From Acidobacteriota bacterium (GTDB taxonomy: Bacteria > Acidobacteriota > Terriglobia > Bryobacterales > Bryobacteraceae), in NCBI GenBank assembly GCA_016213775.1, contig JACQZR010000196.1, positions 1-56,218 on the forward strand: DNA of 56,218 bases, in the 5' to 3' direction. Each line of letters opens with the position of its first letter. The stretch's first letter is position 1. Shown in pieces: positions 1-56,218 of the stretch. The position numbers were made by a program, and so were the translations under genes. The notes beneath the pieces were generated by a model, which ran no database searches, was not told the DNA's origin, and saw only the letters and a list, made by a program, of their open reading frames with translations.

Positions 1-56
1 GCAACTTCAGTTTCTATTGCCATCAGATCTTGCGGCGCGATAAACCGCTGCGTTCA

Positions 57-132
57 ACCGCCGGATGCGGAAAACCGCACGTCCGGTGGTGTGGGAGGGT
101 GACGGGGCACAAACCCCGTCACTCGACCCGAT
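57..132 (+). ncRNA. Group II intron 3' end (domains V and VI)
   Basis: Bases 57-90 fold as a 34-nt domain V. A 9-bp lower stem (ACCGCCGGA with TCCGGTGGT, one G-T pair) is followed by a CG bulge on the 3' side and an upper stem TGCGG/CCGCA closed by an AAAA loop. The catalytic triad position reads CGC, as known for some bacterial intron classes. Bases about 91-132 form domain VI, with a 9-bp hairpin GTGACGGGG/CCCCGTCAC and a terminal ACCCGAT, a common bacterial intron 3' boundary. The intron body and any reverse transcriptase lie to the left of the window. The exact 3' splice point (about 131/132) is inferred, and intron activity cannot be judged. Confidence 0.82.
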
Positions 133-199
133 CAAGACGGCTGAATGTCCAACAGGGTGACAGAGCGTCCAAATGACGGAGGGCAGGTTATTTTCGGAG

Positions 200-1213
200 T
201 TAGTTTTCGATTGTTATGGAGATCTTGCCGAAGTGGGCTCTGGCGGCGAGGTGTTGGAATGCGGGGATGGCTTGGGCGAACGGGAAGACGCGGTCCAACA
301 TGGGGCGGATTTGATGTTGGGTGATGGCGTTGTTCATACGGACGAACATTTCACGGCTGCCGACGACTACGCCTTGCACTCGTAGGTTCTGCATGAGGAT
401 GGGAATGAGGCTGGTTTCGGTTGCGTTGCCGCCAAGCACGCCGATGATGGAGATGGTTCCGCCGACTTTAACGGCGCGAAGGGAACGCGCGATGGTGCCC
501 GCGCCGCCGACTTCGACTACGTGATCGACGCCTGTGCCATTGGTGAGTGCGCGGGCGGCCTGGTCCCAATCGGGAGTGGTGCGGTAGTTGATGGTGGCAT
601 CGGCGCCGAGGGTTTTCGCGCGGGCGAGTTTGTCGTCGCTGGAGGAAGTGATGATGACGCGAGCGCCGCCGAGCTTGGCCCATTGGAGGGCGAAGATGGA
701 CACTCCTCCCGTGCCTTGTACGAGAACGGTTTCGCCGGGGCGGACGTTGCCTTGTTCGACGATCGCGCTCCAGGCGGTGACACCGGCGCAGGGCAGCGTA
801 GCGGCTTCTTCGTAGGTGAGGTGCGAGGGGATGGGGACCCAGGCGTCCTCAGGCAGCGAGCGGTACTGGCAGAGCATGCCGTCAAGCGGACCGCCGAGCG
901 GTGTGTTGATCTTCTCCTTTGCGGGAGGTCCGCTGATCCAGCGAGGGAAGAAGCAACCGGCTACGCGATCGCCGGTACGAAGCCGGGTGACGCCGGGGCC
1001 GCAGGCGATCACTTCGCCCGCGCCGTCGGAACAGGGGATGAGCGGCAACTTTTGTTTGGGATTGTAGCGGCCTTCGATCATCAGCCAGTCGCGGTAGTTG
1101 ATGGAGGCGGCGTGGAGGCGGACGCACACTTCGCCGGGTGCGGGTTCGGGCGTGGGATGTTCGGCGAGGGTGAGGCTGGCGAGGCCGAAATGCGGAATTT
1201 GGTAGCAAAGCAT
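200..1213 (-). CDS. MDR-family zinc-free alcohol dehydrogenase / quinone oxidoreductase-like
   Basis: A 337-residue medium-chain dehydrogenase/reductase, the usual length for the quinone-oxidoreductase branch. The N-terminal GroES-like domain contains ASINYRDW where zinc-dependent members carry a catalytic cysteine, so no catalytic zinc site is apparent. The Rossmann domain starts at VLVQGTGGVS, the expected NAD(P)H-binding glycine turn, and is followed by the GADATINY segment typical of the family. It should be a cytosolic NAD(P)H-dependent reductase or dehydrogenase of a small carbonyl or quinone substrate; the substrate cannot be named. It starts 3 bases after the stop of the upstream VCBS/TIM-barrel gene, so the two are probably co-transcribed. 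Confidence 0.9.
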   Translation of the reverse strand: MLCYQIPHFGLASLTLAEHPTPEPAPGEVCVRLHAASINYRDWLMIEGRYNPKQKLPLIPCSDGAGEVIACGPGVTRLRTGDRVAGCFFPRWISGPPAKEKINTPLGGPLDGMLCQYRSLPEDAWVPIPSHLTYEEAATLPCAGVTAWSAIVEQGNVRPGETVLVQGTGGVSIFALQWAKLGGARVIITSSSDDKLARAKTLGADATINYRTTPDWDQAARALTNGTGVDHVVEVGGAGTIARSLRAVKVGGTISIIGVLGGNATETSLIPILMQNLRVQGVVVGSREMFVRMNNAITQHQIRPMLDRVFPFAQAIPAFQHLAARAHFGKISITIEN

Positions 1214-1216
1214 GAT

Positions 1217-3196
1217 TCAGCGCCAGGTGATTTTCTGAAGGTAGTCGAGTGTGAGTGGGACTTGTTTCAGCGGCACGGGTGATTCGTCCTCGATGTAGTA
1301 GTGCTTGACTCCGGCGCGGGCGGCGGCGCGGAGGAAGCGAGGCCAGTCGATCTGCCCGGTTCCCAGCGCGACGCTGGTTTCATCAGGGGCGCGGCCGGTG
1401 GTGACGCCGGTGGGTGTGCCTTTGGCAATGTCCTTGAGGTGAACCAGGGCGAAGCGCTTAGGGTAGGTTTCCATGTAGCGGGTGGGGTCTGCGCCGCCGT
1501 GCTTCATCCAAAACACGTCGAGTTCGAAGTCGACGAATTCGGGTTCGGTTCCGTTGAGCAGGACATCGAAGAGCGTGCCTTTCTCGTGCCGGACGAATTC
1601 GAAACCATGTGGGTGGTAGGCGAAGCGGAGGCCGGCGGCTTTGAGCTTTGCGCCCCAATCGTTGAAGTCAGCGACGGCTTTTTCGGTGGTCTCGAGGTTC
1701 AGCGTTCCAACGTGGGGGATGCCGGAGGTCAAAACATAACTTGCCCCCAGCGTTTTTGCTTCGGCAATGATGGCGTTGAGTTCACGGGCGAGGCGGCCGT
1801 AGTTGACGATGTAGCTCGAGCAGGCTAGGCCGTACTGGTCGAGGAGTTGACGGAACTGGGCGGGCGTGCGGCCGTAGAGGTTGGAGGTTTCGATTTTGGT
1901 GAAGCCCATGCCGCGGATCATTGCCAGGGTACCGGTGAGGTCGCGGGCAAGTTCGCGGCGGAAGGTGTAGAGTTGCATACCCGTGGGCCCCTTGTATGAG
2001 CCCTTGTGCGTTGTGGCGTTGTTGAGCCAGATATCAACGCGTGGGGCTTCCCAGGTGTAGGGCTTGCCGAGGACATCGAGGTCGCCGTCACCATCGAGGT
2101 CGGCGAGACGGCCTTCGTGCCAGCCGTGGCCTTTGGTGAAGACTGTCTTGCGGAAGCCGCCTTTGCCATCGCCGTACAGCATCCACGATTGCGCGCCAGG
2201 ATGATCAGGCTTGTCGGTGCGCGACCACTTGGCCATCTCGGCGGCGAAGATGTCGAGGCGGCCGTCGCCGTCGATGTCACCGATGTCGAGCGTGTGCCCG
2301 TGGACCATGTCCGCGCCAAGCAGGTCGCGGCCTTTCCAGCAAGCGGGGTCAGCGGCGCTGCCATTGCATTCGTAGAACATCAGCGGACCGCTACCGTCGC
2401 CGGGGGCGATGACGACTTGAGCGTTCTTGCCGGGGCGGAACTTGCCGGCGCGGATGCGTCCACCGATGGGTCCGATTTGCGTCGGCCGGAATTTCCCGCC
2501 TTCATACTTGAACCAATAGTTGCCCGCGAGGAGGTCGAGCTTGCCGTCGCCGTCGACATCAAAAGCGTCGATGCCTTCGGCGTAGAGGGCGGCGCTCTGC
2601 ACGCCTTCGCCGGCCTGACCGGAGAAGATGGACTCGAAGGGCCAGGGCGAGGCCAGGGGCGCGGGGATATCGGCGAGGAAGAGAGATTTGGCTTTTTGGT
2701 TCCAGAAGACGAGTTGGGGTTTGCCGGTACCTTTGAGGTCGGCGAAGATCTGATCGTGATGTTGCTTTGCGCCGCCATCCTTTATGATGTGGCGCTGCCA
2801 GGGTGTATTGACGTCGAAGTTGGGCGAGGGATTTTCCCACCACCAGAGCTGCGTGTTTTGCGCGTCGGCTCCGAACACGATGTCGAGGTCGCCGTCATTG
2901 TCGATGTCGAAGGCTGCGCCGCCGGCTTCGAGGGTGAGGAACTCCTTATCAATGATGTGTTGGAGCCAGCCGTCGCCGGTGCGGCGGTACCAGACGAGCG
3001 CGGGGGCTTTGACGCGGAAGCTGATGACGAAGTCTTTCGCGCCGTTGCGGTCGAGGTCGGCAACCAGCACGCCGGTCTGCTGGTTGGAGCCTGCGGGGAC
3101 GGGCAATTCGTATTTGGTGCTGGAGAGTTGCTGCCAGCGGATGGGCTCCGCGGCGAAACTCGGAATCGCGCAGAGCAACGCATAGAGGAAACGCAT
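1217..3196 (-). CDS. Secreted FG-GAP/VCBS propeller fused to a sugar-phosphate-isomerase-like TIM barrel
   Basis: 659 residues with an N-terminal signal peptide (MRFLYALLCAIPSFA). Residues about 25-400 contain repeated FG-GAP/VCBS blades with calcium-type loops such as DLDRNGAKD, DIDNDGDLD, DVDGDGKLD, DIDGDGRLD and DLDGDGDLD. Residues about 405-659 look like a xylose-isomerase-like TIM barrel (sugar phosphate isomerase/epimerase), with GFTKIETSNLYGR, YHPHGFEF, FELDVFW and HLKD, the last carrying the usual metal-ligand positions. Each half is a known family; both in one exported chain is unusual. Carbohydrate binding by the propeller and epimerase or isomerase chemistry by the barrel is an inference. 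It is divergent from the enolase-superfamily operon and shares a short intergenic region with it. Confidence 0.85.
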   Translation of the reverse strand: MRFLYALLCAIPSFAAEPIRWQQLSSTKYELPVPAGSNQQTGVLVADLDRNGAKDFVISFRVKAPALVWYRRTGDGWLQHIIDKEFLTLEAGGAAFDIDNDGDLDIVFGADAQNTQLWWWENPSPNFDVNTPWQRHIIKDGGAKQHHDQIFADLKGTGKPQLVFWNQKAKSLFLADIPAPLASPWPFESIFSGQAGEGVQSAALYAEGIDAFDVDGDGKLDLLAGNYWFKYEGGKFRPTQIGPIGGRIRAGKFRPGKNAQVVIAPGDGSGPLMFYECNGSAADPACWKGRDLLGADMVHGHTLDIGDIDGDGRLDIFAAEMAKWSRTDKPDHPGAQSWMLYGDGKGGFRKTVFTKGHGWHEGRLADLDGDGDLDVLGKPYTWEAPRVDIWLNNATTHKGSYKGPTGMQLYTFRRELARDLTGTLAMIRGMGFTKIETSNLYGRTPAQFRQLLDQYGLACSSYIVNYGRLARELNAIIAEAKTLGASYVLTSGIPHVGTLNLETTEKAVADFNDWGAKLKAAGLRFAYHPHGFEFVRHEKGTLFDVLLNGTEPEFVDFELDVFWMKHGGADPTRYMETYPKRFALVHLKDIAKGTPTGVTTGRAPDETSVALGTGQIDWPRFLRAAARAGVKHYYIEDESPVPLKQVPLTLDYLQKITWR

Positions 3197-3254
3197 AAGG
3201 ATGCTAACAGGCTACAACGTGCCGCGCCCCGGCAGGTTTGGTAGGCTGTTCGCT

Positions 3255-4403
3255 ATGCCATTAGCGAACACCGCGCCGCTCCGTCGCGCCCGATTGCATG
3301 GCCTGCTGGCCGCACAGGCAGCATCCACGGCGGGCCAACCCTACGCGATCACAACCGTGGAAGCCTGGAATCTGAAGCTGCCCAAAGGGACGCGGGCATG
3401 GTCGCTGGTGCGGCTGCGGACGCGCGAAGGGCTGGAGGGGTGGGGCGAGGCAAGGCCGCTCACATCGGAGGCGCTGCGATCGCTGCGGCAGGCGGTGATC
3501 AACGCATCGGCGGCGGCGTATGAACCGCTGCGTTTGAAGCTGCGTGGGCATGCCGGGTTGGCTGCGGTGAACGCGGCGTCGCTCGACATTCTTGCGCAGG
3601 CATCGAAAGCTCCGGTGTATCAGTATCTCGGCGGGCCGACGCGTTTCAAGGTGCGCGCATACACATCGCTGCATGGGGCCAACGATGAGGAACTGGCGCG
3701 TTTGTTGGAACTGGCGCGTGGCGCTGGGTTTCGCGCGTTTGCGTTTCCAGTGCCGAGGCCTCCGTTCCGCAATTCAGGGAAGGCGTTTGTGCTCGCCACG
3801 CAAAAGCGTTTTGAAACGCTGAAGAAGGCCGCGGGCGAAGGATGCGACTTCATTCTGAATGGTTCGGGGACGTTGACGCCAGGAGACGCACAGTTGCTGG
3901 CGGCGGCGTTCGAGAGATCGCATGTGATGTGGTTCGACGAGCCGTGCGCCGTCACGAGCCTGGGGCCGCTGCGGAAGATGGCCGATGAATCGGTAACGCC
4001 GCTGGGCTTCGGAATGGGTGCGGCTGATGCGGCGTTCTTTCAGAATCTGCTGCGCGAAGACGCGGTGGATTTGTGCCGGCCGGAACTGGCGGTTCACGGC
4101 ATCAGCGGGTGCCGGAGGATTGCCGCGCTGGCGGAGACCTACTACGTTGCCGTTGCGCCGCGATCGAATGAAGGGCCTGTCAGTACGGCCGCGGCGATTC
4201 ACCTTGCGGCGTCGCTACCCAACTTTGTGGTGCAGCATGTCCCGTTCCACGAAGTGCCGGAGGACCGGGCGATGCGCGCCGAGTTGACGGAGGGGGCCGT
4301 GGAAGTGCCGAAGGACGGCTTCCTGCCGTTGTTGACGAAGCCTGGGTTGGGTATCACAGTGAATCGCGCGGCACTGCGCAAATACGGGGAGGTGGTGGCA
4401 TGA
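3255..4403 (+). CDS. Enolase-superfamily (mandelate racemase-like) protein with degenerate active site
   Basis: About 382 residues with the enolase-superfamily fold: an N-terminal capping domain (AITTVEAWNLKLPKG, RTREGLEGWGEA) and a C-terminal barrel. Read against the next gene, the metal-ligand positions are altered. The DFH position reads LNG, the EEP motif reads DEP, and the GE position reads GM. The KxK segment is replaced by FPVPRP. It therefore probably lacks standard Mg-dependent proton abstraction and may be a pseudo-enzyme or a partner subunit. The start at 3255 is chosen over 3201 because the extra 18 residues look non-conserved and would abut the divergent gene. Its stop overlaps the next start (ATGA at 4400). 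Confidence 0.78.
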   Translation: MPLANTAPLRRARLHGLLAAQAASTAGQPYAITTVEAWNLKLPKGTRAWSLVRLRTREGLEGWGEARPLTSEALRSLRQAVINASAAAYEPLRLKLRGHAGLAAVNAASLDILAQASKAPVYQYLGGPTRFKVRAYTSLHGANDEELARLLELARGAGFRAFAFPVPRPPFRNSGKAFVLATQKRFETLKKAAGEGCDFILNGSGTLTPGDAQLLAAAFERSHVMWFDEPCAVTSLGPLRKMADESVTPLGFGMGAADAAFFQNLLREDAVDLCRPELAVHGISGCRRIAALAETYYVAVAPRSNEGPVSTAAAIHLAASLPNFVVQHVPFHEVPEDRAMRAELTEGAVEVPKDGFLPLLTKPGLGITVNRAALRKYGEVVA

Positions 4404-5713
4404 GGCGGCGGAATTTCTTTCATGCGCTGACGGCGGGGGCCGCGGCTGCGCCGGCTTTGAACGCGGCGGATTTGTGCGGCTGTGCGCCGATGATGCAGGC
4501 GGCTTCTCCGCTGGGAGCGGCTGCGTTCGCGGCGGTGGGGTCGAAGCTGCGCATCACCGGGATGAAAGTGTTTGGCGTGTCGCTGACGCGCGAATCCGAT
4601 CGCCCGTATGTGTTCGTGAAGCTCGAAACCAACGAAGGGCTGGTGGGCTGGGGCGAGGGCACGTTGGAGGGCAAGGCCGCGGCGGTGATTGCCTGCGTGG
4701 AGGATTTTCGCGACTTTGTGATTGGCGCGGATCCGATGCAGGTGGAACATATCTGGCAGTCGATGTATGTGCACAGTTTCTATCGTGCCGGTCCGGTGAT
4801 CGGGTCGGCGATCGCGGGGATAGATCAGGCGCTGTGGGACATTCGCGGCAAGGCGCTGAATCAGCCGGTGTACCGGTTGCTGGGCGGGCCGTTTGATACG
4901 CGCGGCGTGCGTGGATACTACCATTTGCGCGCGAACAGCCTGCAGCAGATGCGCGAGGTCCGTTCCATTGCGGCCCGCGAAGGGATCACCTGTTTCAAGA
5001 GTGGGATTCCTGGCTATTACGAATGGATCGAAGGCACGGCGGCGATCAAGAGAGCGGTAAAGCAACTGGAGACGCTGCGGGAGGGGCTTGGGCCTGACCT
5101 GGATATCGGCGTCGATTTCCATGCGAAGACCTCGCCTGCCGTCGCATCGATCATCATCAAGGAGACTGAGCCGCTGAATCTGCTCTTTGTGGAAGAGCCG
5201 TGCCCGCCGGAGAATGTGAAGGCGATGGCGAAAATCGCGCGCCGCACGACGACGCCGATTGCCACCGGCGAACGGTTGGTGGCCAGCTACAGCGCACGCG
5301 AACTGGTGGAGATGGGCGTCGTGGATATCATTCAAACCGATATCAATCACGTGGGCGGGATCACGGCGTTGTGGAAGGTGAGCGCGCTGGCCGAGCAGGC
5401 CGGCATCAGCATGGCGCCGCATGCGTGCGAAGGGCCGATTGGCGGGCTTGCGACGGTGCATGTCGACGCGGCGATGCCGAACTTCGTGGTGCAGGAGGTC
5501 TGTAGCGGCGTGACGCCCGGGATGCAGGAGAAGGCATGGGAGGAGTGGCTTGGGTTCCCGGCGATGCGGATGGTGAACGGGCGCTTCCCGCTGTCGAACA
5601 AGCCGGGGCTTGGGTTTGACCTGTCGGAGGACAAGTTGAAGAAGTATCCGTTCGCCGGGACGCGTCCGATGGCGCGTGTGTTTCATGCGGATGGCTCGGT
5701 GGCCGAATGGTAG
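4400..5713 (+). CDS. Enolase-superfamily sugar-acid dehydratase (galactonate/mannonate dehydratase-like)
   Basis: 437 residues. The N-terminus (MRRRNFFHALTAGAAAAPA) resembles a Tat-type leader, so the protein is probably exported. The barrel carries the acid-sugar dehydratase motifs: VDFH (a metal-ligand Asp and the catalytic His two residues on), FVEEPCPPEN (metal-ligand Glu), ATGERL (third acidic ligand) and APHACEGPIG (the second catalytic His of galactonate-dehydratase-type enzymes). The C-terminus NKPGLGFDL is standard for the family. The expected reaction is Mg-dependent syn dehydration of an aldonic acid to a 2-keto-3-deoxy acid; the specific sugar acid is not determined. It overlaps the degenerate paralogue upstream and the esterase downstream, so the three are translationally coupled. 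Confidence 0.88.
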   Translation: MRRRNFFHALTAGAAAAPALNAADLCGCAPMMQAASPLGAAAFAAVGSKLRITGMKVFGVSLTRESDRPYVFVKLETNEGLVGWGEGTLEGKAAAVIACVEDFRDFVIGADPMQVEHIWQSMYVHSFYRAGPVIGSAIAGIDQALWDIRGKALNQPVYRLLGGPFDTRGVRGYYHLRANSLQQMREVRSIAAREGITCFKSGIPGYYEWIEGTAAIKRAVKQLETLREGLGPDLDIGVDFHAKTSPAVASIIIKETEPLNLLFVEEPCPPENVKAMAKIARRTTTPIATGERLVASYSARELVEMGVVDIIQTDINHVGGITALWKVSALAEQAGISMAPHACEGPIGGLATVHVDAAMPNFVVQEVCSGVTPGMQEKAWEEWLGFPAMRMVNGRFPLSNKPGLGFDLSEDKLKKYPFAGTRPMARVFHADGSVAEW

Positions 5714-6543
5714 GATTGGCCGCATTCGTGGTTTCCGTAATGGTGGCGCAGTCGCCTCAGAATCCGTCGCCGATGGTGGAACACCGGCGCGAGCATCCAC
5801 GATTGTCGAAGGCCGGCCCACCGGGGCGGCGCGATCCGTTGTCGGTTGGGACGCTGTTTGCGCCGAAAGGCGCACGCATTCGCAACGGCATGCCGCTGCT
5901 GGTGTTCTTTCACGGCGGGACGTGGCTGCCGGAAGTAGCGGCGGCGCAACGGAAGGCCGCGGTGTTGCACGTGCAAATTGGCGCGGGATCGGGCGTGTAT
6001 GGACGGGCGTTCGCGGAACCGGCGCGGTTTCGTCAATGGATCGGCGAGGCGGAGACAAAGTGGGGCGTAAAGTTTGGGCGCGTCTCGCTGGGTGGATGGT
6101 CAGCGGGGAATGGGGCGATTCGTGCGATTCTACGGGATGCTGCATCGTATGACCGCGTGGCGGCAGTGATTTCGATCGACGGAATTCACACCGATTATGT
6201 GACCGGCAAGCCGGGGCCGCAGGAGTCCGATCTTGCGCCGGCGCATCTGGAGTATTGGCTGCAGTACGCTCGCGATGCGATGGCGGGACGGAAGCAGTTA
6301 CTGATCGCACATACGGAAATCTTTCCAGGCACTTATGCGAGCACTACTGAGACCGCGGACTGGTTGATCAAAGAGCTTGGGTTGAAGGCCAGGCCCGTGC
6401 TGCGATGGGGGCCGATGCGGACGCAACAGTTAAGCGAGGCCAAGCGTGGGAAGTTTGAGTTACGTGGGTATGCGGGAAACTCCGCTCCCGACCATGTGGA
6501 CTTACTGCACTCGTTGCCTGCATACTGGAAGAAAGTCCGATAA
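5707..6543 (+). CDS. Secreted alpha/beta-hydrolase (esterase-like)
   Basis: 278 residues with a probable short signal peptide (MVGLAAFVVSVMVAQ). It shows an oxyanion-hole HGG (FFHGGTW), a nucleophile elbow GGWSAGN that fits GxSxG, and a late Asp-His pair (PDHVDLLH) that could complete the triad. It is likely a periplasmic ester or lactone hydrolase. Its start overlaps the stop of the dehydratase gene by 7 bases, so it belongs to the same operon. Hydrolysis of a sugar lactone or acyl-sugar before dehydration is a reasonable but unproven role. Confidence 0.8.
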   Translation: MVGLAAFVVSVMVAQSPQNPSPMVEHRREHPRLSKAGPPGRRDPLSVGTLFAPKGARIRNGMPLLVFFHGGTWLPEVAAAQRKAAVLHVQIGAGSGVYGRAFAEPARFRQWIGEAETKWGVKFGRVSLGGWSAGNGAIRAILRDAASYDRVAAVISIDGIHTDYVTGKPGPQESDLAPAHLEYWLQYARDAMAGRKQLLIAHTEIFPGTYASTTETADWLIKELGLKARPVLRWGPMRTQQLSEAKRGKFELRGYAGNSAPDHVDLLHSLPAYWKKVR

Positions 6544-6561
6544 CAGGACTTTCGGAGGCGC

Positions 6562-7500
6562 ATGCAACAGTACATGCAATTTTTCGGAGTTACGACCGCA
6601 CAGTCGTCGATGATGCAGGTGTTTCCGGCCTGGATGGCCGAGTTAGGGCAGCCGGAGGTGCAACTGCAGGGGGTGGATCTTCCGATTCGCGCCGAGCCGG
6701 CGGTATATCGCAGGGCCGTGGAGGAGATTCTTCGCGATGCCACGGTGATCGGGGCGTTGATCACCACCCATAAGGTTGATGTGTTCCATGCAGCGCGGGA
6801 TTTGTTTGCGCACCTGGATAGTTATGCGCAGCGGGGCAGGGAGATCTCGTCGATCTCGCGGAACAATGTGGGATTGGTGGGTCATGCGAAAGATCCGATT
6901 AGCTGCGGGCGGAGTTTGCACGATTTTCTCGGCGAGGGTTATTTTGCGAACAATGATGCCGAGGTGTTGTGTCTGGGCGCGGGTGGTGCGGCGTCGGCGA
7001 TCGTGATGTACTTTCAGGACCGCGAGCGCGCGGGCGACCGGCCGAGGCGCATTCATCTAGTGGATCGCGTTCCGATGCGGACGGAAATGCCGGCTGGAGC
7101 TGTGGAGACCGTGTTCCATCTGCAGACGCGGGCTGAAGAGAACGATGCGCTAATGGCGACGCTGCCGCCGCGTTCGATTGTGGTGAATGCCACGGGCATG
7201 GGAAAGGATCTGGACGGCACTCCGGTGACGGATGCCGGGATGTTTCCCGAGCACGGGATTGTGTGGGAGTTGAACTATCGTGGGGAACGGCAGTTCCTGC
7301 AACAAGCGCTGGCGCAGCAGGAAGCTCGCAGGTTGCAGGTGCATGATGGCTGGACGTGTTTTTTGTACGGCTGGACGGAAGTGATTTCGGAGGTCATCCA
7401 CACACCGATTGGAGGTGAGTGCTTCGTGACGCTGCGGCGCATCGCGGAGACGCTGACAGGCCGTTATGTGAGGACGGTGAGTTCGGCCTTGGGGATGTAG
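6562..7500 (+). CDS. Shikimate-dehydrogenase-like NAD(P)-dependent oxidoreductase
   Basis: 312 residues with the two-domain AroE-type fold. The N-terminal substrate domain contains ALITTHKVDV, where the lysine matches the catalytic Lys of the shikimate/quinate dehydrogenase family. The Rossmann domain starts with LCLGAGGAASAI. NATGMGKD corresponds to the NAT(P/S)xG motif, and WELNYRGERQFLQQA to the conserved C-terminal segment. It is longer than housekeeping AroE (about 270 residues) and sits in a catabolic run, so it may act on a quinate-like or sugar-derived substrate instead of serving aromatic amino acid synthesis. Its last 37 bases overlap the convergent U32 gene. Confidence 0.82.
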   Translation: MQQYMQFFGVTTAQSSMMQVFPAWMAELGQPEVQLQGVDLPIRAEPAVYRRAVEEILRDATVIGALITTHKVDVFHAARDLFAHLDSYAQRGREISSISRNNVGLVGHAKDPISCGRSLHDFLGEGYFANNDAEVLCLGAGGAASAIVMYFQDRERAGDRPRRIHLVDRVPMRTEMPAGAVETVFHLQTRAEENDALMATLPPRSIVVNATGMGKDLDGTPVTDAGMFPEHGIVWELNYRGERQFLQQALAQQEARRLQVHDGWTCFLYGWTEVISEVIHTPIGGECFVTLRRIAETLTGRYVRTVSSALGM

Positions 7501-9947
7501 AGGCTGCCTTCGGTGATGCCTTCGGGCGAGAGGCGTTTCAGTTTCTCGTTTAGCTCGCGGTAAGTCACGGCGCCGTGGAGCGCGTCGTGGAAGAGGCGTG
7601 TGATCCGGCTGACGCGATCGGGCGATTCGTGCACGAATTCGAGGCGGAAGTGGTGAATGCCAACGGCGCGCCATTTTTCCAGATGCAGGCTGGCCTCCTG
7701 CGCTTCGGCTCCGAATACAGTGTTGCGGCAACCGACGTCAGCCATCACCGGATGGGCGCGGCCGGCCACGTCGCGCAGTGCGACACGGTGTTGTTCACAG
7801 GGATGGCCGCAGTCCTTGTAGCTGGTCCCGGTGGAGAGGAAGCGGCAGAAGACGCAGTGTTCGGTGTGGAAGACAGGCAGGTGTTGATAGGCGACAGTTT
7901 CGATGAAGGCAGGCCCGATGCGGCGGGCGAGTTCGCTGATTTGCCCGGCGTTGAGATCGTGAGTCGGTGTGACGCGGTGGATGCCGAGGTCGAGAAGCGT
8001 TTGCGCGGAGATGGCGTTGGCGGCGTTAAGGCTGAAGTCGCCGCTGAGCGGTGGATGGTCGCCCTGGCGGAAGGAGTGGAGCAGGCCGGCGGAGCGGACT
8101 AGGACTTCGCAATCGAGCTTGCGAAGGAAATGCACGATGCGTTCCTCGCTGGGCTTGAGCACGCGCGGGCTGGCGACGCGCGCAGCAATGCCCGCCGATT
8201 GGATTCGCTTGACGGAAGGGCGGAGGCCGTAGAGATCAAGGTAATCGAGGGTGATGCTGGCGGGGCGGGTTTCGATGGCCGCTTCGAGTTGATCCGCGGT
8301 GCGGACCAGTACATGCAAAACGGGCGGCTGCGATGCGGGTGTGTGGCGGGTTGCGGTGATGGGCTGCGGGGTGAAGGCGATGGCTTTTACGTTTTGCTGA
8401 GCGGACTGCAATTGATCGACAGCGTCGCGGCGCAGTTGGTTCAGCATGGAGGAGGGGGCGAAGGGAGAGCCCGAGGTTTCCAACGTTATGTCCGCGAGTT
8501 GATAGGGCGTGTTGCCCAGGCGGCCGAATTGATCGCGGAGATAGGCGGCGTCGAGGGGACGCTGCTGTGCGCGGCCGAGCGGATCGGCGGAGATCACAGT
8601 GATGGCGAGGCCGGCGACTCTCCATTCGGCAACCAACGGCGCGCCTTCATGCGCGGAGACGGCGATAATGACGTTCTGTTTGCGCACGGGCGCGGCCGGT
8701 TCGGTGTAGATGCGGACGAGTTTGTCGACGGCTGGATCGTGGGTGCGCCAGAGCTTGTCGCCGGGGCGGATGCGGGCCCAGTCGATGACGTTGTTGGCGA
8801 AGCGGAGCTCGATGCCGCGGCCTCCGTGCGAGATCACTTCGTAGAGACGCCCTCCTTCTTCATGCTCTTCAGGGCTGCGCCAATCGGCGGCGTCGAAGAC
8901 CACACCATCGCCTGGCTTCAATGGAGCGATCTTCTGCGCGGACGTTGGTTCGATGAGGACGGCGTTGCCGAGGATGCGCGAGACGCGGCCCATCTCGACG
9001 CCGCGATGGCGCGGGGCGCGGCCTTCCACCACCTGTTGCTGATTGGTGCCGGCGAGAAAGTGAGGCCCGAGTGTGCGCGAGTAGACTTGCGCAAGGGTTT
9101 GCTCTTCAGCGGCGGTGATGGCGACGGGCAGTCCGGCGCAGGCTTCATCGACAGCCTTGCGATAGGCCGCGGTGGTGAGGGCGACGTAGTCAGCGTCCTT
9201 GTAGCGGCCTTCGATTTTCAACGACGATATGCCGGCGGCGACGATTTCCGGGACTTGCTGGAGAGCGTAGAGATCGCCCGGAGAGAGGAGATAGCGCGCA
9301 TCGGCGAGTGGCCGGAGGGCTCCGTCGACGAGCATGGTGTAGGGAAGGCGGCAGGCTTGTGCGCACTGGCCGCGGTTGGCGCTGCGTCCGCCCCATGCCT
9401 CGGAGGAGAAGCACTGGCCGCTGTAGGAAACACAGAGCGCGCCGTGCACGAAGATCTCCAGTTCGGTGGCGGTGGCGGCGCGGATGGCGCGGATGTCGTC
9501 GAGAGAAAGCTCGCGCGCGAGGACGACGCGGCGGACTCCGAATTCGGCGGCGAGGTTAACGCCTTCCGCACTGGTGACGCTCATCTGTGTGCTGCCGTGA
9601 ATGTGCAGCTCCGGCGCCATGGCATGCGCGAGTTTGGCAATGCCGATGTCCTGCACGATGATGGCGTCGGCGCCTGCATTGGCGATGGCCTCGAGGCCCT
9701 TGAGCGCTTCCGGCAACTCCTCGTCGTAGACGAGAGTGTTGAAGGTGACGTAGCCTTTGACTCCGCGGCGGTGTAGTGTGCGAAGGGCCGCGGGAAGCTC
9801 GGCGAGCGTGAAGCCGACCTTAGCTCGCGCGGTGAAGTGGGTGAGTCCGAAGTAGACTGCGTCCGCGCCGGCTTCGATGGCGGCGTGAAGCTGCGGCCAA
9901 TGACCGGCGGGGGACATGATTTCGGGCTTGGGGTAGGGGTACGGCAA
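7464..9947 (-). CDS. Large U32-family peptidase / RlhA-like protein
   Basis: 827 residues. The N-terminal barrel shows U32 hallmarks: PEIMSPAGHWPQLHAAIEAG, DAVYFGL, VQDIGIAK, HGSTQMSVTS, and the signature FVHGALCVSYSGQCF followed by the cysteine-rich GGRSANRGQCAQACRLPY. U32 proteins include collagenase-like peptidases and the RNA hydroxylation protein RlhA, in which these cysteines are implicated in an Fe-S centre. The C-terminal third adds a second cysteine-rich segment (HCVFCRFLS, KDCGHPCEQHR, DVGCRNTVF). The product exceeds RlhA (about 650 residues) because of this extension. RNA modification is the likelier role. The gene is convergent with and overlaps the shikimate-dehydrogenase-like gene, and is divergent from rrf2-1. 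Confidence 0.88.
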   Translation of the reverse strand: MPYPYPKPEIMSPAGHWPQLHAAIEAGADAVYFGLTHFTARAKVGFTLAELPAALRTLHRRGVKGYVTFNTLVYDEELPEALKGLEAIANAGADAIIVQDIGIAKLAHAMAPELHIHGSTQMSVTSAEGVNLAAEFGVRRVVLARELSLDDIRAIRAATATELEIFVHGALCVSYSGQCFSSEAWGGRSANRGQCAQACRLPYTMLVDGALRPLADARYLLSPGDLYALQQVPEIVAAGISSLKIEGRYKDADYVALTTAAYRKAVDEACAGLPVAITAAEEQTLAQVYSRTLGPHFLAGTNQQQVVEGRAPRHRGVEMGRVSRILGNAVLIEPTSAQKIAPLKPGDGVVFDAADWRSPEEHEEGGRLYEVISHGGRGIELRFANNVIDWARIRPGDKLWRTHDPAVDKLVRIYTEPAAPVRKQNVIIAVSAHEGAPLVAEWRVAGLAITVISADPLGRAQQRPLDAAYLRDQFGRLGNTPYQLADITLETSGSPFAPSSMLNQLRRDAVDQLQSAQQNVKAIAFTPQPITATRHTPASQPPVLHVLVRTADQLEAAIETRPASITLDYLDLYGLRPSVKRIQSAGIAARVASPRVLKPSEERIVHFLRKLDCEVLVRSAGLLHSFRQGDHPPLSGDFSLNAANAISAQTLLDLGIHRVTPTHDLNAGQISELARRIGPAFIETVAYQHLPVFHTEHCVFCRFLSTGTSYKDCGHPCEQHRVALRDVAGRAHPVMADVGCRNTVFGAEAQEASLHLEKWRAVGIHHFRLEFVHESPDRVSRITRLFHDALHGAVTYRELNEKLKRLSPEGITEGSLYIPKAELTVLT

Positions 9948-10019
9948 AGGTATGTTTTCAGGCTAGCGCGTTTTGTCGAGGGCGGATGGAGACGGCACGG
10001 GAATTGCACAGCACATGAC

Positions 10020-10047
10020 GGATAACGCTTATCGGCGTTAGAGATGA
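10020..10047 (+). promoter_or_regulatory. Operator candidate at the first rrf2 start codon
   Basis: The block GGATAACGCTTATC (with a perfect GATAA/TTATC inverted repeat around CGC) continues into GGCGTTAGAGATGA and ends on the ATG of the first Rrf2 gene at 10044. A closely matching block recurs at 10634-10661 before the second Rrf2 gene (consensus GGAYAACRSTTATC then SGCGTTAGAKATGA). Placement on the translation start with no clear Shine-Dalgarno suggests an autoregulatory site, where bound Rrf2 protein would block transcription or initiation. Confidence 0.6.
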
Positions 10048-10511
10048 TTAATAAGACAACAGTTCTCGCTATTCGCGCCCTTATCCATCTTGGGCGCCAA
10101 ACCACCAAAGCCGTTCGCACCCCGCGGAGCATTGCAGAGGAGCTGGGGGAGTCTCCCACCTACCTGGCAAAGGTGACGCGGCAGCTTGTCAAGGCAGGGA
10201 TTCTCCGGGCGGAAAAAGGCGTTCGCGGAGGAGTGTATCTGGCGAAGCCACCGCTGGAGGTTTCGCTACTGGACATCGTCGAGGCCTGCCAGGGCGCGCT
10301 GACGGGAGACTACTGCCAGCAGGGCTGCCACAACCGCGTGGTGTGCTCCTATCACGCGGCGGCGGAGGAGTTGCTGAAGGCCACCGTGGGCGTGTTGTCG
10401 AAGTGGACGCTCGCCAAGCTGATGGAAAAACCAAGTTCTCCCAAGATGGCGCGGATAGCCGGGCTGGCCTGTCTGATGACCGGGGGCCAGGCGGCGTCGC
10501 GTCTGCAATAG
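10044..10511 (+). CDS. Rrf2-family Fe-S transcriptional regulator, copy 1
   Basis: 155 residues, normal for Rrf2. The N-terminus is a winged helix (INKTTVLAIRALIHLG, TPRSIAEELGESPTYLAKV) with the GGVYLAKPP wing. Four cysteines at residues 82, 91, 95 and 101 (pattern C-x8-C-x3-C-x5-C) match the region where Rrf2 members such as NsrR and IscR hold an iron-sulfur cluster, so it probably senses redox state, NO or oxygen. It heads the bc/molybdoenzyme cluster and has the shared operator on its start codon. No Shine-Dalgarno is evident, so the mRNA may be leaderless. Confidence 0.9.
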   Translation: MINKTTVLAIRALIHLGRQTTKAVRTPRSIAEELGESPTYLAKVTRQLVKAGILRAEKGVRGGVYLAKPPLEVSLLDIVEACQGALTGDYCQQGCHNRVVCSYHAAAEELLKATVGVLSKWTLAKLMEKPSSPKMARIAGLACLMTGGQAASRLQ

Positions 10512-10564
10512 CCGGTTGCGCGTATTGCCGCACTTGGGGCAAGGAAAGCGGCAAAGCGCGCATA

Positions 10565-10614
10565 TTGCGCTATTGAAGTAGCGCAAATGCGAGTCTAGCT
10601 GGGGTGGCCCCCAG
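10565..10614. repeat. Two hairpins between the rrf2 genes
   Basis: Bases 10565-10586 form an 8-bp inverted repeat (TTGCGCTA and TAGCGCAA, 6-base loop). Bases 10599-10614 form a 6-bp GC-rich stem (CTGGGG/CCCCAG, 4-base loop). Neither is followed by a run of T, so they are not typical intrinsic terminators. They may slow transcription or stabilise an mRNA end between the two regulator genes. Confidence 0.45.
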
Positions 10615-10626
10615 TTTGCATAGCGA

Positions 10627-10661
10627 CTAACGCGGACAACAGTTATCCGCGTTAGATATGA
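10627..10661 (+). promoter_or_regulatory. Operator candidate upstream of the second rrf2 gene
   Basis: A perfect 10-bp inverted repeat, CTAACGCGGA (10627-10636) and TCCGCGTTAG (10646-10655), with a 9-base spacer. The interval 10634-10661 matches the block at 10020-10047 at most positions. The pair of near-identical sites before two paralogous regulators is strong internal evidence for a shared regulator. Here the block ends on an ATG (10658) that opens a nine-codon reading frame ending in the ATGA that starts the second rrf2 gene. Confidence 0.62.
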
Positions 10662-10683
10662 AAGCAGAACCCGGCAGCAGGCG

Positions 10684-11118
10684 ATGATCAGCAAAACCAC
10701 CATACTCGCCATCCGCACGCTGATGCACCTGGCCCAGCAGCCGCCGCAGGCGGTGCTGACGCCGCGGAGTATCGCCGAGGCGCTCCACGAATCGCCGTCC
10801 TATCTTGCAAAAGTGACTCGCTTGCTGGTGAAGGCAGGGACATTGCGGGCTGAGAAGGGCGTGCACGGGGGCGTGCATTTGACGAGGCCGGCGGAGAAGG
10901 TGACGCTGCTCGAGATAGTGGAGGCCTGCGAAGGCGCCATTCTGGGAGGCTTCTGCGAGGAGGGCTGCGGCCGGCACCGAATCTGTTCGTACCACGTGTC
11001 GACGAAAGAGCTGCGTGCAGCGGTAGTAGGCGTGTATTCGCGCTGGACACTGGCGCGATTAATGGAGCGGCCGTGCGTGCACGCGGGAACAAGCGCTTGT
11101 CTGATGGCGGTTCAATGA
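10684..11118 (+). CDS. Rrf2-family Fe-S transcriptional regulator, copy 2
   Basis: 144 residues, clearly paralogous to the preceding gene (ISKTTILAIRTLMHLA, TPRSIAEALHESPSYLAKVT, LVKAGTLRAEKGVHGGVHL). Its four cysteines sit at the same residues (82, 91, 95, 101), so cluster binding is expected in both. The ATG at 10684 overlaps the TGA of a nine-codon leader frame (10658-10687), and its own stop overlaps the next start (ATGA at 11115). This copy is thus tied translationally to the electron-transport genes. A tandem duplication that kept the operator is the simplest explanation of the pair. Confidence 0.9.
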   Translation: MISKTTILAIRTLMHLAQQPPQAVLTPRSIAEALHESPSYLAKVTRLLVKAGTLRAEKGVHGGVHLTRPAEKVTLLEIVEACEGAILGGFCEEGCGRHRICSYHVSTKELRAAVVGVYSRWTLARLMERPCVHAGTSACLMAVQ

Positions 11119-13022
11119 GGCAGAACACGATGTTGCCGCTGAAAGTGGAAGTGCCGGGCGAGGGGTATCATGCGGGGTTGATCTCGTGCCAGGTGGCTTG
11201 CCCGGTGCATACGGACGCGCGCGGTTATGTGCGGGCGATTGCCGAAGGAAGGTTTGAAGAAGCGTATCTGATTGCGCGGGGGCCGAATCCCTTCGCCTCC
11301 ATCTGTGGGCGGATTTGCGGCGCGCCCTGCGAGGCGGCCTGCCGCCGGGGCAAGGTGCCGCGGGTGGATGATGACGGACACTTTGTAGCGGTGGATCGTC
11401 CGGTGGCGATCCGGGCATTGAAGCGCTTTGCCTGCGAGCAGGCCGGCCCGGAATCGGGTTGCGCTCCACCGGACCTGATCGCGAGCGTGGCCAACTTCGC
11501 CGGCGCTGTTTCGATGCAGTTGGAGGAGATGACCGGGCTGATGCGGGCCTCAGTGGATGGCCGCATTCAGAAGGGCGACGGGCAGCGCGTGGCCATCATC
11601 GGCGCGGGGCCGGCGGGGTTGTCGGCGGCGCACGATCTGGCGTTGCTGGGATTCCGTCCGGTGGTGTACGAAACGGAGCCGGTGGCCGCGGGAATGCTCG
11701 CGGTAGGCGTGCCTGCCTACCGGCTGCCGCGGGAAGTGATCCAGCGCGAGGTGGCGGTGATTGAAGCGCTCGGTGTCGAGATCAGGTGCGGATTCACGGT
11801 GGGCAAGGATATCTCGTTCCAGGAACTGCGCGCCACCCACGCCGCGGTGATTATCGCGGTAGGCGCGAAGGCGTCGCGAGGGTTGGGGTTGCCAGGCGAG
11901 AACGGTCCGCGCGTTCATGGTGGGGTGGACTTGTTGCGGGCGGTGGCTCTTGGCGAACACACCGACATTGGCCGAGAGGTTGTCGTGATCGGCGGCGGGA
12001 ACGTTGCTTACGACGTCGCGCGCACGGTAGTGAGGCAGATCGCATATGACACAGCGCGCACGGCGGCGCGGCTTTCCAAGACCGCGCGTGTGGTGCTGAC
12101 GTCGCTGGAAGGGCTGGAGGAAATGCCCGCCGATACGCTGGAGATTCTCGAAGGCGATGAGGAAGGCGTGCATCGCGAAAACGGTTGGGGGCCGCTGGCC
12201 ATCGAGCGCGGAACAAATGGGCTGCCGGTGGGTGTTCGCTTTCGCAGATGCCTGCGGGTGTATGACGAGAACCGCCGCTTTGCGCCGGTCTACGACGATG
12301 CGGACGTGCAGACGATTCCGTGCGATACGGTGCTGCTGGCGGTGGGACAAGCCCCGGCGCTGTCGTTTCTCGAAGCCGGCGGCGGAGATGTGGAGATGAT
12401 TCGGCCGGGGTGGCCGAAGTCAGACCCATCCACACTGGCCACCACTGCCAGTGGTGTGTTTGTGGCAGGGGATCTGGCGCACGGCACGCGGCTGTTGATT
12501 GACGCGGTGGCATCGGGCAAGAAGGCCGCGCGGTCGGTGTATCAGTATCTCACCGGGCGCACTTTGCGCAGTGAGATTACGTCGACTCACGCGGTGCTCG
12601 ACCGGTACAGGCGGGAGCGGGGCTACGAGAGCCTGCGCAGGCAGGCTGTTCCCGTGCGCGAGCCCGCTGAACGCATGGATCATCCCGATGTGCCGGTGGA
12701 ACTCGGCTACGACGCGGCACTGGCGATGAAGGAAGCCTCGCGGTGTCTGGACTGCGGCGTGACGCCGGTGTTCGATGGGAGCCGCTGCGTGCTCTGCGGC
12801 GGCTGCGCCGATGTCTGTCCAACGCAATGTCTGAAGCTGGTTTCGCTTGCCAGTCTCGAGTTTGATGTGGCACTGGACGGCGGCATTGACGTAGAGGATG
12901 ATTCGGCGATTTTGAAGGACGAGGAACGGTGCATCCGCTGCGCGTTGTGCGCGATGCGGTGTCCGGTGGAGGCGATCTCGATGGAGCGCGCGGTTACGCA
13001 AACGAATTGGAGGTCTGAATGA
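11115..13022 (+). CDS. GltD-like FAD/NAD(P) oxidoreductase with C-terminal 2x[4Fe-4S] ferredoxin domain
   Basis: About 635 residues from ATG 11115, preferred over 11073 because it makes an ATGA overlap with rrf2-2. The N-terminal Fe-S region has C25 and C29 (CQVACP) and C64, C68, C72, C76 ([13 protein letters not shown]), as in the glutamate synthase small subunit. FAD binding is at GAGPAG (163-168). An NAD(P)H motif follows at [13 protein letters not shown]. The C-terminus carries two ferredoxin motifs, [12 protein letters not shown] and [12 protein letters not shown]. The family moves electrons between NAD(P)H, FAD and Fe-S clusters. Within this cluster it could deliver NAD(P)H electrons towards the Rieske/cytochrome b module, though its partner is unknown. 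Cytoplasmic; no signal peptide. Confidence 0.88.
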
Positions 13023-13507
13023 CTGTCATTCCTGGAAGCCCGAAATCGAGGCTGGATCCGGACCCAATGCCGCGGCGGGACTGGCTGGGGTTGGCGTCGC
13101 TGTGGTCGGCGGCGTCAGCGCTGCTGTTCGGCCTTGTGGGTTCGATGCGATTGCCCAAGGCCGCGGTGGTGGCGGCGCCGTCCAAGACATTCAAAGTCAC
13201 ACTTCCGGATTCACTGGCGGCGGGTGAGGCCTTTGTGCCCGCGGGACGTGCCGTTGCCGTATACCGCGACGCAGAGGGCATCCACGCCATCTCCACCATC
13301 TGCACGCATCTCGGTTGCGTGGTGAAGTCGAATGCCGAGGGATTCGAATGCCCTTGTCACGGATCGCGATTCGACGCCACCGGCGGCGTGGTGAAAGGCC
13401 CGGCGCCGCGCGCGCTGGCATGGCTGCAGGTGAAGGTCAGCGGCAGTGAGATTCAGGTGGACGAGGGCAAGGCCGTCCCATCGGGGACGAAGGTGAAGAA
13501 CGCATGA
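13019..13507 (+). CDS. Rieske [2Fe-2S] protein of a bc-type complex
   Basis: 162 residues. One N-terminal membrane segment ([20 protein letters not shown]) is followed by a Rieske domain with both ligand boxes, CTHLGC and CPCHGSRF, each giving one Cys and one His to the cluster, and two further cysteines that can form the usual disulfide. It should accept electrons from quinol at the outer face of the membrane and pass them to a cytochrome c. The start overlaps the preceding stop (ATGA, 13019) and its stop overlaps the cytochrome b start (ATGA, 13504), so the redox core is tightly co-translated. Confidence 0.93.
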
Positions 13508-15051
13508 GCACTGAAGCCAAATCCGCGATGACGGAGTTCACCAGTAATCTGCGGAGCGTGCCGCGGCGGATGTTGGAGAGCGCGTTTCGTAGCGGCAAGC
13601 CGAACACGGACAGGACGCGATCGACGTTTGTGTTTAGCAACGTGTTTCTGCACCTTCATTCGGTGCGGACGCATCGCTGGTCACTGCGATGGACGACAAC
13701 GATGGGGTTGGGGCTGGCAACCACGGCTGCGTTTCTGATCACACTCTTCACGGGTGTGCTGCTGATGTTCTACTACAAGCCTTATCCGGATGTAGCGTAT
13801 CAGTCGATCAAGGACATCCACTTCGTCGTTCCCACCGGACGCTTTATGCGAAACATTCACCGCTGGGCGGCGAACGTGATGGTGGTGACCGTGATTCTAC
13901 ATATGGCGCGCGCGTTCTACACGGCATCCTACCGGCGTCCCCGCGAGTTCAACTGGCTTGTGGGGATGGGTCTGCTGGCGATTACGCTCGGGCTCTCGTT
14001 CACTGGCTATCTTCTGCCGTGGGATCAGCTTGCTTACTGGGCGATCACGATTGGAGCGAACATTGCGCAATCGCCGCGCGAGGTGACCGATGCTCTGAAC
14101 CTGACGGATTACTTCGATCCCGGCGGCTTCCAACGGTCGTTGCTGTTGGGATCGGAGATTGTGGGAGAGGAAGCACTCATCCGCTTTTATCTGCTGCACG
14201 TGATGATTCTGCCGCTGGCGCTGGTGGCGTTGATGACCATCCACTTCTGGCGCATTCGCAAAGACGGCGGCATTGCCCGGCCGGCTGATGCGGACGCGCG
14301 GTTGGAGGCTCCGGCCGGCGCCGTGTATCCGGTGTTCACGCAAGCGCCGCAGAAGACGTATCAACTGGCGGCGATCGTGAAGGGCCGCACGTCGGCGGTG
14401 GAGCGTGGACCGGAGAACACGGTGCCGTCCATGCCGCACCTGTTCTACGCGGAACTGGCGATCCTGATGCTGACAGCGCTGGTCTGTGTCGCGCTTTCAT
14501 TGGTCTCGGATGCGCCATTGAAGGAACTGGCGAATCCCAGCGTGCCTGAGAATCCCGCGAAAGCTCCGTGGTACTTCCTCGGCCTGCAAGAGCTGGTCGC
14601 CTTTTCGGCATTCATGGGAGGCATCGGTGTTCCGTCGGTGGTGCTGATCGGGTTGGGATTGATTCCCTACCTGGACCGCGAGAAGGCGGGGACAGGCGAG
14701 TGGTTTGGCGGGCCGGGCGGCGCGCGGTTGGTGCGTCGTTCGCTGATGGTAGGCTTCGGAGCCTCGATATTGATTGAAGCCTTTGTGATCCGCTTCGGAT
14801 GGATCCGCGAGTGGTTCCCGCATGTTCCACAACTGGTGGTGACCGCGTTGAACCCGGGTACGCTGCTGACGTTGGTGTACGGGCTCTACTCAGTGTGGCT
14901 GGTGAAGCGGTATCAATCCACCCGCGCCGGAGCGCTTGGATTGTTTACCTGTTTTCTCTGCGGCTTTCTGGTGCTGACTGTGATCGGCACCTACTTCCGC
15001 GGACCAAACTGGGACTTCTATTGGTCGCCTTCGCTGTGGCCGCATCACTAA
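13504..15051 (+). CDS. Cytochrome b of a bc-type quinol:cytochrome c oxidoreductase
   Basis: 515 residues in one chain covering both the cytochrome-b6-like and subunit-IV-like parts. Haem b ligands are visible as paired histidines 14 and 15 residues apart: [16 protein letters not shown], and [31 protein letters not shown] is the conserved segment after helix C. The Qo-site PEWY motif is replaced by APWYF in [11 protein letters not shown], a variant I recall from several bacterial, probably menaquinol-using bc complexes. Many hydrophobic segments confirm an inner-membrane protein. Together with the Rieske protein and the multihaem cytochrome c it makes a complete quinol-oxidising module. Confidence 0.93.
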
Positions 15052-15060
15052 GAGGACGCG

Positions 15061-16711
15061 ATGAACAGGAACAAGATTCTCTTACTGGCATCGAGCATCG
15101 GCGTGTTGGCGCTGCTTGCCGCCGCGGCGATCAATGAGAACTTTCTCAAAGACTGGCGGCGAATTCAATCGGTTGGACACAGCCCCGATGGCGCCATCAA
15201 CGTGCAACTGCGGCAGGTGGTGAATCCAGGGTTGCGTACAGCAGACCGCTGCACTTCGTGCCATGTCAGCATGGGACCCGGCGAGCAGGAAGTGACCGGG
15301 CACGCGCTTTTCAGGAAGCATCCGGCGGTGGTTCACGATCCGGCGCAGTATGGGTGCACGATCTGTCACGGGGGACAAGGCTCGGCGACGGAAAAGGCGG
15401 ATGCGCATGGCGACGTCCATTTCTGGCCGGAGCCGATGATTCCGTTAAAGAGCGCGCAGGCCGGCTGCGGAACGTGCCACATTGCGTTGCACGTGCCCAA
15501 GGCGGATCAGCTTCGCGCGGCGCAGGCTGTGTTTGAACGGCTGGATTGCCGGGCCTGCCATCGCGTGGACGGAAAGGGCGGGACGATTCGTCCTGACGGC
15601 GGCGGGATGGAGGGGACTGACCTGACACGCTCCGGCGTTTCCGGCTACGACATGGGCTGGTATGCAAAGCATGTGGAGAAGAGCGCGAAGGCGGCGAGCG
15701 GACCGTGGAAGACGTCGTGGGCTGCTGTCAACGATGAGGATCTGGCGGCGGTGGCGGTGTTTCTCGCATCGCGCAACGGCGCGCCGAAACTGATGGAGGC
15801 GAAGGCGACCTTTTTCAGTTATGGTTGCCTTGGATGCCATCGGGTGAGTGGCGTGGGCGGCGACGAAGGGCCGGATCTTACACGCGCGGGGGAAAAGGAC
15901 CCGGGCCAGGCTGACTTCAGCAACGTTCCCGAAGAGCGCGGCCTCAACCACTGGATCGCTGAGCATTTTCGTGCTCCGGTGGCGCTGGTGACAGGGTCGA
16001 AGATGCCGGCGGTTGCAGCGCCGGAGTCCGACATCGCGCAACTGACGACGTTCGTGCTTTCGCTGCGCAGACGCGAACTGCCGGGCATCTACTCTCCGAA
16101 GGACCGGCTGGAGGCCGTGCGCTTTGGCAAGCGTGAGTTCGCCGGTGACGGAGCCACTCTCTTTGGAGCATTCTGCGCCGGTTGCCACGGGCAGGACGGT
16201 ATGGGGCGTACGGCGGGCGATGAGACGTTTCCCGCGATCGCGAATGCGGAGTTTCAAAAGCTGGCTTCGGACCGTTTTCTTACGGAGACGATTGCGAAGG
16301 GGCGGCCGGGAAGACGCATGCCCGGCTGGAACAAGGATGGCGGGCTGCGGCCGGATGAGGTCGCGGCGATAGTGAGGCACCTGCGCGTGTTGAGCGGCGT
16401 AGAAGCGCGTGCCGCAGAGGACGAGTGGAAGGCGTCGCGGGATTTGCGTCCGGCGGGCCGGCGATTATACGCGGCCTCTTGCGGCGGATGTCATGGGGCG
16501 GATGGGCAGGGCAACAAGGGTCCCGCTCTGGCGAATGCCGTGCTGTTGGATGTGGCCACGGACGGCTATCTGCGCGACACGATCACGAAAGGACGGCCGG
16601 GCAGCATCATGCCGGCGTTTGGCGAGCCCTCGCCCACGCATCGCACGCTGGCGGCGGCGGATGTGGAAGCGGTAGTGGCGTATATCAGGTCCTGGCAGGA
16701 GAAAACGAAAA

Positions 16712-16728
<17 letters not shown>
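15061..16728 (+). CDS. Membrane-anchored seven-haem cytochrome c
   Basis: 555 residues with an N-terminal hydrophobic anchor (about 6-23) and seven CxxCH haem sites starting at residues 64 (CTSCH), 99 (CTICH), 136 (CGTCH), 163 (CRACH), 256 (CLGCH), 372 (CAGCH) and 474 (CGGCH). The first four lie close together like a small tetrahaem domain. The last three resemble separate class-I cytochrome c domains with downstream methionines (GSKMPAV, GRRMPGW, SIMPAF) as likely axial ligands. It should face the periplasm and carry electrons between the Rieske/cytochrome b complex and the molybdoenzyme. It overlaps the molybdoenzyme gene by 17 bases. Confidence 0.92.
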
Positions 16729-20158
<3,430 letters not shown>

Positions 20159-20170
20159 AGGAGAACTGCG

Positions 20171-21298
20171 ATGGCACGCGTAATGAACTGGCAACTGGGA
20201 CGCGAGATGTCCTACTGGTACCCCGAGAGCAGGCCGAACAAGCAGTTCGCCGCGGTCTTTGATACCAACAAATGCATTGCCTGCCAGACGTGCACCCTGG
20301 CATGCAAGACGACGTGGACTTCGGGCCGCGGCCAGGAGTACATGTTGTGGAACAACGTGGAGTCGAAGCCCTATGGGTTCTATCCGCTGGCTTGGGATTT
20401 GAAGCTGCTGGAGTCTCTGGAAGGCGGCAAGTGGACCGGCCGCAAGTATGAGGGGCAGACGATTTTCGAGCAGGCGCCGGCGGGGGAACGCGTCCTGGGG
20501 TGGCGTCCCGAATCGCAGGATTACGCCTATCCGAACGTCGGCGAGGACGATTGCACAGGGCAGATAGACGGCGGCGCGAGCATGGCTATGCCGCACATGA
20601 ACTGGTTCTTCTACCTGGCGCGCATCTGCAACCATTGCACGTATCCGGCGTGTCTGGCATCGTGCCCGCGCGGGTCGATCTATAAACGGCCTGAAGACGG
20701 AATCGTACTCGTCGATCAGGGGCGCTGCCGCGGCTATCAGGAATGCGTGAAGGGATGCCCGTACAAGAAGATCTTCTTCAACCCGATGACGGGTACTTCC
20801 GAGAAATGCATTGCCTGCTTCCCGAAGGTCGAGCAGGGGATTCAGCCGCAATGTTTTGTCAATTGCATCGGGAAGATACGGCTCGCCGGGTGGATTTCCA
20901 AGCCGGAGAATGCGAAGCCGGAGAACCCGATCGACTACCTGGTGCACGTCAAGAAGATTGCACTGCCGCTCTTTCCGCAGTTCGGGCTGGAACCCAACGT
21001 TTACTACATACCGCCTGTGCACGTACCCACTTCGTTTACCCGGCAGATGTTCGGACCCGGAGTGGACGATGCGATCAAGGCATACCGGAATGCGAAGAAC
21101 GACCCGGACCTGGCTTCGCTGTTGTGCCTGTTCGGGTCGAGTGAAATGGTGATGCCGCGATGGAAACGCCAAGGCGATACGGTGAGCGGGTTGGACGAGA
21201 AGGGCAACACGCTGGTGAAGGTGCCGATGAACGAGCCGGTGCACGTGCGGGCGGCTTACGACAAGCTGTACCAAATCTCGCGCACCAATTGTCCGTAG
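20171..21298 (+). CDS. NarH/NxrB-type four-cluster iron-sulfur subunit
   Basis: 375 residues with ligands for four clusters: C35, C38, C41, C45 ([11 protein letters not shown]); C153, C156, C161, C165 ([13 protein letters not shown]); C186, C192, C196 with Tyr189 in place of a fourth Cys ([11 protein letters not shown]), expected to bind [3Fe-4S] as in NarH; and C213, C216, C228, C232. The N-terminal [29 protein letters not shown] and [10 protein letters not shown] resemble what I recall of nitrite-oxidoreductase and periplasmic nitrate-reductase beta subunits. It lacks a leader and would be exported with the Tat-bearing alpha subunit. It relays electrons between alpha and the gamma or haem proteins. 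Confidence 0.92.
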
Positions 21299-21321
21299 GC
21301 GCTCATGAGGAGATAGACGTT

Positions 21322-22173
21322 ATGTTGCGATTCAGAATATTGGCCGCGGCGCTGATGATTGTGGCGGCGGGATGCAGCCGGGCGCCGCAGGCAGTGAATG
21401 AAGTGGTGAGTCTGCGAGTGTCGAAAATACCGGACACGCCGCCGGACGCGGTTTGGAGTAATGCACCCGAGCACACCGCGAAACTGCTGCTGCAGGACCT
21501 GGTGGAGCCCCGTCTCGCCAAGGCTTCGACGCCGGAGGTGAAAGTACGGTCCGTGACCAACGGGTCGGAGATCGCGTTCCGGCTGACGTGGCCGGATGCG
21601 GTGGTGAACGACGTCCCGGAGCCGGGGCGATTTCCGGATGGCTGCGCGGTGCAGATTCCGCGCGTGCGGGAGGTGGATCCGCCCGAGCCGCAAATGGGGC
21701 AATCCAGCAGGCCCGTGGACATCACGTTCTGGCGCGCGGACTGGCAGGCTTCGGTGAACGGACGGCCTGACAATATCCGGTCCATCTATCCCAACGCCGC
21801 GGTGGACCACTACCCGTTCGAGGCGAAATCACTGGAGCCCGGATCGGCTGCGCAACGGGAGATGGCGACACGCTATTCTCCGGCGGCCGCCTCCGGCAAC
21901 AGGCGCGCCGGCCCGCGTGATGTACCCGTGGAGGACCTGGTGGCGGAAGGTCCGGGAACGCTGTCGCCGCGTCCCGGCGCAGGGTCGCGCGGCAAAGGCG
22001 AACACGGTGCCGCTGGATGGTCGGTTGTCATTGTGCGCAAGTCGCCTCAAGGTCTCGATGTGAGGACGCGGACGCAGATTGCATTCGCCGTCTGGGAAGG
22101 GTCGAAGCAGGAGACGGGGGCGCGCAAGATGCGAACGGGTTGGATTCCACTTTCGGTGCGGGAGGCCAAATGA
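21322..22173 (+). CDS. Putative lipoprotein gamma subunit, ethylbenzene-dehydrogenase-gamma-like haem b domain
   Basis: About 283 residues from ATG 21322, which has GAGGAGAT upstream. The N-terminus MLRFRILAAALMIVAAGC is a lipoprotein signal with the lipid-modified Cys at residue 18. The body (VWSNAPEHTAKLLLQDLVEP, NGSEIAFRLTWPDAVVND, VDITFWRADWQ, WSVVIVRKSPQ) has the beta-rich layout of gamma subunits of ethylbenzene dehydrogenase, selenate reductase and NxrC, which bind haem b. Residues about 175-235 are rich in Pro, Gly and Arg and look like a flexible insertion. I cannot identify the axial ligands. Position between beta and the chaperone supports the gamma assignment. Confidence 0.72.
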   Translation: MLRFRILAAALMIVAAGCSRAPQAVNEVVSLRVSKIPDTPPDAVWSNAPEHTAKLLLQDLVEPRLAKASTPEVKVRSVTNGSEIAFRLTWPDAVVNDVPEPGRFPDGCAVQIPRVREVDPPEPQMGQSSRPVDITFWRADWQASVNGRPDNIRSIYPNAAVDHYPFEAKSLEPGSAAQREMATRYSPAAASGNRRAGPRDVPVEDLVAEGPGTLSPRPGAGSRGKGEHGAAGWSVVIVRKSPQGLDVRTRTQIAFAVWEGSKQETGARKMRTGWIPLSVREAK

Positions 22174-22820
22174 CAGCGCTCGATCAACCGGTGACGGACC
22201 TGTTGCGGCAAGCAGCCGACTGGCGTTTGATCGGTCTGTTGCTGGAGTGTCCCCGCGATGGCTGGCGCGAGAAAGTCATTGCGCTATCGGCCGAGGTGAC
22301 TGACGAGAATCTGCGGCGGGCTGCTTCGCAGGCGTTGGAAGAGGCAAGCGAAGGGCTCTATCATTCCACGTTTGGCCCAGGCGGGCCTGCCCCACCGCGC
22401 GAGGCGACTCATCGCGACACGGTGCAACTGGGATACCTGATGAGCGAGCTCGATGCGTTCTATTCGGCCTTCGGCTATCAGGCCAGTACCGCCGAGCCTC
22501 CGGATCACATCAGTGTGGAGGCCGGCTTCGTGGCGTATCTCAAATTCAAAGAGGCGTATGCGATCAGTTGCGGCGACGAGGACGGCGCCGCGGTATCTCG
22601 CGACGCCTGCCACGAGTTCGTGAGCGAGCATCTGGCGTCCACCGCCGGTCCGCTGACTGAACTGCTGGGAACTTGCGAAGTACCGTATCTGGAATTGCTG
22701 GCCATCCCACTGCGGCAGCGCTCGGGCGAGGCCAAGAAGCGGTTCGTCGTGCTGAGTCCTGGGGACATCGAAGGGCGTGACGAGGAGTTTGGGTGTTTGC
22801 CGGAGGTGAAGTTCGATTAA
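22170..22820 (+). CDS. TorD/DmsD-type molybdoenzyme chaperone
   Basis: About 216 residues from ATG 22170, which overlaps the previous stop (ATGA). Mostly alpha-helical, with the TorD-family stretch EPPDHISVEAGFVAYL in the middle and a Y-x2-TFGPGG segment earlier. These cytosolic chaperones bind the Tat leader of the molybdoenzyme and hold the apo-protein for cofactor insertion before export. The expected client is the catalytic subunit at 16712-20158. It is the last gene of the plus-strand cluster and ends with a 4-base overlap with the convergent mreD. Confidence 0.87.
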   Translation: MTALDQPVTDLLRQAADWRLIGLLLECPRDGWREKVIALSAEVTDENLRRAASQALEEASEGLYHSTFGPGGPAPPREATHRDTVQLGYLMSELDAFYSAFGYQASTAEPPDHISVEAGFVAYLKFKEAYAISCGDEDGAAVSRDACHEFVSEHLASTAGPLTELLGTCEVPYLELLAIPLRQRSGEAKKRFVVLSPGDIEGRDEEFGCLPEVKFD

Positions 22821-23350
22821 CCGCGGTCGCGCAGCTTGTCGAGCACCCGATAAAGCGGCACGGCGACGATGCCGTTCAGGATTGCGAGCACCAGTTCACG
22901 CGGCGGAGAGAAGTCGCCGGGCTGCCCGAGCAGGGCGCGCAGCAGGATCCAGTAGAGCAGTTGATGGAAGAAGTAAAAGAAGAAGGCGATGAGCGTTCGG
23001 ATGGCTGAGTTCTCCACGGCGAAGCGCTGGCTCACGCTACCCGAAAAGTATCCCACCAGTGTCTTGACGATTCCGAACATGCCGAGTGGTTGATGGGAGA
23101 GCGAGTCCTGCACGAGGCCGATGGCTGTGCCCAGGAACATCCCCGCCATCGGCGACCGGCGCATGAGTGCGAAGTAGACGGTGACCAGGAGAGGCAGGTC
23201 GAGGAAGCCGAGGAATTCGACGAAGCGGGATACGTAGACCTGGAACAGGATCGCGATGAGCGGCGCGAACAACAGCACGATGGGCTGGAAGCGCGCGATG
23301 TTGCTGCGCGGCTTGGCGCCGGTGGTGAGGGGTCCCGTGTACTCGGTCAT
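22817..23350 (-). CDS. mreD: Rod-shape-determining protein MreD
   Basis: 177 residues, several membrane segments (IVLLFAPLIAILFQVYV, LLVTVYFALMRRSPMAGMFLGTAIGLVQDSL, LLYWILLRALLG) and the MreD pattern in which a membrane helix is followed by GLVQDSLSHQPLGMFGI. It acts in the inner membrane with MreC, MreB, RodA and PBP2 in lateral wall synthesis. It overlaps mreC by 4 bases. The downstream mrdA and rodA often found beside it are absent; the TorD gene ends there instead. Confidence 0.9.
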   Translation of the reverse strand: MTEYTGPLTTGAKPRSNIARFQPIVLLFAPLIAILFQVYVSRFVEFLGFLDLPLLVTVYFALMRRSPMAGMFLGTAIGLVQDSLSHQPLGMFGIVKTLVGYFSGSVSQRFAVENSAIRTLIAFFFYFFHQLLYWILLRALLGQPGDFSPPRELVLAILNGIVAVPLYRVLDKLRDRG

Positions 23351-24492
23351 TGTTGCTGATGCGGTGGAGCCGAGGGCGGTGGGGCGGGCGCGGGTTGTTG
23401 CGAAGGCGAAGACGCACGCACGGAATCGGGGTTTTGCGTGAAGTCGGGAATGCGGCCGCCCTCACCGTAGCGGAGGCCTTGGGCTTCTCCGATCTTCTTG
23501 TAGCGGTCGCGCAGACGATCGGCTTCGGTCACTTGCGGCGTTGCGGGGGTTGAGGACGGTTGTGCCTGCGGCTGCGCAGGAGTTTCCCCTGGCGTTGACG
23601 GCGGCGCGGGCATCACGGAGTATGGCGCTTGCTCCTGCGAACCCGGCTCGATCTGATGGACCCCTTCCACGACGATGAGGACTTCTTCCAGACCGTTCCG
23701 GAAGCCTGTTGGGGCGACGAAGATCTCCTTGTACATGCGTCCCGGGCGGGCCATTTTCACTTCTCCGACGGGGAGCCCTTTGGGGAAGATGCGATCGTCG
23801 CCAGAGGTATAGAACATCTCACCCAACTCCACCTTGAACTCGGAAGGGACATAGTCGACGAGCAGCGTGCCGTGGCCTTGGCCCTTGAGCGCGCCACGCG
23901 CGCGGCCTTTCAAAGAGATGACGCCGGCGGCGAAACTGGGATCGGTGATGAGCATCACTTGAGAGGCGGTGGGGTAGACGGCAATCACCTTGCCGACGAT
24001 ACCGTCGGGAGTGATGACCGCCATGCCGGGTTGGATGCCGGCGACCATGCCGAGGTCGACATACACGACCTTCGAATTGGCTCCGGTGGCGTTGGCTATG
24101 ACGCGGGCGGCGATGGTCTTGGAGGGGATGCGGGTTTGGAAAACGGCGAGTGCCTTGGCGCGTTCGGAATCACCCAACTGGGTTTTGAGGAACTGGTTCT
24201 CGAGCTTGAAGCGATCGAGATCCTGCTTCAGATTCCGGTTCTCTTCGCGAGCTTTGAGGAGTATGAAGTAGTCTTGCACAAAGCCGACGGTGCCCGCGCG
24301 GATCGCCTCGACGAAGCGGGCCAGGGGCGTGACTGCGGTGATGGACCAGACGCGCAGCAGGCGCATGTCCTGGCCGCTCTTTACCTGGTAGGCGATCAAT
24401 ACCAACTGCGTTGCGATGACCACGAGCAGCGTCGTCAGATTGCGATAGCGGTGAAGAACGAAATCCATGCCGAAGATACGGTACCGTACCAT
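23347..24492 (-). CDS. mreC: Rod-shape-determining protein MreC
   Basis: 381 residues with a single N-terminal membrane helix (LTTLLVVIATQLVLIAYQV), a coiled-coil (about 70-110, KAREENRNLKQDLDRFKLENQFLK) and the MreC beta domain (VVYVDLGMVAGIQPGMAVITPDG, GIVGKVIAV, VPSEFKVELGEMFYTSG). The C-terminal 90 residues are rich in Pro, Gln and Ala and look disordered. It scaffolds the elongasome in the periplasm. A second possible start lies at 24468. mreB is not in the window; a VWFA-domain gene lies 51 bases upstream instead. Confidence 0.92.
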   Translation of the reverse strand: MVRYRIFGMDFVLHRYRNLTTLLVVIATQLVLIAYQVKSGQDMRLLRVWSITAVTPLARFVEAIRAGTVGFVQDYFILLKAREENRNLKQDLDRFKLENQFLKTQLGDSERAKALAVFQTRIPSKTIAARVIANATGANSKVVYVDLGMVAGIQPGMAVITPDGIVGKVIAVYPTASQVMLITDPSFAAGVISLKGRARGALKGQGHGTLLVDYVPSEFKVELGEMFYTSGDDRIFPKGLPVGEVKMARPGRMYKEIFVAPTGFRNGLEEVLIVVEGVHQIEPGSQEQAPYSVMPAPPSTPGETPAQPQAQPSSTPATPQVTEADRLRDRYKKIGEAQGLRYGEGGRIPDFTQNPDSVRASSPSQQPAPAPPPSAPPHQQQ

Positions 24493-24543
24493 TGTCGCAT
24501 CCGAGGCACTTGTTCGTTGGATTTGTGTCGCTGGATTTGGGCC

Positions 24544-26706
24544 CTACGGTTTGGGAGCTGCCGGCTTAGGCTGCGTGGGGGCCGCGGAGCCGGGTTCCAT
24601 CGTGAAATCGATGAACTGCGTGGTGGCGTTCTGTTTCGGTTTGCCGAGTTTGTCGAGAACGCTGACTTGCAGAACGTAGTCACCCGGTTTCAAATCACTG
24701 CCGAGACGCAACTGGCCTCCGGCGAGGTAGTGGACGCCGTTGTCGGTGGATGCCGGAGTGAACGGGAGCTGACGCCCTTCAAAGATCTTCTGGCCGTCAC
24801 GGAAGATGCGTGCCTGCACTTCGAGGTCGGCTTTTTTCTGATCGTTCATCTTGGCGTTCAAGACCTGGAAGTAGTAGACCATCTGCTGACCGGAATGGAA
24901 GGTTCGCATGACGGGATTGGCCTTGGGGTCGTCCTGCCGCTGCTGGCCTTCGGCGGGCTGCGTTTCGTTGCCGCCGCTGGCGGGCGGCGCGGGTGCGGCA
25001 GGATTCGGCGCGGCAGCGGCTGGAGCGGCGGGACGCGAGGTCTTGAGATAAAGGCCGGACATCGCAAGGCGCCCTTTGGCCACGTCGGGGACATCGATGA
25101 ACTGGCTTGCGGAGCCCGCCACTTCACTGGTGGCATCCCGTACGACGGTGCGAAGCTGATACGCGCCCGCCTTCTTGATGGGGTGATGAATGGTGTAGAC
25201 GAGGCCATTCTCAGTGGCCTGCTTGAGGGTGGGGCCTTTCAGCCGGACGGTGAATGTCTTGTCGGTCTGATCGACGGGTATGCCGTTCTCACCGAAGGTC
25301 ATGATCAGGATGTCGAGCCTGGCTTTCTTCCACCCATCCTCTTCATCCTCGAACTTCACATTCTTCATGTCGATGTGGAGCAGCGAGGTGATGAAGGCGC
25401 CCTGCGTGGCGTTGTGCGAGAAAAGGGTCGTGAGGCGAAGCGGCACACCGGTGGTGCCGAAGGGCGAGGTGAGAGCGGCCACCATCTGTTCCTGACGGGT
25501 GCGGCGCGTGGGGCGGGCATCGCGGTCGGGCACCCCGAGGAAACCGTGACGGGAGCGGATCTTGAGACCAGGCCGTTTGATGCGCACCGAGATCTTGTGG
25601 AATTTGCGGTTGAAGGTCTCTTCCGTAGGCGAGTAGCCGAGAAGGTAATAACCTTCCTGATCTTCCAGGACTTTGCCGAGGCTGCCCGCGATGTCATTGC
25701 TATCGCGATAAAAGATGCCGCCGGTTTCTTCGGCGAGGTAGTTGAGACCGTTTTGCGAATCGAAGTATTCCTGGCTGCGGCGAGCCTGGCGTTCCGCCAG
25801 CGCGGTGGGGTTGGTGCTGGAAGGGCCACGTTCGGAAGCGCCGATGTTGAGCGTGGGAAGGCCGCGCGCATCAATGGCGTAGATGACGACGGAGGACCGG
25901 TTGGCGAGATCGGTGAGGCGCTGCATGTTGTCGAGCACCTGGTCAGTGGCGCCTTCGCGATTGAAGATGTTCAGGCCCTCGGAAAGCAGCACCACGGACT
26001 TGCGGCCCGGGAGCTCGCGCAGTCCGGTGATGACGTAGTTGATCGCGCCCAGAGTGCCCACTGAATAGAGGCGGTCGCGGAAGTCGTCCATTTGCGCGAA
26101 GGCTTCGTCGCCTTCCTGGGGCTCACTGAACGGGCTGATGCGTCCGCGGCCCATCGGATTCCACTTCACGCGTTCGGCGGCGGCGAGCATCTCACGCTTG
26201 TTTGCCGTGAAGCTCTGGAGTGCGCCGATGCCCGCGCCGGTACGGATGATGGCGACGAGATCTCCGGGCTGCACTTTGTCGTTGATGAATTTCTTGAGAG
26301 ACTGTTGCGAAAAGGCCATGCTTTCCCAGGAGAGGTTGAGATCGTCGACAACGATGGCAATGGTGCGGCGCACCTGATTCGGTTTGATGGCGACGTTTCG
26401 GGGCGGCGGAGGGGGTGCCGCGGGCTGACCCTTCTTTGTGGGCGCAATGGGCGGCGGGGGCGCGGCGCTCTCTGTACGAATAAAGCTGAAGCTGCGGATC
26501 TTTTGCGACTTACCGTCCTGGAGGATTTCGAAGTCCTCGGCTTTGAGGTTGGGGACGAGTTTGCCCTTGGAATCCGTGACCACTGCATCCACTTGGACAA
26601 GGTTGACAGTGATGCGGATAGGTTCCTGATTAGGGTTCTGGGCTGGTTGCTGGCCGGCGAGGGCGAGGGCCGTAAATACGGCAAAGATGCGGTGAAGAGT
26701 TCGCAT
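24544..26706 (-). CDS. VWFA-related acidobacterial-type secreted protein
   Basis: 720 residues with a signal peptide (MRTLHRIFAVFTALALAGQ). Residues about 30-75 (ITVNLVQVDAVVTDSKGKLV, DFEILQDGKSQKI) are the beta region typical of the VWFA-related family described from acidobacteria. The VWA domain follows, with a MIDAS-like start at VDDLNLSWESM and later LPGRKSVVLLSEGLNIF. The C-terminal half holds beta-sandwich domains and a Pro/Ala-rich linker (about 540-580). VWA domains commonly bind protein ligands through a metal; no partner can be named. It is upstream of mreC on the same strand. Confidence 0.88.
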   Translation of the reverse strand: MRTLHRIFAVFTALALAGQQPAQNPNQEPIRITVNLVQVDAVVTDSKGKLVPNLKAEDFEILQDGKSQKIRSFSFIRTESAAPPPPIAPTKKGQPAAPPPPPRNVAIKPNQVRRTIAIVVDDLNLSWESMAFSQQSLKKFINDKVQPGDLVAIIRTGAGIGALQSFTANKREMLAAAERVKWNPMGRGRISPFSEPQEGDEAFAQMDDFRDRLYSVGTLGAINYVITGLRELPGRKSVVLLSEGLNIFNREGATDQVLDNMQRLTDLANRSSVVIYAIDARGLPTLNIGASERGPSSTNPTALAERQARRSQEYFDSQNGLNYLAEETGGIFYRDSNDIAGSLGKVLEDQEGYYLLGYSPTEETFNRKFHKISVRIKRPGLKIRSRHGFLGVPDRDARPTRRTRQEQMVAALTSPFGTTGVPLRLTTLFSHNATQGAFITSLLHIDMKNVKFEDEEDGWKKARLDILIMTFGENGIPVDQTDKTFTVRLKGPTLKQATENGLVYTIHHPIKKAGAYQLRTVVRDATSEVAGSASQFIDVPDVAKGRLAMSGLYLKTSRPAAPAAAAPNPAAPAPPASGGNETQPAEGQQRQDDPKANPVMRTFHSGQQMVYYFQVLNAKMNDQKKADLEVQARIFRDGQKIFEGRQLPFTPASTDNGVHYLAGGQLRLGSDLKPGDYVLQVSVLDKLGKPKQNATTQFIDFTMEPGSAAPTQPKPAAPKP

Positions 26707-26793
26707 GCGCGGTTACTTTCAGCTTACGCCAGATAATGCTCCGGCGCGGGCTTTGATTCAGGTAACCCGAAAAAGGACGCCGTGTTGCGCCGG

Positions 26794-28887
26794 CTACTCT
26801 TCTTCTTCCTCCTCGCCGGTCTTGGCAGCCTTGGCGGCGGCGATTATTTTGTCGGCCTGTAGCGAAGGCACGTAGTCGTAATGATCGAACTCCATCGAGA
26901 AGGACGCGCGGCCCTGCGTCATGGAGATGAGGTCGTTCTGATAGGTGAGCATTTCAGACATTGGGACCATGGCGCGGACAATCTGCGTGCCGCCCTTGGT
27001 GTCCATGCCGGAGATGCGTCCGCGGCGTCCGTTCATGTCGCCCATCAGGTCGCCGGCGTATTCCACCGGGGCCTGCACTTCCACCTTCATGATGGGTTCG
27101 AGCAGCGCCGGTTTGGCCACCGCCATGGCTGCTTTGAACGCCTTGCGGCCGGCCAGCTTGAACGACATTTCGGAGCTGTCCACGTCGTGATAGGAACCGT
27201 CGTAGAGGGTGACCTTGAAGTCGACCACGGGGAAGCCGGCGAGGTAGCCCTTCTCGGCCGCTTCGAGAATTCCCTTCTCGATGGCCGGAATGAACTGGCG
27301 CGGTACCGAGCCACCAAAGACAGCGTTGGCGAATTCGAACTTGCCGCCGCGCGCTAGCGGTTCCATCTTGATCCAGCAGTCGCCGAACTGGCCGTGGCCG
27401 CCGGTCTGCTTCTTGTGCCGCCCTTGCACATCGGCGAATCCGCGGATGGTCTCGCGGTACGGGACCTTGGGCGCCGAAAGCGTCACTTCCACCTGGTAGC
27501 GTTTCTTGAGCTTGTTGACGACGACTTCGACGTGCTGCTGGCCAGTTCCGGCGACGAGGAATTCCTTGGTTTGCGGATCGCGATAGAAGCGCAGCGATTG
27601 GTCCTCTTCGAGAATGCGCTGGATGGCGTTGCCCATACGGTCTTCGTCCTGGCGCGTCTTGGCGCCGACGGCGAAGGAGATGGACGGCTCGGGGAGTTGC
27701 ACCGGAGGGAAGACAAAGTGGTCGCTCTTTTCGGTGAGCGTGTCGCCCGTGACGGTGTCCTTCAGTTTGGCGACGGCGCCGAGATCGCCGGCGTGCAGTT
27801 CGGTGACGGCATCCAACGTTTTGCCCTTGATCACGCTGATGTGAGCGAGCCGTTCGGAGGTGCTGCTGCGCTGATTCAGGAGGTTTGCATCGTTCTTCAG
27901 CACGCCGGACATCACCTTGAAATACGTGACGCGTCCGGAGAACTGATCGGCGACAGTTTTGAAGACGAACATGGCCACGTGTTCGGAATCGGCAATAGGA
28001 CGGGCTACTTCCTTGTCGCCGTCCTTGGCGCGTGCCGTGTGCGTGGTTGGGTTGGGGAAGTGCTCGCCCACGAAATTCATGATCTGATCGGTGCCGATGT
28101 TGTGCAGGGCGGAGGCGCACATCACCGGGAAGAGACGGCGGTCCATGATGGCGTTGTGGAGGCCCTCGACAAGATGGTCGATGCCGATCGTGCCTTTGTC
28201 GAAGAACTCTTCCATCAACTCGTCGTTGCCTTCAGCCACTATTTCCACGAGCGCCTCGTGCGCGGTTTTGGCTTCTTCGGCCATGTCGGCGGGGATATCA
28301 ATTTCCTTGCCTTTTCCGTCACCGTCGAGTGTGTAGGAATAGGCTTTCATGCGCACCAGATCGATGACGCCAGTGAAATTCTTTTCGCTGCCGATGGGAA
28401 GGTGGACTGGGATGGCAGCGCGTCCGAAGGCGCCTTGCACACTTTCCAGCGCGCGTTCGAAGCTGGAACGCTCACGATCGAGTTTGTTGATGACGATGGC
28501 GCGGGCCATATCGAATTCATTGGCATAGCCCCACGTCTTTTCTGTCTGGACTTCCACTCCGGAAACGCCGTCCACCAGCACGAGGGCGGCATCGGCGGCA
28601 ACCAGCGACGCCTTGGTGTCATTGATGAACAGGTTGAATCCTGGCGTATCCAAAAGATTGAACTTCAGCTTCTTCCATTCGAGGGCACAGACGCCGGTAG
28701 AGATCGTTATTTTCCGGTTGACTTCTTCTTCGTCGAAATCCGTCACCGTGTTTCCTTCGTCAACTCGGGTCAGGCGGTTCGTGACTCCCGCGGCAAACAG
28801 CATGCCCGCTGCGAGTGAGGTCTTGCCGGAATTTCCATGTCCGACAAGACCGACATTTCGGATATCAGAGCTCTCGTAGACCTTCAC
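26794..28887 (-). CDS. Elongation factor G paralogue (EF-G2 type)
   Basis: 697 residues with all five EF-G domains. The GTP-binding motifs are GHGNSGKTSL (P-loop, 16-25), DTPG (80-83) and NKLD (134-137). DTPG is followed by Phe84, where canonical EF-G has the GTP-activating His. The P-loop also differs from the GHIDAGKT of housekeeping EF-G. Both changes fit the EF-G2/FusA2 group, known for weak or ribosome-specific GTPase activity. The C-terminus has a short run of six Glu. No rpsL, rpsG or tuf genes are adjacent, as expected for a paralogue. It probably acts on ribosomes, but in translocation or in another step is unclear. Confidence 0.9.
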   Translation of the reverse strand: MKVYESSDIRNVGLVGHGNSGKTSLAAGMLFAAGVTNRLTRVDEGNTVTDFDEEEVNRKITISTGVCALEWKKLKFNLLDTPGFNLFINDTKASLVAADAALVLVDGVSGVEVQTEKTWGYANEFDMARAIVINKLDRERSSFERALESVQGAFGRAAIPVHLPIGSEKNFTGVIDLVRMKAYSYTLDGDGKGKEIDIPADMAEEAKTAHEALVEIVAEGNDELMEEFFDKGTIGIDHLVEGLHNAIMDRRLFPVMCASALHNIGTDQIMNFVGEHFPNPTTHTARAKDGDKEVARPIADSEHVAMFVFKTVADQFSGRVTYFKVMSGVLKNDANLLNQRSSTSERLAHISVIKGKTLDAVTELHAGDLGAVAKLKDTVTGDTLTEKSDHFVFPPVQLPEPSISFAVGAKTRQDEDRMGNAIQRILEEDQSLRFYRDPQTKEFLVAGTGQQHVEVVVNKLKKRYQVEVTLSAPKVPYRETIRGFADVQGRHKKQTGGHGQFGDCWIKMEPLARGGKFEFANAVFGGSVPRQFIPAIEKGILEAAEKGYLAGFPVVDFKVTLYDGSYHDVDSSEMSFKLAGRKAFKAAMAVAKPALLEPIMKVEVQAPVEYAGDLMGDMNGRRGRISGMDTKGGTQIVRAMVPMSEMLTYQNDLISMTQGRASFSMEFDHYDYVPSLQADKIIAAAKAAKTGEEEEEE

Positions 28888-29011
28888 AGGCCCTCCGCTG
28901 GATTTGAATTAGATTATGGTTGAAGTGCATAACCAAATCGGGATAGTAACACAACTGCATTGCATCCGGCCCTTCGCGCGCGTGGAGTCGTATTGATAAT
29001 ATGGGACACTC

Positions 29012-29980
29012 ATGGCCGACAGACTCCACACTGCACTGTTGCTGGACTCCGGCTTCAAGAAGCACCGGACAGGCGAAGGGCATCCTGAATCCCACCAACG
29101 CTACGATGCCGTAACTCTGGCGTTGCAGCGCAATGGCGTGGCGGATCGCGCGGTGGCTCTGGCTGCGCGCACGGCAACTGAGGATGAGGTAGCGTTGTGC
29201 CATGACCGCGGCTACATCCGCCGGTCAAAGAGCGAGATTGAGGCCGGGCGCGACACGTTATCCAGCGGCGATACAAGCGTGTGCCCGGACAGTTATGAGG
29301 TGGCGCTGCGGGCGGTAGGCGGTGTCTGCAATGCAGTGGATGCGGTGTTGGCGAAGAAGGCTCGCAATGCCTTTTGCGCAGTGCGTCCGCCGGGTCACCA
29401 TGCCACTACGGATCACGGCATGGGATTCTGCGTGTTCAACAACGTTGCGATCGGCGCGAGGCATGCGCAGCGTAAGCATGGGGTGGAGCGCGTGCTCATC
29501 GTCGATTGGGATGTGCACCACGGCAACGGTACGCAGGATGTCTTTTACCGCGACGGGTCGGTTATGTTCTTCTCCACTCACCAGCATCCGTGGTATCCGG
29601 GCACCGGGCTGCATCACGAAAAAGGCGAGGGCAAAGGGGAAGGCAAGATCCTGAACCATCCCTTTCCGGCAGGTAGTGGACGCGCGCAGATCGTGGGTGC
29701 GTTTCAAACGGCGCTGAATTCGGCGGCCAAAACATTCCGGCCCGATCTTGTGATGGTCTCGGCGGGCTTTGACTCCCGGATGGGTGATCCGCTGGGACGG
29801 TTCGCGCTCACAGACGAGGACTTTCGCGATCTGACGTTGCTGATGATGGAGATTGCGGACCATCATGCCCACGGGCGGCTGGTGAGTGTATTGGAGGGCG
29901 GGTACAGTTTGAACGGGCTGGCATCGGGCGTGTCGGCGCATGTGGGGGCCTTGGCGGGGTTGAAAAAGAGTGAGGATTGA
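29012..29980 (+). CDS. Histone-deacetylase-family amidohydrolase
   Basis: 322 residues of the HDAC/acetoin-utilization/acetylpolyamine-amidohydrolase superfamily. Visible motifs are RPPGHHATTDHGMGFC (paired active-site histidines), VDWDVHHGNGTQDVF (Asp and His zinc ligands), FFSTHQHPWYPGTG and VSAGFDSRMGDPLG (third zinc ligand Asp). Length and the N-terminal GEGHPESHQRYDAV match bacterial class II-like enzymes. Expected activity is zinc-dependent hydrolysis of an acetyl or acyl amide from a small molecule or protein. Cytosolic. It stands alone, divergent from the EF-G paralogue with 124 bases between them. Confidence 0.9.
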   Translation: MADRLHTALLLDSGFKKHRTGEGHPESHQRYDAVTLALQRNGVADRAVALAARTATEDEVALCHDRGYIRRSKSEIEAGRDTLSSGDTSVCPDSYEVALRAVGGVCNAVDAVLAKKARNAFCAVRPPGHHATTDHGMGFCVFNNVAIGARHAQRKHGVERVLIVDWDVHHGNGTQDVFYRDGSVMFFSTHQHPWYPGTGLHHEKGEGKGEGKILNHPFPAGSGRAQIVGAFQTALNSAAKTFRPDLVMVSAGFDSRMGDPLGRFALTDEDFRDLTLLMMEIADHHAHGRLVSVLEGGYSLNGLASGVSAHVGALAGLKKSED

Positions 29981-30090
29981 ACGGCAGGGCGATTGTACTT
30001 GAAGTTCAGACCTTGGCGAGTCATGGCTTGGTGCGCGTGACGCAACACGCGAGCTCAGAGATGGCGCCGATCGCGGAGCGACTTTTCGTC

Positions 30091-30127
30091 CCTCGCAGGC
30101 GCGAGGCGGTCGAGACGAGTCTCGACC
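30091..30127. terminator. Tandem hairpins between convergent genes (terminator or REP-like repeat)
   Basis: Two adjacent inverted repeats: CCTCGC/GCGAGG with a 4-base loop (30091-30106), and a perfect 9-bp GGTCGAGAC/GTCTCGACC with a 2-base centre (30108-30127). They lie in the 240-base gap between the HDAC-family gene (plus) and the PIN toxin gene (minus), where a bidirectional terminator would sit. No T run follows, so a dispersed REP-like palindrome is equally possible. I see nothing else convincing in 29981-30220. Confidence 0.5.
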
Positions 30128-30220
30128 CAGCAGGCTGAGATGAGTGCCAGGCAGGAGGCTGAGCCACGGGGACCAATACGTCACGATCAACGGCGTAGCG
30201 TTGAGCCAGGCGAACGATTG

Positions 30221-30634
30221 TCAGGATACGATCTCCACAGGGAAGTGGCGATGCCCGCGCCGTACGCGATACGTTTCGAAGTCCTTGCGATCGATGGTGA
30301 AGACTCTCCGCGTGCCCAGCGCTTCGGCGGCGGCGACGAGCGATGCGTCGGCCAAATCCATCGGATGATCAGCGTATCGGTCCATGAGTTCGAAAGCTCG
30401 AGTTAACCACGCTCGATCGAGGAACCACACGGACAACCCACCGATTTCGACGAACTCCCTCAGACGATCGGAGCCGATGCTGGCCGGTCCCAGCATGTGG
30501 AACGCCTCGGTGAGTACGGGGATGGTGGTGAGTATGGGCTCTCGGATTTCCTTCAGGGTGATGCGGCACCGGTTGTGGTTTTCGTCGTGGGGATCGAAGA
30601 GAGCGACTAACGGCCCCGTATCGACCAGAATCAT
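30221..30634 (-). CDS. PIN-domain toxin (VapC-like ribonuclease)
   Basis: 137 residues, typical VapC length. Acidic PIN-site residues are visible: Asp5 in MILVDTGPLVALFD, a Glu in LTEAFHML, Asp in PMDLADASLVAAAE, and a late FTIDRKDFETYR. The family cleaves RNA with Mg2+ and is blocked by its cognate antitoxin. Its start overlaps the stop of the upstream antitoxin gene by 4 bases (ATGA), the classic layout of a type II toxin-antitoxin operon. Confidence 0.88.
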   Translation of the reverse strand: MILVDTGPLVALFDPHDENHNRCRITLKEIREPILTTIPVLTEAFHMLGPASIGSDRLREFVEIGGLSVWFLDRAWLTRAFELMDRYADHPMDLADASLVAAAEALGTRRVFTIDRKDFETYRVRRGHRHFPVEIVS

Positions 30635-30891
30635 TTCCGCAACTTCTTACGAAGCATCATAATTACACCGTGCCGCGTCTCGGAGGAGGGTGCGTTCGAA
30701 TATCCACCAGGGCCGAGATCGAGCCGCTCGTAAAGGTCATAAGGACGTTGCCCCTGTGCGCCCCGGACCTGCTGTTTCAGAGATCGGAGCCCCTGCTTCA
30801 GCGCTTCGGAAATCGGCAACCCGGTGGCTTCGCGGATTTGCCGCAAAGTAGCCTCATCTTCGTGGTCGAGTCTCACAGTCCGTATCGCCAT
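30631..30891 (-). CDS. Ribbon-helix-helix antitoxin partner of the PIN toxin
   Basis: 86 residues. The N-terminal 45 residues (AIRTVRLDHEDEATLRQI, LPISEALKQGLRSL) have the beta-strand then two-helix pattern of CopG/ribbon-helix-helix DNA-binding proteins. The C-terminal part (QRPYDLYERLDLGPGG) would wrap the toxin. It would neutralise the PIN protein and repress the operon. The likely operator is the direct repeat just upstream. Confidence 0.82.
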   Translation of the reverse strand: MAIRTVRLDHEDEATLRQIREATGLPISEALKQGLRSLKQQVRGAQGQRPYDLYERLDLGPGGYSNAPSSETRHGVIMMLRKKLRK

Positions 30892-30900
30892 TCTCTCACC

Positions 30901-30919
30901 GTATTACCGAGCGTATTAC
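30901..30919 (-). promoter_or_regulatory. Direct-repeat operator candidate for the toxin-antitoxin operon
   Basis: Two identical heptamers GTATTAC at 30901-30907 and 30913-30919, 12 bases apart centre to centre, end about 9 bases upstream of the antitoxin start codon. Ribbon-helix-helix antitoxins commonly bind such repeats cooperatively, so autorepression is likely. Confidence 0.55.
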
Positions 30920-30974
30920 ATCCCGGAGGGCCTGTCAAACAGGCTGGGTGAGTTGGACCCAACCTGCCTTTACG

Positions 30975-33900
30975 TTAGCGCGAAAAGTAGCCCGTAATCT
31001 CCAGCGCCACATGAGTAGTCCCCGCCACCTTGATATTGATGCTCCCGCTGGTTGACCCCGGGACGATCGCGGAATTGGACACCGTCTGCCCCTGGAACGC
31101 GTTGAGCTGCGAGACGCCCGGCCACACCACTCCCGCGGGCCACATACTCAGGAACGGCATTCCCTGACCACCGGGCGTGGCCGTCGCGTTGATGGCCCAT
31201 GCTTGCGGACCGGTGGGCAGTCCTGGGCAGCGCGTCGACGCCGGCAGTGTCACCGTACGGTCGGTCCCCGGTGTCATCACAGGGCCGCCGAATGCGCCCG
31301 TGAACGAGGTGTCCTGCGTGTTGAGAAACCGGCACTGCGGTACGGGGTAGAAGGACAATCCGCGGCCGGTGCCATCGTCGGGAGCGAAGTAGCCGTTCAC
31401 ATCCAGAATGAGGTTGGTGGCATCGTAAGCGAAAACGTTGATGCTGCCGTCGGAGACGCGCGCGGGCACGATGGCACTGTTCGCCAGCGCATAGCCGAAG
31501 ACAGAGTTCGTGTTCGAGATCACCGGCTGCGTCTGGCCCGTGGGCCACGCCGTGACGTAAGCTACCGGAGCGCCGTCGGTGAGTTCACCGGGCGCGAGCG
31601 TCATCTGCAGCGAATACGCATTGGCCGCCGGTATCTGGCAGTTGGCGGTGCGAATCGGAGAGCCGGGAATGCGGAAGGTCCGCGTCTCCGACCTGTTCAT
31701 CCGCTGATTGCCGTAGGGCTGTGGAAGCTGGGAGTATATGGGCCCGCGCGTGTCCACCGCGCGGCACGGCCCAATGGGGTAGTAGAGCAGGCCGCCTGAA
31801 TTCGCATCATCGGTGAAGTAGCCGAAGATGTCCAGCGCGAGGTTGGTGCTGTTGCTGCTGTAGACGCTGATCGACCCGCCCGTGCCGGCACGCACGATGG
31901 CCGTGTTGGCGATGTAGCCCCCCGTCGTTGTCGCTAGTGTGCGGAATTCGGGGCGGGCCTCGCCGGTGGGCCACAACGTGAGCGTGTCCACGGGGCCGGT
32001 CGCGTTGATCAACGTGTCGAGCGTGGCGTTCAACACGAACGCCTTGGCACTTGCCGGGATGGCGCAGTTGGGCGATGCTGTGACGGGAATAGTCCGCACC
32101 GCGCCGGCGGCGAGCGATGGCGGGCCGTAGTTCCCGCTCCACGTGGTTCCGGCATACTGCGCGCGCGTTTCCAGAATGCGGCACGGCGTCATGGGTACAA
32201 AGCGCATGGCGGTGGGCGTGAATGGCGGCGCTGTCGTGCCTTGCGTCGCGCTGAGCACAAGCTGCCCGGCGCCCGAGATGTTCCAGGCGCTGGCTTCGAT
32301 GTAATAAGTCTGCCCTTGGATCACCGGAATCGTGATCTGCGATCGCGGCGTCGTCGTCCAATTGGCGCTGCATGCCAGCTCCGTAGCTGCCGACGGCGTC
32401 CCGGAATAGGCGCTGAGCACGGTGTAGTAATCGCTCCCCTGGGCGTTGATGTTGAGCGTGCCAGTGTAGCTTGCGGTATAGATGTACCACGCTGTGGCCG
32501 AATCCGTGCGCCCGGTGGTGCAGGAGTGAACCGGATCGCCGGCGTTGATGGTCGCCTGGAGTGTGCTCACGCTCGAAGTGAAGGGCAGAGAAGAAATCCG
32601 GGTGGCGGTGGAAGGCTCATCATTGGTGAAGGCGCTCGACTGGTTGGCCGCGCTCACGTTCAACACCATCAGTCCCCCGTTTCCAGGCGTGAAATCGTCG
32701 TACTCGCTCACTTCGATGTAATACGTCTGGCCCGCGGTGACAGAGACCGCGGCGGCGGAGCTGTACGTGGCGCCGTTAGCGTCGTCGCTGCAGGCCACTT
32801 CGTTCGCTTGCGACACGTTGGTGCGATAGACGCTGAGGACGGTGTCGTATTCGCTGCCGTACGTGTTCACATTCAGGGTGCCCGTGAAAGTGGGGACTAC
32901 TCTGAACCAGACGGTGCGCAGGCCCTTGAAATTGGATTCGCAACTGTGGCCTGGATCGGTGGCGCTGGCGGTGGCGCGGGTGATGTCCTGCTGGATGGTA
33001 TACGGCAGCGAGGGGATTGCGACGGCGGTAGAGATTTCATCATTGGGCACGGCGATGCCCGTGGCCAGGACGTTGAGCATGAGCGTTCCACCCGCACTCG
33101 CTTGGTACGACGAGACCTGGATCCAATACGTCTGCCCGGAGGTGACCGTCACCGAGGTGTCGGATTGGTAGCTGAGGCTGTTGCCGTCGTCATTGCAGCG
33201 CAGTTCATTGCCGGCGCTCGCGAAGCCGCCGTAGATGGCGAGCACGGTGTCGTAACTGCTGCCGATGGTGTTGACACGCAGCGTGCCGCTGAAGTTGGAA
33301 ACATAGCGGAACCAGACAGTGTGGCCGTCCTGGCTGGAGGTGCAACTGTGAATGGGATCGAGGTTATTGGTGGTGGCCGAAGCTGTGGATTGGGTGGCGT
33401 TGTAGGGCAGGCTGGAGATGACGGCGGCGGTGTTGGATTCATCATTGTTGCTGACAACTGTGGCTTGTGAACGGACATTCAGGAATGCGTTTCCGCCGAT
33501 GGCTGAATCGCCAACCGCGCTCACCTGAATGTAGAGCTGCTGGCCCATGGTGACGACAACCGTGACGGCGCTGTTGACCGTGGACTGATCGGGAGGATCG
33601 TCGTTGCAGGCCATTTCCCTGGTGTCGGCGACGAGGCCGTCGTAGACGCTGAGGACAGTGTCGTAGTCACTGCCGTAGGTGTCGATGCGCAGGGCTCCGG
33701 GGGAAGTGACGAAATAGCGGTACCAAACCGATTTCGTATCCTTGGCGCTGGTGCAGGCATGCACCGGATCGGCGATGCCCTGCGTTGCTCCCAGTGTTGC
33801 CTGAGACACCGAGTAGGGAATACCCGTGATCGTCACCGCCCCCGCGGGTTCGTCGTTGACGACGCCGCCGGTGGGTGCGGCAAAGCTGGCGGTGACGGTG

Positions 33901-36290
33901 CGCGCGGCGGTCATGGCGACGCTCTGCGGATTGACCGAGCCAGCGAGGCTGGCGCTCCATGAGGAGAAGGAAAAGCCACCGTTGGGAACGGCGCGCAACA
34001 ACACCGATGTATTGGAATTGAAGTAGCCATCGGGAGAAGTTGGCGTTGCCGTGATGGATCCGGCGCCGGCGGGGTTCACGGTGGTTGTCAATAGATATTG
34101 CGTGGTATAGCCGGCGGTGAACGCGGCTCCGGCGGACGCGGTCACAGTGTGGCTCTGTGCGCCGCCGTCACTCCAGTTGGCGTAGACGTAGCGGATCCCG
34201 CCGGAGCCTTGCGAAGTTGGCGCGCTCACGCTGTGCGTTGTGCCGTTGGTCCAGTTGAAGGACTGCGGCGCGGTGTATGTTGTGCCGTCGACAACGATGC
34301 TGAGCCCGGGCGGATTGGAGGTGACGGTGTTGGACGACAGCGTGCGGAAGTTGGCGGTCACCGTGCGCGGAACGCCCATGCTGGTGCTGACCGGCGATGT
34401 CGTTCCGCTGGCGTCTCCTGTCCAGTTGTTCAGCGCGAAGCCGGCGGACGGCATGGCCGTGAGCTGCACCAGTGCTCCGCTCGCGTAGTAGCCGTCGGCG
34501 GAGGCCGGGTTGGCTGTCACCGTGCCGCCACCCGCGGGGGTGACGCTGGTGGTCAACTGGAACTGCGTGTTGAAGGTGGCTGTGAAGGTGGCTGCCGCCG
34601 CGGGCGTCACGATGTTGTGAGTCTGCGCGCCGTTGTCACTCCAACCAGCGTAGACATAGCGCGTCCCACTCGATCCCTGCGTCGAAGGGACTGTGACGGA
34701 ATGACTGCCGCCGGCCGTCCAGTTGGAAAACAGTTTGGGCGCCGTGTATGTGGCCCCGTCGACCATAACGTTCAGGCCTGGAGGGTTGGTGGTGATGGTG
34801 ACGGGCACGGCGTTCGGCGTGGTTGCTCCGGTGGCAAAAACTTTGACGCACACGTTGCCGGTGGAGTAACGGGTAGTGAGGTCCGTCCAGGTGCTTCCGT
34901 TGGAGCTGATGTAGCTCTGGCCGGCCCGCGAGGACGCCCGGCTGCTGTAGTTCGGAATGGCGTACTCGATCGGGATCGGATAATTGAAACCCGGGGTCTG
35001 CAACTGCACCACCACCGAGAAATTGCTGCCCGAAGTTACGTTGACTGGCGCAGCCAGGCGGATTGTGTGGTAGCCGGCCGTCGCAGAAGTGCCGGTGGTA
35101 GTGCCGGCGAGCACGCCGTTGGAAGGGTTGCCCTGTACGTTGGTGTAGATGCGGATGGTATACGGTGACGCCGGCGATCCGACGTAGAAACTCACTGCGC
35201 TCACCGCCTCGCTGGCCGATGCCGCGAAAACGTTCGCGAACCATGCCGTGTTGCTTGAGTAGCCGTAGCTGCTCACCCATCCAAGATCATCGTATTGATA
35301 AGCCCGGGTGAAATTGGTGGCGTCCTCGGTACCGGCGAACGCCCACATATCTGAAGTACGGCCGAAAGCGGAATCATAATAGGAAACGTAGAAATAGCCG
35401 TTGTCCCCCCAATTGCCGCCCCAACTGTTGCGGACGATGAAGGCGCCGTTCGCCTGGGGCGGCACGTTGAACTTGTTGCGGTCGAAGTTGTCGTCCCACC
35501 CCACGATGGCAACGGCATGATTGATGGACTTGTTGCCGGAATAATAGTACGACTTGTTGGTGCTGTTGTAGTAATTCACGTCGTCCATCATCATGTGGAC
35601 ATAAATGGCGCCGTATTGCATTACCGCGTCTTTCCAGCCATCGTTATCCGTGGAATTGGCGCGGCGAGGGACAAGGACGGCATCCTGCAGGTGGCGCGCG
35701 ATCTGCACGGTGGCGGGCGAAGTGTTAGCGTCCACGGCCTGATAGGGATCTTCCGATTCCTTGACGATACCGGACCAGCGGGCGGCATAAGCCATGGCCA
35801 TATGGGCATTGCCGCCATCGCAAGGGGTCCAGTCGAAGCCGGCCGTATTCTTCATGTGATTCTCGGAGAAATCATTCACCGACCCCGGCAACAGCGCGGA
35901 CTCGGTTGATCCCATGACTGCGAATGCCCAGCAACTGCCGCAATTGCCCTGATTGCGAATAGCGGGGAGCCGTCCGAGACCGCGTAGATCGTATGTGGGT
36001 GGCAGGGTGATGCCGGGAACGCGCGGCGGAGCGCCCAACCGGCGTAGATGGCTCATATCGGACGGGGTTGGAATCAGGCCGAGCGGCTGGCCCGAACCGG
36101 TTCGCTTGTCATAGCCACCGGCTGCATACAACGCTTTAAAACTGCGGAAAGCCGGGCTCCACGGAGCTTCACTACCTTTGGGCTCGGACGCGGCTTCATC
36201 CGTTTGCGCCATTCCTACGATGGCGAGTCCGATCGCCCCCAGCACGACGACAATCGGGACAACATAATACGACAGCCGGTTTCGGGACAT
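30975..36290 (-). CDS. Giant secreted papain-like (C1A) cysteine protease with repeat domains
   Basis: 1771 residues. An N-terminal hydrophobic segment (VVPIVVVLGAIGLAIVG) serves as signal or anchor. The C1A protease domain (about 95-310) has Gln114 and nucleophile Cys120 in QGNCGSCWAF, His258 in INHAVAIVGW and Asn288 in VRNSWGGNWG, so it should be active. A lectin-like beta domain (about 310-495) follows, then two copies of an InlB-type repeat unit (GYYASGALVQLTA, GYFNSNTSVLLRA). Four pre-peptidase-like beta domains come next, each with an NDE start, a W(F/Y) core and GSxYxTVLS. Three C-terminal repeats (PCRxxxTR, ending GYF) resemble a domain known in actinobacterial secreted proteins. It probably digests or binds extracellular polymers. 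Confidence 0.9.
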   Translation of the reverse strand: MSRNRLSYYVVPIVVVLGAIGLAIVGMAQTDEAASEPKGSEAPWSPAFRSFKALYAAGGYDKRTGSGQPLGLIPTPSDMSHLRRLGAPPRVPGITLPPTYDLRGLGRLPAIRNQGNCGSCWAFAVMGSTESALLPGSVNDFSENHMKNTAGFDWTPCDGGNAHMAMAYAARWSGIVKESEDPYQAVDANTSPATVQIARHLQDAVLVPRRANSTDNDGWKDAVMQYGAIYVHMMMDDVNYYNSTNKSYYYSGNKSINHAVAIVGWDDNFDRNKFNVPPQANGAFIVRNSWGGNWGDNGYFYVSYYDSAFGRTSDMWAFAGTEDATNFTRAYQYDDLGWVSSYGYSSNTAWFANVFAASASEAVSAVSFYVGSPASPYTIRIYTNVQGNPSNGVLAGTTTGTSATAGYHTIRLAAPVNVTSGSNFSVVVQLQTPGFNYPIPIEYAIPNYSSRASSRAGQSYISSNGSTWTDLTTRYSTGNVCVKVFATGATTPNAVPVTITTNPPGLNVMVDGATYTAPKLFSNWTAGGSHSVTVPSTQGSSGTRYVYAGWSDNGAQTHNIVTPAAAATFTATFNTQFQLTTSVTPAGGGTVTANPASADGYYASGALVQLTAMPSAGFALNNWTGDASGTTSPVSTSMGVPRTVTANFRTLSSNTVTSNPPGLSIVVDGTTYTAPQSFNWTNGTTHSVSAPTSQGSGGIRYVYANWSDGGAQSHTVTASAGAAFTAGYTTQYLLTTTVNPAGAGSITATPTSPDGYFNSNTSVLLRAVPNGGFSFSSWSASLAGSVNPQSVAMTAARTVTASFAAPTGGVVNDEPAGAVTITGIPYSVSQATLGATQGIADPVHACTSAKDTKSVWYRYFVTSPGALRIDTYGSDYDTVLSVYDGLVADTREMACNDDPPDQSTVNSAVTVVVTMGQQLYIQVSAVGDSAIGGNAFLNVRSQATVVSNNDESNTAAVISSLPYNATQSTASATTNNLDPIHSCTSSQDGHTVWFRYVSNFSGTLRVNTIGSSYDTVLAIYGGFASAGNELRCNDDGNSLSYQSDTSVTVTSGQTYWIQVSSYQASAGGTLMLNVLATGIAVPNDEISTAVAIPSLPYTIQQDITRATASATDPGHSCESNFKGLRTVWFRVVPTFTGTLNVNTYGSEYDTVLSVYRTNVSQANEVACSDDANGATYSSAAAVSVTAGQTYYIEVSEYDDFTPGNGGLMVLNVSAANQSSAFTNDEPSTATRISSLPFTSSVSTLQATINAGDPVHSCTTGRTDSATAWYIYTASYTGTLNINAQGSDYYTVLSAYSGTPSAATELACSANWTTTPRSQITIPVIQGQTYYIEASAWNISGAGQLVLSATQGTTAPPFTPTAMRFVPMTPCRILETRAQYAGTTWSGNYGPPSLAAGAVRTIPVTASPNCAIPASAKAFVLNATLDTLINATGPVDTLTLWPTGEARPEFRTLATTTGGYIANTAIVRAGTGGSISVYSSNSTNLALDIFGYFTDDANSGGLLYYPIGPCRAVDTRGPIYSQLPQPYGNQRMNRSETRTFRIPGSPIRTANCQIPAANAYSLQMTLAPGELTDGAPVAYVTAWPTGQTQPVISNTNSVFGYALANSAIVPARVSDGSINVFAYDATNLILDVNGYFAPDDGTGRGLSFYPVPQCRFLNTQDTSFTGAFGGPVMTPGTDRTVTLPASTRCPGLPTGPQAWAINATATPGGQGMPFLSMWPAGVVWPGVSQLNAFQGQTVSNSAIVPGSTSGSINIKVAGTTHVALEITGYFSR

Positions 36291-36350
36291 AATCCGTCCG
36301 TTTCATGAAAATTACTCGCACCACTTTAGCGCAATCGGACTCCTCGGGGG

Positions 36351-36632
36351 TTAGGCGTTCTTCTTGCGTGGAGCCGTTGATTTCTCTTTCAGGCGGTGAC
36401 TGTCGGCCGCCGTCAGATCGAGCCCGTAGATTTCGCGGAAGCGCTCGATCAATTTCAAGGACTCAGCTCCGAATGGGGTCTTATTGTCGAAGGCGTGTAG
36501 GACAATGCCTTCCAGGAGATCGCCGAGGGTGAGGTCGTGGAATTCGGCGAGGGCCTTGAGTACCTTGAGGATGCGCTTCTCGATGCGAACGCCGGTTTGA
36601 ATGCGTTCGATTTCTTTAACGATGGTGGTCAT
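36351..36632 (-). CDS. Small helical protein, possibly ribbon-helix-helix-like
   Basis: About 93 residues from ATG 36632, which overlaps the stop of the cupin gene upstream (ATGA, 36629-36632). Longer in-frame starts reach into that gene and look spurious. The sequence (RIEKRILKVLKALAEFHD, LTLGDLLEGIVLHAFD) is helical and resembles the dimerising half of a ribbon-helix-helix protein, ending in a Lys-rich tail. I cannot assign a function. Coupling to the cupin gene suggests a shared role or regulation. Confidence 0.65.
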   Translation of the reverse strand: MTTIVKEIERIQTGVRIEKRILKVLKALAEFHDLTLGDLLEGIVLHAFDNKTPFGAESLKLIERFREIYGLDLTAADSHRLKEKSTAPRKKNA

Positions 36633-37288
36633 TTCTTTTCTCCAGACGGTTTGGTTTTGAGTTCGATGCGGACGGTTTCCACGGACACTGCCTTTTGAGG
36701 CGCACCCGCCGTGTGCCAGGCGAAGCTGCGGTCGTTCAGATTCACGATCACCGCCGGGTAAGTGGTAGAGGGACAAGCCTGCCGCGGCGCGCAGACGGCA
36801 CGGCTGATGCGCATCTGACCGTTTTCGAACGGCGTCCTGTCCTCGGGCGGTTTGCGCACGTGTTCGGATTTCTTTTCCGGCCGTTCCGTCTTTAATTCGA
36901 TTCGCAGAAATTCAGATTCAATATCACCCGGGTATTCCACCACGTGGGTTTCCAGGGAACCTGAATGATAACGGATGCCGCCTTTCTTCACCGGACTGCG
37001 TTTGGCCGTAAATGCGGGGTGGATGTGGCTGAAGTGAACCGGGCCGCCGTCGGTGAGATAGACGAAGACCGTGGGCAGATCGGGGTGTTGATGCTCGGGC
37101 AGCTTATCGCCCGGGCGATAGATGGCGCGCGACACCCGCACCCAGTCGTTGTCGAGTTCCAGGGTGTAGTTGCGCGGGGCGGTTGTATACGGGTTTTGGG
37201 CAACGGCGGCGAGTGGCAGCATCGCCGCCAGCAGAAGCGCGTACCGGATAGTTGCGTGGTACATGTGTACCAATGTACCACGGTACAT
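36629..37288 (-). CDS. Exported cupin-like protein
   Basis: 219 residues from ATG 37288, one base after the stop of the propeller gene upstream. An alternative start at 37264 leaves a clean signal peptide (YALLLAAMLPLAAVAQ). Residues about 40-120 read as a cupin (VSRAIYRPGDKLPEHQHPD, then HFSHIHP), with histidines that may bind a metal. The second half (about 140-210) looks like a degenerate repeat without the histidines. No enzyme activity can be named. The gene follows the NHL-propeller gene and precedes the small helical protein. Confidence 0.72.
   Translation of the reverse strand: MYRGTLVHMYHATIRYALLLAAMLPLAAVAQNPYTTAPRNYTLELDNDWVRVSRAIYRPGDKLPEHQHPDLPTVFVYLTDGGPVHFSHIHPAFTAKRSPVKKGGIRYHSGSLETHVVEYPGDIESEFLRIELKTERPEKKSEHVRKPPEDRTPFENGQMRISRAVCAPRQACPSTTYPAVIVNLNDRSFAWHTAGAPQKAVSVETVRIELKTKPSGEKK
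37257..37288. repeat. Paired palindromes with TACA/TGTA cores at the cupin gene start
   Basis: Two abutting inverted repeats: TGGTACA/TGTACCA with a 2-base centre (37257-37272) and ATGTACC/GGTACAT with a 2-base centre (37273-37288). Four TACA-type half sites in 32 bases suggest a repressor operator (TACA/TGTA cores occur in BlaI/MecI-type operators) or a strong RNA hairpin at the junction of the propeller and cupin genes. Both candidate cupin start codons lie in it. Confidence 0.5.
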
Positions 37289-37289
37289 G

Positions 37290-39947
37290 CTACTTCACAA
37301 ATACCGTCACGCCTTTCTGCGTCGCCTTGCCTCCGGCGGTAAACACGATCGGCTGCGGTCCGGCGGTGAGCGACTGCGGGATCCGCACGGTCAACTGGAG
37401 GATGGACGGACTGGACACATTCGAACCCATAGCAGTGATGTCCGCGCCCTTGTTCCCGATATCCACCTGCACCGCGGCCAGCGGCACCGGGTAAGGAAGA
37501 TCGGCCAGTTTGCCGTCCTGACCGGCGGGATCGATCGCGCCTTCTCCGGTGGCGTAGAACGTCAGCAGCGAGCCGCGCGCGGCGGGAGTGGACGCGCTGT
37601 TCAACGTGCCATCTTCGTTCAACGCCGTGGCTGACCCGTCCGAGGTGGTGAAGATGCCGGGCGCAGTGACCGCAACGGGAACGGTGGCTGACACCTTAAC
37701 TGCTCCGTCGCGGACCACCTCCAGTAGCGCTTGGGTGGATCCGGCCAGGCGGTAGGGCGCCTGCACGTTGATCAGATTCTCCTGCGCGTAGAGGATGGGC
37801 GCAGGCTTGCCGTCAAAGCGCACCTGAATTCCGGCGAGCGTCGTATCGACGGTGCCTGCGGCTGTCACCTTCGCGGACAAAGGTATTGCCGGTCCGATCC
37901 CTTTCGCCTCCACTGTGATCAGCATCCCCGGGGCCACCGGCGTTGACTCCAGTGTTGCCCCATGCAGCGCGCGGAGCGGCGCCGCAGGTTCCACGATGAT
38001 GATGGGGACCTGCGCCGCGCTCACCGTGAGTTTTCGAATACGGTGATTCATGCGGTCCGCTACGTAGATGGCTCCCTCCGCATCCAGGCAAATGCCAGCC
38101 GGTTCGGAGAGCAGTGCGCTCGCTGCCATGCCGCCATCGCCGCTGAATCCCCGGGAGCCCGTGCCCGCCAGGGTTTCCACTGTGCCGTCCGTATTGACGC
38201 GTACCACTCGCGAACTGCCGGCGTCGGTGACATACAGGACGCCCGTAGAATCGACGGCGACGTGGTTGGGTTGTGTCAGCCCGGCCTCCGGGCCTACCAC
38301 CGTGGAAATGAGGCCAGATGCGCTGACTTTGCGGACCCGGCGATTGCCGGAATCAGCAACAAAGAGATTGCCGGCGGCATCGAAGGTGAGTCCGCGCGGC
38401 GTATCGAACCTCGCTCCAAGCGCACCACCCGCGTCTCCGGAATAGCCCTTCTGACCTGTGCCGGCAATGGTCACCAGGAAACCATTGCTAATCATGCGCA
38501 CGCGGTGATTCACTGTGTCGGCGATAAAGACGGCTCCCGACCGGTTCACGGCCACGGAAGCCGGTGCGTTCAATTGTGCGGACTCCACCTCGCGGGCGTC
38601 CCCATTGAAGCCGCCCGTGCCGGTTCCCGCGATCGTGCTGATGGTTCCATCCAGCGCCACGCGGCGCACGCGGTGGTTGTCGGTGTCGGCGATGTAGACA
38701 ACGCCTTTGGAATCGACTGCGACGCCTTGCGGGCCCGCGAGTGCGGCTCGAATGGCGGGTGCGCCGTCGCCGCGGAATCCGGGGTCGCCGTCGCCGGCCA
38801 CAGTCTCGATGACTCCGTTCCGGATGCGCCGCACACGGTGATTCCAGGTGTCGGCGATCAGCAGGTTGCCGGAGCCGTCGAACTCGATGTCGGCGGGGGC
38901 ATAGAGGAGGGCTTGCGACGCCGGCGTTCCTTCTCCCCGGAACTGGCCGGTAACTCCCGCGAGCGTGGTCATCGTGCCAGTGGCGGAGATCTTCCGGACC
39001 TGCGTAGATGAGGTGAGATAGATATTGCCATTGCCGTCGGTGACGACATCGCGCGCACCTTTAGTAACTACAGTGGCATCGCCGGCAGCGGTAACTCTTA
39101 CTAACTGGTCGTAGCCCAAACTCACCACCAGCAGATTCCCCTGGCTATCCAGACAGATGGCGGTTGGCAAATAGATAAACGAAAAGTAAGCATCGGTGGC
39201 GATTCGCTTCACCACCCCGGCGTTGATCTTTCGGATGGCGTGATTCCCGCTGTCGGCCACGAGCACGGTTCCGTCGAGCAACGCCAGCAGACCGGCCGGT
39301 GACGAGAATTTGGCGGCCGAGGCGGCAACCGTATCCACGGACGGCCCTGACGATCCGGTACCGGCAAAGACGGAAATGACGCCGGTGGCGCTGACGCTGA
39401 GGATTCGGTGATCGAGGAAATCGGAGATGTACAACGTGCCCGTGGCAGGATCGATGGCGAGGTTGCGTGGGCCGCGGAGGCTGACATCAAGCGCCTGTTG
39501 AGTGGACGTGCTCAGGGATAGACTACCCCCACCGGCGACAGTCTGGATACGTCCAGTGGGGGAGAGCCGGCGGACGCGTCTATTCCCGAAATCGGCGATG
39601 AATAGGTTCCCACTGCTGTCAAGGGATAGTCCATAGGGTTGGTTGAGGGTGGCGGTTTCGGCGGGACCGTTGTCTCCGCTGAAGCCCGCCTGCCCCGTAC
39701 CGGCCACCACGCTGAGCACCCCAGCCGCGCTGACGCGCAGAATACGATGCCTGGAAGTATCTGCAATAAATAGGTTTCCGTTGGGATCGGCGGCGACCCC
39801 CTGGGCATCTTCAAGGATGGTATTGAGGGCAATGCCGAAGTCTCTGGAGGGGTCGACACCGGCGATAGTATCGATAGAATAGATCGATCCAGTAGGGGCT
39901 GAAAAGGCGAAAGACGCCGTTAGAATGAGGACAATAAGCTTCTGCAT
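37290..39947 (-). CDS. Secreted NHL-repeat propeller with Solibacter-type C-terminal domain
   Basis: 885 residues with a signal peptide (MQKLIVLILTASFAFS). Residues about 25-650 contain a long series of NHL blades, each with a G(L/V)AVD or LAID start, a LFIADT or VYIADTDNHRVR core and an IAGTGxxGFxGDG linker; about ten blades, so probably two propellers. Residues about 660-885 (GMLITVEAKGIGPA, GIQVRFDGKPAPILYAQENLINVQAP, LTFYATGEGAIDPAG) form the C-terminal domain typical of Solibacter secreted proteins (TIGR03437-like). Role in binding is inferred only. Confidence 0.88.
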   Translation of the reverse strand: MQKLIVLILTASFAFSAPTGSIYSIDTIAGVDPSRDFGIALNTILEDAQGVAADPNGNLFIADTSRHRILRVSAAGVLSVVAGTGQAGFSGDNGPAETATLNQPYGLSLDSSGNLFIADFGNRRVRRLSPTGRIQTVAGGGSLSLSTSTQQALDVSLRGPRNLAIDPATGTLYISDFLDHRILSVSATGVISVFAGTGSSGPSVDTVAASAAKFSSPAGLLALLDGTVLVADSGNHAIRKINAGVVKRIATDAYFSFIYLPTAICLDSQGNLLVVSLGYDQLVRVTAAGDATVVTKGARDVVTDGNGNIYLTSSTQVRKISATGTMTTLAGVTGQFRGEGTPASQALLYAPADIEFDGSGNLLIADTWNHRVRRIRNGVIETVAGDGDPGFRGDGAPAIRAALAGPQGVAVDSKGVVYIADTDNHRVRRVALDGTISTIAGTGTGGFNGDAREVESAQLNAPASVAVNRSGAVFIADTVNHRVRMISNGFLVTIAGTGQKGYSGDAGGALGARFDTPRGLTFDAAGNLFVADSGNRRVRKVSASGLISTVVGPEAGLTQPNHVAVDSTGVLYVTDAGSSRVVRVNTDGTVETLAGTGSRGFSGDGGMAASALLSEPAGICLDAEGAIYVADRMNHRIRKLTVSAAQVPIIIVEPAAPLRALHGATLESTPVAPGMLITVEAKGIGPAIPLSAKVTAAGTVDTTLAGIQVRFDGKPAPILYAQENLINVQAPYRLAGSTQALLEVVRDGAVKVSATVPVAVTAPGIFTTSDGSATALNEDGTLNSASTPAARGSLLTFYATGEGAIDPAGQDGKLADLPYPVPLAAVQVDIGNKGADITAMGSNVSSPSILQLTVRIPQSLTAGPQPIVFTAGGKATQKGVTVFVK

Positions 39948-40042
39948 GACCAGTTTTCTCCAACTAGAAACAGGGCTCCACTAAAAGAGTGTGTTCAGGG
40001 TCAAATTGCTCTCACTCAGACGATAAGGAAATTGAGTCCGAA

Positions 40043-42118
40043 ATGAAAAACCACTTCGCTGGTGGCGTGGTTGCCGCCTGGACGCTATTGGTGTACTCAG
40101 CGGCAGCCCAGCACCCGGTTCTCCCTACCGACTCCCTTTGGCTGAAAACGAAGCCCTTCGTTAAGTCTGGGCAGCGTGATGCGGCCGCCTCCGCCAGTCC
40201 CAAGCGGTTGAACGCCCTGCGGTGGCACTGGCTGGTGATCTTTCCAAATCCCCCTACCCCCGTTGATGTGGCCCTGTTGGAGTCGCGAAACGCCCGCGCA
40301 GTGCAGTTTGTGCCCCCGCGCGCGCTTATCGCCACGGCGGAAACGATGTCCAGTTTCAGTGGCCTTCCGGTGGATGCCGCCTACTTACTGGAGCCGGAGC
40401 AGAAGATCAGTCCCGTGTTGATAGACCAGCAGATACTTCGGGAAGGTTTCTTCGATCCCGCCGAGCAGCTCCTATTAGTGGAATTCTATCCCGATGTCAC
40501 CCGTCCGGAAATGACCGCGATAGTGACCACGGAATCGGCGGTAATTGAAGAGCATCCAGATTTACTGCCGTGGCAGCTACTGGTGCGCGGCAAGCCGGCG
40601 GACCTTGTCCGGCTGGCCTCCTGGGACGAGGTTTCCTATCTATTCCCCGCGTCCACTGATCTGATCAACCGCAATCCGGTGGAATCCTGCGCCGGCGCGC
40701 TCACTGGCAACGGCATGGTGGGCCAGATTGTGAACAGGGTGGGGGAGGGATGGGACGGTCCCGGTCTAGGTGCGGTGAGCATCGGCTATTTCTTTTCCAG
40801 CTACACCGGGCGGATCAGTCCCGAGAAGATCCGTTCGGAGATCCAGCGGGCGATGGCAGAGTGGGCGCGGGTGGTGAAGCTCACTTTCTACGCGGCCGCT
40901 TCGGCCGACTCGCGCATCGGCATCAACGTCATGTTTGCCTCTGGAGATCATGGTGACGGCTACGCCTTTGACGGAACCGGAAAGACGCTGGGGCACACTT
41001 TCTATCCATCGCCGCCGAACCCGGAGCCGATCGCCGGCGACCTTCATTTTGACGATGACGAATCCTGGACCAGCGGCGGCGCGCTCGACCTGTACAGTGT
41101 GGCGCTACACGAACTGGGCCACGCATTCGGCCTGGCGCACTCCGATAATCCGTCGGCCGTGATGTACCCTTACTACCGCAAAGTCACCACGCTCCATGCC
41201 GAGGATGTCGCGGCGATTCAGTCCATGTATGCAAGCGCCAGTTCGCCGCCGCCCCCCGCGGCGCTAGCCCTGTCAATCACATCGCCCCAGCTATCGCTCG
41301 CCACCACTGATTCGAGTGTGGTGGTGACCGGCGGAACCTCCGGCGGCCAATCCGCCGGGCAGGTCAGTTGGGTGAACTCGATGGGCGGATCGGGCGTCGC
41401 CACCGGCTGGCGCGCCTGGAACACTTCCCCGCTGTTGCTGGTGATTGGAGAGAACGTGATTACAGTGACGGCCGTGGATGCGGCCGGGGTTCGTGCGACG
41501 CAATCCATCCGTGTAACCCGCCAGTCCGTAGCCACCGGGACGCCGGCGCTTCTGCAGATCACTTCCCCGGTCGCTTCCGGTACGTTTCGGACCGCGGAGC
41601 GTTCCGTCGCGCTGTCTGGAACGCTTAGCGCCGGACCGGCGGTGACGCGGATCAACTGGCTAAACGGTGCCATCAACGGCGGATCGCAATTGGCCTCTGC
41701 CAACTGGACAACGCCGCCGATTCCCCTCGATCCCGGGTCGAATCATATTACAGTGATGGCGGTGGACACTTCCGGCAAGTCCATCTCAGCCGCGATTGTT
41801 GTCGATTGCAGCCCGTCCGCTCCTCCAACGTCCTCGGGCGCCGATCGTAGCGCCCCCACACTTGCCATCTCTTCGCCCGCAAGCTCGGCTTTCTCCACCT
41901 TCGCCACGACGTTTACAATCACGGGGACCGCCAGTGACAACGTCGGGATCAAGGATATCACCTGGACGTCCAGTGCCAACCGTAGCGGGCTCGCCACCGG
42001 AGGGGCCAACTGGCGAATCGATGTTCCGCTTGCTCTCGGCTCCAACGTGATCCTGATTCAGGCATCCGATGCGGCCGGGAACCTGTCCTGGGTGTCGTTA
42101 ACGATTACGCGGCAGTAG
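40043..42118 (+). CDS. Secreted matrixin-type zinc metalloprotease with Ig-like repeats
   Basis: About 691 residues from ATG 40043, which gives a signal peptide (MKNHFAGGVVAAWTLLVYSAAAQ). The catalytic domain (about 225-395) has the metzincin motif HELGHAFGLAH, with three zinc His, and the Met-turn in SAVMYPYY, as in matrixins (M10). The earlier YTGRISPEKIRSEIQRAMAEW is the matrixin helix. After a Pro-rich linker the C-terminal half holds three Ig-like repeats (TSPQLSLATTDSSVVVTGG, TSPVASGTFRTAERSVALSG, SSPASSAFSTFATTFTITG), each ending in a TVTAVDAAG-like strand. It should be an active extracellular protease. No cysteine-switch propeptide is apparent. Divergent from the NHL gene. Confidence 0.88.
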   Translation: MKNHFAGGVVAAWTLLVYSAAAQHPVLPTDSLWLKTKPFVKSGQRDAAASASPKRLNALRWHWLVIFPNPPTPVDVALLESRNARAVQFVPPRALIATAETMSSFSGLPVDAAYLLEPEQKISPVLIDQQILREGFFDPAEQLLLVEFYPDVTRPEMTAIVTTESAVIEEHPDLLPWQLLVRGKPADLVRLASWDEVSYLFPASTDLINRNPVESCAGALTGNGMVGQIVNRVGEGWDGPGLGAVSIGYFFSSYTGRISPEKIRSEIQRAMAEWARVVKLTFYAAASADSRIGINVMFASGDHGDGYAFDGTGKTLGHTFYPSPPNPEPIAGDLHFDDDESWTSGGALDLYSVALHELGHAFGLAHSDNPSAVMYPYYRKVTTLHAEDVAAIQSMYASASSPPPPAALALSITSPQLSLATTDSSVVVTGGTSGGQSAGQVSWVNSMGGSGVATGWRAWNTSPLLLVIGENVITVTAVDAAGVRATQSIRVTRQSVATGTPALLQITSPVASGTFRTAERSVALSGTLSAGPAVTRINWLNGAINGGSQLASANWTTPPIPLDPGSNHITVMAVDTSGKSISAAIVVDCSPSAPPTSSGADRSAPTLAISSPASSAFSTFATTFTITGTASDNVGIKDITWTSSANRSGLATGGANWRIDVPLALGSNVILIQASDAAGNLSWVSLTITRQ

Positions 42119-42224
42119 CCGGCGCGAATCCCTGCAACCGGCGCGCCTCTAGCCGCGTCTACCCACCTGTTCCGCACAACGTTGATATACTGGTTTGAAG
42201 GCAAATACAGTCTTAGTTCCATCA

Positions 42225-45017
42225 ATGCGAAATCTTTGTGTCTTCTGGTTCCTAGCGGCAGAGTTGTGCCAGGCGGGTGAGTTCTTCAACGGGATGGCCG
42301 CTCGCGCCGTGATCGGACAACGAACCTTCACTGAACAGGCGTCGGGTGCGTCCGATACACTCATCGGCGCCGTGAGCGGTATCGCGTTCGGCAACGGGAA
42401 GCTTGTCCTTGTCGACGATAACCGTGTCTCCGCCGCTCCACAAAACAGCCGCGTTCTCATCTTCAACGATGTGCTCCGGTTCATCCCCAAGCCAACCGAT
42501 GAACTTGACCAGCCGCCGGACAACTACGTGCGATGTCTGGTCTGCGTGGGTCGGGCCGACGTGGTGCTGGGTCAGCCGGATTTCACGACAACGGCGACAG
42601 GCGTGGATCAGACCAAGATGAACCGTCCCACTGGTGTTGCCACCGACGGCAATGTGCTTGTGGTCGCCGATACGGATAACAACCGCATCCTGCTGTGGCG
42701 CAATATCCCCACATCCACCAATCAGCCGGCCGATATTGTGCTCGGCCAGCCTGACTTCAAGTCCCGCCTTGCAAACGAAGGCAAGCCGGCGCCGTCCAAC
42801 CGCGCGTTTCGCGGCCCGCAGGGTGTCTGGATTCAGGGTACACGTCTCTATGTTGCCGATTCCCAGAACAACCGCGTGATGGTGTGGCGCACTATCCCTA
42901 CGCAGAACTTTCAGCCCGCCGACATCGTGCTGGGCCAACCGAATTTCACCACCGCAACGACACAGAACCTCTCCCTGGACAATTTCAAGCCCACCGCTGC
43001 CAGCATGCTGGAACCGGTGAGCGTCACCTCCGATGGACGCAAGCTTTTTGTGACGGACCTGGGATACAACCGGGTGCTCATCTGGAACAACATACCGGAC
43101 GCCAACAGCGCCACGGCGGATGTCGTGGTGGGCCAGCCCGACATGACGAGCGGCGATGCGGACAATACCAAGAATCTCTGCCTCGGTGATCACACCAAGG
43201 ACGCCGATGGTAACGATGTTCCTCCAATATCCTGCAAGGCTTCCCTGAATTTCCCGCGCTACGCGCTGTCGGATGGGACACGCTTGTTCGTGGCCGATGG
43301 TGGCAATGACCGTGTGCTGATCTTCAACAACATTCCCACTCAGAACGGTCAGGAAGCGGACGTGATTGTCGGTCAGATCGCCGGCAACCTCAACCAGGTG
43401 TCGGACAGCGCCAACCCGATCGGCCGTGGCAGTGCTGACTCGGTGGCGACCCCGATGGGGCTGGCCTGGGATGGAACGAACCTTTATGTCAGCGACCCGT
43501 TCCGCCGCCGCGTGCTCGTGTTTACTCCGGGCGAACTGCTGATCCCTTACACAGGCGTGCGCAACCTCTTTAGCCGCGACATTTTCGCGATTGGAACCAT
43601 CACCTTCGCCGGTACGGTGAAGGAAGGCGACGAGGTGACCGTCAAGATCGGTGACGAGGAAGGCGACCCGAAGCAGCGTTCCTACAAGTACAAAATCGTC
43701 AAAGACGACACCTTCGGTAAAGTGATCGGGACGCTGATTGACTTGATCAACGCGGACAGCGGAGACCCGCAGGTGCTGGCTACCGCAAACACGGCGTTCA
43801 GCACACTGGTACTGACCGCACGCAAGTCGGGCTCCGAGGGTAACGCGATTTCCATTGCGACGACGACTTCCGAAAACGCGGAGATCCAGCTCACTACTTC
43901 CGGTGCCACGCTCTCGGGCGGCCAGAACGCGGCGCAGATTGCGCCCGGCACCCTGGTGACGATTCTTGGCAACAACCTGTCCGATCGAACCGAATCGGCG
44001 CCCGACGTGGACCCACTGCCCCGCGAGTTGGGCGGCGTTCAGGTTTACTTTGATGGCATCCGCGCTCCGCTGCTCTCCGTTTCTCCAGACGAGATTCGCG
44101 CGCAGATGCCGTGGGATGTGAATGACGCGAACAGCATCAGCGCCTACCTGCGCATCCAGCGCAACGGTGGCATAGTTGTGAGTACCGCCGCTGTGGCTGT
44201 TCCGATCATTCCGCAGAATCCCGGCATCATGGCCCTGGACGGCACTGATCCGCGGCCGGGGATCATCACGCACTTTTCGAGCAGGGCCACGGCGACCGTT
44301 TCCGTTGACGGTACCGCCAACAAAGACGACGTTGCCACCATCAACATTGAAGATCGCGCCTACACGTACAAGGTAGTAGAAAACGACACGCTCGATACAA
44401 TCCGCGACAAGCTGATCGAGCTGATCAACGCGAATCCCGACGAGAAAGTGGAAGCCTTTGTGGCCGGCGTGTTCGATCGCATCCGTCTCCGTGCGAAAGT
44501 GGAAGGCCCCGAAGGAAACGGCATTCGCATCACCACCGCGGTGAACGACGGCGGTCAGGTGATTCTCACGGCTACGAACTCAGCTACCTGCTGCGCCAAT
44601 GTTGCCGGTACCCGTGTGACGGAGGACAATCCGGCGCTGCCCGGAGAGACCATCGTTGTGATCGCCACCGGACTGGGCGTCATCAACCCGGAAGAGGCGA
44701 AGGTGGAAATGGCCACCGGGTTCAAGTTCAAAGGCGCGGCCCTCAACCGGCCTGACGCTTTCGTCTCGTCGCTTGCCGGAGGCAAGACGGCCAACGTGCT
44801 CTACTCGGGTCTGGCGCCGGGCCTGGTGGGTATCTATGAAGTACACCTGGAACTGAACTCGGACATTCCTTCCAATCCCGCCACGCAGGTGACGATTGCG
44901 CAGGATATTTACGTCAGCAACATCGTCACGTTCCCGGTTTGGAATCCGAACGACAGCTCCATTCCGCCATCGGCAACCGCAGCCCGTTCCGCCATCAATT
45001 ACCCGCGCAGCAATTAG
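42225..45017 (+). CDS. Secreted NHL-repeat protein with two inserted hook/tail-like domains
   Basis: About 930 residues from ATG 42225 (a TTG at 42195 is possible), with a signal peptide (MRNLCVFWFLAAELCQA). Residues about 50-430 contain NHL-like blades with repeated ADVVLGQPDF and a DxNNRxL(I/L)W core. The C-terminal domain of the Solibacter type is split by two modules of about 100 residues: GTVKEGDEVTVKIGDEEGDP and the later SVDGTANKDDVATINIEDRA. Both continue with Y-K-(I/V)-V, a DT(F/L) turn and a helix with LIxLINA(N/D), then GxEGNxI. That pattern is common in phage tail and flagellar hook-associated proteins. Function unknown. Confidence 0.85.
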   Translation: MRNLCVFWFLAAELCQAGEFFNGMAARAVIGQRTFTEQASGASDTLIGAVSGIAFGNGKLVLVDDNRVSAAPQNSRVLIFNDVLRFIPKPTDELDQPPDNYVRCLVCVGRADVVLGQPDFTTTATGVDQTKMNRPTGVATDGNVLVVADTDNNRILLWRNIPTSTNQPADIVLGQPDFKSRLANEGKPAPSNRAFRGPQGVWIQGTRLYVADSQNNRVMVWRTIPTQNFQPADIVLGQPNFTTATTQNLSLDNFKPTAASMLEPVSVTSDGRKLFVTDLGYNRVLIWNNIPDANSATADVVVGQPDMTSGDADNTKNLCLGDHTKDADGNDVPPISCKASLNFPRYALSDGTRLFVADGGNDRVLIFNNIPTQNGQEADVIVGQIAGNLNQVSDSANPIGRGSADSVATPMGLAWDGTNLYVSDPFRRRVLVFTPGELLIPYTGVRNLFSRDIFAIGTITFAGTVKEGDEVTVKIGDEEGDPKQRSYKYKIVKDDTFGKVIGTLIDLINADSGDPQVLATANTAFSTLVLTARKSGSEGNAISIATTTSENAEIQLTTSGATLSGGQNAAQIAPGTLVTILGNNLSDRTESAPDVDPLPRELGGVQVYFDGIRAPLLSVSPDEIRAQMPWDVNDANSISAYLRIQRNGGIVVSTAAVAVPIIPQNPGIMALDGTDPRPGIITHFSSRATATVSVDGTANKDDVATINIEDRAYTYKVVENDTLDTIRDKLIELINANPDEKVEAFVAGVFDRIRLRAKVEGPEGNGIRITTAVNDGGQVILTATNSATCCANVAGTRVTEDNPALPGETIVVIATGLGVINPEEAKVEMATGFKFKGAALNRPDAFVSSLAGGKTANVLYSGLAPGLVGIYEVHLELNSDIPSNPATQVTIAQDIYVSNIVTFPVWNPNDSSIPPSATAARSAINYPRSN

Positions 45018-45018
45018 C

Positions 45019-45927
45019 ATGAGCGTTCTACACGTGGCGGTGCCCGCGTACGCAAAGCTCAACCTCTGCCTGCGCGTGCTGGGCAAGCGGGCCGACAACT
45101 TCCACGAACTGCGCACGGTCTTTCAGACCATCTCTCTGCATGACACCATCGGCATCGAATTCCGCAAGGCGCGCGTGCGGGCCATCACTTGCGAATGTCT
45201 GGTGGACATCCCGGATAACATTGCGGTACGGGCGGCGGCACTGATGCTCGACGAAATGCACGTGAACGCACACATGCATATTCGTATCGACAAACGGATT
45301 CCCATGGGCGGTGGGTTGGGCGGGGGGTCGACCAATGCCGCTGCGGTGCTGCTGGCTCTGCCGCATCTGGCGCGCAAACGCGTCGATCCCGCGCGGCTGT
45401 TGCAGCTCGCGGCGAGCCTCGGTAGCGACGTGCCGTTCTTCCTCCGCGGCGGTACCGCGTTAGGTCTTTCGCGCGGCGAGGAATTGTACCCCTTCCCCGA
45501 GCCCGCCGTGTCGCACGCCGTTCTGGTGACCCCAGGGATTCACGTGTCTACGCCAGAGGCCTACCGCGCGCTGGGCCGGGGACCGGAAGTGGTTTCGCCG
45601 GAGCCAATGCCCACCGCAAGCTGGGACATCGCGCAAGGTGCGAGTGCCGCGGCCTGGTCCCGTTTCTGCCAGAATGATTTTGAATCCACCGTGTTCACCC
45701 GCCATCCGGAACTCGCCACCATCCAGCGCAAACTCCTGCGGCTGGGTGCTGGTGTTGCCAGAATGAGCGGCAGCGGCTCTACCGTCTTCGGCTTCTTCGC
45801 AACGCAAGCAGCGGCGCGGGAGGCCTGCGCGGCGTTTCCCTCAGCGCGCGTGGTCCGCACCGTGACGCGTGAGCAGTATCAGGAAGCGTGGCGCAAGAGC
45901 CTGTCCGCGATCTCGGAATCCGGGTAA
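45019..45927 (+). CDS. ispE: 4-diphosphocytidyl-2-C-methyl-D-erythritol kinase
   Basis: 302 residues from ATG 45019, one base after the upstream stop. IspE phosphorylates CDP-methylerythritol in the MEP isoprenoid pathway. The GHMP-kinase features are clear: AYAKLNLCLRVLGKR with the catalytic Lys, HELRTVFQTISLHD, the ATP loop PMGGGLGGGSTNAA, the GSDVPFFLRGG segment with a conserved Asp, and the C-terminal ARMSGSGSTVFGFF. Cytosolic and expected to be essential. Sitting directly after a secreted NHL gene is probably incidental. Confidence 0.95.
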   Translation: MSVLHVAVPAYAKLNLCLRVLGKRADNFHELRTVFQTISLHDTIGIEFRKARVRAITCECLVDIPDNIAVRAAALMLDEMHVNAHMHIRIDKRIPMGGGLGGGSTNAAAVLLALPHLARKRVDPARLLQLAASLGSDVPFFLRGGTALGLSRGEELYPFPEPAVSHAVLVTPGIHVSTPEAYRALGRGPEVVSPEPMPTASWDIAQGASAAAWSRFCQNDFESTVFTRHPELATIQRKLLRLGAGVARMSGSGSTVFGFFATQAAAREACAAFPSARVVRTVTREQYQEAWRKSLSAISESG

Positions 45928-45935
45928 GGTCATCC

Positions 45936-46841
45936 ATGTCCACCATCATCGAGAAGGTCAACTGGGGCGGCTGGCGCAATTGCTACCGCATCTCCAACGG
46001 AGAAGTGGAAGCCGTGTTGGTTGCAGACGTCGGCCCGCGAATCATCCACTTCGGATTCCGCGACGGCCAGAACATGTTCTACGTCCGCACGCCGGAGATT
46101 GGCGGTGCCGGAGAACCGGATTTCAAACTGCGTGGCGGCCACCGCATCTGGACCGCTCCTGAAGACGTGCCGCGCACCTACCATCCCGACAATCTTCCGG
46201 TGACGGTTCGCATCGATGGTACCGTCATCACCGCAACCGCACCGCTGGAGCCGGCCACCGGATTGGTGAAGGAGATCGAGTTTCAACTGGCCGGCGAGGG
46301 CGCCCGTGCATCGGTGGTGCATCGGCTGACGAACACGCTGGCATGGGAGATCGAATTCTCGCCCTGGGCGCTAACGATGATGGCCGCGGGCGGTACGGCA
46401 ATTACCGGCTTCCCTCCGCGCGGCACACATCCGGAGATGCTCGCCCCGACGCATCCGCTGGTCATGTGGGCCTTCTCCGATTTGAGCGATCCGCGCTGGA
46501 CCATCACGCGCAAGTACCTCGTGCTGCGGCAGGACCCCAACAACGCCAAACCGGCCAAAATCGGCCATTTCAATCCGGAGACGTGGGGAGCGTATTTGCT
46601 GGGGAGCGATCTGTTTGTGAAGCGGTACACGGCGAATCCGGCGCTCCCCTATCCGGACTTCGGTTGTTCCTACGAGACCTTCACCAACGACTTCATGCTG
46701 GAATTGGAAACGCTGGGGCCGATGACGCGTCTGAAACCAGGGGCCACGATAGAGCATGTGGAGAACTGGTCGCTGCATCGAAATGTGGCGATCCCACGGT
46801 ATGACGACGAATCGTTAGATGCGGTGTTTGCACGCTTGTAG
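45936..46841 (+). CDS. DUF4380-family protein
   Basis: 301 residues from ATG 45936, 8 bases after ispE. The opening (VNWGGWRNCYRISNGEVEAV, LVADVGPRIIHFGF, GGHRIWTAPED) matches the pattern I recall for DUF4380, a beta-sandwich family resembling galactose mutarotase and glycoside-binding proteins. WFxPHP-like conserved histidines are not obvious. No signal peptide, so cytosolic. The biochemical role is unknown. Probably co-transcribed with ispE. Confidence 0.78.
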   Translation: MSTIIEKVNWGGWRNCYRISNGEVEAVLVADVGPRIIHFGFRDGQNMFYVRTPEIGGAGEPDFKLRGGHRIWTAPEDVPRTYHPDNLPVTVRIDGTVITATAPLEPATGLVKEIEFQLAGEGARASVVHRLTNTLAWEIEFSPWALTMMAAGGTAITGFPPRGTHPEMLAPTHPLVMWAFSDLSDPRWTITRKYLVLRQDPNNAKPAKIGHFNPETWGAYLLGSDLFVKRYTANPALPYPDFGCSYETFTNDFMLELETLGPMTRLKPGATIEHVENWSLHRNVAIPRYDDESLDAVFARL

Positions 46842-46868
46842 CAAGCCGCGAAATGCCGCGTCTCAATT

Positions 46869-48911
46869 TCACCGTTTGATGCTGGATATGGGGCTCGCCA
46901 CGTTCTCCATCACCCAGAATTCCGGCGGACGCACACGAGCCGCCTGCCAGGCGATCTCCCGCGTACCATTGCGGCCGGCGACGGTCAATGTCCAGCCGCC
47001 GGTGTTGTGGATCTTTGTGGCTGATCCACCGTTCAGTGGGACATGCCAAAGTTCGTCTTCATCCCCATTGGGCGCCTCCGGTGTTGCGATGTGCTTGACC
47101 ACTTTGTGTAGCACCACGCCCTTGCCGTCCCCTGTGAAAGAGACTGCGCTGTACCCGCGAGTCCATTCCTCGCCGGAGCAGCGGAAGACGATCCGCGACT
47201 CGCCGCCGTTCACCGGGGCAACCGCGTATGCGTCACCGCCATCGGTGTGGAAGCCGTAGACAATCTGCTGCCGGTCGGGCGAGAACGCGAAATGCCGTGG
47301 TGGGCCAAGCAGTTGCGATGGAAGGGCCTTGCTGATCTGACCGCTGGCCATCTCCAGGCGGGCCAGATAGGGCTCTGCTTTTTGGCCGGCGGCCGATTCG
47401 GTCCAGCTCTTGAAATAGATGTAGCGGCCATCGGCTGAAAAAGTGGGGTTCGTCGCCAGATCGCCGCCAACGGCTTTGCCTTGGAACACGGTTTTCAGCT
47501 CACCCGTGGCAACATCGAACCGGTGAAAAGCCGGCGGTTCGTTCTCCCGCGTGCTCCCGTGAACCAGCAGTGCCGCGCCATCGGAAAACCATTGCATTGT
47601 CTGAATGCGGGAGAAGGGACTCACGCGTTCCCGCGTCTCGCCTGTATTCAGGTTTTGCGCGACGATCTTCGCCACGCCACGCCATGCCGTGTCGTAGGCG
47701 ATCCAATTGCCGTCGCGGGAATAGGTTCCGAATCGTGTGCCGTCTGCGTATTGTTTGGAAACCACCGCGGGCCCATCTGAAAAGCCCGTTCCCGCCGGGT
47801 TCAGAGTTGCGCGGAATACGTCGCTTGCGTTTCCCGACAGCATGTAGAACACCGACCCTTCGTTGCTCATCCAAATCATCCGAACGTCCAGGTCACGGTA
47901 GATCGTCTCGGCAGGGCCGGCGGCCTTGCCGGCTGACATCCTCATACGGAACAGATCGCGCGGCCCCGCTGGCTTAGCCGTGCACAACAGCCAGCCATCC
48001 TTGTGCCATCCCACCACCTTCGGATTGTTCCCGCTCACAAGTACTTCATCCGCGCCACTGTCGACGGTTAAGATGCGGAGGTTGCCGGCGGTGAACCATG
48101 CGGTATCTCCATAGACGATGTACTTTCCGTCGGGGGAGAATCGGGCTTCCATCGTGGTACCGCTCTTGAGCTGACCTCCAAGCACGCGGCGTGACCCATC
48201 GGCGACTGCGATCAGCACCAGTTTCACCTGTTCGGTGGGGGTTGGCTGCGCGGCAGTGGTCGCAAGTATATGCCTGCTGTCCGGAGACCACGCAAGGAAC
48301 TCGCCCGCCTTTCCAAGATCGCGCGGATCACCGTTGCCTGGGCGCACGACAAAGAGGGAGGCGCCACCATCCTTCCGCGCCACATAAGCGTAGATTGAGT
48401 TGTCCGGAGACGACCGGCCGGGAGTAAAGGATTCTCGCGGGGCCGGCCCAGGCATCCGAAACTCCTTGCCCGTCGCTATTTCGGTGAGTACCAACGTGCC
48501 CGCTACGATGCACCCCTCCCAACGGGCGCCGTCCGCCGGACGCAGACATCCGGGTTTGAACGGATCGACGCGGCGTATCTGTAAGCCCTTCGTTGCCGAA
48601 GCGCCAAGCCTCGCTCGTGCCTGAGCGGCCACGGATGCCTGGTCCCCATACCCCTTTACGATCTGCTCATAGATCTTGCGCGCCTCGCCCTCGCCCAGCT
48701 TCTCGTGGCACTCCGCCATCCGTAGCATCGCCTGCGCTACGACGGCACGATTTCCACTGTTCCTGGCGATGATCTTGCGGTATGCCTCGATGGCTCCCTT
48801 CAGGTCGCCCTGCACCTGTTCTTTATGGATAGCCGCCTTGAGTTCGACATCGACCGTCGTCTGTCCGAACGAAAGCATGGCGGCGAGAATTGCACAACTG
48901 AAATGTTTCAT
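46869..48911 (-). CDS. Secreted TPR plus TolB-like beta-propeller protein
   Basis: About 680 residues from ATG 48911, which follows AGG and gives a signal peptide (MKHFSCAILAAMLSFG). Residues about 20-110 hold TPR-like helices (GDLKGAIEAYRKIIARNSG, GEARKIYEQIVKGYG). Residues about 110-680 are PD40/TolB-type propeller blades with motifs such as SPDNSIYAYVARKDG, WSPDSRHILATT, FSPDGKYIVYGD, FSADGRYIYFKS and FSPDRQQIVYGF. Its periplasmic partner is unknown. Downstream of a two-component system, so it may be a regulated output or accessory sensor. Confidence 0.85.
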   Translation of the reverse strand: MKHFSCAILAAMLSFGQTTVDVELKAAIHKEQVQGDLKGAIEAYRKIIARNSGNRAVVAQAMLRMAECHEKLGEGEARKIYEQIVKGYGDQASVAAQARARLGASATKGLQIRRVDPFKPGCLRPADGARWEGCIVAGTLVLTEIATGKEFRMPGPAPRESFTPGRSSPDNSIYAYVARKDGGASLFVVRPGNGDPRDLGKAGEFLAWSPDSRHILATTAAQPTPTEQVKLVLIAVADGSRRVLGGQLKSGTTMEARFSPDGKYIVYGDTAWFTAGNLRILTVDSGADEVLVSGNNPKVVGWHKDGWLLCTAKPAGPRDLFRMRMSAGKAAGPAETIYRDLDVRMIWMSNEGSVFYMLSGNASDVFRATLNPAGTGFSDGPAVVSKQYADGTRFGTYSRDGNWIAYDTAWRGVAKIVAQNLNTGETRERVSPFSRIQTMQWFSDGAALLVHGSTRENEPPAFHRFDVATGELKTVFQGKAVGGDLATNPTFSADGRYIYFKSWTESAAGQKAEPYLARLEMASGQISKALPSQLLGPPRHFAFSPDRQQIVYGFHTDGGDAYAVAPVNGGESRIVFRCSGEEWTRGYSAVSFTGDGKGVVLHKVVKHIATPEAPNGDEDELWHVPLNGGSATKIHNTGGWTLTVAGRNGTREIAWQAARVRPPEFWVMENVASPISSIKR

Positions 48912-48970
48912 GTTCAGCCTCCCTGCATTCGAGACTACGCGGAGAAGTTCATTCCCATATCGCCAGCCTG

Positions 48971-49663
48971 TCATCGTTCGGTCACCGATTGCGTGTCAAA
49001 GCGGTAGCCGATCCCGCGAACACTGATCAGATGGCGCGGGTTCTCCGGATCGGATTCGATCTTCTTGCGCAGGTTCGTCACCTGGTTATCGACGACACGC
49101 TCGGTGATATGAGTGTCCTGCCCCCAAACAGCGTCGAGAAGACGCTGGCGTGTGTGCACCCGTCCCTGGTTGCGCAGAAAGAATTCCAGCAACCGGAATT
49201 CAAGCGGTTTCAATGGCACCGGCGTTGCGCCCGCTCTCAATTCACAACGCGCCGTGTCCAGTTCGAATTGGCCGAAGCGGAACACCGCTGCCGGGGCCTC
49301 GCTCGTGCGCCGCAACAGCGCCTTGATCCGTGCGCGGAGTTCCCGTGGGCCGTACGGCTTGGTGACATAGTCGTCGGCGCCAAGTTCCAGCCCGATCACC
49401 TTTTCCGACTCCTGCCCGCGCGCGGTCAACATCAGGATCGGCGCTTTCACTCCTTCCGACCGGAGATAGCGGCACACCTCAAAGCCATCGCGTTTTGGAA
49501 GCATGATGTCGAGCAGGTACAGGTCATAGCGGTCCGCCCCGGCGAGGCGGCAGGCCTCTTCGCCGTCCACGGCCAAATCGACCTCGTACCCTTCGCGCCG
49601 CAGATCGTCCTCCAGGGCAAGGGCGATGCTTGGTTCGTCTTCCACTACAAGAATTCGTGTCAT
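48971..49663 (-). CDS. OmpR-family response regulator
   Basis: 230 residues. The receiver domain has the acidic pair in VVEDEPS, the phosphoacceptor Asp52 in YLLDIMLPKRDG, the conserved Thr/Ala in MLTARG and Lys in YVTKPYGPRELRARI. The C-terminal winged helix (LTPLEFRLLEFFLRN-like PLKPLEFRLLEFFL, VDNQVTNLRKKIE, RGIGYRF) is OmpR/PhoB type. It overlaps the sensor kinase gene by 4 bases. The kinase encoded there is its likely partner, and the RND pump or the TolB-like gene are likely targets. Confidence 0.95.
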   Translation of the reverse strand: MTRILVVEDEPSIALALEDDLRREGYEVDLAVDGEEACRLAGADRYDLYLLDIMLPKRDGFEVCRYLRSEGVKAPILMLTARGQESEKVIGLELGADDYVTKPYGPRELRARIKALLRRTSEAPAAVFRFGQFELDTARCELRAGATPVPLKPLEFRLLEFFLRNQGRVHTRQRLLDAVWGQDTHITERVVDNQVTNLRKKIESDPENPRHLISVRGIGYRFDTQSVTER

Positions 49664-51492
49664 TGGCGCCTCCTTTCCGCGGGCAGTAGTATCGTGAAGC
49701 GGCTGCCTGCGCCCGGTTGGCTCTCCAGCACAATCCGGCCGTGATGCGCCTTAACAATGGCCTGCGTCATCGCCAGGCCGATGCCCGTGCCCTTGGGCTG
49801 CTCCGAGCCCGTACTTGATCCGCGCACGAACTTCTGGAAGATCTTCTTTCGATCCTCCGGCGCGATGCCGCAGCCGTTGTCCTGAACGCTCATCGCCACC
49901 CATCCATCCTTCGAGGAAACGTCCAACGCGATCCGTGTGCCGGAGGGCGAGTATTTCGCCGCGTTATCCAGAAGATTCCATATGGCGCGGCGGATCGCTT
50001 CTGGATCTGCTGTGAAAGCGATCCCCTCCTGCTCGCCGTGGAAACGGATTTCGTGGCCTGCCGCGGATGGCTGGGTTTCGAATTCGTCCACAATACTCCT
50101 CACAAAACCGGACGCCTCCAGCAATTCCGGTTTGTACCGGTAGTGGCCTGCTTCCAGGCGGCCGAAATCCAACAGGTTTTCTACCATATCGCGGAGCCGC
50201 CGTGTTTCGCGAGCCAGGGCTTTGTAGTAAAGCCCACGGCGTTCGGACGGAGGGTCACCCGATTCCAGCAGATCCGTGAGGTGAATCAGCGCAGTAATCG
50301 GGCTGCGAAACTCGTGCGATACCGCGGCGACAAATTCCGATTGCATCTGGGCTACATCCAATTCGCGTCGTACGAACCGGTAAGCCAGATAGCAGGTGGC
50401 CAGGAGCACCAGTCCGAGGACGAAGGCAGCCGCAATCAACAGGTCTTGGCGTGATGACGTCGACGTGGGGACAGCCACCGCGATCGTCCACGGAAGGCCG
50501 GTCTCCGCAGGCCGCTTCGTGAGCGTCGGATTCGCGAGCACGCCGTGGCCACCCAGGACGTGGCCATCGTCCTGCAGTTGCCATAGGAGACTCGCGTTGT
50601 CCAGCGTCCGTTCCATACGTGGCAGCAGCGCGTCGAAACTGAGGATCCGTGCCGAACCGCGAAGGCCGTTTCGCGACCAGTCGCTCACAAAGCGCTTCTC
50701 TGATCCTTGACTCTTGACGGTAATCAGCGCCGGCCCCACTGGACCGTCGTCGGCCTTTTTCCAGGCGACTTCGGCTGCCCGTGCCCAATTCATGATCTCC
50801 TCTGCGATCGGGATTGCCTGAGCGAAGAATTCGAAGGTCGCGCGATCGATGGGAATAGTGCCCGATTCGAGAAGCGCCCGCAGTTTGTCTCGCTCACTCG
50901 CCGCTGTGGCAGGGAAGTCGCGGTCGAGCAACACCATGCGCTCGCGGCGACCCACAAGCTCGGCGGGTGCCCCCGCGACAGCCACGCCTTGCAGAGCGCT
51001 TAACTGCTGATACGTCGCGAGGGCATCCGCGGTACGGCGTAGTGTCCTCTGGCAGCGCGCGATCCGCAGCAGCGCTCCCGCCCGCACCGCCCGGTCGGGA
51101 CTGCCAAGCAGTTCGCGGTAGGTGGCCATCGCCCTTTCGGTCTGCCTTCCGGCGAATTCCAGTTGCTCGCCGGCGGAGTAGATTCGGGGCTCCGATTCCG
51201 CCTGATGTTGGAGAGCAGGTAACCAGAGCAGTGGCACACCCGCCGATCGTCGCACACCCAATTCGTTCCACTCGAGAGATAAGCTCGACCGCTCATCCGA
51301 CGAAGCTTGGGCGAGCGCGCGTTGGCTTGCACTTATTACCAGGACCGCGGCATTCTCAAGCCGCTCGCGCAGCCGCTCTCTCTCAAGCGCCTGCTCTTGT
51401 TGCAGCAGCCGCCAGGCGGCCAGCGCGAGAAGACCTAACACAAGCACTCCGCTCGCCGCCAGGGCGAGCGGCCAACGAGCTGTCCGGCGCAT
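49660..51492 (-). CDS. Membrane sensor histidine kinase with periplasmic TPR-like domain
   Basis: 610 residues. Membrane helix 1 (about 8-29) and helix 2 (about 351-374) enclose a large periplasmic region of some 320 residues. Within it, residues about 110-190 (AMATYRELLGSPDRAVRAGALLRI, TADALATYQQLSAL) look TPR-like. The HisKA site is His393 in FVAAVSHEFRSPIT. The ATP-binding domain shows the N-box NLLDNAAKYS, VQDNGCGIAPED (G1) and GTGIGLAM (G2). It should autophosphorylate and pass phosphate to the adjacent response regulator. The signal is unknown. Confidence 0.94.
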   Translation of the reverse strand: MRRTARWPLALAASGVLVLGLLALAAWRLLQQEQALERERLRERLENAAVLVISASQRALAQASSDERSSLSLEWNELGVRRSAGVPLLWLPALQHQAESEPRIYSAGEQLEFAGRQTERAMATYRELLGSPDRAVRAGALLRIARCQRTLRRTADALATYQQLSALQGVAVAGAPAELVGRRERMVLLDRDFPATAASERDKLRALLESGTIPIDRATFEFFAQAIPIAEEIMNWARAAEVAWKKADDGPVGPALITVKSQGSEKRFVSDWSRNGLRGSARILSFDALLPRMERTLDNASLLWQLQDDGHVLGGHGVLANPTLTKRPAETGLPWTIAVAVPTSTSSRQDLLIAAAFVLGLVLLATCYLAYRFVRRELDVAQMQSEFVAAVSHEFRSPITALIHLTDLLESGDPPSERRGLYYKALARETRRLRDMVENLLDFGRLEAGHYRYKPELLEASGFVRSIVDEFETQPSAAGHEIRFHGEQEGIAFTADPEAIRRAIWNLLDNAAKYSPSGTRIALDVSSKDGWVAMSVQDNGCGIAPEDRKKIFQKFVRGSSTGSEQPKGTGIGLAMTQAIVKAHHGRIVLESQPGAGSRFTILLPAERRRQ

Positions 51493-51576
51493 ACTTCAAT
51501 CTTCCTCCGGCGGTGTCAGCGCACGATCAGAGAATTGTCACCGGTGTGTCACCCCAGGCGAGGGTCTGCGTCTCGT

Positions 51577-54500
51577 CTAGTCCCCCGAAGGCATCGGGGC
51601 AGGCGTGGGTGCGTGACGGCGCCGGCTTAACAACCATGCCCGAGTCTGCTCCACAATCGAATACCCCACCGGAACCACCACCAGTGACAACAGCAGGCAA
51701 AGCGACTGTCCGCCGATGATCGTGATCGCAATGGCCGACCGTTGCGATGCGCCGGCACCGATGCCAATAGCCGTCGGGATGAGGCCGGCGATGATGGAGA
51801 ACGTCGTCATCAGAATCGGACGCAACCGCACCCGGTTCGCTTCGAGAATGGCATCGCGCAAGTCGCGCCCGTCGGCGAGCAGCCGGTTCATGTAGTCGAT
51901 CTGAAGAATGCCGTTCTTCTTCACAATGCCCAACAGCAGCAGCACGCCGAGCGCGCTAAAGAGGTTGAGCGATCGGCCCGTCGCGATGAGCGAAAGCAGC
52001 GCGAAGGGAATCGAAAGCGGCAGCGTCAGCAGAATGATGAACGGATGGACCAGGCTTTCAAACTGCGCTGCCAGCACCATATACATAAAGATAGATGCGA
52101 GGCCGATGGCCAGGATCATGTTCTTGGTGGTCTCTTCCAGTACCTTCACCTGACCCGAGAATCGCGTCGTGTAACCCGTAGGCAAACCCACGCGCGCAAT
52201 GGCGGCGCGGGCGGCATCGGCGCCTTCTCCAAGCGAGTGCCCCTGCGCGATGTTTGCATAGAGGCCCACGGAGTATTGACGGTCCTGGCGGTCGATGCGG
52301 CTCGGTCCGAGGCCGCGGTCCAACTTGGCGATAGAATCCAGGCGGATGAGCCCTTGCTTGGCCGAGGGGATCAGCAGGCGGCTGAGCACCGCCGGATCGT
52401 CGCGCTGCCCGGGCGCGAGCCGGATGGTCACCTTGTATTGCTCCGAGCCTTCCTTGAACGTCGAGATTTCGTCTTCTCCCGACATCAGCAGCCGGACGGC
52501 TGAGGCAATGTCGGATACGCGCACGCCGAGGTCGCTCGCCAACTGGCGGTCGATGTTCACCTGATACTCGGGGTTGTTCAGGTTCAGGTTCACGCGCAGG
52601 TCGGTGAGCGAAGGCTCCTTCATTAGTTCGAGGTTCACGCGCTTGGCCAGGTCCACGAGCACCCGCATATCGGGACCGAGCAGCATCGCGCGGATTGGCG
52701 AGAACGTGTCGCGCCCGCCGAGCACATTCGGGAACGACACCCGCGGGCGGGCGAACATGTAGGGTTTGAAGGCGTCGCGCACTTTCTGTCCCATATCTCC
52801 GATTGGCGCGCGCTCGTCTTGCGGATGAAGCAGGATAGTCATGCTGGCCATCGTCACCCGGTCGACGAACGAGGAGGAAGACGGCACTACCGCCCGCACG
52901 CCCGGGATCTTCTCGATTGCGTCGGCCACCTGGATCATCGTCCGTTCCGTAAGCTGCAGTGACGAGCCTTCCGGCAGTTCGCTGAACACCGACAACTCCG
53001 ATTGGTCTTCCTGCGGCATCCAGTCGCGGCCGATGTGCTGATTGAGATAGAACGTGGAGGCAAACGTGGCGGTGCAAATGATGAGGATCACAGCTTTGTG
53101 ATCAAGCGACCACGCGAGAATCGCCATGTAGGCGCGTTCCAGCCACCCCGATTCATGATGGTGCCCCGTGTGGCCATCCTTCTTGCGCTTCAACATGCGC
53201 GCGCTCAAAGTTGGCGTCAGCGTGAACGCCACAATCATCGACATAATAATCGCCACTGACATCGTCCATCCAAACTGATTCAGGAACTTCTTCGCGTAGC
53301 CCTGCATGAACGCCACTGGCACAAAAACAATTACCAGTGAAAATGTAGTGGCCATCACCGCCATCGAAATCTCCTTCGTGGCGACAACGGCGGCCTGAAT
53401 CGGCTCCACCGCTTTTTCCTGGATGTAGCGAAAGATGTTTTCCAAAACAATTATGGCGTCGTCGATGACAATCCCCACGGCGAGCGTGAGTCCCAGCAGT
53501 GTCATCGAATTCAGCGTGAAGCCCATCCATTTGAGCAGCGTGAAGGTGGCGACAACAGAAGTGGGGATCGCCAGCGCGCTGATGAACACCGTACGCCAGT
53601 CGCGAATGAACACGAAGACGATGAGCGAAGCGAGAAGGCTACCCAGGATCAGGTGTTCTTCCAGTGCCGAAACAGAATTGCGGATGTACGTTGCGGTCTC
53701 TTTGACGATGGTGATGTCAACGCCGCTCGGCAGCGCGGGCTTGGTGTTGGCAATCCTGGCGAGGATGTCGTCTACCACGTTTACCGTGTTGGCGCCGATC
53801 TGCCGCCGGACCTCCATCAACACTGCCGGTTTTCCCTTGAAGTAGGCGAACGTGCGCCTCTCCGCCATGCCGTCCTCGGCAATGCCGACGTCGCGCACAC
53901 GCACCGGCGCCCCACCGACGTTCTTAATAATGATGTTGCCGAACTCGTCCACATGCTCCACGCGGCCCAGTGTTCGCACGCCCATCTCGGAGGACCCGCG
54001 GCTGATGCGCCCGCCCGGCGCCTCCACGTTCTCCGTGCGAATCGCCCGCTCCACGTCCTGCGCGCTCAGGTTGTACGCGTTCAGTTTGTTGATGTCGAGA
54101 AAGATGTTGATCTGCCGGTTGCGCCCACCGGACACATCAACGCCGCCGACGCCGTCGACGGTCTCCAGTGCCCGGCGGATGGTCTTGTCGGCGATCTCCG
54201 TCAACTCCCGCTGCGAGCGTTGACCGCTGATGGCGAGTGTGATGATCGGATCGCTGTCGGGGTCGGACTTTGTCACCGACGGAGGCATCACGTTTGGCGG
54301 CAGCTTGCGCATCGCCGCGCTCACCTTCTCGCGCACATCCTCCGCGGCCTCGCCAATGTCCTTGTCGAGAACGAACGTCACCATGATGCGCGCGCTGCCC
54401 TCAAACACGTAGGCGCGCATTTCGTCGATACCGCTGATGGCGGAAATGGTCTCTTCGAGGGGGATTACCACCTGCCCCGCCATCTCTTCGGGGCTTGCGC

Positions 54501-54657
54501 CGGGGAGCCTAACGGAAACGCTGACCGTCGCCGGGTCAGTGCGAGGGAAGAGGTCGAGACCAAGATCGACAAAGCTGAAAATGCCGAGCGTCACCAGGAA
54601 GGCGATCAACATGAAGGCGAACACGGGACGCTTGACGCAGGTTTCGGAAAGAATCAT
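51577..54657 (-). CDS. RND-family efflux permease (AcrB/MdtB-like, HAE1)
   Basis: 1026 residues, standard for HAE1-type RND pumps. It begins MILSETCVKRPVFAFMLIAFL, and the periplasmic porter domain follows (GASPEEMAGQVVIPLEETIS). TM4 has the proton-relay LGLTLAVGIVIDDAIIVLENI with its two Asp. The second half repeats the fold (ILLLTLPLSIPFALL, LLLGIVKKNGILQIDYMNRL). It exports small hydrophobic compounds with proton import, in complex with an adaptor and outer-membrane channel. No adaptor or TolC gene is present in the window, so those must be encoded elsewhere. 84 bases upstream of the sensor kinase. Confidence 0.95.
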   Translation of the reverse strand: MILSETCVKRPVFAFMLIAFLVTLGIFSFVDLGLDLFPRTDPATVSVSVRLPGASPEEMAGQVVIPLEETISAISGIDEMRAYVFEGSARIMVTFVLDKDIGEAAEDVREKVSAAMRKLPPNVMPPSVTKSDPDSDPIITLAISGQRSQRELTEIADKTIRRALETVDGVGGVDVSGGRNRQINIFLDINKLNAYNLSAQDVERAIRTENVEAPGGRISRGSSEMGVRTLGRVEHVDEFGNIIIKNVGGAPVRVRDVGIAEDGMAERRTFAYFKGKPAVLMEVRRQIGANTVNVVDDILARIANTKPALPSGVDITIVKETATYIRNSVSALEEHLILGSLLASLIVFVFIRDWRTVFISALAIPTSVVATFTLLKWMGFTLNSMTLLGLTLAVGIVIDDAIIVLENIFRYIQEKAVEPIQAAVVATKEISMAVMATTFSLVIVFVPVAFMQGYAKKFLNQFGWTMSVAIIMSMIVAFTLTPTLSARMLKRKKDGHTGHHHESGWLERAYMAILAWSLDHKAVILIICTATFASTFYLNQHIGRDWMPQEDQSELSVFSELPEGSSLQLTERTMIQVADAIEKIPGVRAVVPSSSSFVDRVTMASMTILLHPQDERAPIGDMGQKVRDAFKPYMFARPRVSFPNVLGGRDTFSPIRAMLLGPDMRVLVDLAKRVNLELMKEPSLTDLRVNLNLNNPEYQVNIDRQLASDLGVRVSDIASAVRLLMSGEDEISTFKEGSEQYKVTIRLAPGQRDDPAVLSRLLIPSAKQGLIRLDSIAKLDRGLGPSRIDRQDRQYSVGLYANIAQGHSLGEGADAARAAIARVGLPTGYTTRFSGQVKVLEETTKNMILAIGLASIFMYMVLAAQFESLVHPFIILLTLPLSIPFALLSLIATGRSLNLFSALGVLLLLGIVKKNGILQIDYMNRLLADGRDLRDAILEANRVRLRPILMTTFSIIAGLIPTAIGIGAGASQRSAIAITIIGGQSLCLLLSLVVVPVGYSIVEQTRAWLLSRRRHAPTPAPMPSGD

Positions 54658-54722
54658 GAATGCTGAGCCTTCAAGACAGCATTATACCGCTTGGCCCTGG
54701 GCTACCATGAGATTTCATACCT

Positions 54723-55643
54723 ATGTCCAAGACTGCTTTCCTATTCCCTGGCCAGGGCTCGCAATTCGCGGGCATGGGCAAATCGCTCGCCGATGTTTAT
54801 CCCGTTGCGATGCGCGTGTTTGAAGAGGCGGATGATGCTTTGGGTGAATCGTTGTCAAGGCTCTGCTGGGAGGGTCCTGATGAAGATTTGAAAAAGACGG
54901 AGAACACGCAGCCCGCGATTCTCACCGTGTCCGTGGCCGCATTCCGCGTGCTTACGGAAAAGGGCGTCGCGGCCGATTACGTCGCCGGCCACAGTTTGGG
55001 CGAGTATTCGGCACTTGTGGCCGCCGGCGCGCTGCCGTTCGCCGAAGCGGTCAGGATCGTGCGCAATCGCGGACGCTACATGCAGGAGGCTGTGCCGCAG
55101 GGAGTCGGCGCGATGTCGGCGATTCTGCGTCTGCCCGGAGGCAAGCTCGATGAGATTCTCGCTGCGGCTGCCCAAGGGGAAGTGGTGAGTGCGGCCAACC
55201 TCAACTCGCCCGACCAGATCGTGATCGCCGGACATGCCGCCGCCGTCGCGCGTGCCGGCGAATTGGCCAAAGCCGCCGGGGCCAAACGTGTTGTCCCGCT
55301 GCCGGTGAGCGCGCCGTTCCATTGCGCTCTGATGCAGCCCGCACAGCAGCGGCTCGCCGCCGATCTTGATGCCGCTTCGTTCACTGATCTTGCGGTGCCC
55401 CTGGTCAACAACTGGCAGGCGCGCGAGATCCGGTCCGCCGCCGATGCCCGGCAGGGTCTGTTCGAACAGGTGCCGAATCCTGTGCGCTGGGTGGAGACTG
55501 TCCGTTACCTCGCCGCGCGGGGCGTCACGCGGGCGATCGAAGTGGGGCCGGGCGCTGTGCTGAGCGGCCTGGTGCGCAGCATCGAGCCGGGCATCGAATG
55601 CAGGAAGTTCGGCGAGGCCGCCGACCGGGAGAAGCTGGGGTAG
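54723..55643 (+). CDS. fabD: Malonyl-CoA:ACP transacylase
   Basis: 306 residues. FabD loads malonyl groups onto acyl carrier protein for fatty acid synthesis. It shows the N-terminal FLFPGQGSQFAGMG, the nucleophile Ser91 in VAGHSLGEYSALVAAG, the arginine that binds the malonyl carboxylate in RNRGRYMQEA, NLNSPDQIVIAG and the catalytic His in VSAPFHCALM. All catalytic positions are kept. Cytosolic. It stands alone here without fabH, fabG or acpP on its downstream side. The start is the first ATG, divergent from the RND pump. Confidence 0.95.
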   Translation: MSKTAFLFPGQGSQFAGMGKSLADVYPVAMRVFEEADDALGESLSRLCWEGPDEDLKKTENTQPAILTVSVAAFRVLTEKGVAADYVAGHSLGEYSALVAAGALPFAEAVRIVRNRGRYMQEAVPQGVGAMSAILRLPGGKLDEILAAAAQGEVVSAANLNSPDQIVIAGHAAAVARAGELAKAAGAKRVVPLPVSAPFHCALMQPAQQRLAADLDAASFTDLAVPLVNNWQAREIRSAADARQGLFEQVPNPVRWVETVRYLAARGVTRAIEVGPGAVLSGLVRSIEPGIECRKFGEAADREKLG

Positions 55644-55871
55644 AGTGGCATGGACGGCCCCTTTCGTCGCGGGCGCATTAAGGGCCGTTAACAGGCGCAT
55701 GCTCCATTTGTTCGTAGGGCAGGCATACCTCGCCCAGGGGGGCGGTGTGCATTGGGGCGGATTATCGAGTATTCGGGCCTGCGTGGATTGATTTTTCTCG
55801 TTTTGCCACTTAAACTGGCATTTGTGGATGGCAGACCGAAAACGGTGCTTATCCTTACACTTATATCATGA

Positions 55872-56057
55872 ATGCCCCCCCCCGGCTCTTCGACAGATCC
55901 ACGAGTACAGACTATCCTGACGATCGTTGAAACCGAGCCGGACGCGGACCTTTCAGTCTCGGCCCTCGCGAAAAGGGTTCATCTTTCGCCCTCAAGGCTA
56001 ACGAGGCTCCGCCTCAGACCGACGAGATGTATTGGTTGCTCGCAAGGTATTCCATGA
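55872..56057 (+). pseudogene. AraC-type regulator fragment
   Basis: 61 codons. Residues about 9-46 (DPRVQTILTIVE, DLSVSALAKRVHLSPSRLTR) are the first helix-turn-helix of an AraC/XylS DNA-binding domain. The match stops abruptly near base 56003; the expected second half (LF-K helix and the second HTH) is missing and an unrelated tail runs to a stop. Upstream, 55644-55871 (228 bases) shows nothing I can identify apart from this fragment's lead. A run of nine C bases lies just after the start codon. It is a truncated remnant, not a working regulator. Confidence 0.6.
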
Positions 56058-56086
56058 CTGGAAGGCTTGGCGGGCTTTGCGAGATA

Positions 56087-56218
56087 TCAATCTGGCATCC
56101 CGTTGGCGATGCGCGTGATGCCGTCTTTGATGAGCACAACGTTGAAATTAATGAGCAGGCCCAGTCGCTTGTCCGCCAGCCGTAGATGTGTCAGTAGTTG
56201 TTTCTTATGCACGGGGGC
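56087..56218 (-). CDS. GxxExxY-family protein, C-terminal end (cut by window edge)
   Basis: The last 43 codons of a minus-strand gene reaching the right edge. The residues HKKQLLTHLRLADKRLGLLI and NFNVVLIKDGITRIANG match the conserved C-terminus I recall for GxxExxY proteins (PDDEXK-like fold, unknown function, frequent in repeat-rich and gene-poor contexts). The start lies outside the window, so completeness cannot be judged. Confidence 0.75.
   Translation of the reverse strand, partial: APVHKKQLLTHLRLADKRLGLLINFNVVLIKDGITRIANGMPD

What the first reader, a model, noticed from the sequence alone, without database searches (positions are those of the whole stretch)
10020..22820. Self-contained Rrf2-controlled chain: bc complex, seven-haem cytochrome and periplasmic NarG/NxrA-type enzyme
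In one coupled operon run I see two Fe-S regulators, a ferredoxin-tailed GltD-like flavoprotein, Rieske, cytochrome b, heptahaem cytochrome c, Tat-exported molybdoenzyme alpha and beta, a candidate gamma lipoprotein and a TorD chaperone, with no NarI. Haloarchaeal nar loci couple a Rieske/cytochrome b pair to a periplasmic NarGH, so the principle is known; the flavoprotein, heptahaem and twin Rrf2 combination I do not recognise as described. It may support nitrate or another oxyanion respiration, or nitrite oxidation in reverse.
Basis: partly seen in the sequence, partly recalled or inferred. Interest (0 to 1): 0.85.

Follow-up and report, generated by a model that had tools for sequence, protein, structure and literature searches.

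The report
NAD(P)H-linked bc complex driving nitrate reduction
A conserved bacterial operon joins a cytochrome bc-type complex, an NAD(P)-type flavoprotein and a periplasmic nitrate/nitrite molybdoenzyme, and it belongs to a family of such operons in which the same electron module sits beside different respiratory enzymes.

Summary
Ten genes run from 10044 to 22820: two Rrf2 regulators, GltD/Nfn-type Fe-S flavoprotein (F), Rieske (R), cytochrome b, seven-haem cytochrome c, Mo alpha, beta, EB_dh lipoprotein gamma, TorD. Twin Rrf2 is not a defining trait; the order F-R-b-c-alpha-beta-gamma-TorD is: complete in 47 of 48 relatives with enough flank. Alpha aligns full length with Kuenenia NxrA (38.7%) but lies in a separate clade. 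The front end resembles NAD(P)-linked Rieske/cytb complexes of anammox bacteria (PMC12954380). F-R-b-multihaem-c modules also stand beside NosZ, cbb3 oxidase or a PcrA-like enzyme, so the module looks like an interchangeable front end for terminal reductases. That, nrfA in 20 of 29 carriers against 8 of 29 others, and neither narG nor napA in 25 of 29 carriers favour nitrate reduction over nitrite oxidation. Against: the window's own genome has narG, and nrfA linkage is rare (1 of 120 loci). NAD(P)+ reduction by bifurcated quinol oxidation is the most interesting, unproven step. New variant of a known kind.

The parts
10020..10034 (.). Putative Rrf2 operator A, inverted repeat GGATAW-N3-WTATCC (1 mismatch)
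   Evidence: At <=2 mismatches within about 80 bases upstream of 20 of 30 Rrf2 genes of this operon type (the window's two included); base-shuffled controls mean 0.29, maximum 4. The motif was read by eye from the same sequences, so the test is not independent
10044..10511 (+). Rrf2-family regulator A with a Cys cluster
   Evidence: PF02082, 91.5 bits; TIGR00738 over cut-off
10634..10648 (.). Putative Rrf2 operator B, same motif (1 mismatch), inside a longer inverted repeat
   Evidence: sequence printed
10684..11118 (+). Rrf2-family regulator B; stop overlaps the flavoprotein start by 4 bp
   Evidence: PF02082, 86.5 bits; TIGR00738 just over cut-off
11115..13022 (+). Fe-S flavoprotein (F): N-terminal Fer4_20, GltD/NfnL-type FAD/NAD(P) domain, C-terminal ferredoxin domain; no hydrophobic segment, so probably cytoplasmic
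   Evidence: Pfam; Nfn/GltD/DPD-type PDB matches; 6 N-terminal and 8 C-terminal cluster-type Cys kept in at least 93% of 56 rows (numbering from 11073); hydropathy
13019..13507 (+). Rieske protein, RR motif plus one hydrophobic anchor; Ser116/Phe118 pair in CPCHGSRFD
   Evidence: PF00355; best PDB match 9rk4, a Kuenenia Rieske entry; conservation
13504..15051 (+). Cytochrome b, b6 and subunit-IV parts fused (515 aa); His pairs 119/133 and 232/247; conserved N-terminal His50, 52, 57; APWYFLGLQ-type motif in place of PEWY
   Evidence: PF13631/PF00033; b6 structures match best; conservation
15061..16728 (+). Membrane-anchored seven-haem cytochrome c with C-terminal CcoP-like part
   Evidence: 7 CXXCH; 66 of 68 orthologues have 7; Pfam and NCBIfam; anchor
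16712..20158 (+). Mo alpha subunit, NxrA/NarG-type, RR (Tat) signal; FS0 ligands Cys66, Asp70, Cys74, Cys114; Asn69; Mo ligand Asp273
   Evidence: 7b04_B 837 bits full length; residues set against PMC8387239
20171..21298 (+). Beta subunit, multi-cluster Fe-S protein
   Evidence: 7b04_A 375 bits; 16 conserved Cys
21322..22173 (+). Gamma subunit, EB_dh haem b lipoprotein; lipobox Cys18, haem ligand candidates Met125 and Lys269
   Evidence: PF09459; 7b04_C 71 bits; conservation
22170..22820 (+). TorD/NarJ-type chaperone
   Evidence: PF02613; TIGR03482 below cut-off

Best explanation
A dedicated respiratory operon for nitrate built on a Rieske/cytochrome b complex that is also wired to NAD(P). Quinol is oxidised at the periplasmic side of the cytochrome b. 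One electron goes through the Rieske cluster, the seven-haem cytochrome, the gamma haem b and the beta Fe-S chain to the Mo site of alpha, which reduces nitrate to nitrite in the periplasm. The other goes through the b haems to the cytoplasmic Fe-S flavoprotein, which reduces NAD(P)+, so that nitrate reduction pays for NAD(P)H (quinone-based bifurcation, as proposed for anammox R/b complexes). TorD matures alpha; Rrf2 Fe-S regulators on a GGATAW-N3-WTATCC operator gate expression where present; in many carriers NrfA takes nitrite on to ammonium. Shown by sequence: parts, ligands, order, conservation, module sharing. Inferred: complex formation, direction, substrate, NAD(P) reduction. Rough odds: one electron chain 0.85; nitrate reduction as main direction 0.7; bifurcating NAD(P)H formation 0.4.
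For: Alpha, beta and gamma each match Kuenenia NXR subunits best among solved structures, with the FS0 3Cys/Asp, substrate Asn, Mo Asp and Met/Lys haem ligands kept. Eight-gene order in 47 of 48 loci. F-R-b-c modules stand beside other terminal reductases: of 58 loci picked from the list below the window tier, 18 NosZ, 18 cbb3, 3 PcrA-like, 1 NxrA-like, 10 with an eight-haem cytochrome and no partner found, 8 with none found (examples named). A four-haem NrfH-like ORF and nrfA follow TorD in G275; nrfA lies about 3 kb past TorD on the other strand in G026. nrfA in 20 of 29 carriers against 8 of 29 non-carriers (Fisher p 0.0035; kinship not corrected). narG or napA in only 4 of 29 carriers. The Rieske protein is nearest a Kuenenia R/b Rieske and has the Ser/Phe pair of Kustd1480, measured at +335 mV. 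F has conserved Cys enough for about four clusters, as in the anammox models.
Against: The window's own genome also has a classical narG (1477 bits, over cut-off). nrfA next to the operon is rare: 1 of 120 loci scanned plus G026. 9 of 29 carriers show no nrfA, and 3 of the 20 nrfA matches, the window's own among them, have a stop inside. Kuenenia NXR works in both directions, and the Nitrotoga NXR is about as far from Kuenenia NxrA as the window's alpha. No conserved Cys for a covalent haem cN, which the anammox models have. Sister alphas at 55-60% showed no FRbc in the stretches held, so the enzyme can exist without it. 18 of the 58 F loci have no recognised partner. Nothing here measures potentials, NAD(P) binding or activity.
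Confidence: 0.55

Rival explanations
1. Same enzyme chain, but no bifurcation: the flavoprotein is an electron entry that feeds NAD(P)H electrons into cytochrome b or the quinone pool, giving an NAD(P)H/quinol:nitrate chain with an ordinary Q cycle.
For: The flavoprotein is in the GltD/NfnL/DPD family, whose members are known to work in either direction (general knowledge); no haem cN Cys.
Against: PMC12954380 argues that feeding NAD(P)H into the quinone pool would lose energy that NADH dehydrogenases could save. Not tested here.
Confidence: 0.3
2. Nitrite oxidation: alpha works as an NXR, passing electrons through gamma and the seven-haem cytochrome to an oxidase, with Rieske/cytb and flavoprotein run in reverse to make NAD(P)H.
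For: Alpha aligns full length with Kuenenia NxrA; Nitrotoga shows that an enzyme about 40% identical to it can oxidise nitrite; the own genome has a cbb3 operon with the same kind of module.
Against: Alpha lies outside the clade of Kuenenia NxrA; recognised partners of sibling modules are NosZ, cbb3 and a PcrA-like enzyme; nrfA association.
Confidence: 0.15
3. The substrate is another oxyanion (chlorate, perchlorate, selenate and the like).
For: Type II DMSO reductases are broad (general knowledge); alpha scores far below the curated cut-offs of TIGR03479 (294 of 985) and narG (134 of 1084).
Against: Alpha is much nearer NXR (837 bits) than PcrA (180); a PcrA-like enzyme has its own separate operon; Asn69 and Asp70 match the NXR active-site surroundings.
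Confidence: 0.08

Closest known systems
Kuenenia stuttgartiensis Rieske/cytochrome b complexes R/b-2 (Kustd1480-1485) and R/b-3 (Kuste4569-4574)
   Same: Rieske, b6-type cytochrome b with subunit IV, multihaem cytochrome c and an NAD(P) oxidoreductase in one cluster (PMC12954380). In two genomes whose NxrA is 85-86% identical to Kuenenia's, homologues stand in the orders R-b-F-b-c8h and R-F-b-b-c6h, the latter beside an eight-haem ORF in one of them. The window Rieske is nearest 9rk4
   Different: There the partner is an HAO-like octahaem protein or unnamed; here an NXR/NAR-type molybdoenzyme. Gene order differs, cytochrome b is fused, no conserved cN Cys, F 35-41% identical at the Rieske-linked loci
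Periplasmic-type NXR of Kuenenia (NXR-ABC, 7b04)
   Same: Full-length alpha and beta homology, gamma homology, FS0 3Cys/Asp, haem b Met/Lys, RR signal in alpha
   Different: 38.7% identity, separate clade, linked to a Rieske/cytb operon, beta lacks an 8-residue and longer insertions
Periplasmic NAR/NXR lineage of Nitrotoga and Hydrogenobacter (PMC6050957, passages and NXR section)
   Same: Nitrotoga and Hydrogenobaculum alphas are about 40% identical to Kuenenia NxrA, as here; haem gamma without a transmembrane helix; beta without an 8-residue insertion, which also fits
Haloarchaeal nar operon (Haloferax larsenii, L213)
   Same: Rieske and cytochrome b beside alpha, beta, EB_dh gamma and TorD
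   Different: No feature named as flavoprotein or multihaem cytochrome among the eleven in the stretch; alpha 25% identical
Wolinella clade II nos system with a Rieske/cytochrome bc complex
   Same: By its title, a Rieske/cytochrome bc complex supplying N2O respiration (seen in a reference list)
   Different: Paper not read; gene make-up not compared

Membership tests
Periplasmic NXR proper (Nitrospira/Nitrospina/anammox) | Alpha inside the clade with Kuenenia NxrA | tested here: not met
   38.7% to Kuenenia NxrA, against 54-86% for the 22 sampled rows of that clade (L171, L191-L210, L199x); window clade of 46 rows apart, support 100, quick method, midpoint root. Nitrospira and Nitrospina sequences were not on the tree
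Periplasmic NXR proper (Nitrospira/Nitrospina/anammox) | FS0 by 3 Cys + Asp, Asn and Mo Asp in alpha; Met/Lys haem b in gamma | tested here: met
   Cys66, Asn69, Asp70, Cys74, Cys114, Asp273; Met125, Lys269 against PMC8387239; FS0 motif found in 78 of 80 alphas
Periplasmic NXR proper (Nitrospira/Nitrospina/anammox) | Oxidises nitrite | not testable with these tools
   needs assay
Nitrotoga/Hydrogenobacter-type NAR/NXR lineage | Alpha inside that clade | tested here: inconclusive
Cytoplasmic NarGHI | NarG over the TIGR01580 cut-off, NarI present, cytoplasmic | tested here: not met
   133.6 of 1084 bits, RR signal, no NarI in the run
NCBIfam type II DMSO reductase alpha (TIGR03479) | Curated cut-off 984.75 bits | tested here: not met
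   294 bits; the PcrA-like alpha of L224 scores 1179
Anammox-type NAD(P)-linked Rieske/cytb complex | Rieske, cytochrome b/SUIV, multihaem c and NAD(P) oxidoreductase homologue in one cluster | tested here: met
Anammox-type NAD(P)-linked Rieske/cytb complex | Covalent haem cN | tested here: not met
   Only C328 and C483 of cytochrome b are conserved Cys, none near the first helices
Anammox-type NAD(P)-linked Rieske/cytb complex | His pair for the predicted interface haem b | tested here: inconclusive
   His50, 52, 57 conserved; not aligned with the Kuenenia protein
Anammox-type NAD(P)-linked Rieske/cytb complex | Reduces NAD(P)+ by bifurcation | not testable with these tools
   a proposal in anammox too
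Haloarchaeal pNar | Alpha near haloarchaeal NarG, Rieske/cytb adjacent | tested here: not met
   Rieske/cytb adjacent, but alpha only 25-28% to L213 and L140. L139 (Natronococcus, 48%) is nearer, but no Rieske/cytb was found in its stretch

The most novel reading that the evidence does not exclude
A family of bifurcating, NAD(P)+-reducing Rieske/cytochrome b complexes exists outside anammox, in Acidobacteriota, Planctomycetota and others, with interchangeable terminal enzymes (nitrate, nitrous oxide, oxygen, PcrA-type). Each operon lets a high-potential acceptor pay for NAD(P)H made from quinol, and the window is the nitrate-driven member.
Probability: 0.38. Interest if true: 0.88.

Novelty: new variant of a known kind. 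Interest (0 to 1): 0.72.

Why it matters
For the anammox R/b complexes NAD(P)H formation by bifurcation has been proposed, and for Kustd1480-1485 no driving reaction has been named (PMC12954380). Here homologous modules are genetically tied to recognisable acceptor enzymes in other phyla, so the proposal can be tested outside anammox bacteria; the 80 relatives listed are all MAGs, so a culture would first have to be found or the genes expressed elsewhere. It also offers many Acidobacteriota a candidate nitrate reductase that narG and napA models miss: neither model hit in 25 of 29 carriers. And because these alphas resemble NxrA, annotation by similarity alone could label such organisms nitrite oxidisers.

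Tried and rejected
Canonical NarGHI and haloarchaeal pNar labels were rejected on score, signal, identity and missing NarI. NXR proper was rejected as a clade label, not as a possible activity. Nitrite reduction to NO was looked for in 58 genomes: NirK over cut-off in 0, with two carriers (G028, G333) below it; NirS in 1, G028 (that search rang in none of its 14 control genomes). nosZ and norB were not searched for in these 58. Promoter and terminator scans gave nothing above chance. Recurrent flanking genes look, by eye on sequence starts only, like Ric-type repair proteins (12 loci), CRP/FNR regulators (10) and MoaA (7); none was confirmed by a family search. The partner of the eight-haem class was not found: one locus examined has a porin-like ORF below its cut-off and cytochrome bd nearby. 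The plasmid search gave 4 of 234 matching records covering 80% of alpha; the best, in Natronococcus, is 48.7% identical. Nitrotoga, Hydrogenobacter and Nitrospira alphas could not be fetched. No structure prediction was run. Dropped before the alpha tree: L189 (two pieces) and L211, shorter than 850 aa; the tree used 75 of 128 alphas, 29 of them from the 80 loci, listed by hand. L134 and L138 were left out of the distance correlation. The 29 carriers are 29 of the 32 genomes of the window clade (G323, G351 and G082 left out); the 29 non-carriers were spaced handle numbers chosen by me, not matched by family. In some searches only the first 9 or 13 candidates per genome were scored where there were more, so a miss is possible.

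Full report
WHAT IS THERE. The window is contig C114 of a 10.96 Mb assembly; the nearest alphas on the tree are from MAGs labelled Acidobacteria. Ten + strand genes lie at 10044-22820: Rrf2a, Rrf2b, flavoprotein F, Rieske, cytochrome b, seven-haem cytochrome c, alpha, beta, gamma, TorD. With corrected starts, genes from Rrf2b to TorD overlap by up to 17 bp or are at most 23 bp apart; Rrf2a and Rrf2b are 172 bp apart. An inverted repeat GGATAW-N3-WTATCC lies before each Rrf2 gene, at 10020-10034 and 10634-10648, one mismatch each. Within about 80 bases upstream, 20 of 30 Rrf2 genes of such operons (the window's two included) have it at two mismatches or fewer; base-shuffled controls averaged 0.29, maximum 4. 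The motif was read from the same sequences, so this shows conservation, not an independent test. I take it as an autoregulatory operator (inference).

THE ENZYME. Alpha (1148 aa) matches Kuenenia NxrA (7b04_B) full length at 837 bits; next are PcrA 180, EbdA 144 and NarG 118 bits. Identity to Kuenenia NxrA is 38.7% over 1163 columns. Beta and gamma also match 7b04 best. Ligands reported for Kuenenia NXR (PMC8387239, passages) are kept: FS0 by three Cys and Asp70, Asn69, Mo Asp273, Met125/Lys269 for haem b. C-x2-N-D-x3-C was found in 78 of 80 alphas. The tree of 75 rows (SH-aLRT only, quick method, midpoint root) puts the window clade, 46 rows including a long-branched Natronococcus sequence, apart (support 100) from Kuenenia NxrA and 25 others (support 97). 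The Nitrotoga paper (PMC6050957, passages and its NXR section) describes a sister lineage of NXR proper holding a proven NXR and a characterised periplasmic NAR (Hydrogenobacter). The window clade may belong there; I could not fetch those sequences.

DISTRIBUTION AND ORDER. In Acidobacteriota 51 of 396 genomes have an alpha relative: 32 at 57% or more (the window included) and 19 at 40-44%. In Planctomycetota (phylum of G398) 86 of 392 match. A scan of the named genome collection gave 152 relatives, 80 kept; all 80 titles are MAGs, mostly labelled Acidobacteria or its subgroups, with planctomycete, deltaproteobacterial and one verrucomicrobial label; submitters' labels may be wrong, for instance two 'Acidimicrobiia'. 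Of the 80, 48 have at least 6.5 kb upstream and 3 kb downstream of alpha; 47 show F-R-b-c-A-B-G-D in order, L127 lacks FRbc. Rrf2 stands directly before F in 24 of 54 loci. Sister alphas at 55-60% (L058, L175-L184) have beta and mostly gamma and TorD, with no FRbc in the stretches held, some of them short. L185-L188, on the Kuenenia side of the tree (53-55% to Kuenenia NxrA), have G-A-B-D followed by Rieske and cytochrome b, with a multihaem c seen in three of four. So Rieske/cytb linkage of NXR/NAR enzymes seems to have arisen more than once, the haloarchaeal one being another case.

THE FRONT END. F is a Fer4_20/GltD/ferredoxin protein with Nfn/GltD/DPD relatives and conserved Cys enough for about four clusters. 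The Rieske protein is closest in the PDB to 9rk4. Hauser et al. 2025 (PMC12954380; parts 1, 4, 5 and 6 of 7 read) describe the Kuenenia complexes: Rieske, b6-type cytochrome b, subunit IV, hexa- or octahaem cytochrome c and an NAD(P) oxidoreductase with four modelled Fe-S clusters, Rieske potentials of +303 and +335 mV, and a proposal that bifurcated quinol oxidation makes NAD(P)H. The window Rieske has the Ser/Phe pair of Kustd1480. In nine genomes with NxrA 41-43% identical to the window's alpha, F matches at 34-41%. Two were looked at (NxrA 85-86% identical to Kuenenia's): in each, two of three F loci lie beside Rieske, cytochrome b and multihaem genes, in the orders R-b-F-b-c8h and R-F-b-b-c6h. 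Differences here: fused cytochrome b, no conserved Cys for haem cN.

MODULE SHARING. A search for F in 396 Acidobacteriota genomes found matches in 118. I fetched 58 loci below the window-type tier (42-57% identity, taken down the ranked list, not at random and not all). Beside F and those of R, b and multihaem c that the stretch held, the partner was: NosZ 18, cbb3 oxidase 18, PcrA-like Mo enzyme 3, NxrA-like 1, an eight-haem cytochrome with no recognised partner 10, none found 8, some of these at contig ends. Partners were assigned by similarity to four example sets; the examples were named by NCBIfam: NosZ TIGR04246 905 bits (over cut-off), PcrA-like alpha TIGR03479 1179 bits (over) and PcrA structures 980-984 bits, CcoN, CcoO and CcoG best but below cut-off. 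The own genome has the cbb3 version on C271 (L228). On a tree of 85 F proteins (quick method), window-type F groups with PcrA-linked F (100), then with cbb3-linked F (99); NosZ-linked F lie apart. Five NxrA-linked rows (L134, L138, L172, L173, L265; L138 and L265 are the same sequence) fall with another module type, so the NxrA label needs 4 changes, gains or losses. The same alpha family thus stands beside two lineages of the module. All recognised partners are terminal reductases, the main argument for nitrate reduction.

GENOME CONTEXT. In 29 carriers and 29 non-carriers of the phylum: NrfA 20 and 8 (Fisher p 0.0035, kinship not corrected; a stop lies inside the match in 3 of the 20, the window's genome included, and in 3 of the 8); NarG 2 and 2; NapA 3 and 2; NirK over cut-off 0 and 0; NirS 1 and 0. 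Neither NarG nor NapA in 25 of 29 carriers, of which 18 have NrfA. In G275 a four-haem NrfH-like ORF and NrfA follow TorD on the same strand (about 1.4 kb separates beta from gamma there); in G026 NrfA lies about 3 kb past TorD on the other strand. Such linkage is rare: 1 of 120 loci scanned, the same G275 place. Against the reading too: the window's genome has narG at C49 (1477 bits).

MECHANISM. See Best explanation. Bifurcation is energetically thinkable with menaquinol (recalled, about -70 mV), NAD(P) (-320 mV) and nitrate/nitrite (+420 mV). It is not shown here, and remains a proposal in anammox.

NOVELTY. Searches of the held open-access library did not show this operon; I saw listings and abstract starts, passages of PMC8387239, PMC6050957, PMC8301774, PMC11409646, PMC6037941 and PMC8862662, and the parts of PMC12954380 named above. 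Ten Brink 2013, Kartal 2013 and de Almeida 2016 were seen only as references; Dibrova 2013 is not held. 'Not described' is limited to that.

Noticed in passing
L233, L235, L239, L240, L251, L253, L255, L258, L261-L263, L266, L268, L269, L272, L273, L276, L280: An F-Rieske-cytb-five-haem cytochrome module stands beside clade II-type nosZ in Acidobacteriota (18 of the 58 F loci fetched).
   Followed up: partly
L228 (own genome C271) and L229, L230, L234, L236, L237, L242-L250, L252, L256, L281: The module with a cbb3 oxidase, mostly in the order R-b-c7h-CcoN-CcoO-x-F; in L228 a CcoG-like ORF and an ORF that looks like a metal P-type ATPase by its start follow F.
   Followed up: partly
L224, L225, L226: F-R-b-six-haem c beside a PcrA-like type II Mo enzyme with beta and gamma; a TorD-type ORF was named in L224.
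   Followed up: partly
L238, L254, L259, L260, L267, L270, L271, L275, L277, L279: F-R-b-b with an eight-haem cytochrome and no recognised terminal partner.
   Followed up: partly
L191-L200: Ten acidobacterial alphas 57-69% identical to Kuenenia NxrA, of 19 genomes with 40-44% matches to the window: possible unrecognised nitrite oxidisers.
   Followed up: partly
L185-L188: Planctomycetal alphas on the Kuenenia side with gamma-alpha-beta-TorD followed by Rieske/cytb genes.
   Followed up: partly
L171, L172 (G538 C92): One planctomycete contig carries both an NXR-proper-type cluster and a window-type operon, alphas about 12 kb apart.
   Followed up: no
L139 (Natronococcus occultus plasmid, 12001-15374): A 48.7% identical alpha without listed gene, matched in two pieces, with beta and TorD and no Rieske/cytb found nearby.
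   Followed up: partly
L008 (own genome C50): Formate dehydrogenase N alpha (TIGR01553 over cut-off) whose wider match holds an in-frame TGA, possibly selenocysteine.
   Followed up: no
G333 C68 and C110: napA-type genes on the same contigs as a window-type alpha (C68) and as an F-nosZ module (C110).
   Followed up: no
window 30975-36290 (-): 1771-residue papain-type protease with lectin-like and InlB-type repeat domains.
   Followed up: no
window 17585-19537 (-) and 20099-21274 (-): Long antisense ORFs opposite alpha and beta; the second has lower third-position GC (0.54) than the operon genes; both look like shadows.
   Followed up: no
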